DNA of 64,000 bases from Anaerolineaceae bacterium (GTDB lineage: Bacteria > Chloroflexota > Anaerolineae > Anaerolineales > Anaerolineaceae), in the NCBI GenBank assembly GCA_029975475.1, contig JARKPB010000019.1:124001-188000 (forward strand). The letters run 5' to 3'. A program made the position numbers and the translations under genes. The notes beneath the pieces were generated by a model. It had not been told where the DNA came from, ran no database searches, and saw nothing but the letters and a program-made list of their open reading frames with translations. Shown piece after piece: positions 1 through 64,000 of this stretch (its first letter is position 1; each line of letters starts with the position of its first letter).

Positions 1-330
1 CAGCAGGCTGATCCCCGCTCCGAAGGGGATGGTCAGCAGCACGTTCTGCGCCGCCTGAATCACGCACAACCGGGTGACAAAACACCCGCCCCAGGAAAAC
101 AGGCGCAGGTTCATGCTCGGCCGGAACGGCGCCAGACTCTCCGCTTCGCCCGGCGGCGGCAGGTACAGCGGGAAGTAAACCATTCCGATCACCGCCAGCA
201 GGTACAGCCCGAACAGCCCGGCCAGCGCCAGATATCCCCAGCGCCTGCCGCGCCGCCAGAGCCAGGCTAGCCAGAGCGCCAGCGCTGCCAGTCCGGCCCA
301 CAGGGCCGCGCCTTCAAAATAGATCAGCAT
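1..330 (-). CDS. VanZ-like membrane protein, 3' end outside window
   Basis: The reading frame begins at ATG 330-328 and runs off the left edge, so only the first 110 residues are visible. They contain two strongly hydrophobic segments (roughly residues 8-25 and 34-52). Then come a Pro-rich stretch and a segment ending AAQNVLLTIPFGAGISLL. This resembles the conserved N(I/V)LLxIPxG loop of VanZ-like proteins, polytopic membrane proteins of mostly unknown function (VanZ itself gives low-level teicoplanin resistance). The start codon overlaps the prs stop by one base (TGATG), which implies translational coupling and co-transcription. The family call rests on one motif plus topology and is moderate. 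Confidence 0.6.
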   Translation of the reverse strand, partial: MLIYFEGAALWAGLAALALWLAWLWRRGRRWGYLALAGLFGLYLLAVIGMVYFPLYLPPPGEAESLAPFRPSMNLRLFSWGGCFVTRLCVIQAAQNVLLTIPFGAGISLL

Positions 331-1325
331 CAGCCGCCGGATTCCCCCAGCGTGCGGTCGCTGAAGGCGAAGTAATCTTCAATGGATTGATGGTGGTAAT
401 TGCGCAGGATCGATTCCCCGAACACCTCGGCCATGCACAGCACTTCCAGCTTGGGGTGGCTGATCGGCTGCGGCACCGTGTCGGTGGTGACCACTTTGGT
501 AACAAAGGGCAGGCTGACCAGGCGTTCAAACGCCCCGCGCACAAAGACCCCGTGGGTGCAGGCCACCCAGACTTCCTCGATTCCCTGGCGCGCCAGCACC
601 TCGGCCAGCTCCATGATTGTTCCGCCCGTGGCGATCTCGTCATCGTATACCAGCGCGCGCCGCCGCCCGCCCACCTGCCCGCCCACCAGGCCGGTGATCT
701 CCACGCGCGTATCCGAGATGCGCTCCTTGTTGCCCGCCGTGATCGGCAGCCCCAGTTCCTTGGCGAAGCGCGCCGCCGATTTCGCCCCGCCCAGGTCGGG
801 AGAAACGACAATCGTGTCGCTCAGGTCAAACTGCTTGAAATATTCCACAAAGACCGGCCGGCTGGTCAGGTGATCGGTGGGCAGGCTGAAAAAGCCGTGC
901 ACCTGCGGCGAATGCAGCACCATCGTGGTGATGTGCGTGGCGCCGGCGGTCTGCAGCAGGTCAGCCACCAGCCGCGCCGTGATTGAAATCCGCGGGGCGT
1001 CCTTTTTATCCGAGCGCGCGAAGGAGAAATACGGGATGACCGCGTGGATCTCTTTGGCGGCCGAAGCCCGCGCGATGTCCAGCATCATCAGCAGTTCCAC
1101 CAGGTGGTCGTTGACCGGCGGGCAGAGACTCTGCACGATGTACACCCGCCGCGAACGCACGGTGGCGCGCAGCTGAATGTATAAATCATCATTGCTGAAG
1201 CGCTTGATCGACGTCGGGTCAAGCGCCACACCCACATAGCGGGCGATCGCTTCCGCCAGTTTCGGGTGGGAGCTGCCGCTGAAGAAGCGCACTTCAGCCG
1301 GGTCGAGCGTACGTTGGTTGGTCAC
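330..1325 (-). CDS. prs: Ribose-phosphate pyrophosphokinase (PRPP synthetase)
   Basis: Makes 5-phosphoribosyl-1-pyrophosphate from ribose 5-phosphate and ATP for purine, pyrimidine, His, Trp and NAD synthesis; cytosolic. The 331 residues match the usual family length. Visible motifs are FSFARSDKKD near residue 105 (the ATP-site region), HSPQVHGFF near residue 140 (metal/ribose-P region) and the PRPP-binding loop VYDDEIATGGT near residue 228. FARSDKKD in place of the common YARQDRK marks a divergent subgroup. Translation starts at GTG (1325-1323) with the strong Shine-Dalgarno AGGAGG five bases upstream. A TACAAT -10-like box lies further upstream. The VanZ-like gene overlaps its stop codon by one base. 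Confidence 0.93.
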   Translation of the reverse strand: MTNQRTLDPAEVRFFSGSSHPKLAEAIARYVGVALDPTSIKRFSNDDLYIQLRATVRSRRVYIVQSLCPPVNDHLVELLMMLDIARASAAKEIHAVIPYFSFARSDKKDAPRISITARLVADLLQTAGATHITTMVLHSPQVHGFFSLPTDHLTSRPVFVEYFKQFDLSDTIVVSPDLGGAKSAARFAKELGLPITAGNKERISDTRVEITGLVGGQVGGRRRALVYDDEIATGGTIMELAEVLARQGIEEVWVACTHGVFVRGAFERLVSLPFVTKVVTTDTVPQPISHPKLEVLCMAEVFGESILRNYHHQSIEDYFAFSDRTLGESGG

Positions 1326-1489
1326 GCCTGCCTCCTGAAATTGGTCTGCACAACCCGATTGTAGCGGAAAACTGCCCGCGGGGACAGGGCAGAGGAATGA
1401 ATCATCACACTTGCTTTGGTTGCCGCGCTCTTGATCTACCGTTAAAAAAAAAACACCGCGTTTACGCTACCCTTCCCCGCTGGCCTGGC

Positions 1490-1530
1490 TATAATCATTC
1501 TAATATGCCACAATCTCATGAAAGGCGGGG
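1490..1530 (+). promoter_or_regulatory. -10 box and ribosome binding site of the aminotransferase
   Basis: TATAAT lies at 1490-1495, with no convincing -35. AAAGGCGGGG at 1521-1530 is a ribosome binding site for the ATG at 1533. This argues against the in-frame ATG at 1518, which precedes the Shine-Dalgarno. Confidence 0.55.
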
Positions 1531-1532
1531 CT

Positions 1533-2795
1533 ATGTACGAAAACGAAATCGCCCATTTATCACCGGTCTGGTCGCACCTGACCGACATCATCATTGACCG
1601 TGCCAAAGGCAGCGAACTGTTCGCCACCGGCGGCAAGCGCTACCTGGATTTCACCTGCGGCATCGGTGTGACCAACACCGGCCACTGCCACCCCAAAGTC
1701 GTCAGGGCGGTGCAGGCGCAGGCTGAAAAGGTGCTGCACGCCCAGGCAAACCTCTACTACCACCAGCCGATGCTCGAGCTGGTGCGCGAGCTGCTGCCGG
1801 TCTGCCCGCCCGGGCTGGATTCTTTCTTCTTCTCCAATTCCGGCGCCGAAGCGCTGGAAGCCGCGGTCAAGCTGGCAAAACACGCCACCGGCCGCACCAA
1901 CGTGATCGTCTTCTCCGGCTCCTTCCACGGCCGCACCCACCTGACCATGGCGATGACCACCAGCAAAACCGTCTACCGCGAGCGCTACCAGCCGCTGGTG
2001 CCCGGCGTCCTGGTCAGCCCCTACCCGTACCCCTACGCCCTGGGGATGGATGAGGCTCAGGCCAGCCGCTACTGCCTGGCAGAGTTGAAAAAGCTGCTCA
2101 AATCGCAGTCCGCGCCGTCCGAGACCGCCTGCGTCGTGATTGAACCCGTGCTGGGCGAGGGCGGTTACGTTCCCGCCCCGGCCGAGTTCCTCCGCGGGCT
2201 GCGCGCGCTGTGCGACGAGCACGGCATCCTGCTGGTGGCGGATGAAGTCCAGTCCGGCTTTGGCCGCACCGGCAGGTGGTTCGCCGTCGAGCACAGCGGC
2301 TTAATCCCGGATGTGATCACCATGGCAAAAGGCATCGCCAGCGGGCTGCCGCTTTCCGGCATTGTCACCCGCCGCGATCTGGCGGAAAAGTGGATGAAGG
2401 GCACTCACGGCGGCACCTACGGCGGCAACGCCGTTTCCTGCGCCGCGGCGGGGGCCACCGCCCGGGTGATCAAAGAAGAAGGGCTGCTGGAAAACGCCGC
2501 TGAACGCGGCCGCCAGCTCACCGCCGGCCTCAAAGCGCTCCAGGCCGAAAACTCCCTGATCGGCGAGGTGCGCGGACCGGGGCTGATGATCGGTGTGGAG
2601 TTCTCCCGCGCCGGCCAGCCCGACAGCGCGGTCACCAAGGCGGTGCAAAAAGCCTGCCTCGACCGCGGGTTGATCCTGCTCAACTGCGGCACGTTCGACA
2701 ACGTCATCCGCTGGATCCCGCCGCTGGTGGTCACCCCGGCCGAAATCGATGAAGCCCTGACGATCTTCAAAGCCGCCCTGCAAGAGGTGGAATAA
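1533..2795 (+). CDS. Class III (4-aminobutyrate-type) aminotransferase
   Basis: PLP-dependent fold-type I transaminase of the GABA/ornithine/acetylornithine group (class III), 420 residues. It shows the N-terminal YLDFTCGIGVTNTGHCHPKVV block and the NSGAEALEAAVKLA cofactor-phosphate loop. The PLP aspartate lies in LLVADEVQSGFGRTG, and the Schiff-base lysine in ITMAKGIASGLP is about residue 266. The substrate cannot be told from sequence: GABA, beta-alanine, ornithine or another omega-amine are all possible. The gene stands alone behind its own -10 box and is not in an arginine or GABA operon. An upstream in-frame ATG at 1518 is less likely because the ribosome binding site lies between the two. 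Confidence 0.88.
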   Translation: MYENEIAHLSPVWSHLTDIIIDRAKGSELFATGGKRYLDFTCGIGVTNTGHCHPKVVRAVQAQAEKVLHAQANLYYHQPMLELVRELLPVCPPGLDSFFFSNSGAEALEAAVKLAKHATGRTNVIVFSGSFHGRTHLTMAMTTSKTVYRERYQPLVPGVLVSPYPYPYALGMDEAQASRYCLAELKKLLKSQSAPSETACVVIEPVLGEGGYVPAPAEFLRGLRALCDEHGILLVADEVQSGFGRTGRWFAVEHSGLIPDVITMAKGIASGLPLSGIVTRRDLAEKWMKGTHGGTYGGNAVSCAAAGATARVIKEEGLLENAAERGRQLTAGLKALQAENSLIGEVRGPGLMIGVEFSRAGQPDSAVTKAVQKACLDRGLILLNCGTFDNVIRWIPPLVVTPAEIDEALTIFKAALQEVE

Positions 2796-2901
2796 GCCGC
2801 TTTTTTGATGCTTGCCGGCCGTGCGCTGATTTTGTAAAATGGGTTAACCCCCGCCTCCCACCGGGTCGCAGCCGCCGGGTACAGCCGAACTGGAGGAAAC
2901 G

Positions 2902-3801
2902 ATGACCGTAAGAGTCCTGATCTTTAGCCTGTTCACCACCTTCCTGCTCTCTGCCTGCGGCAGCGCGCCTCAGACCCCGCCCGCGCCGCCAGATACCCCC
3001 GTCCCGCCCGCCGCCGAGACCGCTGCCCCGACCGCCCAACCGACACAGCCGCCCGCGGAAGCGCTGCCGCCCGAACCGCAGGACCTGACGTTCCAGGCCG
3101 CGGACGGCCAGCAGCTCACCGGCCGCTACTGGCCCGGGGCGGTCAACCCTTCCCCGCTGATTATCCTGATGCACTGGGCCCCCGGCGATCAGAACGACTA
3201 TTCCCACCTGGCCCCCTGGCTGCAAAACCGCGGGATGATCCCGCCGCAGCCGGGCAGCCAGCCCTTCCAGCAGCCGGCCTGGTTCCCCAGACTGGCTGAC
3301 GGTCAGTCTTACGCCGTCTTCACCTTCACCTTCCGCTTCTGCGAGGGCGGCTGTTCCCGCTTTTCCCGCGACCAGTGGCTGCTGGATGCCCAGGCCGCCG
3401 CGGAATTCGCAGCCAGCCTGCCGGGGGTTGACCCGCAGCGCGTCCTCATGGCCGGCGCCAGCATTGGCGCGGACGGCGCCGCGGATGCCTGCCTGTACCT
3501 CAACCAGAAAAATCCCGGCGCGTGCAGGGGCGCGTTCTCCCTCTCGCCCGGAAATTACCTGACCCTCGACTACGCCGCGGTGGTCAAAGACCTCAGCGCG
3601 CTGCAGCCGCCAGTGCCCGCCTGGTGCCTGTACAGCGCTCAGGACGCCGAGTCCGCCCGCGTCTGTCAGCCCGCTTCCGGCGCGGCTTACCGCGGGCAGG
3701 AATACGCCGGCAGCGCTCACGGGATGATGCTGATCACGCCCGAGACCGACCCCTCCGCGCTGCAGCTGCTGCTCGATCTGCTGGCTCAGGCGCTGCCCTG
3801 A
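2902..3801 (+). CDS. Lipoprotein alpha/beta hydrolase (dienelactone-hydrolase-like)
   Basis: 299 residues. A signal peptide ends in the lipobox LLSAC (Cys19), followed by a Pro/Thr/Ala linker to about residue 65, so the protein should be lipid-anchored outside the membrane. The globular part has the esterase features LIILMHWAPGD and a nucleophile elbow GASIGA with Ser at about 187. A histidine in SAHGMML at about 273 is the likely catalytic His. Many Cys pairs (CEGGC, DAC, CRG, WCLY, RVC) suggest disulfides, fitting an exported protein. Substrate unknown. A good Shine-Dalgarno (TGGAGGAAACG) precedes ATG, and the gene ends at a bidirectional terminator shared with the convergent AOR gene. Confidence 0.75.
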   Translation: MTVRVLIFSLFTTFLLSACGSAPQTPPAPPDTPVPPAAETAAPTAQPTQPPAEALPPEPQDLTFQAADGQQLTGRYWPGAVNPSPLIILMHWAPGDQNDYSHLAPWLQNRGMIPPQPGSQPFQQPAWFPRLADGQSYAVFTFTFRFCEGGCSRFSRDQWLLDAQAAAEFAASLPGVDPQRVLMAGASIGADGAADACLYLNQKNPGACRGAFSLSPGNYLTLDYAAVVKDLSALQPPVPAWCLYSAQDAESARVCQPASGAAYRGQEYAGSAHGMMLITPETDPSALQLLLDLLAQALP

Positions 3802-3825
3802 AGCGTTCGCTGTGAAGAAAATCCT

Positions 3826-3858
3826 CTGCGCCGCCCAACCGGGCGGCGCAGTTTTTTT
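3826..3858. terminator. Bidirectional rho-independent terminator
   Basis: The hairpin CTGCGCCGCCC / GGGCGGCGCAG with an AACC loop is followed by seven T on the plus strand. It lies between the convergent lipoprotein hydrolase and AOR genes. The AOR stop codon sits inside the T-run. Confidence 0.85.
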
Positions 3859-5680
3859 ACAGCGTGAATTCCAGGCCCAGCGCGCGGCGCTTCTCCGCGG
3901 TCGGCATCCCGCTGACCGGGTCCCAGCCGCTGGCGGCGTAATACTCGCTCATCAAGGTGTTCATATCCGGCACATGCCCCATCTGCCCGCCTTCTTCCAG
4001 CGGCTCCAGCAGCAGTTTGGGCAGCTTGTCGTTGGCGGCGCTCAGCCCCAGCCGGCCGTTGTACAGCCGCTTGAGGTTCCAGGCGCGCTCTCCGGCGAGC
4101 AGCATCTCCTCCACGCTGATCTCGCGCTGGCTCACCGCCGAGAGCAGCCGGGCCACCTCCGCCGCGCTCACCGAAGCGAAAAAGCACATCGTCAGGCTGT
4201 TCTGCGCGGTGCGGAAATGCTGGTGGCGCGCCACCGCCCCGGCTTTGCCGCTGTCCACCAGCCGCTCGGTCATCGGCACGCCGATCTCGTCCATCGAGTT
4301 GCCCATCTCGACCATGAAGAAATCCGACTGGTTGTGGCAGGCCCCGCGCGGGCTGACCGCGTAAGAAATCGCCTGACCGGTGTGGGCGCGCGGATCGTGC
4401 ATCGGCACTTCCAGCCGGTTGACCGTCACTGCCAGCTCCGGCGCGCCGAAATGCTCGGCCAGCGCCTGCGCGCCTTCGGCCAGCAGCGCCCCGAAGCCCT
4501 CGCGCCGCGCGGTCTGCTCCAGCAGCGTGAAGCACGGGCTGGCGTCCCCCCAGGCGAGGCGCAGGCCCCCGGTGTCCGCCGCGCTGATGATGCCGCGGTC
4601 AAACAGCAGATACGCCAGGGCGATGGTGTTGCCCGCCGAGATGGTGTCCATCCCCAGGCGGTCGCACTTGTCGCCCAGCGCGGTGATCTGCGCCATGTCG
4701 TCCACCAGCAGCTGAGAACCAAAGGAACACAGCGTCTCGTACTCCGGCCCCTTGGCTTCCCCGCTCGTGGCATACGGCCCTTCTTTGATGTTGACCACCC
4801 GCCCGCAGGAGATCACGCAGCCCTGGCAGGCGGCTGTGCCCACCAGAATCGTCTCGGCCATGGCCGCCCCGCCGATATTGCCGGCGTTCTCAAAGGTGGC
4901 CGCCGTCCAGTACTTTTGCGGCATATCTCCCAGAATCTGAAGATAATCCGCCGCTCCGGCTGTGCCGGTGGCTTTCATCACCGCGGTCAGGTTGGCTTCC
5001 AGCAGGGCTTTGTTGGATTCGACGCGCAGTTTCTTGTAAACCGCCTCGTCGCCCAGCGGAATTTTGCCCGTCCCGCGCACCGCTACCGCCTTGAGGTTCT
5101 TGCTGCCCATCAGCGCCCCCATCCCCGCCCGCCCGGCCGCCCGGCCGTGATCCGAGAGGATCGCCGCGTAAGGCACGCCGTTCTCGCCCGCCAGCCCGAT
5201 GCAGGCCACTTTTGCCTGCGCCTCGCCGGTCTGCTCGCGGATGGCGCTCTGCGTCTGGTAAATATCCGTCTGCCCCCACAGCCCGGCCGCGCTGCGAATC
5301 TCCACCTGCTCGTTGTGAATCCAGATATAGACCGGTTCTGCCGCCCGTCCGCTGATCCACAGGATGTCCACCCCCGCCAGGCGCAGTTCCGGGCCGACAA
5401 AGCCGCCGATGTTGGCTTCGCCCCACAGCCCGGTGTAAGGCGAGCGCCCGCAGATGGTGAAGCGCCCGGTGGTCGGGCCGCCCGTGCCGGTCAACGGACC
5501 GGTGGCGAAGAGCAGCGGCGCGGAAGGGTCGCGCGGGTCGCCGGCCGGGTCCAGCACCTCCCACAGCAGGCGCGCCGCCAGACCGCTGCCGCCGATGAAA
5601 TCGCGCGTCCATTGCTCCGGCGCCTGTTCGCGGGTGATGCTTCCGCTGGTCAGATCAATTTTTAAGATGCGTCCAAACAT
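3857..5680 (-). CDS. Aldehyde:ferredoxin oxidoreductase family (tungsten/molybdenum)
   Basis: 607 residues, full length for the AOR family. It starts with the typical MFGRILKIDLTSG strand. GPLTGTGGPTTGRF and WGEANIGGFVGPELR are tungstopterin-domain motifs. DHGRAAGRAGMGALMGSKNLKAV is the classic pterin-binding signature. The [4Fe-4S] ligands are CQGCVISC (Cys285, 288, 292) and Cys499 in SLTMCFFAS, matching the CxxCxxxC...C spacing of Pyrococcus AOR. The enzyme oxidises aldehydes to acids with ferredoxin reduction, or the reverse. It is last in an operon with an iron alcohol dehydrogenase (13-nt gap) and an SCP2-domain protein, so an alcohol-aldehyde-acid interconversion is likely. AGAGAGG precedes ATG. 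Substrate range not predictable. Confidence 0.93.
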   Translation of the reverse strand: MFGRILKIDLTSGSITREQAPEQWTRDFIGGSGLAARLLWEVLDPAGDPRDPSAPLLFATGPLTGTGGPTTGRFTICGRSPYTGLWGEANIGGFVGPELRLAGVDILWISGRAAEPVYIWIHNEQVEIRSAAGLWGQTDIYQTQSAIREQTGEAQAKVACIGLAGENGVPYAAILSDHGRAAGRAGMGALMGSKNLKAVAVRGTGKIPLGDEAVYKKLRVESNKALLEANLTAVMKATGTAGAADYLQILGDMPQKYWTAATFENAGNIGGAAMAETILVGTAACQGCVISCGRVVNIKEGPYATSGEAKGPEYETLCSFGSQLLVDDMAQITALGDKCDRLGMDTISAGNTIALAYLLFDRGIISAADTGGLRLAWGDASPCFTLLEQTARREGFGALLAEGAQALAEHFGAPELAVTVNRLEVPMHDPRAHTGQAISYAVSPRGACHNQSDFFMVEMGNSMDEIGVPMTERLVDSGKAGAVARHQHFRTAQNSLTMCFFASVSAAEVARLLSAVSQREISVEEMLLAGERAWNLKRLYNGRLGLSAANDKLPKLLLEPLEEGGQMGHVPDMNTLMSEYYAASGWDPVSGMPTAEKRRALGLEFTL

Positions 5681-5693
5681 AACCTCTCTCCGC

Positions 5694-6863
5694 TTAGAAA
5701 TCCACCAGCCTGCCTTCGTAGCAGATGGTGAACAGGCGTTTCAGCTCGTCAAACTCGGGCACGCGCGTGCTCATGATTGTCTGGGTGTCGTTGAGCGCGT
5801 TGGCCGCCAGCAAATCCAGCTCGCGCTCAAAATCCTCGCGGCTGATGCCGCAGGCGGCGATGGTCTGCGGCTGGTCGAGTTGCGCCTCCAGGTCGCGAAT
5901 GGCGTTGACCAGGTGGCTGGCCGCGTCGCGCTCCCCGCCGGCGTGCAGCCCCAGGAATTTCGCCAGCTCCACGTAGCGGGTGCTGCCTTCCTCGCCGCGC
6001 ACGCAGTACTCGATCGTGTACGGCAGAAAGAGCGCCACCGCCCGCCCGTGCGGCACGTGGAAGACCCCGCCCAGGGCGTGGCCCATCCCGTGCGCCAGCG
6101 CCGCCATCGAGTTGCCAAAGCCCAACCCGGCGATGGTGGCCGCGTTGTGCAGGTGCGTGCGCGCCTCGATGTTCGTCCCGTCCGCGTAGGCTTCGGGCAG
6201 CCAGCGAAAGACCAGTTTTGCCGCGTTCAGACACAGCCCGTCGCTGAAGTCGTTGTGGAAAGTGCTGGTGAAGCCCTCGACCGCGTGGGTCAGCGCGTCC
6301 AGCCCGGTATCGGCCGTCTGGCGCGGCGGCAGCCCCAGCACCATCTCCGGGTCCAGGATCGCCACGCCCGGCAGGGCTTCGCGGCTGCCCAGGCCCAGTT
6401 TGCGTTTCTCGGCCGCGTTGGTCAGCACAATCGCGTAGGTCGCCTCGGACCCGGTCCCGCTGGTGGTCGGCACCGCCGCGAAGCGCGCCTTGGCTCCCAG
6501 CCCGAGCGTCTCGATCGGGTTAATCGCTTCCGGGTCCATCTCCGGCCGTTCATACAGAATCCAGATCGCCTTGGCCGCGTCAATCACCGAACCGCCGCCC
6601 ACCGCGATCAACCAGTCCGGCTGCAGCGCCAGCATCGCCTGGGCGCCTTCTTTGACCGCTTCGAGGGTCGGGTCGGGTTCAACCCGGTCGTAGATCTCCA
6701 CCTGCATCCCGGTCGGCGCCAGCGCCGCCGCGACTTTCGCCGCCAGCCCGGCTTTCACCAGGTTGGCATCGGTGATGATGCAGGCTTTGCGTCCGCTCAG
6801 CGATTCCAGGTGGCTGAGCGCCTGTTCGCCGTAAACAATCGTGGGGCTGGAAAAAATCCACAT
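5694..6863 (-). CDS. Iron-containing alcohol dehydrogenase
   Basis: 389 residues, group III (iron-type) NAD(P)-dependent alcohol dehydrogenase. The nucleotide-binding motif is IAVGGGSVIDAAK, followed by the AVPTTSGTGSEAT signature. Metal ligands are an Asp and His in DTGLDALTHAVEGF and two His in LAHGMGHALGGVFHVPHGRA. The family reduces aldehydes or ketones, or oxidises alcohols, in the cytosol. It sits between the SCP2 gene (28-nt gap) and AOR, with a perfect Shine-Dalgarno AAGGAGG six bases before ATG. The pairing suggests that aldehydes made here are passed to or from AOR. The real substrate is unknown. Confidence 0.93.
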   Translation of the reverse strand: MWIFSSPTIVYGEQALSHLESLSGRKACIITDANLVKAGLAAKVAAALAPTGMQVEIYDRVEPDPTLEAVKEGAQAMLALQPDWLIAVGGGSVIDAAKAIWILYERPEMDPEAINPIETLGLGAKARFAAVPTTSGTGSEATYAIVLTNAAEKRKLGLGSREALPGVAILDPEMVLGLPPRQTADTGLDALTHAVEGFTSTFHNDFSDGLCLNAAKLVFRWLPEAYADGTNIEARTHLHNAATIAGLGFGNSMAALAHGMGHALGGVFHVPHGRAVALFLPYTIEYCVRGEEGSTRYVELAKFLGLHAGGERDAASHLVNAIRDLEAQLDQPQTIAACGISREDFERELDLLAANALNDTQTIMSTRVPEFDELKRLFTICYEGRLVDF

Positions 6864-6891
6864 CGTGCGCCTCCTTGAAAGGGTGGGGGCT

Positions 6892-7293
6892 TCAGGCCGG
6901 GAATTCGGTCGGGATGCGCGTGCAGGATTCGACCAGTTCTTTGGCCGCGCGCACGTTCTTCATCACCATGGCCATGTTGCCGGTCAGCTTGAGCTGCCCG
7001 GTCATCATCGCCTGCATCGGGTCGAGCTTCTTGGTCATCACCTTCTGCCACACGGCCACCGGCCCGGAAAGGCGGAAATCCGCCTTGTGCTCGGCGCCCT
7101 CCGGCACCTCGTAAGCCTCGCGGCACTTGCCGTGCCACAGGTCCATGTACAGGGTGGTGGTCTTCCCGCCCACCTGAATGATGAAATCGAAAGAGCCCTC
7201 CCAGTTGGCTGCCGCGGCCAGGTAAGCCTCGCTCGCGTTCAGGTCGGCCATCATGGCTTTGATCCAGGCATCGCTCGGAAACGGAATGGTCAT
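6892..7293 (-). CDS. SCP2 sterol-binding-fold domain protein
   Basis: 133 residues matching the small SCP2-type fold, which binds acyl chains or other hydrophobic ligands. Supporting segments are GSFDFIIQVGGKTTTLYMDLWHGKC, ADFRLSGPVAVWQKVM and the C-terminal MTGQLKLTGNMAMVMK. I place the start at ATG 7293 because GGAGG lies five bases upstream; the longer frame would begin at GTG inside the ribosome binding site. First gene of the SCP2-ADH-AOR operon, so a carrier for hydrophobic aldehydes or alcohols is an attractive but untested role. Its first ~30 codons and upstream DNA are duplicated at 15184-15548 as a decayed copy. Confidence 0.8.
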   Translation of the reverse strand: MTIPFPSDAWIKAMMADLNASEAYLAAAANWEGSFDFIIQVGGKTTTLYMDLWHGKCREAYEVPEGAEHKADFRLSGPVAVWQKVMTKKLDPMQAMMTGQLKLTGNMAMVMKNVRAAKELVESCTRIPTEFPA

Positions 7294-7571
7294 CTTGTCC
7301 TCCACTGGCAGTGATATGCCCCGGCTGCGCGCCGGGTCTTATCCTAATTAAACAACCAATTGGCGGAATAGAGGCGCAAATTGAGGGGTGAATTTTGGTT
7401 GCGGCGGGCGGGAGGGGAGGGTAGAATGATCCCGTCCTCCTTTCCCCCGCTACCGCAGCCTGGCCGCCAGCATTACCTGGATTAAGCCCGCGGCGAATTT
7501 TTCCTATATCTGGGTAAAGGAGCAGGGCGAAGTGGCTGTGGAGTAATTCGTTCCGCCCCAAATCGCCCTGC
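7208..7571. repeat. Left copy of a ~364-bp diverged direct repeat
   Basis: This stretch covers the first ~29 codons of the SCP2 gene and its whole upstream region. It aligns base by base, in the same orientation, with 15184-15548. Long identical blocks include the one around AAATTGAGGGGTGAATTTTG and the last ~30 bases ending TCGCCCTGCC. By eye the right-hand 215 bp agree at about nine positions in ten, while the SCP2-proximal part is more diverged. The two copies bracket the amino-sugar island. From 7572 to the permease stop at 7780 I see only a short GC hairpin (CCGCCTTTCGGCGG) and no gene. Confidence 0.9.
7451..7546 (+). pseudogene. Possible 3' remnant of an unidentified gene (left copy)
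   Basis: An open frame of 31 codons plus TAA encodes a peptide ending NFSYIWVKEQGEVAVE. It has no start codon and a stop codon (TGA) just upstream, so it is at most the tail of a gene. The counterpart at 15427-15522 differs at six bases, four of them silent third positions and one a conservative Ile/Leu change. That suggests a once-selected coding sequence. I do not recognise the family. Confidence 0.35.
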
Positions 7572-7779
7572 CCGTCACCCCGCCGCCTTTCGGCGGTTCC
7601 CCGCGATAGCCAGTGATCATTCACCATTTGCGGGTGAATCATCAAAACCAGATCGCTTTGTCAGCGCATCTACCCGGTGTTTTTCTCCTCACTGTTCGAG
7701 CGAAGTCAATTTTCATCCCATACAGCTTTGCCTCGGCTTTTTGGCAGTCTCCGGCGGCCGTGCGTCCGCGTTGACTGGT

Positions 7780-8625
7780 TTACTTCACTGCGCCGGTGGT
7801 CAAACCCCGGACAAAATACCGCTGCCCGATTAAATAAATGATCAGCGTGGGGATAATCGCCACAGCCACCCCGGACATGGTCAGGGGAATATCTGTGGTG
7901 TATTTCCCTTTGAATAATGCCAAACCGGACATCAATGTCCGCAGGCTGTCATTTTGCAGAAACACCAGACTGATCAGGATCTCATTCCAGATATAGAGCC
8001 AGTTCGTCAAGATCGTGGTGATCACGGCAGGCATAGAAAGCGGCATCATAATGTTTTTATAAATCTGAAATTCGGTGCATCCATCAACGATGGAAGCGTC
8101 AATAATCGCCTGAGGGATCGACCGAAAAAAGCTGGTGAGTAAATAGGTGCTGATCGGGATCATCACCCCGACATACACAATAATGACAGACAGGTAGGTG
8201 TTGTGCAGATTGATCGCCACCATCGTCCTGAATAACGGGATCACCAGGACAACCGGCGATAACACCAGTAATGATGTGATCAGGGTGAATAAGAATGATT
8301 TGCCCGGAAAAGTGTAGCGGGTAAAGGCGTATGCCATGAAACTTGAAATCATCACGCACAGAATGACAGAACTGACGCTGATTAAGGTACTGTTCAGCAG
8401 CCACCGGAAGATTTTCTCCCCCTCCAGCAAGGTCAGGAAGTTTTGCAAGGTCGGCAGGGCTGGCAGCCCCCATTTGTTAAAGACGTACTCGGTTTTTTCT
8501 TTCAATGCCGTGACGATAATAAAATAAACCGGAAGGAGTGAAGTCAATACCATCAATAGCATGATCCCCTGTTTGAATACGCCAAAAACAACACCTTTCG
8601 ACTGATCAATCAATTTTCTGGACAT
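7780..8625 (-). CDS. Carbohydrate ABC transporter permease (MalG type)
   Basis: 281 residues with six predicted membrane helices. The EAA loop IDASIVDGCTEFQIYKNIMM contacts the ATPase. The ending VRGLTTGAVK is typical of the MalG/LacG-type family (CUT1). Together with the MalF-type permease three bases upstream and the binding protein it forms the membrane part of a sugar importer. No ATP-binding subunit is encoded nearby, as is common for CUT1 systems that share an MsmK-like ATPase made elsewhere. The base composition is visibly AT-richer than flanking genes, supporting acquisition of the island by transfer. Confidence 0.92.
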   Translation of the reverse strand: MSRKLIDQSKGVVFGVFKQGIMLLMVLTSLLPVYFIIVTALKEKTEYVFNKWGLPALPTLQNFLTLLEGEKIFRWLLNSTLISVSSVILCVMISSFMAYAFTRYTFPGKSFLFTLITSLLVLSPVVLVIPLFRTMVAINLHNTYLSVIIVYVGVMIPISTYLLTSFFRSIPQAIIDASIVDGCTEFQIYKNIMMPLSMPAVITTILTNWLYIWNEILISLVFLQNDSLRTLMSGLALFKGKYTTDIPLTMSGVAVAIIPTLIIYLIGQRYFVRGLTTGAVK

Positions 8626-8628
8626 AAT

Positions 8629-9507
8629 TCACTCTTCAATCCTCTTCACGATTTGGTAACGGACAATCATCAAGATGATACCCACCACGAGATACAGAAC
8701 CGCCACGGTTGAAGCGATGTTGAAGCGGTTATAGATAAAACCAAATTTATAGATAAAAAACTCCCCGACGATCGTGCTGTTGTTCGGGCCCCCGTTGGTA
8801 AGGATCAATATGTAATCAAACACGAAAGAAAAAACTGTCACCACCAACAAGATGGCGTAAAATTCAATCACATGCACCAGCTGGGGAATACTCACGTTCC
8901 ATAAACGCTGCCACCAGGAAGCTCCATCCACTTTGGCCGCGTCAAACAAATCCTGCTCAACCGACATCAGCCTCGCCAGAAAGAGGATTGTGCCAAACCC
9001 CAATTCTTTCCAGATAATCACCCCGCCAACCGTCCACAGCGCGATATTTTGATCGCCCAACCAGTCCCTGGTTAAAAATCCAAGCTGGATCGACCTCAAG
9101 AACTCGTTGACTAACCCCTTAAACTGCAGTAACTGACCGAAAGTGATGCCCATCGCCGCGATGGCGAGCACCACCGGAATAAAGATAACCGTCTGGTAAA
9201 TTCTCCATCCCCGAATCCGATCATACAGGATGGAGGCGAAAATCAAAGCGCCCAGGGTTAATATCGGAACGATGACCAGTAATTTTACGTTATTTAGAAA
9301 TGCGGATTGGAACAGCCGATCCTTCAGGATGACCTGATAATTGGTCAATCCCGCGAAAGTTTGATTTTCCCCCACGCCCTTACTCAAACTCAAACCGATG
9401 ACATTAATAATCGGAATAAGATATACAAAGCCGATTAATAACAAGCCCGGCAGGAGGAATAAAAATGCGGTTCCGGCTTGTTTTCCGATCAATTTTGACC
9501 TGACCAT
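8629..9507 (-). CDS. Carbohydrate ABC transporter permease (MalF type)
   Basis: 292 residues, six membrane helices. N-terminal AFLFLLPGLLLIGFVYLIPI and the EAA loop FDAAKVDGASWWQRLWNVSIP identify the MalF/UgpA-type CUT1 permease. I choose ATG 9507 because GGAGG lies seven bases upstream; the frame is open further upstream but carries unrelated polar residues. The MalG-type partner follows after three bases. The likely substrate is an N-acetylglucosamine-containing sugar, judging from nagA and the ROK kinase in the cluster. Confidence 0.92.
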   Translation of the reverse strand: MVRSKLIGKQAGTAFLFLLPGLLLIGFVYLIPIINVIGLSLSKGVGENQTFAGLTNYQVILKDRLFQSAFLNNVKLLVIVPILTLGALIFASILYDRIRGWRIYQTVIFIPVVLAIAAMGITFGQLLQFKGLVNEFLRSIQLGFLTRDWLGDQNIALWTVGGVIIWKELGFGTILFLARLMSVEQDLFDAAKVDGASWWQRLWNVSIPQLVHVIEFYAILLVVTVFSFVFDYILILTNGGPNNSTIVGEFFIYKFGFIYNRFNIASTVAVLYLVVGIILMIVRYQIVKRIEE

Positions 9508-9681
9508 GAAAGGGCCTCCAGTTATCCGGCAGGAAAAATCAGCGCTGTGTCGGTTGTTCCGATGTTCGGTGATCAAGCCAGGGAGCAAAGACCGCGATCT
9601 GCTGCGTCGTCGCGCGAACCTGTAAGATGATTTTCAGTGTTGATCACGGCCTTTGCCTTTTCTCCCTCACCCGCAGCGCGG

Positions 9682-11052
9682 CTACTTAGCCCATAAAATC
9701 CACTGCTCAAAATTAGGCGGATTGGAATCGCGCCAGCTGGCTGTGCCCTCTTCCATCATCTTGGCGGCGTCTTCGGGCGTGAGCGATTGCTGGAAAATCC
9801 CCTGAGTCGCGGGCAGCAGACTGGTTTCCCAGACCTGAATTGGCATCAACCCTTCCGGACACAACTGCGGACGGGAAGAGATCCATTCAAATTCCTGCTT
9901 TTGCTGATCCGTCTTGATCAAACGCTGATCAAATTTGGTATCCGCGAATGGAATGCCCGTGGTTTTGTAGAATTCGTCCACACTGTCTTGCTCGTGCAGT
10001 GAAAGCAGGAAATCAGCCGCGATTTCTTTGTTCGGCGACCAGGATGTGATCCCCAGACCTTGCGAGAAGTAGCACATCGATTCGCTCAGCGGTCCTGTGG
10101 TGAACCGCGGGAAGCGCATGATGCCAACCTTATCTTTGCCGAGCAGTTCGATCGCGGTATTGAGATAACCGTCATTGGCCTGTAACATACCGGCTTCCCC
10201 GCGGCCGAAAAGTTCCCACCCGGAGTACAGGTCTAACGAGTTGGCATCTTCATTGAAGCACTTGGCTTTCACCAGTTTGTCCAGCGCCGTCCACCAAGCG
10301 GCGTGCTCGGCGTCCAGGAAGGATCCCTTGCCAACCACCGCGCGCTGAATGGCGAAGCGGTCGGTCAAAGTGTGAATGGCCATCTCGGAATAATACACCC
10401 CGCCCATGAAGGCGTCCCGCATCCCGGTTGCCATAGCGGGAATACCGATTTTATTGAAAGCCTCACAGGTGGCAAGCAGTTCATCTAATGTTTGGGGAGG
10501 CTTTTCTGGATCCAGGCCAGCCTTTGCAAACAGTTCTTTGTTGTACATCATCAGATAAGACTGCATGTAAAACGGCATGGTCCAAACCTTGCCGTCATAC
10601 GTCTTTGATTCCGTGTCCAGCCAGGTCGCCAGTTGTTCCGGGGATGCGTAATCGCTGATCGGCGCCAGGTTGCCGGCCCAGACATCCTCCATCACATAGA
10701 CCCCGCCGGAAAAGACAAAGACAATGTCAGGACCGGATTTGGACGCGGCCGCGGCGCGGAAGGCGGTGATCACACTGTCAATGTTCTGCTCAACCAGTTC
10801 GATGGTCACATTGGGATGTTTGGCTGTGTACGCGTCTACCCTGCTTTTGAACCACTGACCCGCGCCGGGCGCTTCTGGCTCTCCCCACCACCAGACCACC
10901 AGCTTGACATTTTCCGCCGGCTTGGTCGGCTCCGGCTGGGCGTTTTCTGGCTGGGTCGGGCTGACTGCCGGCGTCTGCGTCGCGCCCGCGCACCCGGCCA
11001 GCGCCGCCGAGACGGCTAACAACAGAAAAATCAGAAATAGTTTGGTTTTCAT
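9682..11052 (-). CDS. Extracellular sugar-binding lipoprotein (ABC importer)
   Basis: 456 residues. The signal peptide ends in lipobox AALAGC (Cys at about 22), followed by a Thr/Pro/Glu linker. The cluster-1 solute-binding fold then begins with VKLVVWWWGEPE. FVFSGGVYVMEDVWAGNLAPI and WTMPFYMQSYLMMYNKELFAKAGL are standard features of this family. It should capture an amino sugar or its oligomer outside the membrane and deliver it to the two permeases encoded just downstream. AGGAGAACAGAC provides the ribosome binding site. A 12-bp palindrome and a possible 24-codon upstream frame lie just before it. Confidence 0.92.
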   Translation of the reverse strand: MKTKLFLIFLLLAVSAALAGCAGATQTPAVSPTQPENAQPEPTKPAENVKLVVWWWGEPEAPGAGQWFKSRVDAYTAKHPNVTIELVEQNIDSVITAFRAAAASKSGPDIVFVFSGGVYVMEDVWAGNLAPISDYASPEQLATWLDTESKTYDGKVWTMPFYMQSYLMMYNKELFAKAGLDPEKPPQTLDELLATCEAFNKIGIPAMATGMRDAFMGGVYYSEMAIHTLTDRFAIQRAVVGKGSFLDAEHAAWWTALDKLVKAKCFNEDANSLDLYSGWELFGRGEAGMLQANDGYLNTAIELLGKDKVGIMRFPRFTTGPLSESMCYFSQGLGITSWSPNKEIAADFLLSLHEQDSVDEFYKTTGIPFADTKFDQRLIKTDQQKQEFEWISSRPQLCPEGLMPIQVWETSLLPATQGIFQQSLTPEDAAKMMEEGTASWRDSNPPNFEQWILWAK

Positions 11053-11123
11053 GTCTGTTCTCCTAAATCAAAAACGATCGTTTCCTCACGGGCCGTCAGA
11101 TGATGGTTACCTCCTCGTTTCAA
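11049..11123 (-). CDS. Possible short upstream frame coupled to the binding-protein gene
   Basis: A TTG codon (11123) follows GAGGAGGTGAA at good spacing and opens a 24-codon frame. Its TGA overlaps the ATG of the binding-protein gene (ATGA). A second GAGGAGGT lies inside the frame, so two strong Shine-Dalgarno sequences occur 19 bases apart. This could be a leader peptide for translational coupling or simply a repeated ribosome-loading sequence. The peptide resembles nothing I know. Low confidence. Confidence 0.22.
   Translation of the reverse strand: MKRGGNHHLTAREETIVFDLGEQT
11072..11083. promoter_or_regulatory. 12-bp palindrome upstream of the binding protein
   Basis: AAACGATCGTTT is a perfect palindrome 19 bases upstream of the binding-protein ATG, within the ROK-to-binding-protein gap. 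It may be an operator or a processing site. No binding factor can be assigned. Confidence 0.3.
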
Positions 11124-11136
11124 ATTCACCTCCTCG

Positions 11137-12117
11137 TTAATTTCTTCGGTTGGGGGAATCCCCCATTTGTTCAAAACAGAGCGCGCCTGCCCCGACCACC
11201 CCGGAATATTGCCCCAGACCGGATAATCGGATCGGAATTTGCTTTCTAATCGGCATTCTCTGTTTTGAAAAAACGCTTCGGGCCGGGTTGAGAATTAAGT
11301 CGCCTGCCGCGGCGACCCCGCCGCCAACCACGATGACTTCAGGATTAAAAATATTGGCAAGGTTGACCAACCCCAACCCTAGTAATTCCCCTGCTTCTTG
11401 AAGAATTTGCAGCGCCAGGGCGTCCTGATTTTGAGCTTTGAGGGCGATTTCCTTCGCGCTCGAGTCAGGTTTTAAGCAGGTCGGGTGTCTGGTTTCATCC
11501 AGCGCCTTCTTCAGGCGGTTTTCCAGCGCCGTACCGGATACATATAATTCCCAACAGCCCCGGTTGCCGCACGCGCACCAGTCTCCCTGCCGGTCGATCG
11601 ACATGTGGCCAAAATACGATGCCGACCCCAGCGTTTCCGGCAGCAGGCTCCCATCCAGAATCACGCCGCCCCCAATGCCCGTTCCCAGGGTAATGCTGAT
11701 CACATTTTGATACGGCTGTGCTGCGCCAAACCGGTATTCTCCCCAGGCAGCCGCGATACCATCATTTTGGATCAAGACCGGCAGCCCAAAGATTTCTTTG
11801 AGTGTCTGCGCGATGGGAAACCCTTCAAAATTAGCCAGGTACTCCCGATTAATCACCCGAAAACAGCCCGCGGCAGAATCAACATCCATGGTGCTGGAGA
11901 TGCCGATCCCCTGAAGGGAGAGATGGTTTCGCGACGCCTCCTCAATCAACCGGCGGATAAAATCCGAGAGCGTTTCCACAAGGCGGCCGGGCTCAGCATG
12001 CAAATTGCTCGCGGTGTGCCGCTCGGCGGTGATCGCCCCGTTCTGCTTTACCAGCGCCCCCTTAATCGCGGTTTGACCGAAGTCTACCCCAATGACGGCT
12101 GCTGACTGTGAACCCAT
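11137..12117 (-). CDS. ROK-family sugar kinase (candidate N-acetylglucosamine kinase)
   Basis: 326 residues. ASKHA fold with the phosphate-1 motif IGVDFGQTAIKGAL, catalytic Asp in QNDGIAAAWGE and the ITLGTGIGGGVIL loop. The ROK zinc-binding signature is GDWCACGNRGCWE, preceded by the GHMSID sugar-contact region. A full-length ROK without an N-terminal helix-turn-helix is expected to be a kinase rather than a repressor. With NagA and a sugar importer next to it, phosphorylation of N-acetylglucosamine (or N-acetylmannosamine/glucose) to the 6-phosphate is the likely reaction. An AAGGTAG ribosome binding site precedes ATG. Confidence 0.88.
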   Translation of the reverse strand: MGSQSAAVIGVDFGQTAIKGALVKQNGAITAERHTASNLHAEPGRLVETLSDFIRRLIEEASRNHLSLQGIGISSTMDVDSAAGCFRVINREYLANFEGFPIAQTLKEIFGLPVLIQNDGIAAAWGEYRFGAAQPYQNVISITLGTGIGGGVILDGSLLPETLGSASYFGHMSIDRQGDWCACGNRGCWELYVSGTALENRLKKALDETRHPTCLKPDSSAKEIALKAQNQDALALQILQEAGELLGLGLVNLANIFNPEVIVVGGGVAAAGDLILNPARSVFSKQRMPIRKQIPIRLSGLGQYSGVVGAGALCFEQMGDSPNRRN

Positions 12118-12146
12118 ACCCAGCTACCTTTGCCGCTCGAAATTGA

Positions 12147-12887
12147 TTAGAAATGGCGGATTCTCGCAGCGTAGTCCTGATAAAGCGTTTGAATGTCTTG
12201 CTCCTTTTCCGTGTTTGCGCTCACCAGGATGGATGGTTGATGTCCCCGCCGCAGCAGTTCCAGGGTCGTTTCGTATAAATACAGTTGAATTAATGCAGCC
12301 CCCACAATCGTGGAAGCAGGGCCAAAGGGATTGGCTAACCCTGGAACGGTCAAAATCGCGTCCCCGTGCGGGACTTTTGTGTCCAGGATCACATCCGCAA
12401 AATCGGCCAGTTTTTTCCCGCTGGAATGCCGGGACGGCACATCCTGATAGGCTTCGGCGGAGGTAATGCAGATCACTTTTAATCCCAAATCGCGCGCATA
12501 AATGGCCGCGTCAATCCCGGCGGCGTTCCTGCCCGAATTTGAAACAATCACCATGACATCCCCCGGCCTTAATTGATAGCGGTTGAGAACAATCGGGGTA
12601 TAACCCTCCAGCCGCTCCATCTCCATGCTGCCGGATGCGCTCACATGCAGCATGAGACCGGAATCGAGAATCGCGTTGATTTGAACCAGCCCCCCCGCCC
12701 GAAAGAATACTTCTTCCGCGAGGATGTGGCTGTGGCCGGCGCCAAAGACATGGATCATCCCCTTGCGCTCGATGCAGTCCGCTGTGATCCGGGCGGCCTC
12801 GTGCACCGGTTCAACCTGGGTTTGCTCCATCTCCAGTAAAATATCGTGGATTTTTTTAAGATAAGGATGCTGGCTGTCGGATGACAT
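12147..12887 (-). CDS. SIS-domain sugar-phosphate-binding protein (UPF0309-like)
   Basis: 246 residues. The SIS fold is indicated by IHVFGAGHSHILAEEVFFRA, VMVIVSNSGRNAAGIDAA (the sugar-phosphate Ser loop) and GLKVICITS. It resembles the single-SIS UPF0309 proteins that sit in Gram-positive amino-sugar or PTS clusters next to GntR regulators. No NagB-type deaminase is visible in the cluster, so an isomerase/deaminase or etherase role on amino-sugar phosphates is plausible but unproven. I start at ATG 12887 because GCGAGAG lies just upstream; the longer frame begins at GTG 12905. Confidence 0.8.
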   Translation of the reverse strand: MSSDSQHPYLKKIHDILLEMEQTQVEPVHEAARITADCIERKGMIHVFGAGHSHILAEEVFFRAGGLVQINAILDSGLMLHVSASGSMEMERLEGYTPIVLNRYQLRPGDVMVIVSNSGRNAAGIDAAIYARDLGLKVICITSAEAYQDVPSRHSSGKKLADFADVILDTKVPHGDAILTVPGLANPFGPASTIVGAALIQLYLYETTLELLRRGHQPSILVSANTEKEQDIQTLYQDYAARIRHF

Positions 12888-12917
12888 AAGTTCTCTCGCT
12901 TTCACTGGGATTTTCGG

Positions 12918-13661
12918 TCAGCGTAGCAAACGGACAACATAACGGTACTTGTCTGCCTTAAAGATGGATAAACCATATTCAACCGGCACAGACTTGAAAT
13001 CATAGGCGATGGTTTCCAAAACCAGGGAGGGTTCTCCAGCATCCGCTTGCAGCAGATCGCGGTCTCGATCCTTTAGCAGTTCAGCCCGCAGGGTCTGTAA
13101 GGCGGATGTCATGTAGGTGTTATATTTGTTCTCCAGCAGCTGATACAGCGACATCGGGTCCTGGTATTCCGCCAACAGGTTCGGAAAACGTTCGGCCGGC
13201 AGATACGACTTTTCAATCGCGATCGGCTCGTTATCCACCAGCCGGACGCGGTGAAGAAAATGGACGGGTGCGCCGCAGGGTAGATTTAACTGCGCCGCCA
13301 CGCGGTCATCGGCGCTGATCGTGCCGCTTTCAATCAACCTTGCTCCCGGAACCTTGCCCCATTTGCGCACAATCTCCGAGAAACTGGCAAATTTTGCTTC
13401 CCACTGGATGTTTTTCCGTTGAACCAGAGAACCTCGACCGTGAATCACATTGATTAAGTCGATGGCTTCCAGTTTCCGCAGCGCCTCGCGGATCGTTGAT
13501 ATGCCGACACCGTATTGTTTGGCTAAATCGGTCACCGATGGAAGAAGATCCCCATCCTGATATTTACCGGACTCGATGTCGTCTTTAATGCACAGCACCA
13601 CCTGATCGGTGGCTGTTCGTTTAATCACTTTTACGGTTTTTGACATGGGATTTTCACTCAT
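12918..13661 (-). CDS. GntR/HutC-family transcriptional repressor with UTRA domain
   Basis: 247 residues. The N-terminal winged helix reads LLPSVTDLAKQYGVGISTIREALRKLEAIDLINVIHGRGSLV. The UTRA effector domain follows from about residue 90 (RVRLVDNEPIAIEKSYLP, QTLRAELLKDRDRDLL). HutC-subfamily members such as NagR/DasR respond to glucosamine- or N-acetylglucosamine-phosphates, and this fits the neighbours. It heads the leftward operon and diverges from nagA across a 312-bp AT-rich region holding promoters for both directions. It therefore probably represses itself, the importer operon and nagA. Confidence 0.88.
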   Translation of the reverse strand: MSENPMSKTVKVIKRTATDQVVLCIKDDIESGKYQDGDLLPSVTDLAKQYGVGISTIREALRKLEAIDLINVIHGRGSLVQRKNIQWEAKFASFSEIVRKWGKVPGARLIESGTISADDRVAAQLNLPCGAPVHFLHRVRLVDNEPIAIEKSYLPAERFPNLLAEYQDPMSLYQLLENKYNTYMTSALQTLRAELLKDRDRDLLQADAGEPSLVLETIAYDFKSVPVEYGLSIFKADKYRYVVRLLR

Positions 13662-13685
13662 CTGATGTCTAACTTATTTTTAATC

Positions 13686-13714
13686 ATTATAGGTTAACTG
13701 ATCATAAAAGTCAA
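13686..13714 (-). promoter_or_regulatory. Sigma-70 promoter of the GntR-importer operon
   Basis: On the minus strand TTGACT and TATAAT are separated by exactly 17 bases, a near-consensus promoter 25 bases upstream of the GntR start. The arms GGTTAAC (13692-13698) and GTCAACC (13710-13716) form an imperfect dyad across it that could be the autoregulatory operator. The rest of the divergent region (about 13740-13910) is very AT-rich, with no gene visible. Confidence 0.75.
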
Positions 13715-13916
13715 CCATGGATCTGAATTGTTTCTTCAGCCATGCGCCCGCCCTGTAAATTACCGCGCGTTATTTAATTGCAATTTTTAATTAATAATAT
13801 CAATATATACCGTGTATTTACTTATAATTATTCATTAAAAATTCTATAAATTTTATAATGATATTAATTATTTATTCTATCCAAACATGCGCGCCGCATT
13901 ATTGTCAAAATACCTG

Positions 13917-13945
13917 TTGACGAATCGTTCGTTTTGTACTATGCT
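13917..13945 (+). promoter_or_regulatory. Sigma-70 promoter of nagA
   Basis: TTGACG at 13917 and TATGCT at 13940 are 17 bases apart. The expected transcript start is near 13952, 22 bases before the nagA ATG. AAGGTGAT is the ribosome binding site. CGAA-N3-TTCG at 13921-13931 just after the -35 is a small dyad that may be part of an operator. Confidence 0.65.
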
Positions 13946-13973
13946 GATATAAATTGTGAAGTTATAAGGTGAT

Positions 13974-15143
13974 ATGATGACTATGACGGAAAAAGCATTA
14001 ATTCTCACCGGCGCGGAGCTCTATACCCCGACTTATCTGATCGCTCCGGGGGCTGTATTAATCCGTGCGGGTAAAATTATGGCGGTTGGCGATCCTGATG
14101 CGGTGATCGCGTTTGATCCCGCCGCCGAGCGCATCGACGTCGGGCGCGCTAAAATTATGCCCGGCCTGATTGATCTGCATATCCACGGCCTCCAGGGGTT
14201 TGATGTCCTGGGAAAATACATCTCCGCCGCCTCCAATGTCCTGCCAGCGTATGGGGTCACCGCTTATCTGCCCACGACCTATCCGGTGTTCCCCGAGACG
14301 TTCTTGGATGATCTGGCGCTCATGGGGAAAGTCATCCGCTCGCAATCCGGCGGCGCGGTTGCGCTTGGCATTCACCTCGAAGGTCCTTACCTCAGCCCCC
14401 ACAAACCCGGGATGTGCGACCCCAATTTTATTTACCCGATGACGGAAGAAGATCTGGAGAAGATGCTCTCCGCTTCCCAGAATGCGATTAAAATGATCAC
14501 CTTTGCCCCGGAGGAAGGTGATTCCTTAAAGATGATCCCGGAGCTGATCCGCCGCGGGATCGTCCCGTCCATCGGCCATTCGGACGCGGATTTTGAAACG
14601 GTTTCAAAGGCCGTCCGGTTTGGGCTGAATCATTCCACCCACACGTTTAATGCCATGTCCGGCCTTCACCACCGCAGCCCCGGGGTGGTTGGCGGGGTTC
14701 TGTATTTCCCGGAAATCGTGGCGCAAATCATCGCCGACGGACATCACGTCCACCCGGCCGTGATAAACCTTCTCATTCGAGTCAAAGGCGTCGAGCGCGT
14801 TTGCCTGGTCAGCGACGCCCAGCCGTTCGCCGGGAAGGAGAACGGCCGCTATCCTTGGGGCCCTTACGAGATGATCATCAAGGATGGCACAAGCCAGTTA
14901 GCCGACGGCACCATTGCCGGGTCGGTGATGCTGATGAACCGCATGCTGGGCGTGCTGGTAGAGCAGGTAAAAATTTCCCTGAAAGACGCCGTTACCATGG
15001 CCACAAAGGTCCCGGCCAGCGTGCTGGGCCTCAACAAAGGACAGCTGCGACCCGGGTTTGACGCTGACATCACCGTCCTGGATGATCGTTACGAGGCGCT
15101 CCTCACCCTTGTGGAGGGGAAGATCGTCCATCAACTCGTTTAG
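13974..15143 (+). CDS. nagA: N-acetylglucosamine-6-phosphate deacetylase
   Basis: Removes acetate from N-acetylglucosamine 6-phosphate to give glucosamine 6-phosphate. 389 residues, amidohydrolase fold. Visible motifs are MPGLIDLHIHGLQGFDV (metal region), LGIHLEGPYLSPHKPGMCD (catalytic Glu loop), IGHSDADFETV (His), NHSTHTFNAMSGLHHR (His) and IIADGHHVHP. The catalytic Asp lies in CLVSDAQPFAG. It diverges from the GntR-SIS-ROK-importer operon and completes kinase-then-deacetylase processing. Two ATGs (13974 and 13977) are both possible; AAGGTGAT suits either. No nagB follows; instead the right-hand direct repeat begins about 40 bases downstream. Confidence 0.93.
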   Translation: MMTMTEKALILTGAELYTPTYLIAPGAVLIRAGKIMAVGDPDAVIAFDPAAERIDVGRAKIMPGLIDLHIHGLQGFDVLGKYISAASNVLPAYGVTAYLPTTYPVFPETFLDDLALMGKVIRSQSGGAVALGIHLEGPYLSPHKPGMCDPNFIYPMTEEDLEKMLSASQNAIKMITFAPEEGDSLKMIPELIRRGIVPSIGHSDADFETVSKAVRFGLNHSTHTFNAMSGLHHRSPGVVGGVLYFPEIVAQIIADGHHVHPAVINLLIRVKGVERVCLVSDAQPFAGKENGRYPWGPYEMIIKDGTSQLADGTIAGSVMLMNRMLGVLVEQVKISLKDAVTMATKVPASVLGLNKGQLRPGFDADITVLDDRYEALLTLVEGKIVHQLV

Positions 15144-15183
15144 CATTGAGTCCGTCTCAAACCGCCCAGACCGTTTCCTTCAG

Positions 15184-15269
15184 GCTGCCGCGGCCGGGTA
15201 AGCCTCGCCTGCGTTCGGGTCGGCCGTCATGGCTTTGATTTAGGAATGGATTGGTAACAGAATATTCAT
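15184..15269 (-). pseudogene. Truncated copy of the SCP2 gene 5' end
   Basis: Starting at ATG 15269 the frame aligns codon for codon with the SCP2 protein start. The conserved Trp codon has become TAA after nine codons, followed by IKAMTADPNAGEAYPAAA. The similarity stops after ~29 codons, where nagA-side sequence begins. It is a fragment that cannot be functional. Confidence 0.8.
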
Positions 15270-15426
15270 CTTGCCCTCCACTGGCGGTAATATGGCTTGC
15301 CTGCCCGCCGGGTCTGGGCATAAATCAACCTCCAGTTGGCGGACCAGCGGCGCAAATTGAGGGGTGAATTTTGGTTGCGGCGGGCGGGAGGGAAGAGTAG
15401 AATAATTTCGTCCTCCTCTTTCCCGC

Positions 15427-15522
15427 TACCGCAGCCTGGCCGCCAGCATCACCTGGATAAAACCCGCGGCGAATTTTTCCTACCTCTGGGTAAAGGAGCA
15501 GGGCGAAGTGGTTGTGGAGTAA
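15427..15522 (+). pseudogene. Possible 3' remnant of an unidentified gene (right copy)
   Basis: Counterpart of 7451-7546: 31 codons plus TAA, ending NFSYLWVKEQGEVVVE. It differs from the left copy mostly at silent third positions. No start codon; a stop lies in frame shortly upstream. Confidence 0.35.
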
Positions 15523-15599
15523 TTCGTTCCGCCCCAAATCGCCCTGCCAAATTCCCCCCCCTCACGCTCACGCTGCGGACCCCGCCGGATCTGAAATCA

Positions 15600-16394
15600 A
15601 TGCCAAAACCCGCCCCGCTGCTTTTCCTCCTCTTCCCCCTGCTGCTCTGCGCCTGTCAGCCAGAGGCGCTGCCCCCGGCCCGCGCGCTGCCCGCACAGGC
15701 GCGCTGGCAGATTCAATACAGCGGCGCGCTGCAGACCGATCTGGATGTGGATGTGTTTAACCTGGATCTGTTCGAGACCTCCCCGCAAACCATCGCCGAC
15801 CTCCACCGGCGCGGCATCTGGGTGATGTGCTACTTCAGCGCCGGGTCCTATGAAGACTGGCGGCCGGACGCCGACCTCTTCCCCCCGCAAACGCTGGGCA
15901 GCCCGCTGCAGGGCTGGCCCGGCGAATTCTGGCTGGATATCCGCCGCCTGGACCTGCTGGCGCCGATCCTCGAAGCCCGCCTGGACCTGGCGGTTCAAAA
16001 AGGCTGCGACGGCGTTGACCCCGATAATGTCAACGCTTACACCAACGAGACCGGCTTCCCGCTCACCGCCGGCGACCAGCTGCGCTTCAACCGCTACCTG
16101 GCCGATCAGGCTCACCGCCGCGGGCTGGCGGTCGGCCTTAAAAACGATCTGGAGCAGATCCCCGACCTGCTGCCTGATTTCGACTGGGCGCTGAACGAAG
16201 AATGTTTCTCCTACCGGGAATGTGAGGCTCTGCTCCCCTTCATCGAAGCCGGCAAACCCGTGTTTGTCATCGAATACGATCTGCCCCCGTCCGAATTTTG
16301 CCCCGCCGCGCTGCAATACGGCTTCAACGCCCTGCGCAAACATACCGCGCTGGATGCCTACCGCGTGGACTGCCGCGCGCTGGACGCGCCTTAA
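15600..16394 (+). CDS. GH114-like endo-alpha-1,4-polygalactosaminidase-type lipoprotein
   Basis: 264 residues from ATG 15600. The signal peptide PLLFLLFPLLLCAC ends in a lipobox Cys near residue 18. The remainder looks like the GH114 (TM1410-like) TIM-barrel family. Supporting segments are WQIQYSGAL near the N-terminus, GIWVMCYFSAGSYEDWRPD, LDIRRLDLLAPILEARLDLA, KGCDGVDPDNVNAYTNETGF (conserved acidic cluster), GLKNDLEQI and ALNEECFSYRECE. Such proteins are thought to cleave galactosamine-containing polysaccharides. There is no obvious Shine-Dalgarno before ATG. The frame extends upstream through the repeat but without signal-peptide character. It is encoded right beside the amino-sugar island, which may be functional or chance. 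Confidence 0.78.
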   Translation: MPKPAPLLFLLFPLLLCACQPEALPPARALPAQARWQIQYSGALQTDLDVDVFNLDLFETSPQTIADLHRRGIWVMCYFSAGSYEDWRPDADLFPPQTLGSPLQGWPGEFWLDIRRLDLLAPILEARLDLAVQKGCDGVDPDNVNAYTNETGFPLTAGDQLRFNRYLADQAHRRGLAVGLKNDLEQIPDLLPDFDWALNEECFSYRECEALLPFIEAGKPVFVIEYDLPPSEFCPAALQYGFNALRKHTALDAYRVDCRALDAP

Positions 16395-16418
16395 CCGAGC
16401 CAGCCGGCCGCCGGGCGT

Positions 16419-17156
16419 TTACGGCGCCGGATCATACCCGTCCGCCCACAGGTGGCCCGTCAGCAGGCGCACCTCCGGGTGGCGCTGCGCCCAGCGCTGG
16501 ATGCGCGGCCCGTGCGGCCCCAGCACCAGCCGGTTCAGCCAGGCGGGGGTCAGGTCAAAGCGCGCGCCGATCGGCAGCGCGTCCCCGGCCTGCAAAACCC
16601 AGCCCTGAGAGAACCGCAGCGCTACCCCGCAGTGTCCGCGCGTGTGCCCAAAGAGCGGCAGCAGATACATCTCCGGGCTGAACGGCAGGCGGATGGCTTC
16701 CAGCCCCAGCCAGTCCGCGTCCGGCCGGTCGTAAAGCGCCCAGTCCGGCCCGTGGGCAAAATCCGCCCGGTCGTAAGCCAGGTCAAAGGGCGAGCGCCGC
16801 CGCTGGCTGGCTTCCAGTTCGCGGCGGTGAAGGTGCACCCGCGCCCGCGGAAAATCCGCCAGCCCCCCGGCGTGGTCAAAATGCAGGTGCGTCATCACAA
16901 TATGGCCGACGTCCTCCGGCCGGTATCCGAGCCGGACGATCTGGCGCGCGGCGGTCTGTTCCACATCGTCGCGCATCCCGAAAACACGTTTCATCAGCCG
17001 CACGCTCGCCGCGGGGCGGATAAAATCATGTTCCCCGGGTCCGCAGTCAACAAGCACCAGCCCCTGATCCCGTTCCACCGCCAGAGCGGTGCAGCCGCTG
17101 TGCCAGCCGGCGAACCAGGGCCGCATTTCTCCGCAATTCAGGATGTGCAGGGTCAT
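16419..17156 (-). CDS. MBL-fold metallo-hydrolase (lactonase-like)
   Basis: 245 residues from ATG 17156, chosen because GGGAGGCGGA directly precedes it. Metallo-beta-lactamase fold: GLVLVDCGPGEHDF, the dizinc motif THLHFDHAGGL, HLHRRELEA, FGHTRGHCGVAL and LQAGDALP. It resembles N-acyl-homoserine-lactonase/glyoxalase-II-like members, whose substrates range widely (lactones, thioesters, phosphonates). Converges with the GH114-like gene across about 24 bases. No substrate can be named. Confidence 0.85.
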   Translation of the reverse strand: MTLHILNCGEMRPWFAGWHSGCTALAVERDQGLVLVDCGPGEHDFIRPAASVRLMKRVFGMRDDVEQTAARQIVRLGYRPEDVGHIVMTHLHFDHAGGLADFPRARVHLHRRELEASQRRRSPFDLAYDRADFAHGPDWALYDRPDADWLGLEAIRLPFSPEMYLLPLFGHTRGHCGVALRFSQGWVLQAGDALPIGARFDLTPAWLNRLVLGPHGPRIQRWAQRHPEVRLLTGHLWADGYDPAP

Positions 17157-17192
17157 TCCGCCTCCCGCCGCGCACGCGGCCTTCCGTCCGCG

Positions 17193-17291
17193 GCTTGACA
17201 AATAGAAAATTTATTCTATAATTGGACTGCCGGCCAGCACCTTAACATCACCGCTGTTCGTTTCGATTCGTTTTCGAAAACGAAAACCAAT
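17193..17291 (+). repeat. Left copy of a promoter-plus-core inverted repeat element
   Basis: Contains TTGACA (17195) and TATAAT (17217), 16 bases apart, with the dyad ATAGAA-N6-TTCTAT across the spacer and -10 box (17202-17219). About 34 bases later comes TTCGTTTCG. Then a core of ATTCGTTTT (17266) and AAAACCAAT (17283) flanks the 8-base CGAAAACG; the 18-bp palindrome TTCGTTTTCGAAAACGAA lies inside. A close copy in the opposite orientation sits at 46321-46416 beside a tyrosine recombinase gene. The promoter points toward the 3' end of the small leftward gene at 17332, not toward any coding start. Confidence 0.8.
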
Positions 17292-17309
17292 CCTCCGCCG
17301 CTCCGGTAG

Positions 17310-17333
17310 AAAAAACCCGCCGTCTGGCGGGTC
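17310..17333 (-). terminator. Rho-independent terminator of the 76-residue protein gene
   Basis: On the minus strand ACCCGCC / GGCGGGT with a four-base loop is followed by a T-run. It directly follows the stop codon at 17332. Confidence 0.75.
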
Positions 17334-17562
17334 AATGCGGGCAGTTGCGGGCTTCTTTCAACGCGGCCTGCAGGGCGTTTACCAGCGCCCTGGCCTGGCT
17401 GGCGGTCAAATACAGATTGGTCTCCTCGAAGCGAAAGACGCGCTCATCCTCCGGGCAGGACTCGGCGATGTGCACGCAGATCGCGTCGCCGAATTCTCGA
17501 TCGCAGCCCTCAAAGAAAACCTCCACGCTCAGACTGTCATCCAGCAGGTAAACCGGGCGCAT
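17332..17562 (-). CDS. Small conserved-looking protein of unknown function
   Basis: 76 residues, acidic, no signal peptide or membrane segment. It has a beta-rich first half (VYLLDDSLSVEVFFEG, DAICVHIAESCPEDERVF) and a C-terminal helix (ASQARALVNALQAALKEARN). An excellent ribosome binding site (CGGAGGAAGG) and a dedicated terminator argue that it is a real gene. I do not recognise a family. It stands alone, tail toward the inverted-repeat element at 17193-17291. Confidence 0.65.
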   Translation of the reverse strand: MRPVYLLDDSLSVEVFFEGCDREFGDAICVHIAESCPEDERVFRFEETNLYLTASQARALVNALQAALKEARNCPH

Positions 17563-17630
17563 ACCTTCCTCCGTTCACGGGGCTCTTCCAGAGTATAGAA
17601 GAAAGCCGCCCAAATTTCAACACCTGCCGC

Positions 17631-18011
17631 TCAGTCCTTCTTGCGCCAGTTCATCAAGAAATCTTTCGAGGCTTTCCCCCCGGCGGTTGGGACAGCCGGC
17701 GCGCTTTTCGCCCCGGGGTCCAGCCGCAGATCGCGCAAGATGCGCGGCACCCCCGCCGCGGCGATCACGCCCATGATCAGAGCCGCCAGAAGCGAGAGAA
17801 AGGACGGGCCCGCGTAGCCTTTCCCGATCAGCCGCAGGGCAAAAGCGTCGTAAAAAATGCCCCCGGCGATCCAGGCCGCCACGGTGGAATTCAGGTAGAC
17901 CGGGTCATTCTTGATCCAGCCGGCGGCGATGCCGATCAGCAGCATCAGGAACATCACCAGGGTGTAGAGATAAGCCGCGTACTTCCAGGCCTGCGCTTCT
18001 TTCGGGTTCAA
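17631..18011 (-). CDS. Small integral membrane protein, unknown function
   Basis: 126 residues with about three membrane helices (residues ~11-30, ~43-58, ~70-90) and a basic C-terminal tail rich in Pro, Lys and Ala. Translation begins at TTG 18011 behind a strong GGAGGT (TTG read as Met). The promoter region carries TATACT and a 12-bp palindrome, so expression is probably regulated. No family recognised. The tail SKDFLMNWRKKD is likely cytoplasmic. Confidence 0.6.
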   Translation of the reverse strand: MNPKEAQAWKYAAYLYTLVMFLMLLIGIAAGWIKNDPVYLNSTVAAWIAGGIFYDAFALRLIGKGYAGPSFLSLLAALIMGVIAAAGVPRILRDLRLDPGAKSAPAVPTAGGKASKDFLMNWRKKD

Positions 18012-18028
18012 AGCGACCTCCGAGATAT

Positions 18029-18048
18029 AAGATATATCTTAAAGTATA
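18029..18048 (-). promoter_or_regulatory. -10 box and palindromic operator
   Basis: Minus-strand TATACT (18048-18043) is followed at the expected transcript start by the perfect palindrome AAGATATATCTT (18029-18040). This is a good position for a repressor of the small membrane protein gene. Confidence 0.45.
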
Positions 18049-18073
18049 GCAGAAATCCGCCCGCGCGGCGCGC

Positions 18074-18310
18074 TCATTTTCGCTTAAATGGCTGTTCGAT
18101 GCTGCCGGCTGCGAGCGCGGGGCTGAGAGAAAGCGATCCCAGCGGCCCGGCAAACACCGCCGGCACCTGCGCGCCGTCCGTCATGCCATTTACCAGGATC
18201 GTCCATCCCGATCCGCTGATCCGCTCCGCGCGGCCGGCGTCATCGTCCCAGCGGTGATACAATAGGCCAGAAAAACCATTCGGGGAGGCGATCATGGCGG
18301 TGTTGTACAT
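18074..18310 (-). other. Doubtful 78-codon frame or gene remnant
   Basis: An open frame ends GSLSLSPALAAGSIEQPFKRK. It overlaps the start of the divergent alpha/beta hydrolase gene by 17 bases and has no ribosome binding site at its first ATG. Its composition looks protein-like, so it may be a remnant of a secreted protein, but it could equally be chance in GC-rich DNA. Confidence 0.2.
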
Positions 18311-19202
18311 CCTGCTGGGCCTGGTGGTGCTCCTTTTCGCCCTGGGCTACTTTTTCTTCCGCCTTGTGGTTTACCCGAACCGCTGGAGCGTGGAGGCCGC
18401 CTATCAAAACGAGGTCGAGAAGGGCAAACTCAACCCGGCGGACTGGGAAGCCCTGGAAAAAGAAGAAGTGCGCATCCGCTCACCGCACGGCTATGACCTG
18501 TACGCGCTCTACCTGCCGCTGCCTGGCGCGCAGAAGACGGTTATCATCACCCACGGCATCACCTACAACCTTTACGGCTCGGTGAAGTACCTGTGGATGT
18601 TCCGCAAGCGCGGCTTCAATGTCCTCCTGTGGGATCTGCGCCATCACGGGCGGTCGGGCGGGCCGGATGCCACCTTTGGCCTGATGGAGCCGGCCGACCT
18701 GCGCGCGGTGACCGACTTCGCCGAGCAGCGGCTGGGCGGCAAAGGTCTGATCGGCTCGCACGGCGAATCGATGGGCGCGGCGATCGCCCTGATCCACGCC
18801 GCCCAGGACGCGCGCATTGGCTTTGTGATCGCTGACTGCTGCTATTCCTCCATGCGCGACATCCTGGCGTACCGCCTCAAGGTGGATTACCACCTTCCGC
18901 CTTTCCCCATGCTCGATCTGGCGGATTTCTGGTTTTACCTGCGCTACCGCACCCATTTCGCAGATGTCTCGCCGCTCAAAGCCTGCGCCCGGCTGGAAAC
19001 CCCGGTACTGATCACCCACGGCGCGGCGGACAGCTTCACCCCCGCGCGTATGAGCGAAGCGCTCTACGCTGCCAAGACCCGCGGCCTGCGCCGCCTTTAT
19101 CTCTCGCCAGGCGCGGATCACGCCGAAGCCTTCTGGAAGAACCAGGAGGAGTACGACCGCGTCCTGGGCGAATTTCTGGCGGAGGTCGAGGCCGCCGCTT
19201 AA
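18294..19202 (+). CDS. Membrane-anchored alpha/beta hydrolase
   Basis: 302 residues. One N-terminal membrane helix (residues 3-27), then a serine-hydrolase domain: TVIITHGITYNLYG, NVLLWDLRHHGRSGG, and the nucleophile elbow GSHGESMGAAIA (Ser at about 162). The acid lies in THGAADSFTP and the His in SPGADHAEA. It resembles YqjL/Bem46-like hydrolases of unclear substrate. GGGGAGG precedes ATG, and TACAAT at 18258 may be its -10. It converges with the zinc-ribbon membrane protein gene so tightly that the two stop codons share the bases TTAA at 19199-19202. Confidence 0.85.
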   Translation: MAVLYILLGLVVLLFALGYFFFRLVVYPNRWSVEAAYQNEVEKGKLNPADWEALEKEEVRIRSPHGYDLYALYLPLPGAQKTVIITHGITYNLYGSVKYLWMFRKRGFNVLLWDLRHHGRSGGPDATFGLMEPADLRAVTDFAEQRLGGKGLIGSHGESMGAAIALIHAAQDARIGFVIADCCYSSMRDILAYRLKVDYHLPPFPMLDLADFWFYLRYRTHFADVSPLKACARLETPVLITHGAADSFTPARMSEALYAAKTRGLRRLYLSPGADHAEAFWKNQEEYDRVLGEFLAEVEAAA

Positions 19203-20200
19203 GCCTGCGGCGCGCCGCAGAACGGGCAGTACGAAGACTTAACTGCCAGTGCGTGACCGCAGGCGCCGCAGTAGGCGGCCGCGGCGGGGGCGGCGGGCTG
19301 CGGCGCGGCCGGTGGAGTTGGCGGGGTGACCGCGGCCGGGTAAGCGGGGGGAACCGCGGCCGCCGGGATGACCCCGTAAGCCGCTTTGGTCTTCAGCCAG
19401 CCCTCGCGCACCGGGGTATTCAGCAGCCCGGTGAAGATGCCGGAGGCGAACGCCCACAGGCTCACCAGGGTGGGCAGGCGGAACAGTGCGCTTAACAGGC
19501 CGAAGATCTGGTCAAAGAAACCGCGCGACATCATCCCCCGGTAGGCGTAGGGGTCGAGGAAATCGCCGCGCCCGGGCAGGGCGATAGCCAGGCTGGCGCC
19601 CAGCACAATCGCCAGGGCGATCTGGTTTGCCAGGCCGAGCGCCACCCAGTTCAGCCCGAAGCCGAAGATGAAGGGCAGGATGTATTCCTTGAAGATATAC
19701 ACCAGCGCCACGGTGATGATGGTGACGATAAAAAATGCGGCGATAGCGGCGCCCTGGCTGTCGGTGGCGGCGTATATCCCGCCGGCGGCGATCAGCCCCG
19801 GCAGACAGTACAGCACCAGGGTCGCCAGGGCAAACAGAAACGCGATCACAACGAACGAGATGAGAAAGACCAGGATGACCCCCAGAAAGTCATTAATCCC
19901 CAGCGCGTTGACCGCGAAAACGGTGATCCCCACCGCCAGCAGGGCAATCACCAACCCCAAAAGAAATGCCATCAGCGCCGGCAGGGCGATGAAGATGATC
20001 AGCCAGAACAGGTCAACCAGGAAGGCCAGGCCAAGCGCGCTGCCAAACCCAACCCGGCCGGTATAAGCCAGCAGCACAGCCAGGAACTGAAGCCCCAGAA
20101 AGATTAAAAATCCGGCGGGCTGTTTTTGCGCCCAGTGAACAAAAATCCGCCACAGCCTGGGTTTCCCCTCTTTGTCGGTGATGCTGATCAACGCGCTCAT
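19199..20200 (-). CDS. Polytopic membrane protein with C-terminal zinc ribbon
   Basis: 333 residues from ATG 20200 (GGGAGGAGCA ribosome binding site). About six or seven hydrophobic helices fill residues ~25-235. A Pro/Ala linker follows, then a zinc ribbon CGACGHALAVKSSYCPFCG with two CxxC knuckles. Similar architecture (DUF-type multi-helix plus zinc ribbon) is common in Chloroflexota, but no function is known. Its upstream region faces the PHP gene and the four-repeat regulatory box, so it may share that control. Confidence 0.65.
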   Translation of the reverse strand: MSALISITDKEGKPRLWRIFVHWAQKQPAGFLIFLGLQFLAVLLAYTGRVGFGSALGLAFLVDLFWLIIFIALPALMAFLLGLVIALLAVGITVFAVNALGINDFLGVILVFLISFVVIAFLFALATLVLYCLPGLIAAGGIYAATDSQGAAIAAFFIVTIITVALVYIFKEYILPFIFGFGLNWVALGLANQIALAIVLGASLAIALPGRGDFLDPYAYRGMMSRGFFDQIFGLLSALFRLPTLVSLWAFASGIFTGLLNTPVREGWLKTKAAYGVIPAAAVPPAYPAAVTPPTPPAAPQPAAPAAAAYCGACGHALAVKSSYCPFCGAPQA

Positions 20201-20286
20201 TGCTCCTCCCTGCAGGATGTCAGCCAAATGATGTTTTCCACAGCCTCATCAGTATAGCGCGGTTTGCCCGGTCTGTTATCCCAATC

Positions 20287-20340
20287 TTAACAAAATCTTC
20301 ACAAGGGCTTGATAAGCCCTTAACCTGGCGCGGGTAATAT
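20287..20340 (+). promoter_or_regulatory. PhoB/PhoP-like box of four 11-bp-spaced repeats with -10
   Basis: TTAACA (20287), TTCACA (20298), TTGATA (20309) and TTAACC (20320) recur at exactly 11-bp intervals with 5-bp spacers. A TAATAT -10 box follows at 20335-20340. TT(A/T/C)ACA-N5 direct repeats ending about ten bases before the -10 are the hallmark of PhoB/PhoP and other OmpR-family activators that replace the -35. A perfect 8-bp inverted repeat AAGGGCTT/AAGCCCTT overlaps (20303-20321). The box probably activates the PHP gene 35 bases downstream. Confidence 0.6.
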
Positions 20341-20374
20341 CAGGCTGTAGGTTCAGTGATTGGAGGTAAACCTT

Positions 20375-21136
20375 ATGGGACTCGCTGATTTACACGTACA
20401 CAGTCTTCACAGTTACGACGCCACCGCGACGGTTTCTGCCATTCTGAAGCATGTTGCGGATCAAACCGATCTGGATGTCATCGCTATAACCGACCACGAC
20501 AGCATGGACGGCGTGCGCGAGGCGCTGTCTCTGGCTCCGCGCTACGGGGTGGAAGTCATCCCCGGTATGGAGCTCAGCACCGCGGACGGGCATTTGCTCG
20601 CCCTGTACATTGACCACCCTATCCCGGCCGGGCTGCCGCTGGAAGAGTCGGTGCTGCGCGTTCGCGCCCAGGGCGGGCTCTGCATCGCCGCCCACCCGAC
20701 CGCCTGGGGCACCGAAAGCCTGAGTTTTGAGAAAATTCGCCAGGCGCTGGAAGTTCCCGGCGTGGCCGGCTGCCTGGTAGGCGTTGAAGCCTATAACGGC
20801 GGGCTGGTCTACACCCGCGAAAATCTGAGCGTCGCCCGCCGGTCCGCGCAGCTGCCGCTGGCGCAGACCGCCAACAGCGACGCGCATGTGTTAATCACCA
20901 TCGGTTCCTGCGCCACCCAGTTTGAGGGCCGCAGCGCGGCTGATCTGCGCCGCGCGCTGGTCAACCATCAGACCGTGCCCATGGTGGGCGAAGGCTTAAC
21001 CGGCCTGCAGGTGATTACCTCATACATTCCTCAGTATCTGCTGCGAAAAATGGGCTGGGCGCCGTACAGCGCCGGGCCGGACGCTCCGATCAGTTACGCG
21101 CGCATCTCGCGCCTGCCCTCCTTCCAGCCGGCTTGA
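20375..21136 (+). CDS. PHP-domain metal-dependent phosphoesterase
   Basis: 253 residues from ATG 20375 (GGAGGT seven bases upstream; the longer frame would start at a TTG inside it). The PHP-domain motifs in order are ADLHVHSLHSYD, DVIAITDHDSMDG, EVIPGMELST, CIAAHPTAWG and NSDAHV. They supply the His/Asp ligands of a trinuclear metal centre. Members hydrolyse phosphomonoesters or nucleotides such as 5'-AMP, pAp or short RNA. The upstream PhoB/PhoP-like box suggests phosphate-starvation control, which would fit a phosphate-scavenging enzyme. Confidence 0.88.
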   Translation: MGLADLHVHSLHSYDATATVSAILKHVADQTDLDVIAITDHDSMDGVREALSLAPRYGVEVIPGMELSTADGHLLALYIDHPIPAGLPLEESVLRVRAQGGLCIAAHPTAWGTESLSFEKIRQALEVPGVAGCLVGVEAYNGGLVYTRENLSVARRSAQLPLAQTANSDAHVLITIGSCATQFEGRSAADLRRALVNHQTVPMVGEGLTGLQVITSYIPQYLLRKMGWAPYSAGPDAPISYARISRLPSFQPA

Positions 21137-21185
21137 GTACCCCCACCGGCTGACCGGCTTATCCAATTCTCCTCCCCTGTTGTTG

Positions 21186-21215
21186 GCAGCGCCCGGACTT
21201 CCACCCGGGCGCTGC
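21186..21215. terminator. Strong hairpin between convergent genes
   Basis: GCAGCGCCCGG / CCGGGCGCTGC-type arms around a short loop lie between the PHP and LON-domain genes. There is no clear T-run, so the terminator role is probable rather than certain. Confidence 0.5.
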
Positions 21216-21221
21216 GAATCT

Positions 21222-21869
21222 TCAGTTCAGGTCGCTGTGGGCAAAATGATCCAGCGCGCCGCCGGAAAGCAGGGCGATCTCGCGGCGGTAAAGGCGCTCC
21301 ACCTGGTTAAAGAGATCGGTCGCACCGACCGCCGCCAGCAGCGGCTGCTTTTCCGCGGGCGGGATTTGCAGCAGCCCGGCGGCCATGTTCAGCGCGTGCC
21401 CGGGATCTTCCGGCATGCTCAGCCTGGAGAGGTCCAGATTTTCATGGAACTGGCGGCTGAGCAGAAAAAGATAATGCGGCACCAGCGGACGCAGCCGGCG
21501 CAGCCCGCTGATCATCTCCAGGGTGACCGGCGGCTGCAGCGGCAGGCATTCCACCTTGCCGACCAGATAGGGCAGGTCGTGTTTTAGCTCCAGGATGCGG
21601 AACCGCTCGTCGCCCAGGGCGATGATGTTCATGCGCCCGTCCGGCAGCCGTTCCACCTCGGTGATCACCGCGGCTGTGCCGATGTTCTCTGGCTCTGCCA
21701 GCGGGCCGTTGGCTTCCATACCGCGCCGGATCAGCACCACGCCGAACGGCCGGGAGCTTTCCAGGCAGTGCTGGATCATCTGGCGGTAGCGCGGCTCGAA
21801 TATATGTAAATGGATCGGCATACCGGGGAAGAGCACCGTATCCAGGGGAAACAACGGCATTTCACGCAT
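21222..21869 (-). CDS. LON substrate-binding-domain protein
   Basis: 215 residues. It begins EMPLFPLDTVLFPGMPIHLHIFEPRYRQMI, the N-terminal (LAN/PUA-like) domain of Lon protease, and lacks both the AAA and the serine protease parts. Stand-alone proteins of this type are widespread and poorly understood (CRBN-like ligand or substrate binding). I start at ATG 21869: TACAAT lies seven bases upstream with no Shine-Dalgarno, suggesting a leaderless message; ATG 21860 is the alternative. Converges with the PHP gene across a hairpin. Confidence 0.82.
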   Translation of the reverse strand: MREMPLFPLDTVLFPGMPIHLHIFEPRYRQMIQHCLESSRPFGVVLIRRGMEANGPLAEPENIGTAAVITEVERLPDGRMNIIALGDERFRILELKHDLPYLVGKVECLPLQPPVTLEMISGLRRLRPLVPHYLFLLSRQFHENLDLSRLSMPEDPGHALNMAAGLLQIPPAEKQPLLAAVGATDLFNQVERLYRREIALLSGGALDHFAHSDLN

Positions 21870-21939
21870 GCGATGATTGTACCCCGCGCGGCGCGCGGGG
21901 TCGCTTCCGGGTATAAGGTTTGTTCGGGCACCTTCCGGT

Positions 21940-23505
21940 TCAGGGAACGCAGGTGTTGGGCACTTCCTCAAACGCGTAGGGGTACTTGACCGGCGAAAAA
22001 CGGCTGATATCCGGAAGCAGCGGGTATGACGCGCCGAAGTACTGGTTGAAGATCACCCGGAAGGTGTTGACCGGCGAGATCTGCGGGTAGATCTGCTGGT
22101 TTCCGCCTCCCGGCAGGTAGTAAGCGTTGAGAATCTTGACCTTTTCCGGCGTGCGCCCGTGGCCGTGGTCTCCCTGCAGGACGATAATCGGCGGGACCCG
22201 GGATTCCTGGATCAGGCGTCTGAGAATTTCCAGGATGCGTTTGTTGGTGTAGACCACCTGGTCAATGTAATTATCGGCTTCTTCGTTGACCGGCCAGACC
22301 ATGCTGCCGTCTGGATTAAAGACAAACGGCTCGTGGGTGGGAAGCAGGTGAGCATAAACAAACTTCGGTCCTGGCCAGGCTGCCATCTGGCTGAGCTGGT
22401 CGAAATCATAAACCACCTGCTGATATTTCCTGGCAAAGCGGGTTTTTAATGCTTCGTTGAACGGGTTAAGAAAGCGCGCCAACCAGGCGGGCAGATTATC
22501 CAGAAAAGCGGGATTTGCCTGGCTCAGCTCGATTGGCGCTTTAAGCAGGGTGGTCTTTAACCACAGGTAACGAAAGTTGTGCGTTTCGAGCTGGTCTGAA
22601 TAGGCGGTCGTGGATTCGACGTCTATAACAATGTCCGAATCGGGAATGTTGATAAACCAGAAGATGGTTTTAAACGAGATGAACTGATAACCCAGACGGC
22701 TGAGCGCCTGGCGAACGCGGCTCTCGCGGATGAGGGGGGTGTACGTGTTGAGATCTTCCGCGGCGGCCGGGTCGGGGGAAATGCCCAGCCCTTCCAGATA
22801 GTCCATGTTTAGGGCTGAAGCGATGGACAGGTAGGTCTCGGTGTAATTGGACTGGGAACAGCGCGCCACGGTGAAGCCCAGGGCTTCCAGATCCGCCAGG
22901 AACTGGCTGTTGTCAAAATTGTAGCGTGAGAGCAGGTAGTCCTGGCGGCTGTATGCGTCCAGGATAATATAGTAAATGTCCGGCGCCTCGGGGTTGGCCG
23001 CGGCGGGGGCGGCGGTCTCACCGGCGGGGCGGGGGCGCGGATCGGCCGGGCGTTCCAGCCAGTACAGGCCAATCTGGGCGGCGGAAAAGAGGAGGCCGGC
23101 GCTGACCGCCAGGTTGAAAAACAGGGTGGCTGCGCGAAAATCGCTCTTGCTGCGCAGGATCAGGACGACCGCCAGCAGCGCCAGCAGCCCGAGCGCCAGC
23201 AGCAGGCTGCGGTGGCGGCTGAACACCTGAGCCAGGCCGTCCACACCTTTCAGGGCGGTGTGCAGGTGGCCGTACAGGGAAAAAAGGGCGGTAAACACCA
23301 GGCCAACCAGCCCGGCCGGGCGCAGCCGGCGGAGGATCAGCCAGCAGACCAGGAAGATGCCCAGCCCAATGCCGAGCGCCAGCAGCAGGGTGGGGACCAC
23401 CGCAGTGGGCGGGATCTGGTCAACATTGATCTGCCAGAGAAAGAGCGCGGAATAGAGCGGGAAGAGCGCGGCGTAGAGCGGGATGGATTGCAGGAATTTT
23501 TTCAT
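21940..23505 (-). CDS. Membrane sulfatase/alkaline-phosphatase-superfamily protein
   Basis: 521 residues. The first ~155 residues hold about five membrane helices. An extracellular alkaline-phosphatase-fold domain follows: APDIYYIILDAYSR (metal Asp), a likely Ser/Thr nucleophile in SNYTETYLSIASALNM, PKFVYAHLLPTHEPF, and ILQGDHGHG (metal Asp/His). The architecture is like lipoteichoic-acid-synthase or phosphoethanolamine-transferase relatives, so modification of surface polymers is possible. The classical formylglycine motif CxPxR is absent. The start at 23505 gives MKKFLQSIPLY. The frame overlaps the extended LON frame but not its chosen start. Confidence 0.75.
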   Translation of the reverse strand: MKKFLQSIPLYAALFPLYSALFLWQINVDQIPPTAVVPTLLLALGIGLGIFLVCWLILRRLRPAGLVGLVFTALFSLYGHLHTALKGVDGLAQVFSRHRSLLLALGLLALLAVVLILRSKSDFRAATLFFNLAVSAGLLFSAAQIGLYWLERPADPRPRPAGETAAPAAANPEAPDIYYIILDAYSRQDYLLSRYNFDNSQFLADLEALGFTVARCSQSNYTETYLSIASALNMDYLEGLGISPDPAAAEDLNTYTPLIRESRVRQALSRLGYQFISFKTIFWFINIPDSDIVIDVESTTAYSDQLETHNFRYLWLKTTLLKAPIELSQANPAFLDNLPAWLARFLNPFNEALKTRFARKYQQVVYDFDQLSQMAAWPGPKFVYAHLLPTHEPFVFNPDGSMVWPVNEEADNYIDQVVYTNKRILEILRRLIQESRVPPIIVLQGDHGHGRTPEKVKILNAYYLPGGGNQQIYPQISPVNTFRVIFNQYFGASYPLLPDISRFSPVKYPYAFEEVPNTCVP

Positions 23506-23560
23506 GGATACGAATTGCGGAATATCAGGTCTGCCCATTATACCGCTTTCCGCCGCGGTG

Positions 23561-23597
23561 AAAAAAAAGGGCTGCCCGGAAGAACCCGGACAGCCCC
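23561..23597 (-). terminator. Terminator of the ABC-2 exporter operon
   Basis: On the minus strand GGGCTGTCCGGG pairs with CCGGGCAGCCC across a five-base loop and is followed by eight T. It lies 26 bases past the last permease stop. Confidence 0.88.
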
Positions 23598-23622
23598 GCC
23601 TGACCGCGCTGCGGTTGGCGAA

Positions 23623-24417
23623 TTAGATATACAGATCCCGGCGGTTGTACGCCAGGTAAGCGCTGACCAGGCAGACCAGCACGATCCCCGCGGAAAGCGC
23701 CAGGAACTGCGGGTCGAGTTGATCGCTGCGGTAGATTTCGCCGGCGTCAAAGTACTTGAAAGGCGAGATCCATTTTAGGAACGCCAGGTCTTCCTGCATC
23801 CCGGAGAAAATCGAGAGCATGTACGCGGCCAGAATGATGCCCACCGCGGTGGAACCGGCGACTTTATACCGCTGCATGGCGCACCCGAGCAGCAGCCCGA
23901 CCGCCAGGAAGATCAGCGAGATCGCGAACATGGCCGCCATCTCCAGGCTGAGGAAGCGGTAGTATGCCGCGTCCGGCTGGTACGACTGCACCGCGGCCAC
24001 AGAAACGCCCCAGGTGAAAGCCACGAAGAGGACGCAGTTGGTCAGGGCTGCCATCAGCTTGGCGGTTACCACCCGGCTGCGGGAGACCGGCAGCACCAGC
24101 GAGAATTCCACAGTTTTATCGCGTTCCTCCTTGGTGATTGAATCGCTGGCCCACATCGCGGCCGCGATCGCGCCCATCAACCCGAAGTAGATGAACATGA
24201 CCCCGTAAAAGCCGGTCACGGTGGTCAGGTTAAAGGCGCGCAGGCTCATCGCTTCCAGCAGGGCCGGGGGCATAGTATCCAGAATTTTGAGCATCTCCGG
24301 GTCGCCGGCGAAAGCGGAAAACTTGGAGACGGCGATCAGGATCAGCAGCGCCATCACCCCGCACCAGATCAGCAGGGATTTCAGGCTGGCTTTTAATTCG
24401 CGCAGATAGATATTCAT
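23623..24417 (-). CDS. ABC-2 type exporter permease subunit
   Basis: 264 residues, six predicted helices, N-terminus NIYLRELKASLKSLLIWCGVMALL. MWASDSITKEERDKTVEFSLVLPVSRSRVVTAK is the characteristic cytoplasmic segment of NatB/EcsB-like ABC-2 permeases. It follows its paralogue by 11 bases and the ATPase gene upstream of that, forming a three-gene exporter. ATG 24417 is preceded by GGAGG. Substrate unknown; such systems export Na+, peptides or antibiotics. Confidence 0.88.
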   Translation of the reverse strand: MNIYLRELKASLKSLLIWCGVMALLILIAVSKFSAFAGDPEMLKILDTMPPALLEAMSLRAFNLTTVTGFYGVMFIYFGLMGAIAAAMWASDSITKEERDKTVEFSLVLPVSRSRVVTAKLMAALTNCVLFVAFTWGVSVAAVQSYQPDAAYYRFLSLEMAAMFAISLIFLAVGLLLGCAMQRYKVAGSTAVGIILAAYMLSIFSGMQEDLAFLKWISPFKYFDAGEIYRSDQLDPQFLALSAGIVLVCLVSAYLAYNRRDLYI

Positions 24418-24428
24418 CGTCAGCCTCC

Positions 24429-25238
24429 TCAAGACACCGCGTGGATGTCCCGGCGGATGTACAGTACGTAGGTCAGGGCGACGCAGATCAGGATGATGAC
24501 CGCGTCTGCCAGCAGGAAGGGGGTGTTGAAGTCCCGGTTCTGGATGATGTAGGCCGGGTCAAAGTGCTTGAAGGGTGTGATGTATTCCAGCTTGACGTCG
24601 CCAAACACGCCGCTGAAAGCGCTGAGCGTGTACATGCCAAAACCCAGCCCGAGCGAGTACGGGGTCACGCTGCGGATGCGTTTCACCAGCACCGAAATCA
24701 ACAGTCCGATGGCCAGGAAAAGCAGCTGGAAGACGGCGATGCTTGCCAGCAGGAGAGCCACAACCCCGGTTTCGTAAGCGCGCTCGCCGCGGAAGGCTTC
24801 AATGGAGATGAAGCTGACCGCCCAGACGACCAGGTTGGTGACCGTCAGACAGACCAGGGCGGCCAGCAGTTTGCTGCTCAGCACCTGTGCCCGGCTGACC
24901 GGGCGGGTGAGCAGGAAATCGGCGGTGCGCTCGTTCTCTTCAATTGACACCAGGCCAAAGCCGTAGTTGCCCGCCTGGATGGCGAGACAGAGCTGGACGA
25001 AGATGAAGAGAAAGCCAAAATACCCGGTGATGGCGGACATATCCAGGTGGTTCATGCCAAAGGCGGCCAGCAGCTCCGGCGGGAACTTTTTCAGCAGCTC
25101 CTGGGTCAGCTCGGCCTGTTCGGCAAATGACGGGAAAATTGAGAAGAAAAAGCCAACCAGCGCCGTGATGGACAGCGACCAGACCAGCACAGATTTGCGC
25201 CGGACGCGCAGCTCGTGAAGAAAAATGTTGAGGCTCAT
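24429..25238 (-). CDS. ABC-2 type exporter permease subunit
   Basis: 269 residues, six helices, paralogous to the next gene: FLHELRVRRKSVLVWSLSIT at the N-terminus and SIEENERTADFLLTRPVSRAQVLSSK as the matching cytoplasmic segment. The ending ALTYVLYIRRDIHAVS resembles SAYLAYNRRDLYI of the partner. A heteromeric permease pair with the upstream ATPase (nine bases away) is expected. Ribosome binding site weak (AGGCAG). Confidence 0.88.
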   Translation of the reverse strand: MSLNIFLHELRVRRKSVLVWSLSITALVGFFFSIFPSFAEQAELTQELLKKFPPELLAAFGMNHLDMSAITGYFGFLFIFVQLCLAIQAGNYGFGLVSIEENERTADFLLTRPVSRAQVLSSKLLAALVCLTVTNLVVWAVSFISIEAFRGERAYETGVVALLLASIAVFQLLFLAIGLLISVLVKRIRSVTPYSLGLGFGMYTLSAFSGVFGDVKLEYITPFKHFDPAYIIQNRDFNTPFLLADAVIILICVALTYVLYIRRDIHAVS

Positions 25239-25247
25239 ATTGGCTGC

Positions 25248-26120
25248 CTATTCGTAGTAGTGCATGAAGATTTCTTCGAGAGTCGGTTCTTCAATGGTTA
25301 CATCTTCCACCGGGATGCTGCCAAGCTGTTTCAAGACGGCGTTGATGTCGCCTTTGAAGAAAAACTGGAGCCCGCCGTTTTCGGGCTGCAGGTTGGTGAC
25401 CCCGGGCAGCGCGAACGCGGCCGCGTCCAGGTTGCTGGCGCAGACCTTGATCTTCTTGTAGTTGTTTTGCTGCAGGCTGCGCATATCCGAAATTTCCACG
25501 ATCCGCCCTTCGCGGATGATGCCGATGCGGTTGCTAAGGCGCTGCACCTCGCCCAGGATGTGCGAAGAGAAGAACACCGTGACGCCGCGGGCGTTCTCAC
25601 GGCGGATCAGGTCAAAGAATTTGCGCTGCATCAGCGGGTCGAGGCCGGCTGTGGGCTCATCCAGAAAGAGCAGCCTGGGACTGTGGAGCAAACCCTGCAC
25701 GATGCCGACTTTCTTCTTGTTCCCGAATGAGAGGTCGCTGATGCGCCGGTTCATCTCCAGCTCCATCAGGTCGGATAGTTCAGCGATGCGCTCGCTGTGA
25801 TCGCCGGGGAAGAAAGAAGCCGAATAATTGAGCAGATCGCGCACGCGCATGCCCTCATAATAAAACACTTCGGAGGGCAGGTAACCAATCTCGCGGCGAA
25901 TCTCCGGGCCGTGGGTGGTGACATCTTTGCCAAACACGCTGGCTTTGCCGCTGGTCGGCCGGATCAATGACAGCAGCAGGCGAATGGTGGTGGATTTTCC
26001 CGCGCCGTTTGGGCCGATGAATCCAAAGATTTCGCCTTCTTCAACCGCGAAGGAGACATCAACGATCCCGCGCGACTTGCCGTAATACTTGGTCAGATTT
26101 TGCACTTCGATAATGCTCAT
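25248..26120 (-). CDS. ABC transporter ATP-binding protein of the ABC-2 exporter
   Basis: 290 residues from ATG 26120 (AGGAGCG upstream). Walker A GPNGAGKST, signature LSFGNKKKVGI (LSFGN, a known variant of LSGGQ), Walker B LLFLDEPTAGLDP and a switch His in FSSHIL. The ~80-residue C-terminal extension after VEISDM is typical of NatA/CcmA-like exporters. It energises the two permeases that follow. The operon begins here; a CATAAT box lies about 30 bases upstream of the start. The 260 bases to the next gene contain no other recognisable feature. Confidence 0.92.
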   Translation of the reverse strand: MSIIEVQNLTKYYGKSRGIVDVSFAVEEGEIFGFIGPNGAGKSTTIRLLLSLIRPTSGKASVFGKDVTTHGPEIRREIGYLPSEVFYYEGMRVRDLLNYSASFFPGDHSERIAELSDLMELEMNRRISDLSFGNKKKVGIVQGLLHSPRLLFLDEPTAGLDPLMQRKFFDLIRRENARGVTVFFSSHILGEVQRLSNRIGIIREGRIVEISDMRSLQQNNYKKIKVCASNLDAAAFALPGVTNLQPENGGLQFFFKGDINAVLKQLGSIPVEDVTIEEPTLEEIFMHYYE

Positions 26121-26381
26121 GGATACGCTCCTGTTTTTGAATTGCGCTTTCATTATGGCTGGGCCCATCCACAATGCAGCCAGGCAACTGATTAAAAAAA
26201 GACAATAGATTTTCCACCCGGTAAAACCGCCTGGAGAGCCTATCGCCTTCTGCTTTCGTCTTCAGTTGCTGTTCAAAAATATTTTACTATGAATTTTCGG
26301 GTTTGTGTCCGCGAATCATCCCCAGACCGGGTGTCCGGCGCCGGCGGGCGTACAACGCGCTGAAACCCGGGGCGGCGATCT

Positions 26382-27134
26382 TTATTCCTCCGCCAGCTCG
26401 CGCAGCCAGGCGCGGGCCAGATGGTATTTTTCCTCCAGTTCCTGCGGACTGCCCGCAAAGTAAAGCGGCTCCAGCCGCGCGATTACATCGGCCGGCAGGT
26501 CGTGATAAATGTGGCGGGTGCGGAAGTTGTACCGCTGCGGGTCGTAGCGCATGCGCAGGAGGTCAATCAGCGGGCCGAGCACAAAGCCTTGATAAAAGGC
26601 TACGGCTTCAATCGGCTGGCAGCGGCGCAGTTCTTTGACCGCGAACGGGGCGAACAATTCAGCCATCGCCAGCGCCTGAGCCCGGCGGGCGGTCAACCCC
26701 GCCTGAAAAGCGGCGGGATCGGGCGCGGGCGGCAGAGCAGCGCCGCATTTGTCAAAATAAACCCGCGCCTGGCCGTGAATTTCGGGTTCTAAAAATTTAT
26801 TCGGAGAAGACCGTTGTATCAGGCAAAGATCCAGCAGCAGCAGCGGGCTGGCTTCAGCGAAGCGGTAAAACACCTGATAGTGCCCATGCCAGGCGGGGCG
26901 CGGAATCTCGTAGCGGTAAGATATCTTAAACGCGGCTTTCAGGAGTTCATCGATCCTGGCGGCGGTCTGGTCGACAGCCTGGTCTTCAACGATTACCTGA
27001 AAATCGATGTCAGAATATTCATCCAGCCGCCCGAAAGCCGCGGACCCGCCTTCATAGGCGGCGCACACCTGTTTTTCCGGTTCCAGCGCGGCGACCAGGG
27101 TGGAAATGATTTCATCTCGTTCAAGCCTGGGCAT
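26382..27134 (-). CDS. Nucleotidyltransferase-fold protein
   Basis: 250 residues from ATG 27134 (GGAGATCCCACC upstream). The KNTase-type motif is AYEGGSAAFGRLDEYSDIDFQVIV, i.e. GS...D-x-D with a third acid further on. The C-terminal half is helical and resembles aminoglycoside-adenylyltransferase/LinB-like or DUF4037-like enzymes. The substrate (antibiotic, protein or nucleic acid) is unknown. The longer frame to 27296 lacks a ribosome binding site. Divergent from the 187-residue membrane protein gene. Confidence 0.72.
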   Translation of the reverse strand: MPRLERDEIISTLVAALEPEKQVCAAYEGGSAAFGRLDEYSDIDFQVIVEDQAVDQTAARIDELLKAAFKISYRYEIPRPAWHGHYQVFYRFAEASPLLLLDLCLIQRSSPNKFLEPEIHGQARVYFDKCGAALPPAPDPAAFQAGLTARRAQALAMAELFAPFAVKELRRCQPIEAVAFYQGFVLGPLIDLLRMRYDPQRYNFRTRHIYHDLPADVIARLEPLYFAGSPQELEEKYHLARAWLRELAEE

Positions 27135-27275
27135 GGTGGGATCTCCTGATTTGATTATAGGCTGGCCCATGAATCCTGAAATTAGCCTTTTGGCCGGTTT
27201 TAAGTTGATCCGCCCCCGGTTTGCCCCGCCGGACAACTGTGCTACCATTACTGTATTCCGCTCGTGGAGGCTGCC

Positions 27276-27839
27276 ATGTTGACCCGCCTTGCCCAATCCC
27301 TGATCCGCCTTTCTTCCGGCCCGGCGGCGCTGACCGCGCTGCTGGTTTTTGTCTTATTTGGCGCGCTGGCGCTGCCCGGTCAGTCGCGCGACGCTGCCCG
27401 TTATTCCGGCGGCGCCGGCAGCCCGGATACCTCCTTTTTTTACACCCCGGCTGACCTGCAGCGCATGGCTGAAACATACGGGGCGGAAGGGCGCGCTGCC
27501 TATATCCGCGCGCGCTGGCAATTTGATATCCTCTTTCCGATCATTTACACCGCCTTTCTGGTCACGGCGATGGGCTGGGCTTCGGCGCGCGCTTTTCGCC
27601 CGGACAGCCGCGCCCGGCTGGTGGTCCTGCTGCCCCTGGCGGGGGCGATTTTTGACCTGCTGGAAAACCTGAGCGCGGCGCTGTACATGGCGCTGTATCC
27701 CCCGGCGGTCGGCCTGCTGGCGGTCCTGGCGCCGGTTTTCACCATGCTGAAATGGCTCTCGCTGTACGCCGCGTTTGGTTTGCTGGCCGGTATGCTGGTG
27801 AGTGTGATCTGGGGCAGCTTAAAACCGCGAAAATCATAA
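27276..27839 (+). CDS. Membrane protein of unknown function
   Basis: 187 residues from ATG 27276 (GGAGGctgcc upstream; the longer frame begins at GTG inside the ribosome binding site). Four or five helices at ~18-35, ~92-110, ~118-138, ~140-160 and ~165-180. A soluble extracellular segment of ~50 residues follows the first helix (TSFFYTPADLQRMAETYG). No family recognised. A perfect 11-bp-stem terminator follows. Confidence 0.6.
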   Translation: MLTRLAQSLIRLSSGPAALTALLVFVLFGALALPGQSRDAARYSGGAGSPDTSFFYTPADLQRMAETYGAEGRAAYIRARWQFDILFPIIYTAFLVTAMGWASARAFRPDSRARLVVLLPLAGAIFDLLENLSAALYMALYPPAVGLLAVLAPVFTMLKWLSLYAAFGLLAGMLVSVIWGSLKPRKS

Positions 27840-27847
27840 ACCCTATA

Positions 27848-27876
27848 AAGGGAGGGTCGTGATGACCCTCCCTTTT
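27848..27876. terminator. Rho-independent terminator between convergent genes
   Basis: AAGGGAGGGTC and GACCCTCCCTT form a perfect 11-bp stem with a GTGAT loop. T residues follow rightward, and A/T-rich ends allow leftward use for the SPFH gene. Confidence 0.85.
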
Positions 27877-27894
27877 GTGTCTGACCTTCCCGAT

Positions 27895-28851
27895 TTATTT
27901 TTCTTTTTCAACCTGGTTCTGCGCCAGCGACACCATCCCGCTCAGGCCGCCCAGATTCATGGTGTCCACAGCGCTGGATGGGACGATGACCAGCGCGCCT
28001 TTCTCTTTGAGGCCTTCAAAGAGCATATTCATCGCCCGCAGATGCAGCGCGGTTGGGTTGTCAATGTAAGCCTTTGACGCTTCCGCGAAGGAATCGGCGA
28101 TCTGCATTTCGCTTTCGCCGAGGATCACGCGCGCCTGACGTTCGCGCTCGGCCTGCGCCTGGCGGCTCATGGCGTCTTCCAGCCCCTGGGGGATGATGAT
28201 ATCGCGAATTTCAACGCTCTGGACCGAGATGCCCCAGGGGGTGGTGCGCTCGTCAATAATCCGCTGCAGATCGGCGTCCATTTTATGCCGGCCAACCAGG
28301 ATGTCCGCCAGTGGCATCTGGCCAATCACCTCGCGCAGGGCGGTCTGGGCGGCCCAGGTGATGGCTGCCCGGTAGTTTTCGACTTCCAGCGCGGCTTTTT
28401 CGGCATCCCAGACCACCCAGAAGAGGACCGCGTCCACATCCACCGGCACGGTGTCTTTGGTCAGGGTCTTTTCCGCGTTAAAGGGCGAGACCATGACCCG
28501 GTGGTCAATCCAGACGGGAGTTGAATCGATGATCGGCAGGATCAGGAACATTCCCGGTCCGCGCAGGCCGCGGAACCTGCCGAGGCGCAGCACGACCGCT
28601 TTTTCCCATTGCTGGGCGACCTTCAACCCGAAGAGGAAGAAGAACGCGACCAGGGTGATCAGGGTAAGCACCAGGGCGATCACCCAGTCGGCGGTTTTTC
28701 CGTCCATCACAATCGCGGCGACAATTCCGGATCCAAAAATGAGCGCGAAGACCGCCAGGGCGATACCGGAGATATGGGCGGTATCGGGAGCTTTGGCAGC
28801 TTTTTCCTTTCGCGCCGGGGCAGGGGGTAAATTGAGACTGTTGGGGTTCAT
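27895..28851 (-). CDS. SPFH/Band 7 (slipin-like) membrane protein
   Basis: 318 residues. Two hydrophobic stretches (~29-48 and ~55-75) precede the SPFH domain: VLRLGRFRGLRGPGMFLILPIIDS, VPVDVDAVLFWVVWDAEKA, ALREVIGQMPLADIL. A coiled-coil-like region follows (QAQAERERQARVILGESE), as in slipin/stomatin. These proteins oligomerise into membrane microdomain scaffolds, and slipins often pair with an NfeD protease, absent here. Co-transcribed with the GntR regulator 21 bases upstream. AGAGGAAAC is the ribosome binding site. Confidence 0.9.
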   Translation of the reverse strand: MNPNSLNLPPAPARKEKAAKAPDTAHISGIALAVFALIFGSGIVAAIVMDGKTADWVIALVLTLITLVAFFFLFGLKVAQQWEKAVVLRLGRFRGLRGPGMFLILPIIDSTPVWIDHRVMVSPFNAEKTLTKDTVPVDVDAVLFWVVWDAEKAALEVENYRAAITWAAQTALREVIGQMPLADILVGRHKMDADLQRIIDERTTPWGISVQSVEIRDIIIPQGLEDAMSRQAQAERERQARVILGESEMQIADSFAEASKAYIDNPTALHLRAMNMLFEGLKEKGALVIVPSSAVDTMNLGGLSGMVSLAQNQVEKEK

Positions 28852-28872
28852 GTTTCCTCTTTAAAATAAGTG

Positions 28873-29304
28873 TCAAAACGATTCAAAATGATCCGCGGGA
28901 GCATCGTGCCCGCCGCCGCCTGCCATCACCCGCGAGAGAGCGGCGGCTGCCTCGGCGGGGGAGAAACCGAGCCGCAGGGCGGCGGCCAGGTAGCTGCGCG
29001 CCGCTTCTTCCAGCCCGTGGGCGCGCAGGCGCTCTTGGATTTCCGGAGTCGGCATTTCCCAGATATAGGTACCGCGCCCGCGCTGGGTAGAGATCAGGCG
29101 TTCTTCATCCAGCAGGCGGTAAGCGCGCGCGACGGTGTTAAAGTTGATGCGCAGCGCGGTAGCCAGTTCGCGCACGGTCGGCAGCTGGTCGCCCTGTTTC
29201 AGGCTGCCGGCGGCCACCAGTTGTTCGATCTGCCGCACAATCTGCAGGTAAATCGGTTCGCTGGAGCGAAGGTCAATCTGAATTTTTCCGGCCAGTTCGT
29301 TCAA
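28873..29304 (-). CDS. YtrA-subfamily GntR regulator
   Basis: 143 residues, short GntR of the YtrA type: winged helix SEPIYLQIVRQIEQLVAAGSLKQGDQLPTVRELATALRINFNTVARAYRLLDEE, then only ~60 residues of helical C-terminus. It starts at TTG 29304 behind GAGGG. YtrA regulators usually repress their own operon and respond to envelope stress or antibiotics. Here the partner is the SPFH gene. Four 8-bp tandem repeats lie in the promoter (29321-29352) and are an obvious candidate operator. Confidence 0.88.
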   Translation of the reverse strand: MNELAGKIQIDLRSSEPIYLQIVRQIEQLVAAGSLKQGDQLPTVRELATALRINFNTVARAYRLLDEERLISTQRGRGTYIWEMPTPEIQERLRAHGLEEAARSYLAAALRLGFSPAEAAAALSRVMAGGGGHDAPADHFESF

Positions 29305-29320
29305 AATCCCTCGCGTTGTG

Positions 29321-29352
29321 ATTGTATAATTGTATTATTGTCGTATTGTATA
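29321..29352. repeat. Four 8-bp tandem repeats in the GntR/SPFH promoter
   Basis: ATTGTATA, ATTGTATT, ATTGTCGT and ATTGTATA follow one another without gaps, and TTG begins a fifth. Read leftward the same DNA offers several TATAAT-like and TACAAT-like boxes for the GntR gene 17 bases away. It may be a regulator array or a slippage-prone promoter. Confidence 0.6.
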
Positions 29353-29498
29353 TTGAGCTGCCGGATTTGTCAAGCGGTTTTCGGAGCGTTGACCTGACAG
29401 TTTCCCTACGCGCGCAAATTGACCGGTTCTATTTTGTCAGGATTGTGCTATCATCTTTTATTGAGATAATAATTGTCAAAATTAAGATGGAGGAAGAA

Positions 29499-30869
29499 AT
29501 GCGCCTGACTTTCATTCGTTTTTTCGCAGCGGTGGGGATTTTTAGCCTGGCCCTGGCGGGCTGCAACTTGCCGGGGGCGGGGGCGAGCGACAGCGCGGTT
29601 CAGGCGACTCTGGCCGCGCTGGGGGCGACCCAGACCGCCCTGGCCGCTCCGGCGGCTGAAAACCCGTCCGCCACCGAGCCGCCGGCAGCCGAGATCCCGA
29701 CCGCCACGCTGGAACCGGCGACCGAAGAACCGACCGCCACGCTTACCCCGGTTGTGCACGCCATCACCCCCGGGGAGCCTGCGGGGGCGTCCTCATTGTC
29801 CTTCATGACCGACTTCAATAACTGGGGCAGCGGGGAATACCCGGTCAAAGCCGGCGGCGGGGATAATTTTGACGGCAACAACATGGAACGCCCGTTTACT
29901 CAGGAGATGAAATACCGACCCGACCTGGATATCCTGCGCGCGGACCTGTACGCGGACGCCAATTTCTTCTATGTGGTGATCAAACTGCGGGATGTCAGCG
30001 CGGAGAACAAGCAGCTCAACGGCACCTACGGGGTCGAGTTTGACCTGGATAAAGACGGGCGCGGGGATTTCCTGCTGCTGGGGATGCCGATCGCTGGCGA
30101 TCCTTCCGGGCTGCCGCATGCGAACGCCTGGACGATCGAAGGCGTGAGAGTTTACACGGACGCGAACAATGATGTCGGCAAGGCGACCCCCATGCGCGCC
30201 AACCCGCCTTCGACCCCCGGCGACGGGTACGAGACCCTGATCATGGACGGCAGCGCGCGCGTCGGTGACCTGGACGGCGCCTGGCAGCGCACCGCTTCAG
30301 ACGGGGTCAAGATCGAGCTGGCCATCAAGCGCGCGCTGCTCGGCAGCCCGGTCGAGTTGATGTGGGGCGCGCTGGCTGATGACGGCCTCAAGGCGCCCGA
30401 GAAACTGGATTACAACGACGCCTTCACCCTGGGCGAGGCGGGCTCTTCCATGTCCGGGCCGAATTTCCCGCTGAAAGCGCTCTACGCATACGACAACACC
30501 TGCCGTTCCAAATGGGGATTTGTCCCCACCGGCAAGGAGCCCGGCATCTGCGAGGGCGCGGTGCCGCAGCCGACCCCCACCAAGGTGTGTTCGGTTTCGA
30601 TCACGGTGCGCTTCACCGATAATAACAGCCGCTGGGTTTCTTCCTGGGCGCCCTATGTGACCGCCTGCGTCGCTGACACGGGCGGAGGCGGCGACTGCAA
30701 GAACCCCAACGCGGATGGCACCTATACCTGGACCGGCCTGCCGGCTGGCGGTTACACGGTGACCGCATCCTCCACGGCTTACTCGGTCACTCCGCCTTCC
30801 TACTCCTTCAAGCTGGATTGCGAGCGGATGAAGAGCGGCGTGGCGGACTTTGTCCTTTACATCCCGTAA
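29499..30869 (+). CDS. Lipoprotein with beta-sandwich-like middle and carboxypeptidase-regulatory-like tail
   Basis: 456 residues from ATG 29499 (GGAGGAAGAA upstream). Signal peptide ending LALAGC, then a long Thr/Pro/Glu linker to about residue 90. A middle domain (FNNWGSGEY, ADANFFYVVIKLRD, GVEFDLDKDGRGDFLLLG, VKIELAIKRALLG) resembles CBM9/DOMON-type sandwiches that bind sugar or haem. After a second linker (PQPTPTK) a Cna-B/carboxypeptidase-regulatory-like fold ends the protein (GTYTWTGLPAGGYTVTASS). A surface ligand-binding role is likely; family assignment is tentative. A perfect terminator follows. Confidence 0.62.
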   Translation: MRLTFIRFFAAVGIFSLALAGCNLPGAGASDSAVQATLAALGATQTALAAPAAENPSATEPPAAEIPTATLEPATEEPTATLTPVVHAITPGEPAGASSLSFMTDFNNWGSGEYPVKAGGGDNFDGNNMERPFTQEMKYRPDLDILRADLYADANFFYVVIKLRDVSAENKQLNGTYGVEFDLDKDGRGDFLLLGMPIAGDPSGLPHANAWTIEGVRVYTDANNDVGKATPMRANPPSTPGDGYETLIMDGSARVGDLDGAWQRTASDGVKIELAIKRALLGSPVELMWGALADDGLKAPEKLDYNDAFTLGEAGSSMSGPNFPLKALYAYDNTCRSKWGFVPTGKEPGICEGAVPQPTPTKVCSVSITVRFTDNNSRWVSSWAPYVTACVADTGGGGDCKNPNADGTYTWTGLPAGGYTVTASSTAYSVTPPSYSFKLDCERMKSGVADFVLYIP

Positions 30870-30890
30870 ACGCGGGGTGTCCGCGGATCT

Positions 30891-30923
30891 CCAGCGCGCC
30901 AGTCCCGGCGCGCTGGTTTTTTT
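30891..30923 (+). terminator. Rho-independent terminator
   Basis: CCAGCGCGCC and GGCGCGCTGG form a perfect 10-bp stem with a six-base loop followed by seven T, 22 bases after the lipoprotein stop. Confidence 0.92.
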
Positions 30924-31018
30924 CTAACCGGGTGAGTCGGTGACCGACCGCCGCGCTGCTTTTTTTCCGTCCAATCGCCTATAATGAGATTGCGGGACAA
31001 TTCCAACGGGAGGACGGT

Positions 31019-31498
31019 ATGAAAGCGCTGGTAATTTACGATTCAGTCTTTGGCAACACGGAAAAGATCGCGCGCGCGATTGGAGAGGGGCTGGGCGTGG
31101 GGGAGGGCGGCGTTGTGCGGGTGGAACAGGCAAGCGTGGAGAAACTGGTTGGTCTGGACCTCCTGGTGGTTGGTTCGCCCACGCGCGGTTTTTCCGCCAC
31201 CCCGGCTGTCAAGCAATTCTTAAACGGCATACCGGCCGGCAGCCTGGGTGGTATGCGTGTAGCCGCGTTTGACACCCGCATCTCAACGGCGCCCGGGAAA
31301 GTGCCGGGCTTTTTGCGCCTGCTGGTCAGGATCTTCGGTTACGCTGCCGAGCCGATCCACAAAGTGCTGCTCAGGGCGGGGGGAAAATCAGCCGCTGTCC
31401 CGGCAGGTTTTCTGGTTGAGGCAAGCGAAGGCCCCCTCAGCCCGGGCGAGCTGGAGCGCGCCGCGGCCTGGGGAAAAGCGTTAAAGATCACCGTGTAA
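31019..31498 (+). CDS. Flavodoxin-domain protein
   Basis: 159 residues. The FMN phosphate loop is YDSVFGNTEKIARAIGEGL, with VVGSPTRGFSAT as the second flavin loop. VAAFDTRI follows and the C-terminus is ELERAAAWGKAL. This matches the flavodoxin/menaquinone-dependent protoporphyrinogen-oxidase-like fold and should carry electrons with FMN. The segment PGFLRLLVRIFGYAAEPIHKVLL is an amphipathic insertion that could contact the membrane. GGGAGGACGGT precedes ATG. Monocistronic. Confidence 0.88.
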   Translation: MKALVIYDSVFGNTEKIARAIGEGLGVGEGGVVRVEQASVEKLVGLDLLVVGSPTRGFSATPAVKQFLNGIPAGSLGGMRVAAFDTRISTAPGKVPGFLRLLVRIFGYAAEPIHKVLLRAGGKSAAVPAGFLVEASEGPLSPGELERAAAWGKALKITV

Positions 31499-31513
31499 TC
31501 GAGAACCAATCCC

Positions 31514-33112
31514 TTACCGGGATTGAATGACCGCCTGGATCCACGGGTCAGCCAGCAGCGCTTCCCGGCTGAAATCGGCCGGGAAGGCGGTTGGAAAGGT
31601 TGAGGGTGAGAGGAAAACATCCGGGAGGGTCCCGCTGATCTGATTGAACGAGCCGTCCGGATTGAGGGTTAATTCTGCGTCCATGTACAGCATCATGCCG
31701 CTGTTGGGCAGGGCGTACACCGTCCGTGCCTGGTAGCCCGAACCGAGCCCGTTGGTGTTGGCTCCGTACACGCGCGCCATGCCGCTTTGCTGCATCGCCG
31801 CGGTAAATGAGTCGCCGGCAGAGAGCGTGACCTGATCTGCCAGAACGGAGATTCGTCCGCTGAACGGGTAAGGATTTTCCGCCGGGGGGACCGTTCTGGT
31901 CACCCGGCGCACCTGCCAGCCCGCGCTTGCCAGGGGATGATGGTTGAGGGTTTCAATGCGGCTGACCCGCGTGCGCGCGTCGGTTAGTTCATTTGAATTA
32001 ATGAGTTGATAGTACCAGAAACGCCAGCCCCAGCGGCGGTAAAAACTGTCTTTCACCGCCGCGGTGATGGTAAAAACGGCGTCCTTTTTTGCCAGCGGAG
32101 CGATCAGATTTTCAATATAACTCCAGATTTCGCCGCCGTCGTTGCCGCGCACGTCCACAATCAGGTGATCTGCCTGAGGGCCGAACCGGTCAAAGCAGGA
32201 ACGCAGCGCCCGGGCGTCGCTTTGAAAGCGGTCATAATAGAACGTGGCCGCGCGGATATACAAAACCGTGTCGGTTAGGATCACACAGCGGATGTTGTCT
32301 TCGGCGGTTTCCAGCGGGCGGTCAAGGCCGATCCAGCCGCCGTGTTTTTCAACCTCCGCTTCCACCTGGCTGCCGTCCGGTAATACAAATGCCACATTCC
32401 AGGTACTGCGGCTGAGGCCGGGGTCAATCCGCAGCAGGGGATAAAGAAACCACTGGTTCAGAAGGGGATCAAAATAAAGAAAATCGCGGTATTGCTGCCC
32501 CAAAACATACTGGCTCACCGGCTGGCCGTCCACGCGGACCACCCTGGCACCGGCGGGCAGATCCAGACTGGCGGTTTTCGCGGGACTGGCCAGGCGGTAT
32601 TCTCCCTGTTGATAAACAATATCCAGATCAGCGTGGGCATACCACGGCAGGGCAGGCAGCATCTGCTGCCAGAGCGGGGCGCGGTCGAATGCCTTTTTCG
32701 GAATGTCGTGGATCAGGCTGTCCACAGGATTGTATTTCCAGTCAAAAACCAGCCCGCCGTGCCCGACCTGCTGAAGATGGACAGAAAATTGCAGGATCAG
32801 ATCCAGAAATTCAAGGTTATTTTTGGTCTGCCGGGCGCGCTCGATCCATGTTTCTGGAAAATCCAGCGGGTTTTCCAGACCGCCCGCTGCCCAGGCGGCA
32901 TCTGCGGACGACACTTCCCGGGTTAAATCCAGCAGATAGCGCATGTCTTCGGCTTTCTGCGCCGGGGTTAACTGCGGCAGGGGCGCGGAATCGGATGGCA
33001 GCCACCAGCCCAGCCGGACGGACTCGATACTCAGAAAAACCAGCAGAAAAATGACCGCGGCGGCGATCAGGGTGGTGAAAATATTCATCATCTTGCGCAG
33101 GCGGGTGCTCAT
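31514..33112 (-). CDS. Membrane-anchored S41-like peptidase
   Basis: 532 residues. N-terminal membrane anchor (residues ~9-32), then an extracellular part. It carries a PDZ-like patch (LPAGARVVRVDGQPVSQYVLGQ) and the S41 core DHLIVDVRGNDGGEIW. The likely nucleophile Ser is in VTLSAGDSFTAAMQQSG. The usual CtpA-type Lys region is replaced by YGANTNGLGSG, so the Ser/Lys dyad is not obvious. The enzyme may use a tricorn-type (S41B) arrangement or be inactive. Substrate unknown. Convergent with the flavodoxin gene. Confidence 0.68.
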   Translation of the reverse strand: MSTRLRKMMNIFTTLIAAAVIFLLVFLSIESVRLGWWLPSDSAPLPQLTPAQKAEDMRYLLDLTREVSSADAAWAAGGLENPLDFPETWIERARQTKNNLEFLDLILQFSVHLQQVGHGGLVFDWKYNPVDSLIHDIPKKAFDRAPLWQQMLPALPWYAHADLDIVYQQGEYRLASPAKTASLDLPAGARVVRVDGQPVSQYVLGQQYRDFLYFDPLLNQWFLYPLLRIDPGLSRSTWNVAFVLPDGSQVEAEVEKHGGWIGLDRPLETAEDNIRCVILTDTVLYIRAATFYYDRFQSDARALRSCFDRFGPQADHLIVDVRGNDGGEIWSYIENLIAPLAKKDAVFTITAAVKDSFYRRWGWRFWYYQLINSNELTDARTRVSRIETLNHHPLASAGWQVRRVTRTVPPAENPYPFSGRISVLADQVTLSAGDSFTAAMQQSGMARVYGANTNGLGSGYQARTVYALPNSGMMLYMDAELTLNPDGSFNQISGTLPDVFLSPSTFPTAFPADFSREALLADPWIQAVIQSR

Positions 33113-33336
33113 GGTCCGTCCCTGTGAACCGAATGGATATCCACTATTCTACCGGCTGGGCTTACCCCTTTGCAAGAGCCGCCGGGACAGGGTTAGTCTG
33201 GCCAACTGGCTGTGGATCCTGCCCCTTGAACGGCGGGCGGTCAGAGGAGCGCGACCGCTGCCAGTTTTCGGGAAACTTCACCAATTTTTCATCAAAGGCT
33301 GGTAAGATGAAGCATCTTATTTTCCAGGAGTACCCT

Positions 33337-34551
33337 TTGAAAGCACCGAAAATTCGCGTTTTTCCCTTGATTGTCCTGGCCGCGCTGCTGATTGGCGGCT
33401 GCCAGGCTGCGCCGACTCCCGCGGCGCAGCCCACCGACGCGCCAACCGCTGCGCCCGAAATTGAGATGACCACCACAGAAAGCGGCCTGCAGTATGTTGA
33501 ACTGAAAGCCGGCAGCGGCCCCCGCCCGCAGCCGGGACAGCTGGCTACCATGCATTACATCGCCAGCCTTCCGGACGGGACGGTGTTGATTGACACCTTT
33601 CAGCGCGGGCAATCAGCCACAGCCATGCTGGGCGTTGGCCAGCTGCTCCCGGGATGGGAGGAAGCTTTATTGATGATGAAGGTTGGCGAGCGGGCAAAGT
33701 TTATCCTTCCGCCCGAGCTGGCCTTCGGGGCAGAGGGAAACGGGCCAATTCCGCCCAATTCGAAGCTTGTGCTCGAAATTGAATTGCTGGAAGTCAAAGA
33801 CCCGCCCATCCCCGCGGCTTTTGAGGAGGGGGATCTGACCACCACGGAAAGCGGCCTGCAGTTCCTGGATCTCGCCGATGGCAGCGGCGCGGAAGCGCTG
33901 GAAAAATATTCAGTCAGCACCGCCTACACGCTGTGGCTGAAGACCGAGAACGGCTATCAATACATCGGAGCGTCAGAAGAAGGCCAGCCGGTCCAGTTTG
34001 TCCTCGGCAGCGGTAACGCGCCGTTCGCCGGGTGGGAAGAGGGCGTGCGCGGAATGAAGGTCGGCGGCAGGCGTCTGCTGATTGTTCCGCCGGCTCTGGG
34101 CCTGGGCGATACACCCTACAACGATATTCCGGCCAATTCAACCCTGGTGCTGGAAATTGATCTGCTGGCTGCCAGCGAACCGCGTCTACCAACCCAGGTT
34201 GACCCGGCGAAACTGGTCACAACCGCGAGCGGCTTAAAATATGCCGACCTGCAGGAAGGCAGCGGGGCCAGCCCGCAGAAGGGGCAGACCGTGGTGGTGC
34301 ACTATACGGGCTGGCTGGAGGACGGGACCATCTTTGATTCCTCGCTGGACCGCAGCGATCCAATCCGCTTCACCTTTGGCACCGGCGCGGTGATCGCAGG
34401 CTGGGATGAGGGCCTGGCGACCATGAAGGTGGGCGGCAAGCGCCAGTTGATCATCCCGCCCGCTCTGGGCTACGGCGACAGCGGGCAGGGGAGCATCCCC
34501 GGTGGGGCGACCCTCATTTTTGAAGTTGAGCTGTTGGAAATTGTGAAGTAA
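33337..34551 (+). CDS. Lipoprotein with three FKBP-type prolyl isomerase domains
   Basis: 404 residues from TTG 33337, behind CAGGAG six bases upstream; this gives a clean signal peptide MKAPKIRVFPLIVLAALLIGGC with lipobox Cys22. ATG 33307 is the alternative. Three FKBP domains follow at about 45-155, 165-280 and 290-404, each beginning TT.SGLQ/K. The third is canonical (VVHYTGWLEDGTIFDSSLDR, GYGDSGQGSIP). The first keeps HYIASLPDGTVLIDTF. The second has a long insertion and lacks the active-site Tyr/Asp pattern, so it is probably a structural or chaperone module. Expected to fold exported proteins at the cell surface. Confidence 0.88.
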   Translation: MKAPKIRVFPLIVLAALLIGGCQAAPTPAAQPTDAPTAAPEIEMTTTESGLQYVELKAGSGPRPQPGQLATMHYIASLPDGTVLIDTFQRGQSATAMLGVGQLLPGWEEALLMMKVGERAKFILPPELAFGAEGNGPIPPNSKLVLEIELLEVKDPPIPAAFEEGDLTTTESGLQFLDLADGSGAEALEKYSVSTAYTLWLKTENGYQYIGASEEGQPVQFVLGSGNAPFAGWEEGVRGMKVGGRRLLIVPPALGLGDTPYNDIPANSTLVLEIDLLAASEPRLPTQVDPAKLVTTASGLKYADLQEGSGASPQKGQTVVVHYTGWLEDGTIFDSSLDRSDPIRFTFGTGAVIAGWDEGLATMKVGGKRQLIIPPALGYGDSGQGSIPGGATLIFEVELLEIVK

Positions 34552-34566
34552 GCGCCAGTCCGGCGC

Positions 34567-34602
34567 AGCCTGGCGCGGAGTACTCCGCGCCAGGCTTTTT
34601 TT
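34567..34602. terminator. Perfect bidirectional terminator
   Basis: AGCCTGGCGCGGAG pairs with CTCCGCGCCAGGCT around a two-base centre and is followed by a T-run. The T-run overlaps the stop of the convergent 67-residue gene. Confidence 0.92.
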
Positions 34603-34804
34603 ACTTTACATCTTGCGGCGGTTTGGGTTTGTCGGCCTTGCTCAGCGCTTTCAACTGCTCGAGCAGCGCATCAATGTCTTCCGGGGTGGCGCCGGCGGGC
34701 AGGTTAAAGCGAATCCAGTGACCACCGCGTTTTTCCAGCGGGGATATGAAACTCCTGGCAGCGGGCTTGTTGCCGGGCTTGTTTTGTGGTTGGTCACTAT
34801 TCAT
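34601..34804 (-). CDS. Small hydrophilic protein, unknown function
   Basis: 67 residues, charged, no membrane segment: an N-terminal Asn/Pro/Lys-rich tail, a central HWIRFNLPAGATPEDIDALLEQLKAL helix-forming segment, and a Lys/Pro-rich end. AAGGGGAATCCA is a good ribosome binding site. It lies 23 bases after the GT2 gene in the same direction, so it is probably co-transcribed. No family recognised. Confidence 0.6.
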   Translation of the reverse strand: MNSDQPQNKPGNKPAARSFISPLEKRGGHWIRFNLPAGATPEDIDALLEQLKALSKADKPKPPQDVK

Positions 34805-34827
34805 TGGATTCCCCTTGGTTTGTCCAG

Positions 34828-35517
34828 CTAATCGGTAAACCGGTACTTGATCAGAGTCCAGGCGGCGATAAAACCGTCGCGCCAGGTGATTTTCTTGCCT
34901 TCCTCAAATTTTCGACCTTTGTAAGTGATCGGCACTTCCAGGATGCGCAGCCCGCGTTTCAGCAGTTTGGCGGTGATCTCCGGCTCAAATTCAAAACGGC
35001 GGGAATGCAGCGGGATGGGTTTGATCACCTCGGCATCGACCAGTTTATAGCAGGTTTCCATGTCGGACAGGCTGACCCCGTAGAGGATATTGGTAAGAAG
35101 GGTAAGGCCTTTATTTCCCAGCCAGTGGCTGAAGTGCTTCCAGTCGCCCTGGCCTTTAAAGCGGCTGCCGTAAACCACGCGCACGCCGGCGTTTCGCTTG
35201 GCTTCCAGCAGCAGGCGGTATTCCTGGGGGTCGTATTCAAGGTCGGCATCCTGGATGATCATCAGATCGCCGGTAATCACCTGGAGGGCTGAGCGGATGG
35301 CGGCGCCTTTTCCCTGATTGACCGAATGATAGACCGCCAGAGTGCCGGGGACTCTGGCTTCCTGCTCAATAATTTCGCGGGAACGATCGCGGCTGCAATC
35401 ATCAACCAGCACGATTTCTTTTTCCACCCCTTCCAGTTGTACTTCACGCACCTTCTGCACAATTTGAGCCAGGGTGGCTTCTTCGTTATAGACAGGGATA
35501 ATAATCGATAATTTCAT
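34828..35517 (-). CDS. Family 2 glycosyltransferase (polyprenyl-phosphate mannosyl/glucosyl synthase-like)
   Basis: 229 residues, GT-A fold: IIIPVYNEEATL, EIVLVDDCSRDRSREI, NQGKGAAIRSAL, IIQDADLEYDP (DxD-like metal site) and VYGSRFKG. The ending TYKGRKFEEGKKITWRDG is typical of dolichol-phosphate-mannose-synthase-like bacterial enzymes without C-terminal membrane helices. It likely loads a sugar from a nucleotide donor onto a lipid phosphate for use by GT-C enzymes. Two GT-C-like membrane proteins occur in this window (38688, 46495). TATAAT at 35558-35553 is its probable -10. Confidence 0.9.
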   Translation of the reverse strand: MKLSIIIPVYNEEATLAQIVQKVREVQLEGVEKEIVLVDDCSRDRSREIIEQEARVPGTLAVYHSVNQGKGAAIRSALQVITGDLMIIQDADLEYDPQEYRLLLEAKRNAGVRVVYGSRFKGQGDWKHFSHWLGNKGLTLLTNILYGVSLSDMETCYKLVDAEVIKPIPLHSRRFEFEPEITAKLLKRGLRILEVPITYKGRKFEEGKKITWRDGFIAAWTLIKYRFTD

Positions 35518-35749
35518 CGCGCCAGTTCCCGGGATGCTGATTCTTACTGGCGATTATAACATCAAGAAAGATTTCAAACGGGAAAGCCGCAGGGTGAAGA
35601 AAAAGGCATTCGGGGCGGCTGATCCCCTGAAAGGAAGTCGGGAGAAAGGCGAAAGCGCCAGTTTGGCGGCTGCATCTGCCCGGCGGTGAGCAAGTTTTGG
35701 CCGCCAGCCGGATATTCCCCGCCTGGCGGCCGCGAATGAGCCGCGAGGG

Positions 35750-36331
35750 TTATTTTTCTTCGCCGCTGCTTCTGGCAAACAATTTCCCGGGCCGCCAGGG
35801 GGTGCCGAGAGCGGGCAGGACAAAGCGGTCCAGGCCCCAGTAACCGGCGATTTTCCAGGCGAGAATGAGAAGAATGGAAAGGGTGAACAGCACGGGATTG
35901 GTGCTGGCGGTGCCGGCCATCATGAAATTCCAGTTCATGAAACCGCCAAAAAACGCCGCCAGGCCGGTAAACAACCCGAGGACCAGCGCCGCCCCGACCA
36001 GCACCTCGCCCCAAATCACCAGCCGGCCGAACCAGGTGTACGCCTCGGCGTTGAGCAGTGACTGGATGAACGAACGGTAAAAGTCAAAGGCGATCAGCGG
36101 CCGGGCGGGGGCTTCAGGAATCGCCACCGCGCGGGTCCAGAAGCCTTTAAGGATTTCTCCGGAAGTCCAGGCCGGGTTGGAGAATTTTCCCAAACCGGAG
36201 GTAATCCATTCGTAACCGAGGTAAAGACGCACAATCAGCCAGAGCCAGGCCCAGCGCGGGCTGGAAAAGAGTTTCTGGGCGAAAGGCGGGTCCACCATAA
36301 GGGTATCTGCGGGGATAGAAGGATGAGCCAT
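35750..36331 (-). CDS. DoxX-family membrane protein
   Basis: 193 residues, four main helices. WAWLWLIVRLYLGYEWITSGLGK is the conserved start of DoxX/DoxD-like proteins, followed by FGRLVIWGEVLVGAALVLG and the FMNWNFMMAGTAS segment. DoxD-like members are subunits of thiosulfate:quinone oxidoreductase, while DoxX relatives take part in membrane redox complexes. Function here is unknown. A dyad and TTGTAA-N17-TATTAC promoter lie upstream. The ~230 bases downstream to the GT2 gene hold only a GC-rich inverted repeat (GGCCGCCAG/CTGGCGGCC near 35700-35735). Confidence 0.78.
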   Translation of the reverse strand: MAHPSIPADTLMVDPPFAQKLFSSPRWAWLWLIVRLYLGYEWITSGLGKFSNPAWTSGEILKGFWTRAVAIPEAPARPLIAFDFYRSFIQSLLNAEAYTWFGRLVIWGEVLVGAALVLGLFTGLAAFFGGFMNWNFMMAGTASTNPVLFTLSILLILAWKIAGYWGLDRFVLPALGTPWRPGKLFARSSGEEK

Positions 36332-36375
36332 AGGAGCGAATTCCTTTCAAAAGGATGAAGTGATACAGCCTTCAG

Positions 36376-36409
36376 ACTGTAATATAACTAAATATATCAT
36401 GTTACAAGT
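36376..36409 (-). promoter_or_regulatory. Promoter and extended dyad upstream of the DoxX gene
   Basis: ACTGTAA (36376) and TTACAAGT (36402) form an interrupted dyad covering the minus-strand elements TTGTAA and TATTAC, which are 17 bases apart. The placement suggests an operator controlling DoxX. Confidence 0.4.
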
Positions 36410-36447
36410 CGCCTCCCAGTGCCAATCGGCCGCGGCTGGGGTGATGT

Positions 36448-36477
36448 TTGTCATATCCCTTCAGGCTGGGGTACAAT
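36448..36477 (+). promoter_or_regulatory. Sigma-70 promoter of tex
   Basis: TTGTCA (36448) and TACAAT (36472) with an 18-base spacer precede the Tex gene start at 36516. Confidence 0.6.
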
Positions 36478-36515
36478 TGGCGCCGGCTGGTATTCTTTTC
36501 CAACAAGGACTGAAT

Positions 36516-38651
36516 GTGAACCCTTCCTACGCTGAATCAGTTGCTGCCATTCTAAATCTGCGCCCGGGGCAGGTGGCTGCCGCCATCCAACTGCTCGATG
36601 AAGGCAACACTATCCCGTTTATCGCCCGTTACCGTAAAGAAATGACCGGCACCCTGGATGAAGAGCAGCTGCGCGGCGTGCAGGCGCACGTGGAACGGCT
36701 GCGCGCGCTGGATGAACGCCGCGCCGCGGTGCTGGCGTCTATCGAAGAACAGGGCAAACTGACCGATGAATTGCGCCAGAAGATCGACGCGGCCGAGACC
36801 CTGACTGCGCTGGAAGACCTGTACGCGCCGTACCGCCCCAAACGCCGCACCCGCGCCAGCATCGCGCGTGAGAAGGGCCTGCAGGGGCTGGCGGATTTGA
36901 TCCTGACCCAGGCGCGCACCCCACGGCCGGCTGAAGATATGGCGGCCGGCTATCTTAACGAACAGGTAGCCAGCGTCGAAGAGGCTCTGGCCGGCGCGAG
37001 AGACATCGCCGCTGAAGGCATCAGCGAGCACGCTGATGTGCGCCGCACGGTGCGCGAAAAGGCGCTGCAGTGGGGTGTGCTAAGGGCGGTGCGCGACCCG
37101 CAGGGCCAGGATGAACGCCGGGTCTACGAAACGTACTACACGTTTGAGTGCCGGGTTGACCGCGTGCGCCCGCATCAGACTCTGGCGCTCAACCGCGGCG
37201 AAAAAGATGGCGTGCTGCGCCTGAGCCTGGAAGTGGCGCGCCGGGACTGGGAGAACTGCGTCGTGGCTTATTTTCGCCCGGATGCGCGTTCGCCCTTCCG
37301 CGAACAGCTGCAGCTGGCGATTGAAGACAGCGCGGAGCGGTTGCTGCTGCCGGCGATCGAACGCGATGTGCGCCGCACGCTGACCGAAACCGCCGAGACG
37401 CACGCCATCAACGTTTTCGCCGCCAATTTGCGCGCGCTGCTGCTCCAGCCGCCGCTGGCTGGCCACACGGTCCTGGGCATTGATCCCGGCTACCGCACCG
37501 GCTCCAAAGTCGCGGTGGTGGACGCGACCGGCAAACTGCTGGACACCGCCACGATCTACCCGCACGAGCCGCAGAAAAAATGGACCGAAGCCCTGGCCGT
37601 GCTGCGCGGGCTGATCGAGCGGTATCAGGTGACCCTGATCACCCTGGGCAACGGCACCGCCTCGCGGGAGACCGAACGCCTGGCTGCCGAATTGATTCGC
37701 GATCTGCCGGGGGTTCGCTATCTGATCACCAACGAAGCCGGCGCGAGTGTTTATTCCGCCAGCCCGCTGGCGCGGGCTGAACTGCCCGATCTGGATGTCA
37801 GCCTGCGCGGCGCGGTTTCGATCGCGCGGCGCGTTCAGGATCCGCTGGCTGAACTGGTGAAAATTGATCCCAAATCGATTGGCGTCGGCCTGTATCAACA
37901 CGATGTAGACCAGACCGCTCTGGCAAACACCCTGCAGGGGGTGGTTGAAGATGTGGTCAACCGGGTTGGAGTCGATATCAACACCGCCTCGCCGGCGCTG
38001 CTGACCTACGTCGCCGGCATTGGCCCCAAACTGGCTGAAAAAATTGTCGCCCACCGCGACAGCCACGGCCCGTTTCGCGATCGGCAGGCCATCCGGCAGG
38101 TGCCCGGACTGGGGCCAAAAGCATTTGAACAGTCCGCCGGTTTTCTGCGCATACGCGCCGGCAGCCATCCCCTGGATGCGACCGCCATCCATCCAGAATC
38201 CTATCCCGCGGCGGAAAAATTGCTGCAGACGGCCGGGGTCTCGCTGGAATCAGGGCTGGAAGAACGGCGGGCCGCCCTGCAGGCGCTGCTCGCCAGCCGA
38301 TCGCTGGATGAACTGGCAGAAAGCCTGGGGGTTGGGGTGCCCACTCTGGAAGATATATGTGAACAGCTGCTGCGCCCGGGACGCGACCCGCGGGCTGACG
38401 CGCCGGCGCCGATCCTGCGCAGCGATGTGATGAAGATGGAAGACCTCGCGCCGGGGATGACCCTCAAAGGCACGGTGCGCAACGTGGTGGATTTTGGCGC
38501 TTTTGTGGACATCGGCGTCAAGCAGGACGGCCTGCTGCACCGCACCCGCATCCCCGCTGGGACGCGCCTGGAAGTGGGCCAGATCCTCGAAGTCGAAATT
38601 GTCGCGGTCGAAACCGAGCGCGGCCGCATCAGCCTGGGGCTGAAGGGGTAA
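36516..38651 (+). CDS. tex: Tex-family RNA-binding transcription accessory protein
   Basis: 711 residues from GTG 36516 (AAGGA upstream). The longer frame to 36360 has no ribosome binding site and overlaps the promoter. Domains: N-terminal Tex helical domain (DEGNTIPFIARYRKEMTGTLDEEQLR), YqgF-like RNase H fold (VLGIDPGYRTGSKVAVVD, TLGNGTASRETE, NEAGASVYSAS), helix-hairpin-helix pair (INTASPALLTYVAGIGPKLAEKI), and a C-terminal S1 domain (LKGTVRNVVDFGAFVDIGVKQDGLLH). Tex proteins bind RNA and RNA polymerase complexes. Length and order match the family. Confidence 0.93.
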   Translation: MNPSYAESVAAILNLRPGQVAAAIQLLDEGNTIPFIARYRKEMTGTLDEEQLRGVQAHVERLRALDERRAAVLASIEEQGKLTDELRQKIDAAETLTALEDLYAPYRPKRRTRASIAREKGLQGLADLILTQARTPRPAEDMAAGYLNEQVASVEEALAGARDIAAEGISEHADVRRTVREKALQWGVLRAVRDPQGQDERRVYETYYTFECRVDRVRPHQTLALNRGEKDGVLRLSLEVARRDWENCVVAYFRPDARSPFREQLQLAIEDSAERLLLPAIERDVRRTLTETAETHAINVFAANLRALLLQPPLAGHTVLGIDPGYRTGSKVAVVDATGKLLDTATIYPHEPQKKWTEALAVLRGLIERYQVTLITLGNGTASRETERLAAELIRDLPGVRYLITNEAGASVYSASPLARAELPDLDVSLRGAVSIARRVQDPLAELVKIDPKSIGVGLYQHDVDQTALANTLQGVVEDVVNRVGVDINTASPALLTYVAGIGPKLAEKIVAHRDSHGPFRDRQAIRQVPGLGPKAFEQSAGFLRIRAGSHPLDATAIHPESYPAAEKLLQTAGVSLESGLEERRAALQALLASRSLDELAESLGVGVPTLEDICEQLLRPGRDPRADAPAPILRSDVMKMEDLAPGMTLKGTVRNVVDFGAFVDIGVKQDGLLHRTRIPAGTRLEVGQILEVEIVAVETERGRISLGLKG

Positions 38652-38687
38652 AAGCTCCCCGGGCGGTTTTTATATTACAATTCAGGC

Positions 38688-40697
38688 ATGCGTAAGTTCT
38701 TTTCCGCGCCGGTAATCCTCCTGACCGCCAGTATCCTGGGCTACGGGCTTTTGATCCCGTGGCTGGGTTTTGCCCTGGATGACTGGACCTTTTTATGGAC
38801 CAGCCTGGCGCTGGGGCTGCCGGGGGAGGAGTTTTACTTCACCCTCGGGAACAACCGCCCGTTTACCGGTGTGTTTTATCATTTTCTGGTGCCGCTGTTC
38901 GGGATGAATTCGTTCGTCTGGCACCTGTTTTCTGTTTTGATGTTGTGGCTGAGCGCCCTGTGCCTTTGGGGGCTGCTGCGTCTGGTCTGGCCGCGGGCCG
39001 GGCGGGCAGGGCTCTATTCCGGGCTGTTGTTCGTCTTGTACCCGGGTTTCCTGGTGCAGTACACCCCGCTGGTGACCAGCCACATGTGGCTGATGTTTGC
39101 CTGTCTGCTGGGCTCGCTGGCTCTGGGCGCGCTGGCGCAGCGCCGTCCGCGCTGGTGGCTGCCCGCGACCGCTGTTGCGCTTCTACTCTCTACATTTAAT
39201 TTAATATCTTTTGAATACTTAATTTTGCCGGAACTGCTGCGGCCGCTGTTGATCTGGTTTGTCGAGCGCGGCCAGGGTGGGGCAGGGGGCGCCTTGCGCC
39301 GCACGCTGAAGCAGTGGCTGCCGTACGCGCTGCTGCTGGGCGGGGTGATGGTCTGGCGGGTCTTCTTTTTCCCGCTGCAGATGGACAAGTATCAGCTGAA
39401 TGTGCTGGACGGCCTGCTGGCTGCGCCGCTGCAGACTGGATTGCGCCTGGTTGGCACGATTGGAAAGAATGTGGTCTGGGACACCACGCTGCGCGCCTGG
39501 TGGGGGGCGCTGAGCGCGCCGTTCGCCGCCGGGCTGGGGCGCTGGGAACGCGTCCTGACGCTGGGGGTCAGTCTGGTCGCCGCTGGCTGGTTTTTCCTTG
39601 TATTTCGCATAGCCAATCATAGCCAAACCAGCCGCATGGAATTACAAACCAAACGCGAAACAGGGCAGGGGGATACCTGGCAGATTTTGATCACCGGGTT
39701 AACCGGGCTGCTGCTGGCCGGCTGGCCGTTCTGGCTGACGGGATTGACGGTTGAGCCGCAGGGCTGGAATTCGCGGTTTACCCTGCCTTTTATTTTCGGC
39801 GCGGCTTTAACCGCGGGGGCATTATTTGACCTCTTGCCGTGGAAGCGCGTCGCCGTGGCCGGGCTGGCGCTGCTGCTGGGTTTTTCCGCCGGGAGGCAGA
39901 CCCTGGCTGCCAACCAGTTCCGAACAGAGTGGGAGCTGCACACGCGCATTTTTCACGAACTGGCCTGGAACATTCCCGCCCTGGAACCCGGCACGACCAT
40001 TCTCTCAGCCGATTTTCCCCTCGAACTGTATTCCGACAATACCAACACATCGGAGCTCAATCTGCTGATCTGGCGCAACAATCCCTCGGCGCAGTACGAC
40101 CACGGCTTCTTCTACCTGCGCGAAATGATCCTGCGCGGGGTCGTACCGGACTTCACCCGCGGCCGCCCGTATCGGCGCAGTCTGATGAGCGCCTATTTCT
40201 ACGGCGACACGGGGAAAGCGGTGGTCTTTACCTACCGCGCCGGAGCCTGCTTGCGCCTTTTAGATCCCCAGCTGGATGCCGTCAATCCCACGCTGCCCGA
40301 TCTGGCTCGCCAGGCGGCCGCGCTTTCTCGCCCGGAGCTGATCCGCCTCTCCGGCGGGGGCAACCGTCTGATCCTGCCGGCGATGTTCGGACCCGAGCCC
40401 GCCCCGGACTGGTGTGCTTTTTCCGCCTGGGCTGGCCAGGCGCTGCGCGCGGGGGATCCGCTCGCGGCAGCCGACTTCGCCGACCGCGCGCTGGCACAGC
40501 AGCCGATGGAAACAAAGGATGTCATGCTGGCCGCTCCTTTTGTGGAAGCCTATCTCCAAACGGGCCGCGGCGCAGACGCGCAGAACCTGGCGCGGGAGAT
40601 GCTGGCGGTTGAACCCGGGATCAGCGCGCCCCTGTGCCGCCTCTGGGAAAGAAACCGCGCGGAGGCTCCCGGCTTTCTCACCTGCGCTGAAAAATAA
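38688..40697 (+). CDS. Large GT-C-like membrane protein, unknown substrate
   Basis: 669 residues. About ten helices in the first ~400 residues, an acidic FALDDWTFLWTS motif after the first helix, as in GT-C glycosyltransferases using lipid-linked donors, then a soluble ~230-residue C-terminal part ending in TPR-like helices (AADFADRALAQQPMETK, GRGADAQNLAREMLAVEP). TACAAT lies seven bases before ATG with no Shine-Dalgarno, so the message may be leaderless. A short AT-rich patch (39180-39232) interrupts otherwise GC-rich codon use. Specific function unknown; surface glycosylation likely. Confidence 0.65.
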   Translation: MRKFFSAPVILLTASILGYGLLIPWLGFALDDWTFLWTSLALGLPGEEFYFTLGNNRPFTGVFYHFLVPLFGMNSFVWHLFSVLMLWLSALCLWGLLRLVWPRAGRAGLYSGLLFVLYPGFLVQYTPLVTSHMWLMFACLLGSLALGALAQRRPRWWLPATAVALLLSTFNLISFEYLILPELLRPLLIWFVERGQGGAGGALRRTLKQWLPYALLLGGVMVWRVFFFPLQMDKYQLNVLDGLLAAPLQTGLRLVGTIGKNVVWDTTLRAWWGALSAPFAAGLGRWERVLTLGVSLVAAGWFFLVFRIANHSQTSRMELQTKRETGQGDTWQILITGLTGLLLAGWPFWLTGLTVEPQGWNSRFTLPFIFGAALTAGALFDLLPWKRVAVAGLALLLGFSAGRQTLAANQFRTEWELHTRIFHELAWNIPALEPGTTILSADFPLELYSDNTNTSELNLLIWRNNPSAQYDHGFFYLREMILRGVVPDFTRGRPYRRSLMSAYFYGDTGKAVVFTYRAGACLRLLDPQLDAVNPTLPDLARQAAALSRPELIRLSGGGNRLILPAMFGPEPAPDWCAFSAWAGQALRAGDPLAAADFADRALAQQPMETKDVMLAAPFVEAYLQTGRGADAQNLAREMLAVEPGISAPLCRLWERNRAEAPGFLTCAEK

Positions 40698-40749
40698 ACG
40701 GCGCGATCGGCATCTGAAACTGGAAGCGCCCGCTTGCGGGCAATGGTTG

Positions 40750-40781
40750 TATAATAAAACCCAGCGATGAGGCTCGCTGGG
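40750..40781 (+). promoter_or_regulatory. -10 box and leader hairpin before the helical-protein gene
   Basis: TATAAT at 40750 is followed directly by the hairpin CCCAGCG / CGCTGGG (40760-40781). The leader of about 100 bases to TTG 40876 contains further GC blocks (GCCGGG, CCGGGGCC). It may be a structured 5' leader; no known riboswitch consensus is recognisable. Confidence 0.3.
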
Positions 40782-40875
40782 TATATCACCAAACCGCCTG
40801 TCTGGCTGATAGCCTCTGAAAACGCCGGGTGCTTTTCCGGGGCCAATCAAGTGCGGGTTTGATGGTGAGTAACAG

Positions 40876-41361
40876 TTGAAATTATCTCCTGAACATCAAC
40901 GTGTCTTACTGGCGACGTTCCTGACCTTTGAAAAATCGCTGCGCCAGATGCTTTCGCTGCTGGTTGAACCGACCGAAGAGCCGATTTTATATCGTTCGGT
41001 CACCCGCTTAGATCGCACCCAGAAACAGATCCTGCGCGGTGAAATTCAAGCCATGCTGGATCAATTGGACCGCTTTGTTCAACAAATCGGCCTCCCTCCG
41101 GCGCAAGAACGGCTGGAACAGCAGTTGCGCGCTGAACTGTCGGTCAGCTGGATGAATATCGAAGAATGCCGCCCCAAACGGATGGCCGGCTACGGGCGGC
41201 TTGAGCCCAGGTCTGCTCAGGTGATCGAAACCGCGGTGGATCAATTTGCCGCGGCCTGCCTGCGCCTTTCCAACCTGGTTGATCAATTTGAACAGACGGC
41301 CGAACCGCTGAACGAAGAAGACGAACCCGATGAGACAGATCCGACTGAACATCACGGATGA
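40876..41361 (+). CDS. Helical protein of unknown function
   Basis: 161 residues starting at TTG 40876 (GGTGAG upstream). Almost wholly alpha-helical with heptad-like stretches (FEKSLRQMLSLLVEP, ILRGEIQAMLDQLDRFVQQIG, AVDQFAAACLRLSNLVDQFEQ) and an acidic tail. No signal peptide. The next gene, a ribbon-helix-helix-like coiled-coil protein, overlaps its 3' end by 32 bases, so the two probably act together. Family not recognised. Confidence 0.6.
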   Translation: MKLSPEHQRVLLATFLTFEKSLRQMLSLLVEPTEEPILYRSVTRLDRTQKQILRGEIQAMLDQLDRFVQQIGLPPAQERLEQQLRAELSVSWMNIEECRPKRMAGYGRLEPRSAQVIETAVDQFAAACLRLSNLVDQFEQTAEPLNEEDEPDETDPTEHHG

Positions 41362-41728
41362 GACGTACGAGGAACTCCTGGCGCTGATTCGCTCCCGCGG
41401 CTGGGAGGAAGAAGACGGCCTGCGCATCCTCCTGGGAGCCGGGCTGGGTGCCCTCCGCGCTGCGGAATTTGAGGCGGAAGAAGAGAACGGCCTGCCCAAG
41501 AACATGGCTGAACTCGCCGCCCGCTTGAGCCGCACAGAATCGCAGCTGGCTTATTTGCGTTTTCGGGTGATGGAACTGGAGGAAGACAACCGCAACTGGC
41601 AGCTGGCCAGCGGACCGATTGCTCAGGAAAATGAGGGATTGAAAGCCGTCGCCCGGCTGCGCCTGGAGGAGATTGACCGTCTTAAACAAGAGATCGAAGC
41701 GCTTCGCCGCAGGCTCAACGCGGACTGA
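41330..41728 (+). CDS. Ribbon-helix-helix-like protein with C-terminal coiled coil
   Basis: 132 residues. RQIRLNITDETYEELLALIRSRGWEEEDGLRILLGAGLGALRA resembles a MetJ/Arc-type strand-helix-helix. The rest is a long coiled coil (LSRTESQLAYLRFRVMELEEDN, LRLEEIDRLKQEIEALRRRLNAD). This could be a DNA-binding or structural dimer. It overlaps the preceding helical gene by 32 bases and lies 82 bases before enolase, with which it may be co-transcribed. Function unknown. Confidence 0.6.
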   Translation: MRQIRLNITDETYEELLALIRSRGWEEEDGLRILLGAGLGALRAAEFEAEEENGLPKNMAELAARLSRTESQLAYLRFRVMELEEDNRNWQLASGPIAQENEGLKAVARLRLEEIDRLKQEIEALRRRLNAD

Positions 41729-41774
41729 CGGCGCGCGGCGGGTAAACCCGCTGAGGATGTGAATAATCAGGTGA

Positions 41775-43094
<1,320 letters not shown>

Positions 43095-43101
43095 ATTTTC
43101 A

Positions 43102-43136
43102 CGGGGCTGTCCGGGAAACCGGCAGCCCCGAATTTT
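43102..43136 (+). terminator. Terminator after enolase
   Basis: CGGGGCTG pairs with CAGCCCCG (43102-43130), reinforced by inner CCGG/CCGG, and AATTTT follows. Confidence 0.65.
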
Positions 43137-43150
43137 CTGGATCGGGTACC

Positions 43151-43570
43151 TTGATCACGTATTACTGTGTTCACTGCTTTCAGGAAGTCCCGGAAGGTGC
43201 GGAAAGCTGCCCGCATTGCGGGATGACTCTGGATGAGCCCGGCGGCAAAAAATACGAGCAAAAGCTGCTGGCCGCGCTCAACCATGTTATCCCGGAACGG
43301 CGCATCATGGCCGCGCAGATTCTTGGCAACCTTGGCAGCCAGGCGGCGCTGGGCACCTTTCTGGAAATCCTGAACAGCGGCGAAACCAACTATTACATCC
43401 TGCGCGCCATCTTGATCGCCAGCGCCAAGATTAACCACCCGGAGCGGATCACCATTCTGGAAACCGCCGCGCGGAGCGATTTGACCATGGTGGCCCGTCT
43501 GGCGCAGGACCTGCTGGCGGCTGTTCGCGAGAACCGTCCGATCGCTGAATGGGACCGCAGCCCCTGTTAG
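43151..43570 (+). CDS. Zinc-ribbon protein with HEAT-like helices
   Basis: 139 residues starting at TTG 43151. An N-terminal zinc ribbon CVHC-x11-CPHC (YYCVHCFQEVPEGAESCPHC) is followed by HEAT/PBS-type helical repeats (RRIMAAQILGNLGSQAALGTFLEIL, ERITILETAARSDLTMVARLAQDLLAAV). Probably a protein- or nucleic-acid-interaction adaptor; function unknown. No strong ribosome binding site. It could be read through from enolase, since the intervening terminator has a poor T-run. Confidence 0.6.
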   Translation: MITYYCVHCFQEVPEGAESCPHCGMTLDEPGGKKYEQKLLAALNHVIPERRIMAAQILGNLGSQAALGTFLEILNSGETNYYILRAILIASAKINHPERITILETAARSDLTMVARLAQDLLAAVRENRPIAEWDRSPC

Positions 43571-43712
43571 TCACTTTTTTTCTGACATCGGCGGGGAGCG
43601 GCCGCACCGAATCGCTCCGGAATGGGTTTGGAATATCAGGCCGCCTGGCGTCCTTTTGATGGGTTTGTTTCTGGCATGCCATTTCCCGTTTTCAATGGAT
43701 CATTAATTATTC

Positions 43713-43739
43713 CTTCTGATTACTATAAATAATCGGAAG
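43713..43739. promoter_or_regulatory. Dyad operator candidate upstream of the sugar symporter
   Basis: CTTCTGATT (43713) and AATCGGAAG (43731) are inverted with one mismatch around ACTATAAAT, which holds the likely -10 (TATAAA). The gene starts 34 bases later. A sugar-responsive repressor is plausible. Confidence 0.4.
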
Positions 43740-43772
43740 TTATATTAAACCAAAAATCGGAGCAAATTCGCC

Positions 43773-45143
43773 GTGTCCACCCCAAAAACCCTGCCGCGCA
43801 TCACCAAAATCATCTACGGCTCCGGCGATCTCGGCTTCAGCCTGACCCTCACCATCGTCGCCGCTTATTTCGCCATCTTTCTCACCGACGTGGTTGGCGT
43901 GCCGGCTTCCACCGCCGCGCTGGCGATCTTTCTGGGCCGCACCTGGGATTATTTCAACGATCCCATTCTCGGTTATCTTTCGGATCGAACGCGCACGCGC
44001 TGGGGCCGCCGGCGGCCTTTTCTGCTCTTTGGCGCGCTGCCTTTCGCTCTGGCATTTGTCCTCCTTTTCCTGCGCCCTCCCTTTGAAAGCGGACTGGCGC
44101 TGGCCGTTTATTACGCGCTGGCCTATATCCTCTTTGACACGGCCGCGACGCTGGTGTACATGCCCTATTTCGCGCTCACCCCGGAACTGACCGATTCATA
44201 CGACGAGCGCACCTCCCTGACTTCCTACCGCATGTTCTACTCGATCCTCGGCTCGCTGATCGCCTTCACTGTGCCGCTGATGATGATCGGCGCCTTCGCT
44301 CCTGACAGCGCCCCGAGGGTGGCGATGATGGCGGTCATTTTTGGCTCGGTCAGCGCGCTGCCGTTGCTGCTGATTTTCTTCTTCACCCGCGAACGCCCTG
44401 AATTCCAGGACCTGGAACAACCCGCCCTGCGCCAGTCGCTGAAGGCTGCCCTGCAGAACAAGCCCTTTGTTTTTGGCGCGGTGATCTTCCTGCTCACCTG
44501 GGTTTCGATGGATATCCTCCAGGCGATGCTGCTTTTCTTCCTCAAGTACGTGGTGCAGCGCGAGGCGCAGGCGGACCTGATTATGGCTTCGATTTTTGTG
44601 ACCGCCATTTTCGCCCTGCCCTTCTGGACCTGGCTGTCGCGCAGGATGAACAAACGCCTTGCCTACGCTGGCGGGGTCGGTTTCTGGGCGCTGGTGCAAA
44701 TCGCCCTGATCAGTTTGAACGCCGATTCTCCCCTGCCCCTGGTGTTGGGACTGTGCATTCTGGGCGGTTTCGGTGTGGGCGGCGCGCATGTTCTGCCCTG
44801 GTCCATCCTGCCGGACGCGATCGAGTGGGACGAGTGGCAGACCGGCCAGCGCCACGAAGGTATGTTCTACAGCCTGGTGACCCTGGCGCAGAAAGTCGCC
44901 TCATCGATCGCCATTCCGCTCACCCTGCTGGCGCTGGACGCGGCGGGGTATCTTCCCAACTCTGCCAGCCAGCCGGAGAGCGCGCTGCTCGCCATCCGGC
45001 TGGTGATCGGGCCTCTGCCGGCGCTGCTGCTGATCATCGGGATTGTTTTTGCCGTGCGCTACCCGCTCAGCCGCGAAGAGCACGCCCGGGTGGTGAGCGA
45101 ACTGGAAGCGCGGCGGGCGGGCCGCCAGACGGGCGAGGCGTGA
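43773..45143 (+). CDS. GPH-family sugar:cation symporter (MFS)
   Basis: 456 residues starting at GTG 43773 (GGAGCAA upstream), twelve helices. KIIYGSGDLGFSLTLTIVAAYFAIFLTDVVG and GRTWDYFNDPILGYLSDRTRTRWGRRRPFLLFGA are hallmark segments of the melibiose/xyloside/glucuronide (GPH) transporter family; the Asp residues of helix II bind the cation and sugar. ILPDAIEWDEWQTGQRHEGMFYS is the matching second-half motif. Sugar not predictable. Transcribed alone behind a dyad-containing promoter. Confidence 0.9.
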   Translation: MSTPKTLPRITKIIYGSGDLGFSLTLTIVAAYFAIFLTDVVGVPASTAALAIFLGRTWDYFNDPILGYLSDRTRTRWGRRRPFLLFGALPFALAFVLLFLRPPFESGLALAVYYALAYILFDTAATLVYMPYFALTPELTDSYDERTSLTSYRMFYSILGSLIAFTVPLMMIGAFAPDSAPRVAMMAVIFGSVSALPLLLIFFFTRERPEFQDLEQPALRQSLKAALQNKPFVFGAVIFLLTWVSMDILQAMLLFFLKYVVQREAQADLIMASIFVTAIFALPFWTWLSRRMNKRLAYAGGVGFWALVQIALISLNADSPLPLVLGLCILGGFGVGGAHVLPWSILPDAIEWDEWQTGQRHEGMFYSLVTLAQKVASSIAIPLTLLALDAAGYLPNSASQPESALLAIRLVIGPLPALLLIIGIVFAVRYPLSREEHARVVSELEARRAGRQTGEA

Positions 45144-45255
45144 CCGCCCGCGGGAATCCGCCCCCTCCCCCAATCCGGCGTATTTCCTGCGGCCGCCGTC
45201 CCGACCGCCGCTTTTGACGCGCTGAACAGCCCGGGCTGTTGTACAATTAACGGTA

Positions 45256-46320
45256 ATGAGCGATTACCCTTCCCCGCCTCCGGGCGACGAAAAACCCTGG
45301 CAGCCGCTGCTGCCCAGCGCCCTGGAAACATCCCTGGGCCAGGCCGCCAACCGCGCAGCGGCGCGCCACCGCTTCGCGGATTATCAAAGCCGCCGGGCTG
45401 CCGAGACGCTGCGCCGCCAGCAGGCCGACCTGGATCTGTTCGCCCAGTTTCTGAACGCTCTGGGCCAGACGGCGGGGGATCTGTTCAACCAGCCGGGCGC
45501 CTGGCAGGGGATTACCTGGGGCCTGGTGGAGGGTTTTTTGAAATGGCAGGCCGCCCAGGGGTACGCCCTGCCCTCAATCAATGTGCGCCTCTCAACCCTC
45601 AAGACGTACGCGCGCCTGGCGATGCAGTCCGGGGTGCTCAGCGCGCAGGAGTACGCCCTGATCCGCTCGGTTGGCGGGTACAGCCAGCGCGAGCAGCCGC
45701 GGGTCAACGCCCGCCGCGCCGTGACGCGCATCGGGCTGAAGAAAGCCAGCCCGGTACGGCTGACGGACGAGCAAGCCGCGCGCTTGAAGCAGCAGCCGCC
45801 GGATCCGCAGGGACGTAGGGACGCGCTGTTGATTTGCCTGCTGCTCGACCACGGGCTGCGCGCCGGCGAACTGGCCAGGTTGACCACCGCGGATCTCGAC
45901 CTGGAAGCCGGTATGCTGCGTTTCTTTCGCCCGAAGGTGAATAAAGTCCAGACGCACCGACTGTCGGCGGACGCGCTGCGGGCCGCGCGTGCCTATGCGA
46001 ACTTTGGCGATCTCCCCGCCCCCACCCCGGGCCAGTCCGCTCCCCCACCCCTGCTGCGCCAGAGCCTGAAAAACGGGCACCTCTCAGCGGCCGGTATGAC
46101 CACCCGTGCGATCAGCCTGCGGGTCAATCTGCTGGGCAAACAAATCGGCATCAGCGGCCTCTCAGCCCACGATTGCCGCCATTACTGGGCGACTTCTGCC
46201 GCCCGCCACGGCACCGACCCCTTCCGCCTTCAGCAGGCCGGCGGTTGGGCTTCGCTTGCCATGCCGCGGCGCTACGTGGAAGATAACGAGATCGCCAACG
46301 ACGGCGTGACCCTGGAATAG
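45256..46320 (+). CDS. Tyrosine recombinase / phage-type integrase
   Basis: 354 residues. N-terminal SAM-like core-binding domain (DLDLFAQFLNALGQ, INVRLSTLKTYARLAMQSG) and a catalytic domain with Arg in DHGLRAGELARL, HxxR in LSAHDCRHYWATSA, Trp in QQAGGWASL (in place of His) and the nucleophile Tyr in PRRYVED. TACAAT lies eight bases before ATG with no Shine-Dalgarno, suggesting a leaderless message. The stop codon TAG directly touches the core of the inverted-repeat element at 46321, the usual arrangement of an integrase gene and its att site. No other mobile-element genes are nearby. A long N-terminal extension of ~60 residues is unusual for XerC/D. Confidence 0.88.
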   Translation: MSDYPSPPPGDEKPWQPLLPSALETSLGQAANRAAARHRFADYQSRRAAETLRRQQADLDLFAQFLNALGQTAGDLFNQPGAWQGITWGLVEGFLKWQAAQGYALPSINVRLSTLKTYARLAMQSGVLSAQEYALIRSVGGYSQREQPRVNARRAVTRIGLKKASPVRLTDEQAARLKQQPPDPQGRRDALLICLLLDHGLRAGELARLTTADLDLEAGMLRFFRPKVNKVQTHRLSADALRAARAYANFGDLPAPTPGQSAPPPLLRQSLKNGHLSAAGMTTRAISLRVNLLGKQIGISGLSAHDCRHYWATSAARHGTDPFRLQQAGGWASLAMPRRYVEDNEIANDGVTLE

Positions 46321-46416
46321 ATTCGTTTTCGTTTCAAAAACGAATCGAAACGAATACCCGGCCGGCGCCCGCTTCAACTACCCTGATTATAGAATATATT
46401 TTCTAATTGTCAAGCC
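46321..46416 (-). repeat. Right copy of the promoter-plus-core inverted repeat element
   Basis: Reverse-complement counterpart of 17193-17291. The core is ATTCGTTTT (46321) and AAAACGAAT (46337), perfect 9-bp inverted arms around the 7-base CGTTTCA, followed by CGAAACGAA. The minus-strand promoter has TTGACA (46413-46408) and TATAAT (46391-46386), 16 bases apart, with TAGAA-N6-TTCTA across its spacer. The promoter reads leftward into the recombinase 3' end (antisense). Confidence 0.8.
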
Positions 46417-46494
46417 CCAAATGGCAGGCGCGAGAAGCCGGGCTTTTTTTCACCCGGACCGCGGGCTGGAAGGCAGTTTCAGCCTGAGGACGGA

Positions 46495-48099
46495 TTAAGG
46501 CCGCAGGTACTGCTGGTAGAGGGAATCGCGCACAAACAGGGCGGCGAAATCATCCTTAAAGACCAGGGTATAGCCCTTGATCTGCCCGGCTTTGGCATCC
46601 GTGTAAAAGGCAAAGGATTTCTCGTACTGCGCAGGGTCCACCGGCGTGCCGCTCTGTTTGGTGTAATCGGCCATGCGCTGGCGGTCGAGCATGAGGATGT
46701 CAAAATTCTGGATGTAGTCGTAATCCAGCATCTGAAAAATGGCGTCGGTCTTCCAGGTCTTGCGCGGGGTGAAGTAGACGCGCACGTCGTGGTAAACGCG
46801 CAGGTCGGGCAGGTCAATCATCGGCTCGAGCGCTTTGAGGCTTTTCTCATAAAATTGCAGCGACTGGCTGGTCTGTTCGCGCCGCAAACTGCGGGTGTAG
46901 ATGCGCGCGTCCGCGCTCAAGAAGGCGGCCAGCTGCGCCAGCACAGCCAGAGCGAGCAGCAGGCGCAGCCCGCCCGCCGCCCAGCCGCGCCAGGTCTGCG
47001 GCTGGCTCCAGCGCCAGCGTTCGGGGAGCAGGATCACCGCGCAGGAAAAGAGCGGCAGCGCCACGGGCAGCAGGTACTGGTACTTGAGGTGGAAGATGGT
47101 GAAGACCGTCAGGGTCAGCGGCAGGGTCCAGGTGAGGATGTGGGTGAAGAGCAGCCGCCGCGGATCGCGCCAGATGCCCCAGATGCACAGCCCGAGCATC
47201 AGCAGCAGAAAGAGGGCCGCGCCGTAATACTTATTCAGGATAGGCAGCGCGGCTTCGAGCCCTTTGGCGTAAGCCAGCTGGTGGCCGGTGGTGAGCTGTT
47301 CCAGCTGCTCGTCCATCACCGCGAAATAGTCGCGGCGCACGCTGGCGTAGATCAGGATCGGGTTGGATCCCAGGTAGCCGGCGAACATGGCGGCCAGGAA
47401 GCCCAGCCCGGCCAGGACGGCGCGCGGCAGGCGGATCTTGCGGCGAAAGAGGCCGATGAGCAAATAGACAGCGATGGTCAGGGCGAAGTAATAGCCGATG
47501 CCCTTGGTGGCGGCCGCCGCACCGCACAGCAGCCCGGCGAGCAGGAACCAGCGCCCGAAGCGCAGGCTGTCGCGGTCGAGGGCGTAGATCACCAGGACGG
47601 CCAGGAGGGTCACCAGGCTGTCGGGGTGCCACCACAGGTTGTTGGTCACCACCGCCGGGACGGCCAGCAGGAAGAGGAAGAGCGCGGGAGCGCGGTAATC
47701 GCGGAAGCCGGTTTGCAGCCCGGTCAGAACCCAGGCGGCCAGCAGCATGGGCAGCACGCTGATCATCTGACGCAGGGTGAGCATCACCAGGGTGGTGTCG
47801 CCCAGCAGCCCAAGCGCTTTGAGCGGCAGCAGCGCCAGCGCGGAAAGGGCGAAGTAAGGGAAACCGTAAAAATAATACCCGTAGAAGAAGAAATGGATCA
47901 GGGTCTCTTTGAGGGTCGCGGCCGGGCGGATCATCTGAAAAACGTAAGGCAGCGGCACGCCCTCGTCCGGCTGGAAGATGGTGACCATCTCAAGATTTTT
48001 TGAGCCAACCGCGTTGGGGAAGGCGAAAAGGGTAAAGTAAGACGCGCTGAGCAGCAGCAGGATGAGCACAACTCGGCGGTTGGCTTTGGGCAGGGGCAT
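46495..48099 (-). CDS. GT-C-like (ArnT/PMT-type) membrane glycosyltransferase candidate
   Basis: 534 residues, about eleven helices followed by a ~140-residue soluble tail. VTIFQPDEGVPLPYVFQMIRP after helix 1 carries the Asp-Glu catalytic motif of GT39/ArnT-type enzymes, and NNLWWHPDSLVTLLAVLVIYAL resembles their second conserved loop. It should use a polyprenyl-phosphate sugar, possibly one made by the GT2 at 34828. TATAAT lies seven bases before ATG, so the message may be leaderless. Substrate unknown. Confidence 0.72.
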   Translation of the reverse strand: MPLPKANRRVVLILLLLSASYFTLFAFPNAVGSKNLEMVTIFQPDEGVPLPYVFQMIRPAATLKETLIHFFFYGYYFYGFPYFALSALALLPLKALGLLGDTTLVMLTLRQMISVLPMLLAAWVLTGLQTGFRDYRAPALFLFLLAVPAVVTNNLWWHPDSLVTLLAVLVIYALDRDSLRFGRWFLLAGLLCGAAAATKGIGYYFALTIAVYLLIGLFRRKIRLPRAVLAGLGFLAAMFAGYLGSNPILIYASVRRDYFAVMDEQLEQLTTGHQLAYAKGLEAALPILNKYYGAALFLLLMLGLCIWGIWRDPRRLLFTHILTWTLPLTLTVFTIFHLKYQYLLPVALPLFSCAVILLPERWRWSQPQTWRGWAAGGLRLLLALAVLAQLAAFLSADARIYTRSLRREQTSQSLQFYEKSLKALEPMIDLPDLRVYHDVRVYFTPRKTWKTDAIFQMLDYDYIQNFDILMLDRQRMADYTKQSGTPVDPAQYEKSFAFYTDAKAGQIKGYTLVFKDDFAALFVRDSLYQQYLRP

Positions 48100-48316
48100 A
48101 GGGGAAATTATACCCTCAGATGAGGGCGCGGGCGGCCGCGGGTGCCACCGCGCGGGTGATTTTTAACGGGCGGTGACGGCACGCGTCCAGCGCGCGCGTT
48201 GGAGGCTGGATGGCCGGGAGACTCGCTTTATCTCCAGCGCGGGCTTGTGATTTCCAGCCAATTATCTTAATCCTGCCGGAGACCTCCCCCGGTTTTTCTG
48301 ATGCCGGATGAGAATT

Positions 48317-49855
48317 TCACGGAGAAGCAGATTTCCATTTGCTGATGAATTCGCGCGTCAGGTTAAGAAAAAGTTCGCCGTCGCGCTGGCTGGGTTCGAT
48401 GTGCGTGTTTTCACCGTACTCATTCCACGAAGTAATTACGATCCAATCCGGGTCGCTTCGCAGGGCAGCGTCAATGGTTTTAAGATAGTATTCTCCCTGC
48501 CCGCGGTCAAACGCAAAGGGGTGTAAATTCTCGCCGTAGGGGGTGCTGTTAAAGCCCGGCGAAACCGTCGCCACCCACAGTTTATTTTTACCCGCGGGGG
48601 CTGCTTCAAAAATCGAGTAATTGCGGATGGCACGGCTGGTGGACAAATACGCGCCGGGCAGGTCTTCGTAGCTAAAGATGGAATAGTCGAAAATGCCATC
48701 GAAGACCGTCAAGTTCTGTATGTCATAACCAGTGGCGATGTACACGAAATCAACGCCCTGTTCACGCAGCGAGGTAAAGAGCGCATCCCAGGTCTCGAGG
48801 GAATGTGCGGTCGAGGCGTAAACAAACAGCACTGGTTTGCCGTCAAGCTTCAAATAGGCGGGGGACGGGGCAAATTTCCGGTAAGCACGGACAAGCCACT
48901 CACCGAGAAGGTCTGGGGGCCAGGGCGGGCCGCCGGAATCAAGGGTTTCCAGCAGGAAGCAGAACTTAAAATTTCTTTTCTCGGCTGCGCGCATCAGGAT
49001 CTGGGTGCGTGAATCGGCCCAGGATGAATTGTAGGACATCACGAAACCATCCACGCCGGCCGACTGCGCCTGCGCGATCTGCCAGTCAACGCTATCCATG
49101 TCGTCGCTGGAAATCTCGATCAGCGGTTTGTCGCTCATGGCGGTATCGTCCGACCAGCCGTAATCTGGAAACCAGGGATAGTAGAAGGCCAGGGCGAGCT
49201 TTTCCGGCCGCGAAGCGCCGATCGCAACCTCCTGCGCGGCGCTGTTTTGTGCCAGCGCCACCATATCCACCGAGAATTTTGCCGCGCTGGTGTCCGCGTT
49301 CGATGAATCCACCCAGAAGTGATTGATCTCTTTCAAGACCGCCCAATCGTCTTGCTGGTTATACAAAATCCGCAATCCGCTTCCGCCATAAGCGCCGTGT
49401 TTCGAAATCAGATCAAAAGGCGCGTCCACCCCTTCGGGAGAAACGGCCAGATCAAGGATCACCAGCACTTCCGGCTCTTTCTTAACCTGGGAAAAAGGAC
49501 GGTTGACCTCCACCCGGGCGGTGGAATAGCCGATCTTGGTCTCAGGGGAGCAAGGCAGGCCGGCGCAGGAAAGCTCCACCTGGCGAACGGCCAGGACGCG
49601 GGCCGGTTCGCGGAACTCGAGGGAAGCCCAGTCGCTGGTAACCCGGTATTCGAGGCGCAGGGGATAATAGGACACTGTGACCGGCGGACGGGGCAGATCG
49701 GTTGGTGTGGGCAGGATCGTGGCTGAGGGGGCGGCTGTGGGGGCGGCTGTGGCTGTGGCCAGCCGGGCCGCGGTTGGTGCGCCGGATTGCCCGGGGCTGC
49801 TGCAGGAAGTTAGCAGGAAGAGGAGCGCCAGACCGGTCAGAAGGATTTTTTTCAC
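48317..49855 (-). CDS. GH99/GH71-like glycoside hydrolase lipoprotein
   Basis: 512 residues starting at GTG 49855 (AGGA upstream). Signal peptide with lipobox LLTSC, then a Thr/Pro/Ala linker to about residue 55 and a ~150-residue beta-rich domain. A GH99-like TIM barrel follows: LALAFYYPWFPDYGW, QIAQAQSAGVDGFVMSYNSSWADS, KFCFLLETL, YLKLDGKPVLFVYAS, and ITSWNEYGENTHIEPSQ, the family's acidic WNEW-type motif. GH99 enzymes are endo-alpha-mannosidases/mannanases, while GH71 are alpha-1,3-glucanases. Likely extracellular polysaccharide degradation. The ~217 bases downstream to 48099 and the ~370 bases upstream to 50226 hold no other gene. Confidence 0.78.
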   Translation of the reverse strand: MKKILLTGLALLFLLTSCSSPGQSGAPTAARLATATAAPTAAPSATILPTPTDLPRPPVTVSYYPLRLEYRVTSDWASLEFREPARVLAVRQVELSCAGLPCSPETKIGYSTARVEVNRPFSQVKKEPEVLVILDLAVSPEGVDAPFDLISKHGAYGGSGLRILYNQQDDWAVLKEINHFWVDSSNADTSAAKFSVDMVALAQNSAAQEVAIGASRPEKLALAFYYPWFPDYGWSDDTAMSDKPLIEISSDDMDSVDWQIAQAQSAGVDGFVMSYNSSWADSRTQILMRAAEKRNFKFCFLLETLDSGGPPWPPDLLGEWLVRAYRKFAPSPAYLKLDGKPVLFVYASTAHSLETWDALFTSLREQGVDFVYIATGYDIQNLTVFDGIFDYSIFSYEDLPGAYLSTSRAIRNYSIFEAAPAGKNKLWVATVSPGFNSTPYGENLHPFAFDRGQGEYYLKTIDAALRSDPDWIVITSWNEYGENTHIEPSQRDGELFLNLTREFISKWKSASP

Positions 49856-50138
49856 GGCTTTGTTCCTGAATGGTGAAGATCAAAGAACGGATGGAAAATG
49901 GTTTCGCAACCCCCGCGCCGCGCGGCTTACAAACAGGTTGGCGGGCAGGCCGCGGCCCCTGCGAAGGATGGATGCATTGATTATATATCCAGCCGGACGC
50001 GGTCTGGCCAAACTGGGCTGAAAATTCCCTCCCCACCTCCCCCGCCCCGCAAACCCGCCGCGGGACCAACCGGGGGCAAGCAAGCCCACCCCGAACCGAG
50101 GCTGCGGAACATTTTTAATCTGTTTCTAAAATTCCCTC

Positions 50139-50197
50139 TTGTATTTTTCTGAAAACTTCTGTACACTGTTGTTAACTGGTCAGACCACTTACCAGTT
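50139..50197 (+). promoter_or_regulatory. Promoter with FadR-type operator
   Basis: TTGTAT (50139) and TACACT (50162) are exactly 17 bases apart. At the transcript start lies AACTGGTCAGACCACTT, whose core TGGTCAGACCA (50177-50187) fits the FadR-subfamily consensus TNGTNNNACNA perfectly. It is enclosed in a second dyad AACTGGT-N10-ACCAGTT (50174-50197). The position predicts repression of the operon by the FadR-like protein encoded 29 bases downstream. Confidence 0.72.
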
Positions 50198-50225
50198 AAT
50201 CCCCCCTTTACTGGAAGCACATCCG

Positions 50226-50927
50226 ATGGAATGGCAAGCACCTGAAAAACCCAACGAACTGACCGAAAACCGCCTGCTGGCGGCGATCCTGGACGGCGAA
50301 TTTCCGATCGGCAGCAGCCTGCCGGCGGAGCGCGAACTGGCCGCCCGCCTGGGCGTGACCCGCCCGACCCTGCGCGAGGCGCTGCAGCGCCTGGGGCGCG
50401 ACGGCTGGCTGGAAATCCGCCAGGGCAAACCGACCAGAGTGCGCGATTACTGGCAGGACGGCAACCTGGGCATGCTGACAGCCATGGCGGGCCACTGGCA
50501 GAGCCTGCCGGCTGATTTTGTGCCCAATCTGCTCTTTATCCGCTACCTGCTGGCGCCGGAATACGCGCGCCTGGCGCTGGCGAACCACCCGGAACAGGTG
50601 CTGGAAGCCCTCCTGGGGGCTGAGGACCTGCCGGACACGCCGGAAGCCTTCGCGGTTTACGACTGGGGGGTGCACAAGCGCCTGACGCAAGCCTCGGGGA
50701 TCGCCTTCTTTGTTTACTTTATCAACAATGTTCAGGGGCTGTACGCTCTGGCCGGGCCGCGCTACTTTGAACACCCCGAGACGCGGGCGCACTCGCGCGC
50801 TTTTTACGCTGACCTGCGCCGCTGCGCCGAAGCGCGTGACGCCGCCGCGGGCTACACGCTGATGCAGCGGGTGATGTTTGAGAGCCGCTCTTTCTGGCTG
50901 CGCTTTTACGGCGGGCAGGCTGTCTGA
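50226..50927 (+). CDS. FadR-like GntR-family regulator
   Basis: 233 residues from ATG 50226. The winged helix (LPAERELAARLGVTRPTLREALQRLGRDGWLEIRQGKPTRVRDYW) is strikingly close to that of Escherichia coli FadR, including the REALQRLxRDGWLxIxxGKPT stretch and the DYWxxxNLGML linker. An all-helical ~150-residue effector domain follows. FadR binds long-chain acyl-CoA and controls fatty-acid genes; whether this protein binds acyl-CoA is unproven. It heads an operon with glycerol-3-phosphate dehydrogenase, an alkyl-DHAP-synthase-like enzyme and a sugar kinase, and has a matching operator over its own promoter. Confidence 0.86.
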   Translation: MEWQAPEKPNELTENRLLAAILDGEFPIGSSLPAERELAARLGVTRPTLREALQRLGRDGWLEIRQGKPTRVRDYWQDGNLGMLTAMAGHWQSLPADFVPNLLFIRYLLAPEYARLALANHPEQVLEALLGAEDLPDTPEAFAVYDWGVHKRLTQASGIAFFVYFINNVQGLYALAGPRYFEHPETRAHSRAFYADLRRCAEARDAAAGYTLMQRVMFESRSFWLRFYGGQAV

Positions 50928-50964
50928 GCCTGCCGAACCGGTTTATTTTTCTACGGAGGGTATC

Positions 50965-52572
50965 ATGTGGACTTCAACCTGGAGGGAGCAGACCTGGCAG
51001 CGCCTGGGACAGGAGCGCTGGGACGTGCTGATCATCGGCGGCGGCATCACCGGCGCGGGGGTGCTGCGGCTGGCAGCGGCCAGCGGCCTGAAGGCGCTGC
51101 TGGTCGAAGGGGCGGATTTTTCCTACGGCACATCCAGCCGCTCTTCCAAACTGGTGCACGGCGGGCTGCGCTACCTCTTCAACCGCCAGTTTGACGTGAC
51201 GCGCGAATCGGTGCACGAGCGCCAGTGGATGCTGCGCGCCGCGCCGGGGCTGGTCACGCCGCTGGCTTTTGTGCTGCCCAATTACGAGCGCTTCCACTTC
51301 CCCGGCAGCGTGCTCGGGCTGGGGGTTTTCATCTACGACCTGATGGGGCGCACCTTTTCCAACCGGGCGATTTCCGCCGGCCAGATCCTGAACACGCACC
51401 CGGATTTAGCCCGCGAAGGGCTGAAAGGCGGTTTTCGCTACTATGACGCCCAGGTGGACGACAGCCGCCTGGTGCTGCGCGTGCTGCGCGAAGCCTGCGC
51501 GGCGGGCGGGACGGCGCTGAACTACGCCCGCGCCGAGACCCTGCTGCGCGACCGCGCCGGGCGGGTTTGCGGGGCGGCGGTGCGCGATACCTCTAGCGCG
51601 GACGGCGGCGCGGTTGAAGTGCGGGCCGGGGTGGTGATCAACGCCACGGGCCCGTGGACGGACGAGGTGCGCGGCCAGATTGGCGCGCCGGGGCGGCTGC
51701 GCCGGCTGCGCGGCAGCCACCTGGTCTTTTCGCGCCAGCGCTTCCCGCTCAACGAGGCGATCACGCTTTTCCATCCCCGCGACCGGCGCGCGCTCTTCCT
51801 GCTGCCGTGGGAAGGCGCGACCATGATCGGCACGACCGACATTGATCACGACCCGGCGCTCGACCGCCAGGTGCGCGAACCGTTCGCCAGCGCGGACGAG
51901 ATCGGTTACATGCTGGAAGCCGCGCACTTCCTTTTCCCCGATTTCAACCTGGGCGAAGCGGATATCCTCTCCACTTTTTCCGGGCTGCGCCCGGTGGTGC
52001 GCAGCAACGCCGCCACGCCCTCCAAAGAATCGCGCGCGCACGCCCTGTGGCAGGAAGAGGGGCTGATCACCATCACCGGCGGCAAACTGACCACCTTCCG
52101 CATCATGGCCAGCCAGACGGTGCAGGCCGCGCTGGCGGCGCTGGGCAGACAGCCGGGGCGGGCAGCCAGACCGGTGATGTTTGACCCCCTGCCGGCGCTG
52201 GCGGAAAGCGGTCTGGACGCCGCCGATCAGGCGTATCTGCTCGGGCGCTACGGCGCGGAGACCCCGGCGCTGCTGGCGGCCGCCGCTCCGGGAGAACTGG
52301 CGCATATCGATTCCCTGCCCAATCTGCTGGCGGAACTGCGCTGGGCGGCGCGCAGCGAGGGGGTGGCGCATCTGGACGACCTGTTATTACGCCGCGTACG
52401 CCTGGGGCTGCTGCTGCCGCAGGGCGGCCAGGCGCTGATGGCGCAGATCCGCGCGATCGCGCAGCCGGAACTGGGCTGGGATGACGCGCGCTGGCAGGAA
52501 GAAGAAACCGCCTACCGCCGCATCTGGCAGCAGGCGTACAGCCCCGCCCCGGGCCCGCAGGCCGGTCAATAA
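50965..52572 (+). CDS. glpD: FAD-dependent glycerol-3-phosphate dehydrogenase/oxidase
   Basis: 535 residues from ATG 50965 (CGGAGGG upstream). GlpD/GlpO family: Rossmann FAD site DVLIIGGGITGAGVLRLAAASG, then GTSSRSSKLVHGGLRYL, VVINATGPWTDEV, MIGTTDIDHD, FSGLRPVV and ITITGGKLTTFR. The C-terminal helical domain contains GRYGAETPALL. It oxidises glycerol 3-phosphate to dihydroxyacetone phosphate at the membrane, passing electrons to quinone (dehydrogenase) or O2 (oxidase). The anaerobic setting favours quinone. Its product is the backbone for the alkyl-DHAP-synthase-like enzyme encoded next, ten bases downstream. Confidence 0.92.
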   Translation: MWTSTWREQTWQRLGQERWDVLIIGGGITGAGVLRLAAASGLKALLVEGADFSYGTSSRSSKLVHGGLRYLFNRQFDVTRESVHERQWMLRAAPGLVTPLAFVLPNYERFHFPGSVLGLGVFIYDLMGRTFSNRAISAGQILNTHPDLAREGLKGGFRYYDAQVDDSRLVLRVLREACAAGGTALNYARAETLLRDRAGRVCGAAVRDTSSADGGAVEVRAGVVINATGPWTDEVRGQIGAPGRLRRLRGSHLVFSRQRFPLNEAITLFHPRDRRALFLLPWEGATMIGTTDIDHDPALDRQVREPFASADEIGYMLEAAHFLFPDFNLGEADILSTFSGLRPVVRSNAATPSKESRAHALWQEEGLITITGGKLTTFRIMASQTVQAALAALGRQPGRAARPVMFDPLPALAESGLDAADQAYLLGRYGAETPALLAAAAPGELAHIDSLPNLLAELRWAARSEGVAHLDDLLLRRVRLGLLLPQGGQALMAQIRAIAQPELGWDDARWQEEETAYRRIWQQAYSPAPGPQAGQ

Positions 52573-52582
52573 GGAGAACCCG

Positions 52583-54325
52583 ATGAGCAAAACAGAGACC
52601 TTTCAGCCCGACTGGTATGAAGGCGAACTGCCGCCGCGGTCTTTCCGCGCGCTGTTCCGCTGGAACGATCCCAAAGCCTTTAAGCATCCCAGCCGCGGTT
52701 TTTACCGCCACCTGCGCGACACCTTCGGGATGAGCGACGAAGATTTTAAGAATCCCTCCCCGGCGCTGGAGGAATTTGACCTTCAGCAGCCGCCGCGGCT
52801 GCCGGAAAAAACGCGCCGCGAACTGGCCGCCCTGGTCGGGGAGGAAAACGCCAGCGAAGATACCTTTGAGCGCGTGCGCCGTTCGTACGGCGCCGGGATG
52901 CTGGACGCGCTGCGGCTGCGCCAGCGGGTGGTGGAAAATTTGCCCGATCTGGTGCTGCGCCCGCGCGGACGGGCGGATGTCGAGGCGGTGGTGGCGTACT
53001 GCGATCGGGCCGGCATCCCCGTGCAGGTTTACGGCGGCGGCTCGAGCGTTACCCGGGCTTACGAGGCGGTGAAAGGCGGGGTAACCCTTGACCTCTCGGC
53101 GCACATGAACCGGGTGATCGCGCTGAACGAGACCGACCAGACCGTCACGGTCGAGCCGGGCATCTGGGGACCGGATCTGGAGCGCATTCTCAATAATGCC
53201 CCGCGAACCCTGGGGGCGAACCGCGCCTACACCGTGGGGCATTTCCCCCAGTCCTTTGAGCATTCCAGCGTGGGCGGCTGGGTGGTTACCCGCGGCGCGG
53301 GGCAGAACTCGACCTATTACGGCAAGATTGAAGACATGGTGCGCTCGCAGGAATACGTCACCCCGCGCGGCATCCTGCGCACTCCCCCCTATCCGCGCTG
53401 CGCCACCGGCCCGGATATCAACCAGATCATGATCGGTTCGGAAGGCACCTTTGGCGTGCTGACCGAGGTCACCCTGCGCATCTGCCGCTACCAGCCGGAA
53501 AACACGCGGCGTTTTTCGTATCTGTTCAAATCCTGGGAAGACGGGGTCAACGCCTACCGCGAGGTGATGCAGAGCGAGGCTGGCTTCCCTTCGGTCTTCC
53601 GGCTTTCCGACCCGGAGGAGACCGACGTGGCGCTGCGCATGTATTCGATCGCCGACAGCATCGCTGACCGCGGGTTAAAAGTCCTCGGATTTCAACCGAT
53701 GGCGCGCTGCATGCTGCTCGGCTCGGCGGACGGCGACAAAGGTTACACCGCCCTGGTGGCGCGCAAGGTGGACGCGGTCTGCCGGCGCTACGGGGCGCTC
53801 AACCTCAGCGCGCTGCGTCTGACCCAGCGCTGGGAACATTCGCGCTTCGCGGACCCGTACATGCGCGAGGATCTGCTCGACCACGGCATCATCATTGACA
53901 CGCTGGAATGTGCGGTGACCTGGTCGCAGCTGCCCGAAGTGCACCGCAGGGTGCGCGCGGTGGTTAAAGCCCGCCCGCGCACGATCTGCATGACCCACAT
54001 GTCGCACGCCTACCCGCAGGGCACCAACCTGTATTTCATCTTTATCATGCGCGAAAGCGACCCGAACGCTTATCTGGATCTGCAGTACGGCGTTCTGCAG
54101 GCGATTCAAGACTCCGGGGCGGCCATGAGCCACCACCACGGGATCGGCAAGCAGACCGCGCCCTGGCTCGAGGGTCAGATCGGCACGCCGGTCATGGATG
54201 TCTTTCGCGCGCTGAAGGCGCACTTCGACCCGCGCGGTATTCTCAATCCGGGCGGAACGCTCGGTTTTGACCTGAGCGAAGAACAGCGCGCCAAACGCTG
54301 GGGCTACCGCGGCAGGAACGGGTAA
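52583..54325 (+). CDS. Alkyldihydroxyacetonephosphate-synthase-like FAD oxidoreductase
   Basis: 580 residues from ATG 52583 (AAGGAG upstream). VAO/PCMH flavoprotein: [90 protein letters not shown]. The C-terminal SHHHGIGK is the catalytic His-rich loop characteristic of alkylglycerone-phosphate synthase (AGPS), and the N-terminal FRWNDPKAF also resembles AGPS. AGPS replaces the acyl chain of acyl-DHAP by a fatty alcohol to form the ether bond. Co-operonic GlpD, kinase and FadR-like regulator make an ether-lipid role reasonable. A different polyol-phosphate oxidase activity cannot be excluded. Confidence 0.82.
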
Positions 54326-54353
54326 AATAAACACCAGGGAGAGGAGAACCACA

Positions 54354-55895
54354 ATGGCTGAGAATTTGCTGGCGATTGATCACGGCACCCAGTCCGTGCG
54401 CGCGCTGCTGTTTGATCCGCGCGGGAATCTGCTTGCCAAACAGCGCGTGCCGATCGAGCCGTATTACTCCGACGCGCCCGGCCTGGCCGAGCAGAAACCG
54501 GAGGTCTTTTGGAACGCGGTCTGCCAGGCCTGTCAGGGGTTGTGGCAGCAGCCGGGGGTGGAGAAGACTTCCATCGCCGCGGTGGCGCTGACCACCCAGC
54601 GTTCCACCGTGCTGTTTGTGGACGAAAACGGGCGCCCGCTGCGCCCGGCGATTCACTGGCTGGATCAGCGCCGGGCGGAAAATTTGCCGCCGGTGGGCGG
54701 GTTGTGGGGTGCGGCGTTTAAGGTCGCCGGAGCCAGCGAAACGGTGGCTTACCTTGCCGCAGAGGCTGAGTGCAACTGGGTGCGCACCCAGCAGCCGGAG
54801 GTGTGGGAAAAGACCCACAAGGTGCTGCTGCTCTCGGGGTTTCTGACCTATCTGCTCACCGGCAACATGGTCGACTCGGTCGGCAGCACGGTGGCTTACC
54901 TGCCCTTTGATTACAAGAGTCAGAAATGGGCGGCGAAGGGCGACTGGCGCTGGCAGGCCATGCCGATGCGGCGCGAGATGCTGACCGACCTGGTGCCGCA
55001 GGGGCAGGAGCTGGGGCGGATCAGCCCGCAGGCGGCTGAAGCCACGGGCATCCCCGCCGGGTTGCCGTTAATCGCCGCCGCGGCGGATAAAGCCTGCGAG
55101 GTGCTGGGCGCCGGCAGCCTGGAACCGCAGGTGGCCTGCCTTTCCTACGGCACCACCGCCACGATCAACACCACCCACAAGAAGTACATCGAGATTGTGC
55201 CGCTGCTGCCCGCTTACCCGGCGGCCGAACCGGGGCTGTACAACCTGGAACTGCAGATCTTTCGCGGCTACTGGATGGTGAGCTGGTTTAAGCAGGAATT
55301 CGGGCTGCGCGAGCAGCGCCTGGCGGATGAACGAGGGGTGGAGCCGGAAGCGTTATTTGATGAACTGGTCGAGTCGGTGGCGCCCGGCTCGCAGGGGCTG
55401 GTTCTGCAGCCTTACTGGTCGCCCGGGCTGCGCCACCCCGGTCCCGAAGCGCGCGGCGCGATCATCGGGTTTGGCGACAGCCACACCCGCGCCCACATTT
55501 ATCGTGCTATACTGGAAGGACTGGCATACGCGCTGCGCGACGGGAAGGAGAAGACCGAACGGCGCAGCGGCAAGCCCATCACCGAGCTGCGGGTGGCGGG
55601 CGGCGGCAGCCAGAGCAACGCGGCGATGCAGATCACCGCGGATATTTTCAATCTGCCCGCCTCGCGCCCGCATGTGTACGAGGCCAGCGGGCTGGGGGCG
55701 GCCATGGTCGCGGCGGTTGGCGCCGGGATCCACCCCAGTTTTGACGCCGCCCTCAAAGAAATGACCCACCTGGAGCGCACTTTTTTGCCCCGTCCCGAGG
55801 CCAGCGCAATCTATGAAGAGCTGTATCAGCAGGTATACCTGAAGATGTACGAGCGGCTGAAACCGCTCTATCAGGCGATTCGCAAGATTCGCTGA
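54354..55895 (+). CDS. FGGY-family carbohydrate kinase (glycerol-kinase-like)
   Basis: 513 residues. FGGY domains: N-terminal [50 protein letters not shown], and the C-terminal ATP site with [12 protein letters not shown] and [22 protein letters not shown]. The family phosphorylates glycerol, xylulose, ribulose, gluconate and others. In this operon glycerol to glycerol 3-phosphate would feed GlpD directly, but canonical GlpK loop motifs are not convincing, so the substrate stays open. GGAGAACCACA precedes ATG 28 bases after the flavoprotein. A perfect terminator ends the operon. Confidence 0.86.
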
Positions 55896-55910
55896 ACGTG
55901 CGCTCAAACT

Positions 55911-55950
55911 TGCAGGCGGGTGCGTCATGGCCCCGCCTGCAGCTTTTTTT
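55911..55950 (+). terminator. Rho-independent terminator of the FadR-type operon
   Basis: TGCAGGCGGG pairs perfectly with CCCGCCTGCA over an 11-base loop and GC is followed by seven T. It also faces the convergent VTT-domain gene. Confidence 0.92.
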
Positions 55951-55960
55951 CAGGGGGTGA

Positions 55961-56506
55961 TTAATCCAGCCAGGGAACCATGCGGATCAGATGCGCGCCG
56001 CCCAGCACAACCACCGTGCGGTTGACGATTTTTCCCGCCCAGCACCATAAGAAGAACTTGAGCGGGTGCATGCGCAGCATGCCCGCCGAGAGGCCCGCCA
56101 TATCAAAAAGCGGGTTAGGGACGGCCGCCAGGACAAAAATGGTGACGCCGCCGTATTTTTGCATGTAGCGCTCCACCACCGGAAACCATTTGGACTTTTC
56201 CACGATGGTCTTTCCACCCAGCCCGGCCAGGTAACCGGAAAGCTCGCCCAGGGCCGCGCCCAGGCTGGCCACCACAATCAGGAAAACGGGCGACACAAAG
56301 GGGGAGATCGCCGCGGTAATCAGCGAACCGGGAATGGGCAGCGCGATGGAGGCGTTGGCAATAAACTCGACAATAAACGAGCCGAGCAGCCCGTACTGGG
56401 CAAACTCGCGGAAGCGGTCGCGCATGATATAGGCGTAAATGGTCAGACCGATGATGAAGAGGACGGCGATGATGCTGACGATGCGCAGCCGGGTTTCTTT
56501 TGACAT
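55961..56506 (-). CDS. VTT/DedA-like (SNARE-associated) membrane protein
   Basis: 181 residues, about five hydrophobic segments. ALPIPGSLITAAISPF and the glycine-rich ASLGAALGELSGYLAGLGGKTIVEK carry the conserved G-x-x-x-G helix hairpin and ELxGYLxG motif of VTT/DedA proteins. AVPNPLFDMAGLSAGMLRM matches the P-N-P-x-x-D loop. DedA/VTT proteins act as polyprenyl-phosphate or phospholipid transporters/scramblases. Here it could serve the envelope glycosylation genes, but the assignment rests on family only. Confidence 0.82.
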   Translation of the reverse strand: MSKETRLRIVSIIAVLFIIGLTIYAYIMRDRFREFAQYGLLGSFIVEFIANASIALPIPGSLITAAISPFVSPVFLIVVASLGAALGELSGYLAGLGGKTIVEKSKWFPVVERYMQKYGGVTIFVLAAVPNPLFDMAGLSAGMLRMHPLKFFLWCWAGKIVNRTVVVLGGAHLIRMVPWLD

Positions 56507-56602
56507 GATGAGGTGATGATAGCATGCGCAGGAACGGGCGTCAAGCGAGCGGGCAGGCCGTTCGCGGCGCGGAAGATGATCTTGCGCAGAGGGGGCGAGA
56601 AA

Positions 56603-58468
56603 TCAGCCCGGGTGGGAACCGCCCGGCTGCGGCGCGCTTTCGCTCTGCGCGCCGAACTGACGCTGGTAAAGGGCGGCGTAAGCCCCGCCGCGGGCGAGCA
56701 GTTCGGTGTGCCGGCCGCTTTCCACCAGCCGGCCGTCCTCGATCACGCAGATTTTATCCGCCGCGCGGATGGTGCTCAGGCGGTGGGCGATCACCACGGC
56801 GGTGCGTCCTTTGAGCAGCCGGCGCAGGGCGTCCTGAATCAGGTTTTCGGTCAGCGTGTCCACGTTGGCGGTGGCTTCATCCAGAATCAGGATGCGCGGG
56901 TTGACCAGCACGGCCCGGGCGATGCAGATCAACTGGCGCTGGCCGATCGAAAGATTGGCGGCGCCCTCCTGCACCCGGGTGTCGTAACCCTCAGGTTTCG
57001 CCTGGATAAAGTCGTGGGCGTTTGCCAGTTTCGCCGCGGCGATAACTTCCTCCAGGCTGGCATCCGGGCGGCCAAAGCGGATATTATCCGCCAGGCTGGC
57101 GCTGAACAGGAAGGAGTCCTGGGGGACAATCGCGATCTGACGGTGGAGCGAAGCCAGCGTCACCTCGCGGATATCCCGGCCGTCCACCAGGATGCGGCCG
57201 GCGCTGACTTCGTAGAAGCGGGCGATCAGGTTGGCGATCGAGGTTTTTCCGGCGCCGGTTGGGCCGACCAGGGCGACCACCTGCCCGGGTTTGATTTCCA
57301 GGTTGATCTCATGCAGCACTTCGGGCAGTTCCGGGCGGTAGCGGAAGCAGACGCCTTCCAGGCGGATTTCGCCGCGCACGTCCGTGAGGTCCGCCGCGCC
57401 GGGTTGATCGCTCACCTCCGGTTCGGTCTCCAGTAATTTCACCACCTGTTCGCCGCCGGCCATCGCGGACTGGAGCGTGTTGACCATGCGGCTGAGTTCC
57501 TGAATGGGCTGGAAGAAGCGGCTGACGTAGGAGAGGAAAGCCACCAGCACGCCGATCGTGACGGTCTGATTGAGCACCCAGCGCCCGCCGAACCACAAGA
57601 CCACCGCGGTGGCGAGCATGCCGAGAAATTCGATGGACGGCAGGAAGACAAAGGAAAGCGACATGGCGTCAATATTGGCTTCGCGGTTGTCTTCGTTGAC
57701 CTCGTTGAACTTTTCCTGGGTGCTGTTTTCCTGGCTAAAAGCCTGAATGACGCGCACACCGGAGATATCCTCGGCCAGGTTGCCAACCACGCGGGCGACC
57801 GAGGTGCGCGTGCGGCGATAGGCAGCCCGGGCGCGGTTTGAGAACCAGGCGGTCGCCAGCACCATCAGCGGCAGGACCGCGAAAGCCAGCAGCGCCAGGC
57901 GGAAATTCATCCCCAGCATGATCACGATAATCCCGCCCAGGATGAGGAAATCGCCCAGCAGCGTGATCACGCCCTGCGAAAGCAGGTCATTAATCGTGGC
58001 GACATCGTTCATCACCCGCGAGACGGTGACGCCAACGATGTGGGTGTCATGATAGCCGAGCGAAAGGCGCTGCAGATGGCGGAAGAGCGCCGAGCGGATA
58101 TCCGCCAGCATGCGCTGACCCACCGCGGTCATCAGATACTGCTGGCCGGCGGTGGCGGCGTACAGGCCGACGTAGGCGCCCGCCATCGCCAGCGTGATGC
58201 GCAGCAGACCGGCCTGATCACCGGTGGAAATGACCGTGTCCACGGCAATTTTGAGCAAATAAGGCGTCAGCAGGGTCAGGCCGGTGGTGGCGAGCATGAG
58301 GAAGAAAGCGGCCAGCATGCGCCGCCAGTAGGGGCGCAGAAAAACCAGCATGCGGGCGACCACGCGGCGGTTAAAAATCTGTCCGCGCTGATCCGAATCG
58401 CTGGCAAAGCCCTCCAGCGCGCCGCGCGGGCCCATGCCGGGGGAAGAGACGCCAATCCCAAAGCCCAT
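56603..58468 (-). CDS. ABC exporter half-transporter, consensus-Walker-B subunit
   Basis: 621 residues: cytoplasmic leader, six-helix exporter domain (~45-330), then nucleotide-binding domain. Walker A GPTGAGKTS, Walker B ILILDEATANVD with the catalytic Glu, H-loop AHRLST, but a degenerate signature LSIGQRQ. The partner gene two bases upstream has LSGGQ but Asp in place of Glu. Together they give one competent and one degenerate ATP site, as in heterodimeric exporters such as TM287/288 or BmrCD. Substrate (drug, lipid or peptide) unknown. Confidence 0.92.
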   Translation of the reverse strand: MGFGIGVSSPGMGPRGALEGFASDSDQRGQIFNRRVVARMLVFLRPYWRRMLAAFFLMLATTGLTLLTPYLLKIAVDTVISTGDQAGLLRITLAMAGAYVGLYAATAGQQYLMTAVGQRMLADIRSALFRHLQRLSLGYHDTHIVGVTVSRVMNDVATINDLLSQGVITLLGDFLILGGIIVIMLGMNFRLALLAFAVLPLMVLATAWFSNRARAAYRRTRTSVARVVGNLAEDISGVRVIQAFSQENSTQEKFNEVNEDNREANIDAMSLSFVFLPSIEFLGMLATAVVLWFGGRWVLNQTVTIGVLVAFLSYVSRFFQPIQELSRMVNTLQSAMAGGEQVVKLLETEPEVSDQPGAADLTDVRGEIRLEGVCFRYRPELPEVLHEINLEIKPGQVVALVGPTGAGKTSIANLIARFYEVSAGRILVDGRDIREVTLASLHRQIAIVPQDSFLFSASLADNIRFGRPDASLEEVIAAAKLANAHDFIQAKPEGYDTRVQEGAANLSIGQRQLICIARAVLVNPRILILDEATANVDTLTENLIQDALRRLLKGRTAVVIAHRLSTIRAADKICVIEDGRLVESGRHTELLARGGAYAALYQRQFGAQSESAPQPGGSHPG

Positions 58469-58470
58469 GC

Positions 58471-60267
58471 CTAGCCCTCCCCCGCCGCGGCAGCCGGCTG
58501 CATTTGTTGTTCAACAATCTGAGCGTAAAGGCTGCAGGTCTTCATTAACTCTTCATGCCTTCCGCGCGCGACCACCCGGCCGCGTTCGAGGACCAGGATC
58601 AGATCGGCGAACTTGACCGTGCTGAGGCGGTGGGCGATGACAAAAGTCGTGCGCCCGCGCATGACGCGCTCCAGCGCCCGCTGGATCAGGTGCTCGGTCT
58701 CGCTGTCCACGGAAGAAGTGGCGTCATCCAGAATGAGAATGCGCGGATCGGTCAGCAGGGCGCGGGCGATCGCCAGGCGCTGCTTCTGCCCGCCGGAAAG
58801 GGTAATTCCGCGCTCGCCCACCAGGGTATCGTACCCTTTGGGCATGCGGATGATAAAGTCGTGCGCCTGAGCGTCGCGGGCCGCCTGCTCGATTTCTGCC
58901 TGGGACGCCGCGGGGCGGCCAAAAGCGATATTCTCGCGGATGGTGGCGGCGAAGAGGGTTGATTCTTGCAGGACCATGCCGATGCTGGCGCGCAGCGACG
59001 CCAGGCTGACCTGGCGGATATCCATCCCGTCAATCAGGATGCGCCCGGCGGTCGGGTCGTAGAAGCGGGGGATCAGGTTGGTGATCGAGGTCTTGCCCGA
59101 GCCGGTCGGGCCGACCAGCGCCACCACCTGGCCGGGCTGAGCCTCAAAATCCACCTCCGAAAGCACGCTGGCGCCGCGCCCGTAGCAGAAGGATACGCGC
59201 TCGAAACGAACCGCGCCGCGCCGGACCTGGATTTCAGGCGCGTTGGGAGCCTCGCGCACATCGGGGATCGAATCCAGAATTTCAAAGATGCGCTCGGCGG
59301 AGACCGAAGCGTTGGTAATGGCCGGGAGAACCATGCCGAGGAAGCGCACCGGCGCGATCAGATTCGCCATATAGGTGGTGAAAGCCACCAGTTCGCCCAG
59401 GGTGAGGGTATTTTGCATCACCAGCCGCCCGCCGAGGAGCAGGATTGCCACGCTGGCAAGGTTGGCGATCAGGTTCAGGCGCGGCATGTGGACGGCATCC
59501 AGAGCCGCCGCGCGGGCGGAAAGGTCGGTCCAGGCGCGGTTTTCGGCTTCAAAGCGGGCGATTTCAGCCTCTTCCTGGGCGAAAATTTTCACCACCCGCG
59601 CCCCGCGCAGGTTTTGCTCCACCCGGGTGGTCAGCACACTGAGCTGGGCTTGAATTTTCCAGGAAAGCGGGCGGTAAAGGCGGCCAAAACGCACCGAAAA
59701 GAACACCAGCAGCGGGATCGCCGCGGTGGAAAGCAGCCCCAGCATGGGATTCATGGCGATCAGCACAGCGGCGGTGATCAGCAGCAGGAAAACGCCTTCA
59801 ATGACGCGGAAGGTGGCCCGCCCGGTGACAAAGCGGATGCGCTCGACATCCTGGATGGCGCGCGAGAGCAGATCTCCGGCTTCAGCCTGATCATGGAAGG
59901 AAAAAGAAAGCAGGGTGATCTTGCGCTGCAGGGCGTTGCGCAGGTCATACGCCACATTCTGGCTGGCGATTTCCGTCCAGCGGCCCTGAAAATAGGTAAA
60001 CAGGCCCTTGACCAGCACCAGGCCGAGCAGGGCGGCCACCATCCAGCCCAGATAGGTCAGGTCGCCGCCGCGAATGCCTCGGTCAATCGCCGAGCCCAGC
60101 AGTTGAGGGTTGAGCAGATTGATCAGGTCAATCAGCACCATCAGGCTGTAAGCGCCGGCAACCATGCGCCAGTGCGGGCGCAAATAGCCAAAACAACGCG
60201 CCAGAGGCGTCTTCCAGAACGAAGGTTTGGGTGCGGCAGCGCTTGAGGAGGATGGGATAACAGTCAT
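58471..60267 (-). CDS. ABC exporter half-transporter, degenerate-Walker-B subunit
   Basis: 598 residues: six-helix domain (~30-320) then ATPase domain. Walker A GPTGSGKTS, signature LSGGQKQRLAIARALL, Walker B ILILDDATSSVD with Asp at the catalytic Glu position, H-loop AHRLSTV. Expected to pair with the protein encoded two bases downstream. A TATAAT-containing stretch (60308-60318, read leftward) and a hairpin CACCGGCG/CGCCGGTG lie in its leader. Confidence 0.92.
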   Translation of the reverse strand: MTVIPSSSSAAAPKPSFWKTPLARCFGYLRPHWRMVAGAYSLMVLIDLINLLNPQLLGSAIDRGIRGGDLTYLGWMVAALLGLVLVKGLFTYFQGRWTEIASQNVAYDLRNALQRKITLLSFSFHDQAEAGDLLSRAIQDVERIRFVTGRATFRVIEGVFLLLITAAVLIAMNPMLGLLSTAAIPLLVFFSVRFGRLYRPLSWKIQAQLSVLTTRVEQNLRGARVVKIFAQEEAEIARFEAENRAWTDLSARAAALDAVHMPRLNLIANLASVAILLLGGRLVMQNTLTLGELVAFTTYMANLIAPVRFLGMVLPAITNASVSAERIFEILDSIPDVREAPNAPEIQVRRGAVRFERVSFCYGRGASVLSEVDFEAQPGQVVALVGPTGSGKTSITNLIPRFYDPTAGRILIDGMDIRQVSLASLRASIGMVLQESTLFAATIRENIAFGRPAASQAEIEQAARDAQAHDFIIRMPKGYDTLVGERGITLSGGQKQRLAIARALLTDPRILILDDATSSVDSETEHLIQRALERVMRGRTTFVIAHRLSTVKFADLILVLERGRVVARGRHEELMKTCSLYAQIVEQQMQPAAAAGEG

Positions 60268-60299
60268 GGGGCGAAAAGCACCGGCGGGCAGCGCGCGCC

Positions 60300-60486
60300 G
60301 GTGATATATATATTATACATCAGGCCGCGGGAGAAAGGGAGGTTCCCCGCGCTGCGCGGGCTGGTTCTGCACTGGCAGGAGCGCCACAACCCCCCAAACC
60401 TCTTTGCCCGCGGTGTTATCCGCCGCCCACAGGGCGCCCTCGCGCAAGAAAAAGCCGCCAAAGCGCTGACCGGCGGGAACAGAAGA
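60300..60486 (-). pseudogene. Possible coding remnant between the two ABC pairs
   Basis: Reading leftward from the stop inside the palindrome to a TAA inside the downstream TATAAT box, one frame stays open for about 58 codons. It includes FGGFFLREGALWAADNT and VWGVVALLPVQNQ, which look protein-like. There is no credible start codon or ribosome binding site. It may be a decayed gene segment left when the two-gene ABC unit was duplicated, or chance. Confidence 0.2.
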
Positions 60487-60514
60487 TCAGGGTCAGGCGG
60501 CCGCCTGACCCTGA
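60487..60514. terminator. 28-bp perfect palindrome downstream of an ABC gene
   Basis: The half-site TCAGGGTCAGGCGG is followed immediately by its exact complement. It lies seven bases past the stop of the upstream ABC pair and probably forms a terminator or mRNA-protecting hairpin; the following T-run is weak. Confidence 0.6.
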
Positions 60515-60520
60515 CGGGGT

Positions 60521-62497
60521 TCACTCGACTTTCTTGAACTGGCTCATATACAGGTTGTAATAAAAGCCCTTTTTCTCGAGCAGCTCTTCATGGCGGCCCT
60601 GTTCGACCAGCCGGCCGCCGTCAATCACCAGTACCCGGTCGGCGCTGCGGATCGTGCTGAGGCGGTGGGCGATGACAAAGGAAGTGCGCCCTTTGAGCAG
60701 CTTTTCCAACGCTTGCTGGATCAGCCGTTCGGTGCGGGTATCCACGCTGGAGGTGGCTTCATCCAGGATCAGGATGCGCGGGTCCGCCAGCGCGGCGCGG
60801 GCGATCGAAAGCAGCTGGCGCTGACCCTGCGAAAGCCCGGACCCGCGCTCGCCCAGCAGGGTGTTGTATTTTTCCGGCAGGCGCTCGATGAAAGTATCGG
60901 CGTGCGCCAGCCGGGCGGCCGCGATGACTTCCTCATCCGTGGCGTTCAACCGCCCGAAGCGGATATTTTCCATCACACTGGCGCTGAACAGGAAGGTATC
61001 CTGCAGCACAATGCCGATCTGCTCGCGCAGGCTTTTCACCCGGACGTCGCGCACGTCGCGGTCATCCACCAGCACCGCGCCGCCGCAGACATCGTAGAAG
61101 CGCGGGATGAGGTTAATGATGGTCGTCTTGCCCGCGCCGGTCGGGCCGACGATCGCGATCGTCTGACCGGGTTGAACCGTGAAGCTGACGTGCTCCAGCA
61201 CCGGCTGGCCGGGTTCGTAGGCGGCGCACACGTCGCGGAACTCAACCTTGCCGGCCACCGGCGGCATGTCCAGCGCGCCGGGGCGGTCTTGCACCTCGAT
61301 TTCCTCATCCAGGAGGCCAAAGATGCGTTCCAGCCCGGCGACGGCGTTCTGGATATTGGTCCACAGCACCGAAATTTGCTGGATCGGCTGGTTGAAGCGC
61401 TGGACGTACCCCAGGAAGGCGATCACCAGGCCAAACGAAACCGCCGTGCCGAAAAGCTGTCCGCCGCCCAGCAGCGCCAGCCCGCCGCTGACGGTAACCA
61501 CCGCCAGCGCCAGGTAGCCCAGGGCTTCGAGCGTGGGCGCCAGAGCCGAGGTGAAGGTCACGGCGCGGATGTTGGCGTCGCGGTTGGCGGCGTTGACTTT
61601 GCGGAATTCTTCGATGTTTTCATCCGCGCGGTTAAAGGCCTGGGCTTCGCGCACCGCGGAGATGCCCTCCTGCAATTCGGCGTTGACATTGCCCAGCTCT
61701 TTGCGGCTCTTGCGGAAGGCTTTCCGCGCCTGGCCCGAAAACCACAGGGTGGCGACCAGCATAAGCGGCATGACGGACATACTGAGCAGGGCAAACGGCA
61801 GACTGCGGCTGAGCATGGTGTAGGCAATCCAGACCAGCAGGATGATGCCGCTGACCACGTTAACCAGGGCGAAGTTGATCGCCTGGCCGATGGCTTCGGT
61901 GTCATTGGTGATGCGGCTCATCAGATCGCCGGCGGTGTGCTCGCTGTAATAGCCGAGGTGCAGGCGGTGAAGTTTCTTGAAGACTTCAACGCGCAAATTG
62001 CGCAGCACATGCTGGCCAGCCCAGTTCATAAAGAAGATGGACAGGCCGGTGCCCAGAGCGCCGAGGACAAACAGCGCCACAAGGACGCCCACCGAACGGC
62101 CGAGGCCGGCGGTGCGCTGGGCCGCGCTGAGGGCGGCATCCGCCGCCGGGGGCTGGTAACCGCCCAGGGTAAACAGGCGGTAGATCACCTGCTGGGTGAG
62201 CGTTTGCGGTCCGCTGGCCAGCCAGCAGCTCTTCTGCGCGGTCTGGACGGCCGGCATGCCGGGGAAAACGCCGCCGGTAGCGGAAGAGACCGCCGGAGAG
62301 AGGTAACAATCCACAATCTGGCCGGTCAGGTCCGGGCTGGCCACGTTTGCCCAGGTGGAAAGCAGCATGAGGGTCAGGACGATCAACAGCACCCACCAGT
62401 AGGGCTTGATGTAAGAGGCGAAGCGCGCCAGGGTCGCGCCGACCGATTTTGGCTTGCGGGTTTCCTGGTTTAATAGATTGCGGGGTCCGCCAAACAT
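60521..62497 (-). CDS. ABC exporter half-transporter with extracellular insertion, consensus-Walker-B subunit
   Basis: 658 residues. After the first helix an insertion of ~75 residues (from QIVDCYLSPAVSS to SAAQRTAGLG, with two Cys that could form a disulfide) enlarges the first extracellular loop. ATPase domain: GPTGAGKTT, degenerate signature LSQGQRQLL, Walker B ILILDEATSSVD with Glu, AHRLSTI. It complements the LSGGQ/Asp subunit encoded three bases upstream, repeating the layout of the pair at 56603-60267. Confidence 0.92.
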   Translation of the reverse strand: MFGGPRNLLNQETRKPKSVGATLARFASYIKPYWWVLLIVLTLMLLSTWANVASPDLTGQIVDCYLSPAVSSATGGVFPGMPAVQTAQKSCWLASGPQTLTQQVIYRLFTLGGYQPPAADAALSAAQRTAGLGRSVGVLVALFVLGALGTGLSIFFMNWAGQHVLRNLRVEVFKKLHRLHLGYYSEHTAGDLMSRITNDTEAIGQAINFALVNVVSGIILLVWIAYTMLSRSLPFALLSMSVMPLMLVATLWFSGQARKAFRKSRKELGNVNAELQEGISAVREAQAFNRADENIEEFRKVNAANRDANIRAVTFTSALAPTLEALGYLALAVVTVSGGLALLGGGQLFGTAVSFGLVIAFLGYVQRFNQPIQQISVLWTNIQNAVAGLERIFGLLDEEIEVQDRPGALDMPPVAGKVEFRDVCAAYEPGQPVLEHVSFTVQPGQTIAIVGPTGAGKTTIINLIPRFYDVCGGAVLVDDRDVRDVRVKSLREQIGIVLQDTFLFSASVMENIRFGRLNATDEEVIAAARLAHADTFIERLPEKYNTLLGERGSGLSQGQRQLLSIARAALADPRILILDEATSSVDTRTERLIQQALEKLLKGRTSFVIAHRLSTIRSADRVLVIDGGRLVEQGRHEELLEKKGFYYNLYMSQFKKVE

Positions 62498-62500
62498 GGG

Positions 62501-64000
62501 TTACTCCTTCCCCGCCGCGGCGAGCGCCTGAACATCGTCGCCGATCAATTGCGAGTTGTAGATTTCAGCGTAAATTTCACTTTCTTCCAGAAGCTCGGCG
62601 TGGCGCCCGCTGGCCACCACCCGGCCCTTATCCAGCACCAGGATGAGATCCGCGTTGAGGACCGTGCTGATGCGCTGGGCAATCACAAAGGAAGTGCGCC
62701 CTTTCATCAATCGCTCAAGAGCGGCCTGGATCTGCACCTCGGTGGTCAGATCGACATTGGAAGTCGAATCGTCCAGGATCAGGATGCGCGGGTTGAGCAG
62801 CAGCGCGCGCGCGATGGCGATGCGCTGTTTTTGACCGCCCGAAAGGGTCGTGCCGCGTTCGCCAACCGGGGTGTCGTATCCCTGGGGGAAAGAAAGGATA
62901 AAGTCGTGAGCGGCGGCGGCTTTTGCCGCGGCGGTGATTTCATCCAGGCTGGCGTCCGGCCGGCCAAAGGCGATATTTTCCCGGATGGTGCCGCTGAAAA
63001 GGGTCGTTTCCTGCAGCACGATGCCAATCTGGCCGCGCAGCGAATCAAGGGTCACATCGCGCAGATCGTAACCGTCAATGGTGATGCGCCCTTCGGTGGG
63101 GTCGTAAAACCGCGGCAGGAGGTTGATAATGGTGGTCTTGCCGCTGCCGGTCGCTCCCAGCAGGGCGACCGTCTGGCCGGGGCGGGTCTCGAAGCTGACA
63201 TCCTGCAGCACCGGGTCGCCGCCGCCAAAGTAGCGGAAAGACACCCGCTCAAAGCGCACCTGCCCTTTGATGGGCGGCAGGGTCAGCGCGTCCGGTTTTT
63301 CGGTGATGTCCGATTTCGCGTCCAGGATCTCAAAGATGCGCGCGGCGGAGGCGGTCGCCTGGCCAAGCTGGGTGATGATAAAACCGAACTGAGCGATCGG
63401 CAGGAAGAGATACACCAGGTAGAGGCTGAATTCCTGCCATTCGCCCAGCGAAAGCGTGCCCTGGATAATCTGCTGGCCGCCGGCGTTGAGGGTGGTCGCC
63501 TGGCCCAGGTTGGCGATCAGAAACACCACCGGGAACATAAAGGTGAACAGGCGCGCGATGATGATCTGGCGTTTGAGCAGATGATCGGCTGAAGCCTCGA
63601 ATTTTCGCGTTTCTGAAGCCTCGCGCACAAAGGAGCGGATGACTTTCATCCCGGCCAGATTTTCCTGCAGGATGGTATTCAACGCCGAGAGCGCCTGCTG
63701 GACTTTATTGAAGAGCGGGCGGCTGACCGAAGCGAAGATGACGAACAGGACCATCGCGGCCGGCAAGATCCACAGGGTGGCAAACGCCAGGCGCGCGTTG
63801 GTGGTAAAGATGATGATCAAGGTGCCGGTGAGGAGGACAACCGCCGAAAGCAGCTGCAGCAGCCCCTGCCCGAGGAAAAGGCGCACTTTCTCAACATCAT
63901 CGGTGGCGCGCACCATTAACTGGCCGGTCTGGTTGCGGTCGTGGTATGAGAACGACAGGCGCTGGATCTTGGCGTAGACATCGTTGCGCAGATCATAAGC
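62501..64000 (-). CDS. ABC exporter half-transporter, degenerate-Walker-B subunit, 5' end outside window
   Basis: The frame remains open to the right edge (upstream of VRATDDVEKVRLF one reads RLSFSYHDRNQTGQLM), so the N-terminal part is missing. The visible ~500 residues hold helices 3-6 and the ATPase domain: GATGSGKTT, LSGGQKQRIAIARALL, Walker B ILILDDSTSNVD with Asp for Glu, AQRISTV (Gln-Arg instead of His-Arg at the usual AHR). Partner of the next gene three bases downstream. Confidence 0.92.
   Translation of the reverse strand, partial: AYDLRNDVYAKIQRLSFSYHDRNQTGQLMVRATDDVEKVRLFLGQGLLQLLSAVVLLTGTLIIIFTTNARLAFATLWILPAAMVLFVIFASVSRPLFNKVQQALSALNTILQENLAGMKVIRSFVREASETRKFEASADHLLKRQIIIARLFTFMFPVVFLIANLGQATTLNAGGQQIIQGTLSLGEWQEFSLYLVYLFLPIAQFGFIITQLGQATASAARIFEILDAKSDITEKPDALTLPPIKGQVRFERVSFRYFGGGDPVLQDVSFETRPGQTVALLGATGSGKTTIINLLPRFYDPTEGRITIDGYDLRDVTLDSLRGQIGIVLQETTLFSGTIRENIAFGRPDASLDEITAAAKAAAAHDFILSFPQGYDTPVGERGTTLSGGQKQRIAIARALLLNPRILILDDSTSNVDLTTEVQIQAALERLMKGRTSFVIAQRISTVLNADLILVLDKGRVVASGRHAELLEESEIYAEIYNSQLIGDDVQALAAAGKE

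Follow-up and report, generated by a model that had tools for sequence, protein, structure and literature searches.

A tandem-repeat element before a PHP phosphoesterase gene of an Anaerolineaceae bacterium is very probably a Pho box of a small low-phosphate regulon

An array of four direct repeats followed by a -10 box, at positions 20287–20340 of the window (the whole 64,000-nucleotide stretch of DNA that was analyzed), is in all likelihood a Pho box for a pst-linked regulator of the PhoB/PhoP type, which would replace the -35 and drive a gene for a PHP-domain phosphoesterase within a small low-phosphate regulon. Since the same pattern precedes phosphate-uptake genes in this genome and in its relatives, the PHP gene is very probably phosphate-controlled, and its enzyme would very probably be made when phosphate runs short. 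In the mechanism that we propose, two dimers of the regulator, phosphorylated when phosphate is short, would occupy the four 11-bp repeats in head-to-tail orientation; lying just 5' of the -10, they would recruit RNA polymerase, and the PHP enzyme would then help to release phosphate inside the cell. The regulon would comprise the PHP gene, pstSCAB-phoU, one of two surE copies and an arsC-like gene. We infer the binding of the regulator, the direction of regulation and the substrate of the enzyme; tandem binding of dimers and activation without a -35 are presumed by analogy with PhoB. This type of switch is well known from textbooks; what appears new is the set of genes assigned to it in this group. 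The analysis of this genome and of the 60 relatives searched provides a working Pho-box definition and a short regulon list for the lineage.

The preliminary description had reported four TTNANN hexamers at a strict 11-bp period, the last of them nine bases before a -10 box, and both statements proved exact: letters and coordinates agree, and TTAACC is followed by 9 bp and TAATAT (Table 1). The tandem direct repeats with 11-bp period that define a Pho box were thus found at 20287–20325, and the array stands 9 bp before the -10 (about 10 bp being expected), in the place of a -35. Four TTNA motifs at 11-bp spacing occur a single time in the 64-kb window, both strands counted, and never in 100 dinucleotide-shuffled versions. 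When the 147-bp intergenic region was shuffled, the same arrangement arose in 1 of 20,000 sequences, and with any period of 8–14 bp in 3 of 20,000. Further upstream, TTATCC forms a degenerate fifth repeat that scores 14.3 with the matrix described below, in a register shifted by 11 bp.

Table 1. Features of the putative promoter, its gene and further sites of the same model in the genome
Feature	Position	Strand	Basis or details
Probable Pho-box repeat 1, TTAACA	20287–20292	+	sequence, matrix
Probable Pho-box repeat 2, TTCACA	20298–20303	+	sequence, matrix
Probable Pho-box repeat 3, TTGATA	20309–20314	+	sequence, matrix
Probable Pho-box repeat 4, TTAACC	20320–20325	+	9 bp (20326–20334) 5' of the -10
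Degenerate fifth repeat, TTATCC	20276–20281	+	upstream, in 11-bp register with repeats 1–4
-10 box, TAATAT	20335–20340	+	sequence, matrix
Promoter module, 58 bp	20284–20341	+	matrix 35.4 bits; R1 18.7 bits, E 0.006 in own genome
Shine-Dalgarno-like GGAGG	20362–20366	+	sequence
Inverted repeat AAGGGCTTGATAAGCCCTT	20303–20321	.	overlaps repeats 3–4
PHP-domain metal-dependent phosphoesterase, 253 aa	20375–21136	+	ATG at 20375; PF02811, PF13263
pstS	contig 18		R1 31.3 bits, E 5.7e-7
arsC-like box	G000:C13:166092-166147 (L105 1500-1557)	-	R1 20.1 bits, E 0.002
surE box	G000:C18:561645-561688 (L106 1489-1546)	-	R1 19.0 bits, E 0.005
Weak site	G000:C12:40699-40750 (L108 1498-1555)	-	R1 14.3 bits, E 0.16

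In order to compare the array with phosphate-uptake promoters, a matrix of 58 columns was trained on 25 pstS upstream regions from other genomes, with no own-genome site and no PHP gene in the training set; its seed was taken from pstS promoters but was written after the window site had been seen. These 25 came from 30 pstS loci (L059–L088), leaving out the own one (L059), two with a wrong start (L076 and L077), L087 and L088, and the background base composition came from 27 upstreams, including those of the own pstS and L077. The resulting consensus was TTaAC.a..cgTTAACa...cctT........cTTAAac....c.tG.TAt.aT, and leave-one-out scores were 15.7–42.6 in 22 of the 25 promoters and 0.4–1.8 in the other three (L070, L082 and L084). 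The window site scored 35.4 bits and the own pstS promoter 42.7, the next-best window site free of overlap with the array reaching -0.8. Of 300 column-permuted matrices, the best gave 16.1 in the window, and none attained 35.4. A second matrix, built from seven pstS promoters of other families in the order, also placed the window site at the top (25.0), ahead of an overlapping register (2.5) and of the best separate site (1.4). A sequence-only model, R1, was then derived from 21 of the 25 promoters, without L070, L074 (wrong register), L082 and L084; in these 21 aligned promoters the TA and the final T of the -10 are invariant.

These comparisons bear on a plainer explanation, namely that the repeats arose by chance beside an ordinary sigma-70 promoter with TTGATA as its -35. 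This hexamer matches TTGACA at five of six positions, but it lies 20 bp from the -10, and among the pstS promoters it is the third repeat, the one at this position, that is least conserved. At the 15–18 bp spacings from TAATAT, the best TTGACA-like match is 2 of 6. As to chance, when the intergenic region was shuffled 10,000 times, the matrix score of the window site was never reached (best 12.9), and the repeats are conserved before orthologues, as described below. We consider the probability of this explanation negligible, and TTGATA was rejected as an ordinary -35 on account of the distance of 20 bp and of how poorly the pstS promoters conserve repeat 3.

The genome (3.15 Mb in 20 contigs) contains, on contig 18, genes for a response regulator (C18:1289744-1290451, L089 2745-3452) and a histidine kinase followed by pstS, pstC, pstA, pstB and phoU. 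PstS, PstC, PstA, PstB and PhoU all score above curated cut-offs. The regulator remains below the PhoB equivalog cut-off TIGR02154 (239.5 vs 296.2 bits) and the kinase below the PhoR equivalog cut-off TIGR02966 (280.2 vs 334.2 bits); both score higher with the YycF (274.8) and WalK (398.2) models, again below cut-off. Since the curated cut-offs were missed, the two proteins are called PhoB/PhoR-like by their position beside pst. A genome search for similar repeats before pst genes had been suggested as a check of the Pho-box reading, and it bore that reading out: the gap between the kinase gene and pstS carries CTTAACTTCTGTTTACGAAACGTTAACCTGACATTGCCAGGCGGTTAAACTGGGGATGCTATCCT, with units at 11 bp (the first off by one base), and the last TTAAAC is separated from the -10 TATCCT by 9 bp, the same distance as in the PHP promoter. 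The element is therefore also present before the own pst genes. Three PF12849 matches were found in the genome, including a weak third one (C4:4115, L013); the second pstS-like gene (C18:936446, L011) has no such array upstream by eye and is absent from the R1 list. On the 3' side of phoU (L089 10223-13270) there are two thymidylate-kinase-like ORFs, a CHAD-like and an HD/Ppx-like ORF, named by the look of their sequences, the last being also a 36% tblastn match. These ORFs are perhaps polyphosphate-related.

The architecture resembles that of known Pho boxes. According to excerpts of PMC4415409, the PhoB/PhoP box consists of tandem 11-nt direct-repeat units bound head to tail, and excerpts of PMC1906773 place the end of the E. 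coli repeats about 10 bp before the -10; the array shares with the boxes of PhoB (E. coli) and PhoP (Bacillus, Streptomyces) such 11-bp tandem units close to the -10. The letters differ, the repeats being CTGTCAT in E. coli and GTTCACC in Streptomyces (same excerpts of PMC4415409) and TTAAC-type here, and so does the number of units, two in the PhoB/PhoP box as against four plus a degenerate fifth. The closest letters, compared with CTTAACC here, are those of the cyanobacterial SphR box, whose CTTAACCT units of 8 bp with a 3-bp linker stand at least three in tandem, so that, on the excerpted account of PMC1906773, TTAAC-type repeats are already on record.

In the own genome R1 was applied with E values up to 10; scores were computed for 150 of the 411 first-look candidates, so weak sites may have been missed. 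The resulting list holds at least five places: pstS, an arsC-like gene, surE, the PHP gene and one weak site. The boxed surE product scores above the TIGR00087 cut-off; a second surE, 64% identical to the boxed copy, is absent from the list. The boxed arsC-like product resembles low-molecular-weight phosphatases and arsenate reductases, being above the PF01451 cut-off and below that of TIGR02691 (142.4 vs 174.3 bits). Because arsenate enters cells by phosphate transporters, phosphate control of an arsC-like gene would be sensible. In the own genome this gene is followed by one for an FAD-dependent oxidoreductase; in a relative (G047) an arsC-like gene sits between pstB and phoU. The weak site on C12, about 170 bp before a gene for a DUF2254 membrane protein, was not counted as a regulon member (14.3 bits, E 0.16).

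Conservation was followed in 61 genomes, the own one and 60 relatives. Orthologues of the PHP gene at 45% identity or more were found in 13 of the 60 others, at 14 places (that of G055 has an in-frame stop close to its end), and 11 of these 14 are preceded by a box, with matrix scores of 9.2–31.3 that were reached by 0–3 of 1000 shuffles. By the same comparison of matrix with shuffles, the box is missing at three places: G019, G035 and one of two G060 copies. Together with the own pstS promoter and the R1 list, these upstreams support the Pho-box reading put forward in the preliminary description. A scan of the 61 genomes with R1 at E values up to 0.1, under stricter filters and with no more than 91 scored candidates in any genome, gave at least 82 hits in at least 45 genomes. 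Hits within 250 bp upstream and on the same strand were present at no fewer than 5 of 15 PHP places, the own included (chance, 0.0007), and at least 6 of 72 surE places (chance, 0.0035) as well as at least 2 of 13 places of a glycosyltransferase-like (GT-like) gene (chance, 0.0006). By matrix, 7 of 30 surE upstreams scored 15 bits or more, 3 scored 9.8–14.8 and 20 fell below 0; surE is boxed in a minority of relatives.

Conservation also bears on the inverted repeat within the window array, in which the arms AAGGGCTT and AAGCCCTT around GAT form perfect 8-bp arms with a 3-base center. Were this the real element, either an operator for a dimeric repressor or a hairpin, the direct repeats would be a by-product. 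Upstream of the 11 boxed orthologues the longest arms measure 3–5 bp, and in 21 pstS promoters 3–6 bp; both sets keep the direct repeats instead. As the main element the inverted repeat was rejected, since neither set of promoters keeps it; we regard this explanation as extremely improbable, and the symmetry is probably incidental.

Gene order in relatives links the PHP gene to both surE and pst. The genes of G060 follow one another as phoB-phoR-PHP-surE-pstS-pstC-pstA-pstB-phoU, with two boxes before PHP (28.7 and 16.0 bits) and one before pstS (47.6 bits, this promoter being itself in the training set). In G047 a single gene on the opposite strand separates a PHP-surE pair from the pst operon, and beside it stands a group of genes that, by the look of their sequences, is presumably ppx-CHAD-sixA-like. 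These PHP-surE pairs beside or inside pho-pst clusters correspond to loci L103 1-9000 and L101 4300-17000. When the surroundings of the 14 orthologues were compared with one another and with 18 kb of the window, the neighbors common to at least three regions were a GT-like gene (6) and a surE-like gene (3); a few others were common to two regions.

It could be argued that a different member of the OmpR family (e.g., a WalR/YycF-like regulator) binds the array, in which case the PHP gene would answer another signal and pst would be only partly under that regulator. Winged-helix matches of the OmpR type number 13 in the genome, 12 of them above cut-off, and the best score of the cluster regulator is with the YycF model, though below cut-off. 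WalR also uses direct hexamer repeats. So does KdpE, according to the excerpted text of PMC3264566. On the other side, the same array stands before pstS in many genomes, including the own kinase-pstS gap; it precedes genes with a phosphate logic (surE, arsC-like, PHP); and G060 has PHP-surE inside its phoBR-pst cluster. Another regulator is thus decidedly unlikely, and we retain control by the pst-linked PhoB/PhoP-type regulator.

The gene behind the array had been described as coding for a PHP phosphoesterase, and the family assignment holds: the protein scores 40.1 bits with PF02811, above the gathering score of 26.4, and also exceeds the cut-off of PF13263 (PHP_C). None of the curated NCBIfam subfamily cut-offs was reached, including those for 3',5'-nucleoside bisphosphate phosphatase (NF041577, 44.1 vs 400 bits), RNase AM/RNM (NF047791, 32.6 vs 375 bits) and CehA/McbA metallohydrolase (NF038032, 62.4 vs 80 bits). 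Eleven residues (D5, H7, H9, D15, D40, H41, E66, H107, E138, D169 and H171) are invariant in 15 aligned PHP sequences, a pattern that fits a metal-binding PHP active site. Ten loci with more distant relatives (30–42% over parts) were used only as alignment depth for an AlphaFold2 model, which had a mean pLDDT of 83, with blocks after residue 200 below 65. The model matches PHP structures (3e38, 2anu, RNase AM 7ug9 and 9etk, 3e0f, and 2yb1). With 2yb1 from Chromobacterium violaceum (presumably a 3',5'-nucleoside bisphosphate phosphatase), RNase AM (7ug9, 9etk) and TM0559 (2anu), the protein has in common the PHP fold and metal-ligand-type motifs, at 18–22% identity and below curated subfamily cut-offs. 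The C-terminus is YIPRYLLRKLGWV-like, basic and hydrophobic, and is kept in the closer orthologues, with low confidence in the model; as a guess, it might contact the membrane. Our first guess for the substrate is nucleotides or RNA breakdown products, with SurE acting alongside.

A PHP-domain protein of Phaeobacter MED193, A3X3A1, is up under low phosphate in the wild type and absent from detection in a phoB mutant, as given in the part of PMC10132767 that includes its Table 1. The two proteins are likened by domain annotation only, and the annotation of A3X3A1 in that paper, unlike that of the window protein, combines an N-terminal polymerase/histidinol phosphatase part with a C-terminal PHP part. 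A literature search by subject rather than host species found no Pho regulon with PHP-surE or PHP-GT links, and the excerpts of PMC12260270 make no mention of a Pho box before surE. The present results would place an uncharacterized PHP subfamily in phosphate starvation and tie it to surE and the GT-like gene, links that make the question of its substrate approachable.

In five genomes (G004, G025, G007, G006 and G020) the GT-like gene lies 6–33 bp 3' of the PHP gene on the same strand, counted to its first possible start. Its product gave weak matches, none above cut-off, to family models for CDP-glycerol glycerophosphotransferase, UDP-GlcNAc 2-epimerase and surface-polysaccharide proteins, and a weak profile match (E 0.012) to the TagF-like capsule polymerase 8qoy. 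The gene was found in 12 of the 61 genomes (E up to 1e-20). Of these, 9 belong to the 14 genomes, counting the own one, that have a PHP orthologue, a co-occurrence with a hypergeometric p of 1.9e-5, uncorrected for relatedness. Where the gene stands directly behind PHP, no separate box precedes it, all five matrix scores being below -9. Elsewhere the scores were 27.5 (G047), 21.4 (G011), 17.9 and -2.8 (G001), 13.6 (own), 11.6 (G003), 6.7 (G016) and -16.1 (G041); over 2148 background windows, true sites included, the 99th percentile was 6.2. The GT-like gene is perhaps also in the Pho regulon. It is conceivable, if unlikely, that both genes form a lineage-specific remodeling pair for phosphate starvation, in which the PHP enzyme, kept at the membrane by its basic and hydrophobic C-terminus, would strip phosphate or phosphorylated headgroups from lipids or surface polymers and the transferase would rebuild these with sugar. 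The PlcP-Agt pair of Proteobacteria is a model for such remodeling, and the proposed pair would work alike; if true, the PHP superfamily would thereby acquire a new role. The own GT-like copy (L178, G000:C10:65500-66453, minus strand), not in the R1 list, has its weak 13.6-bit box right before the start.
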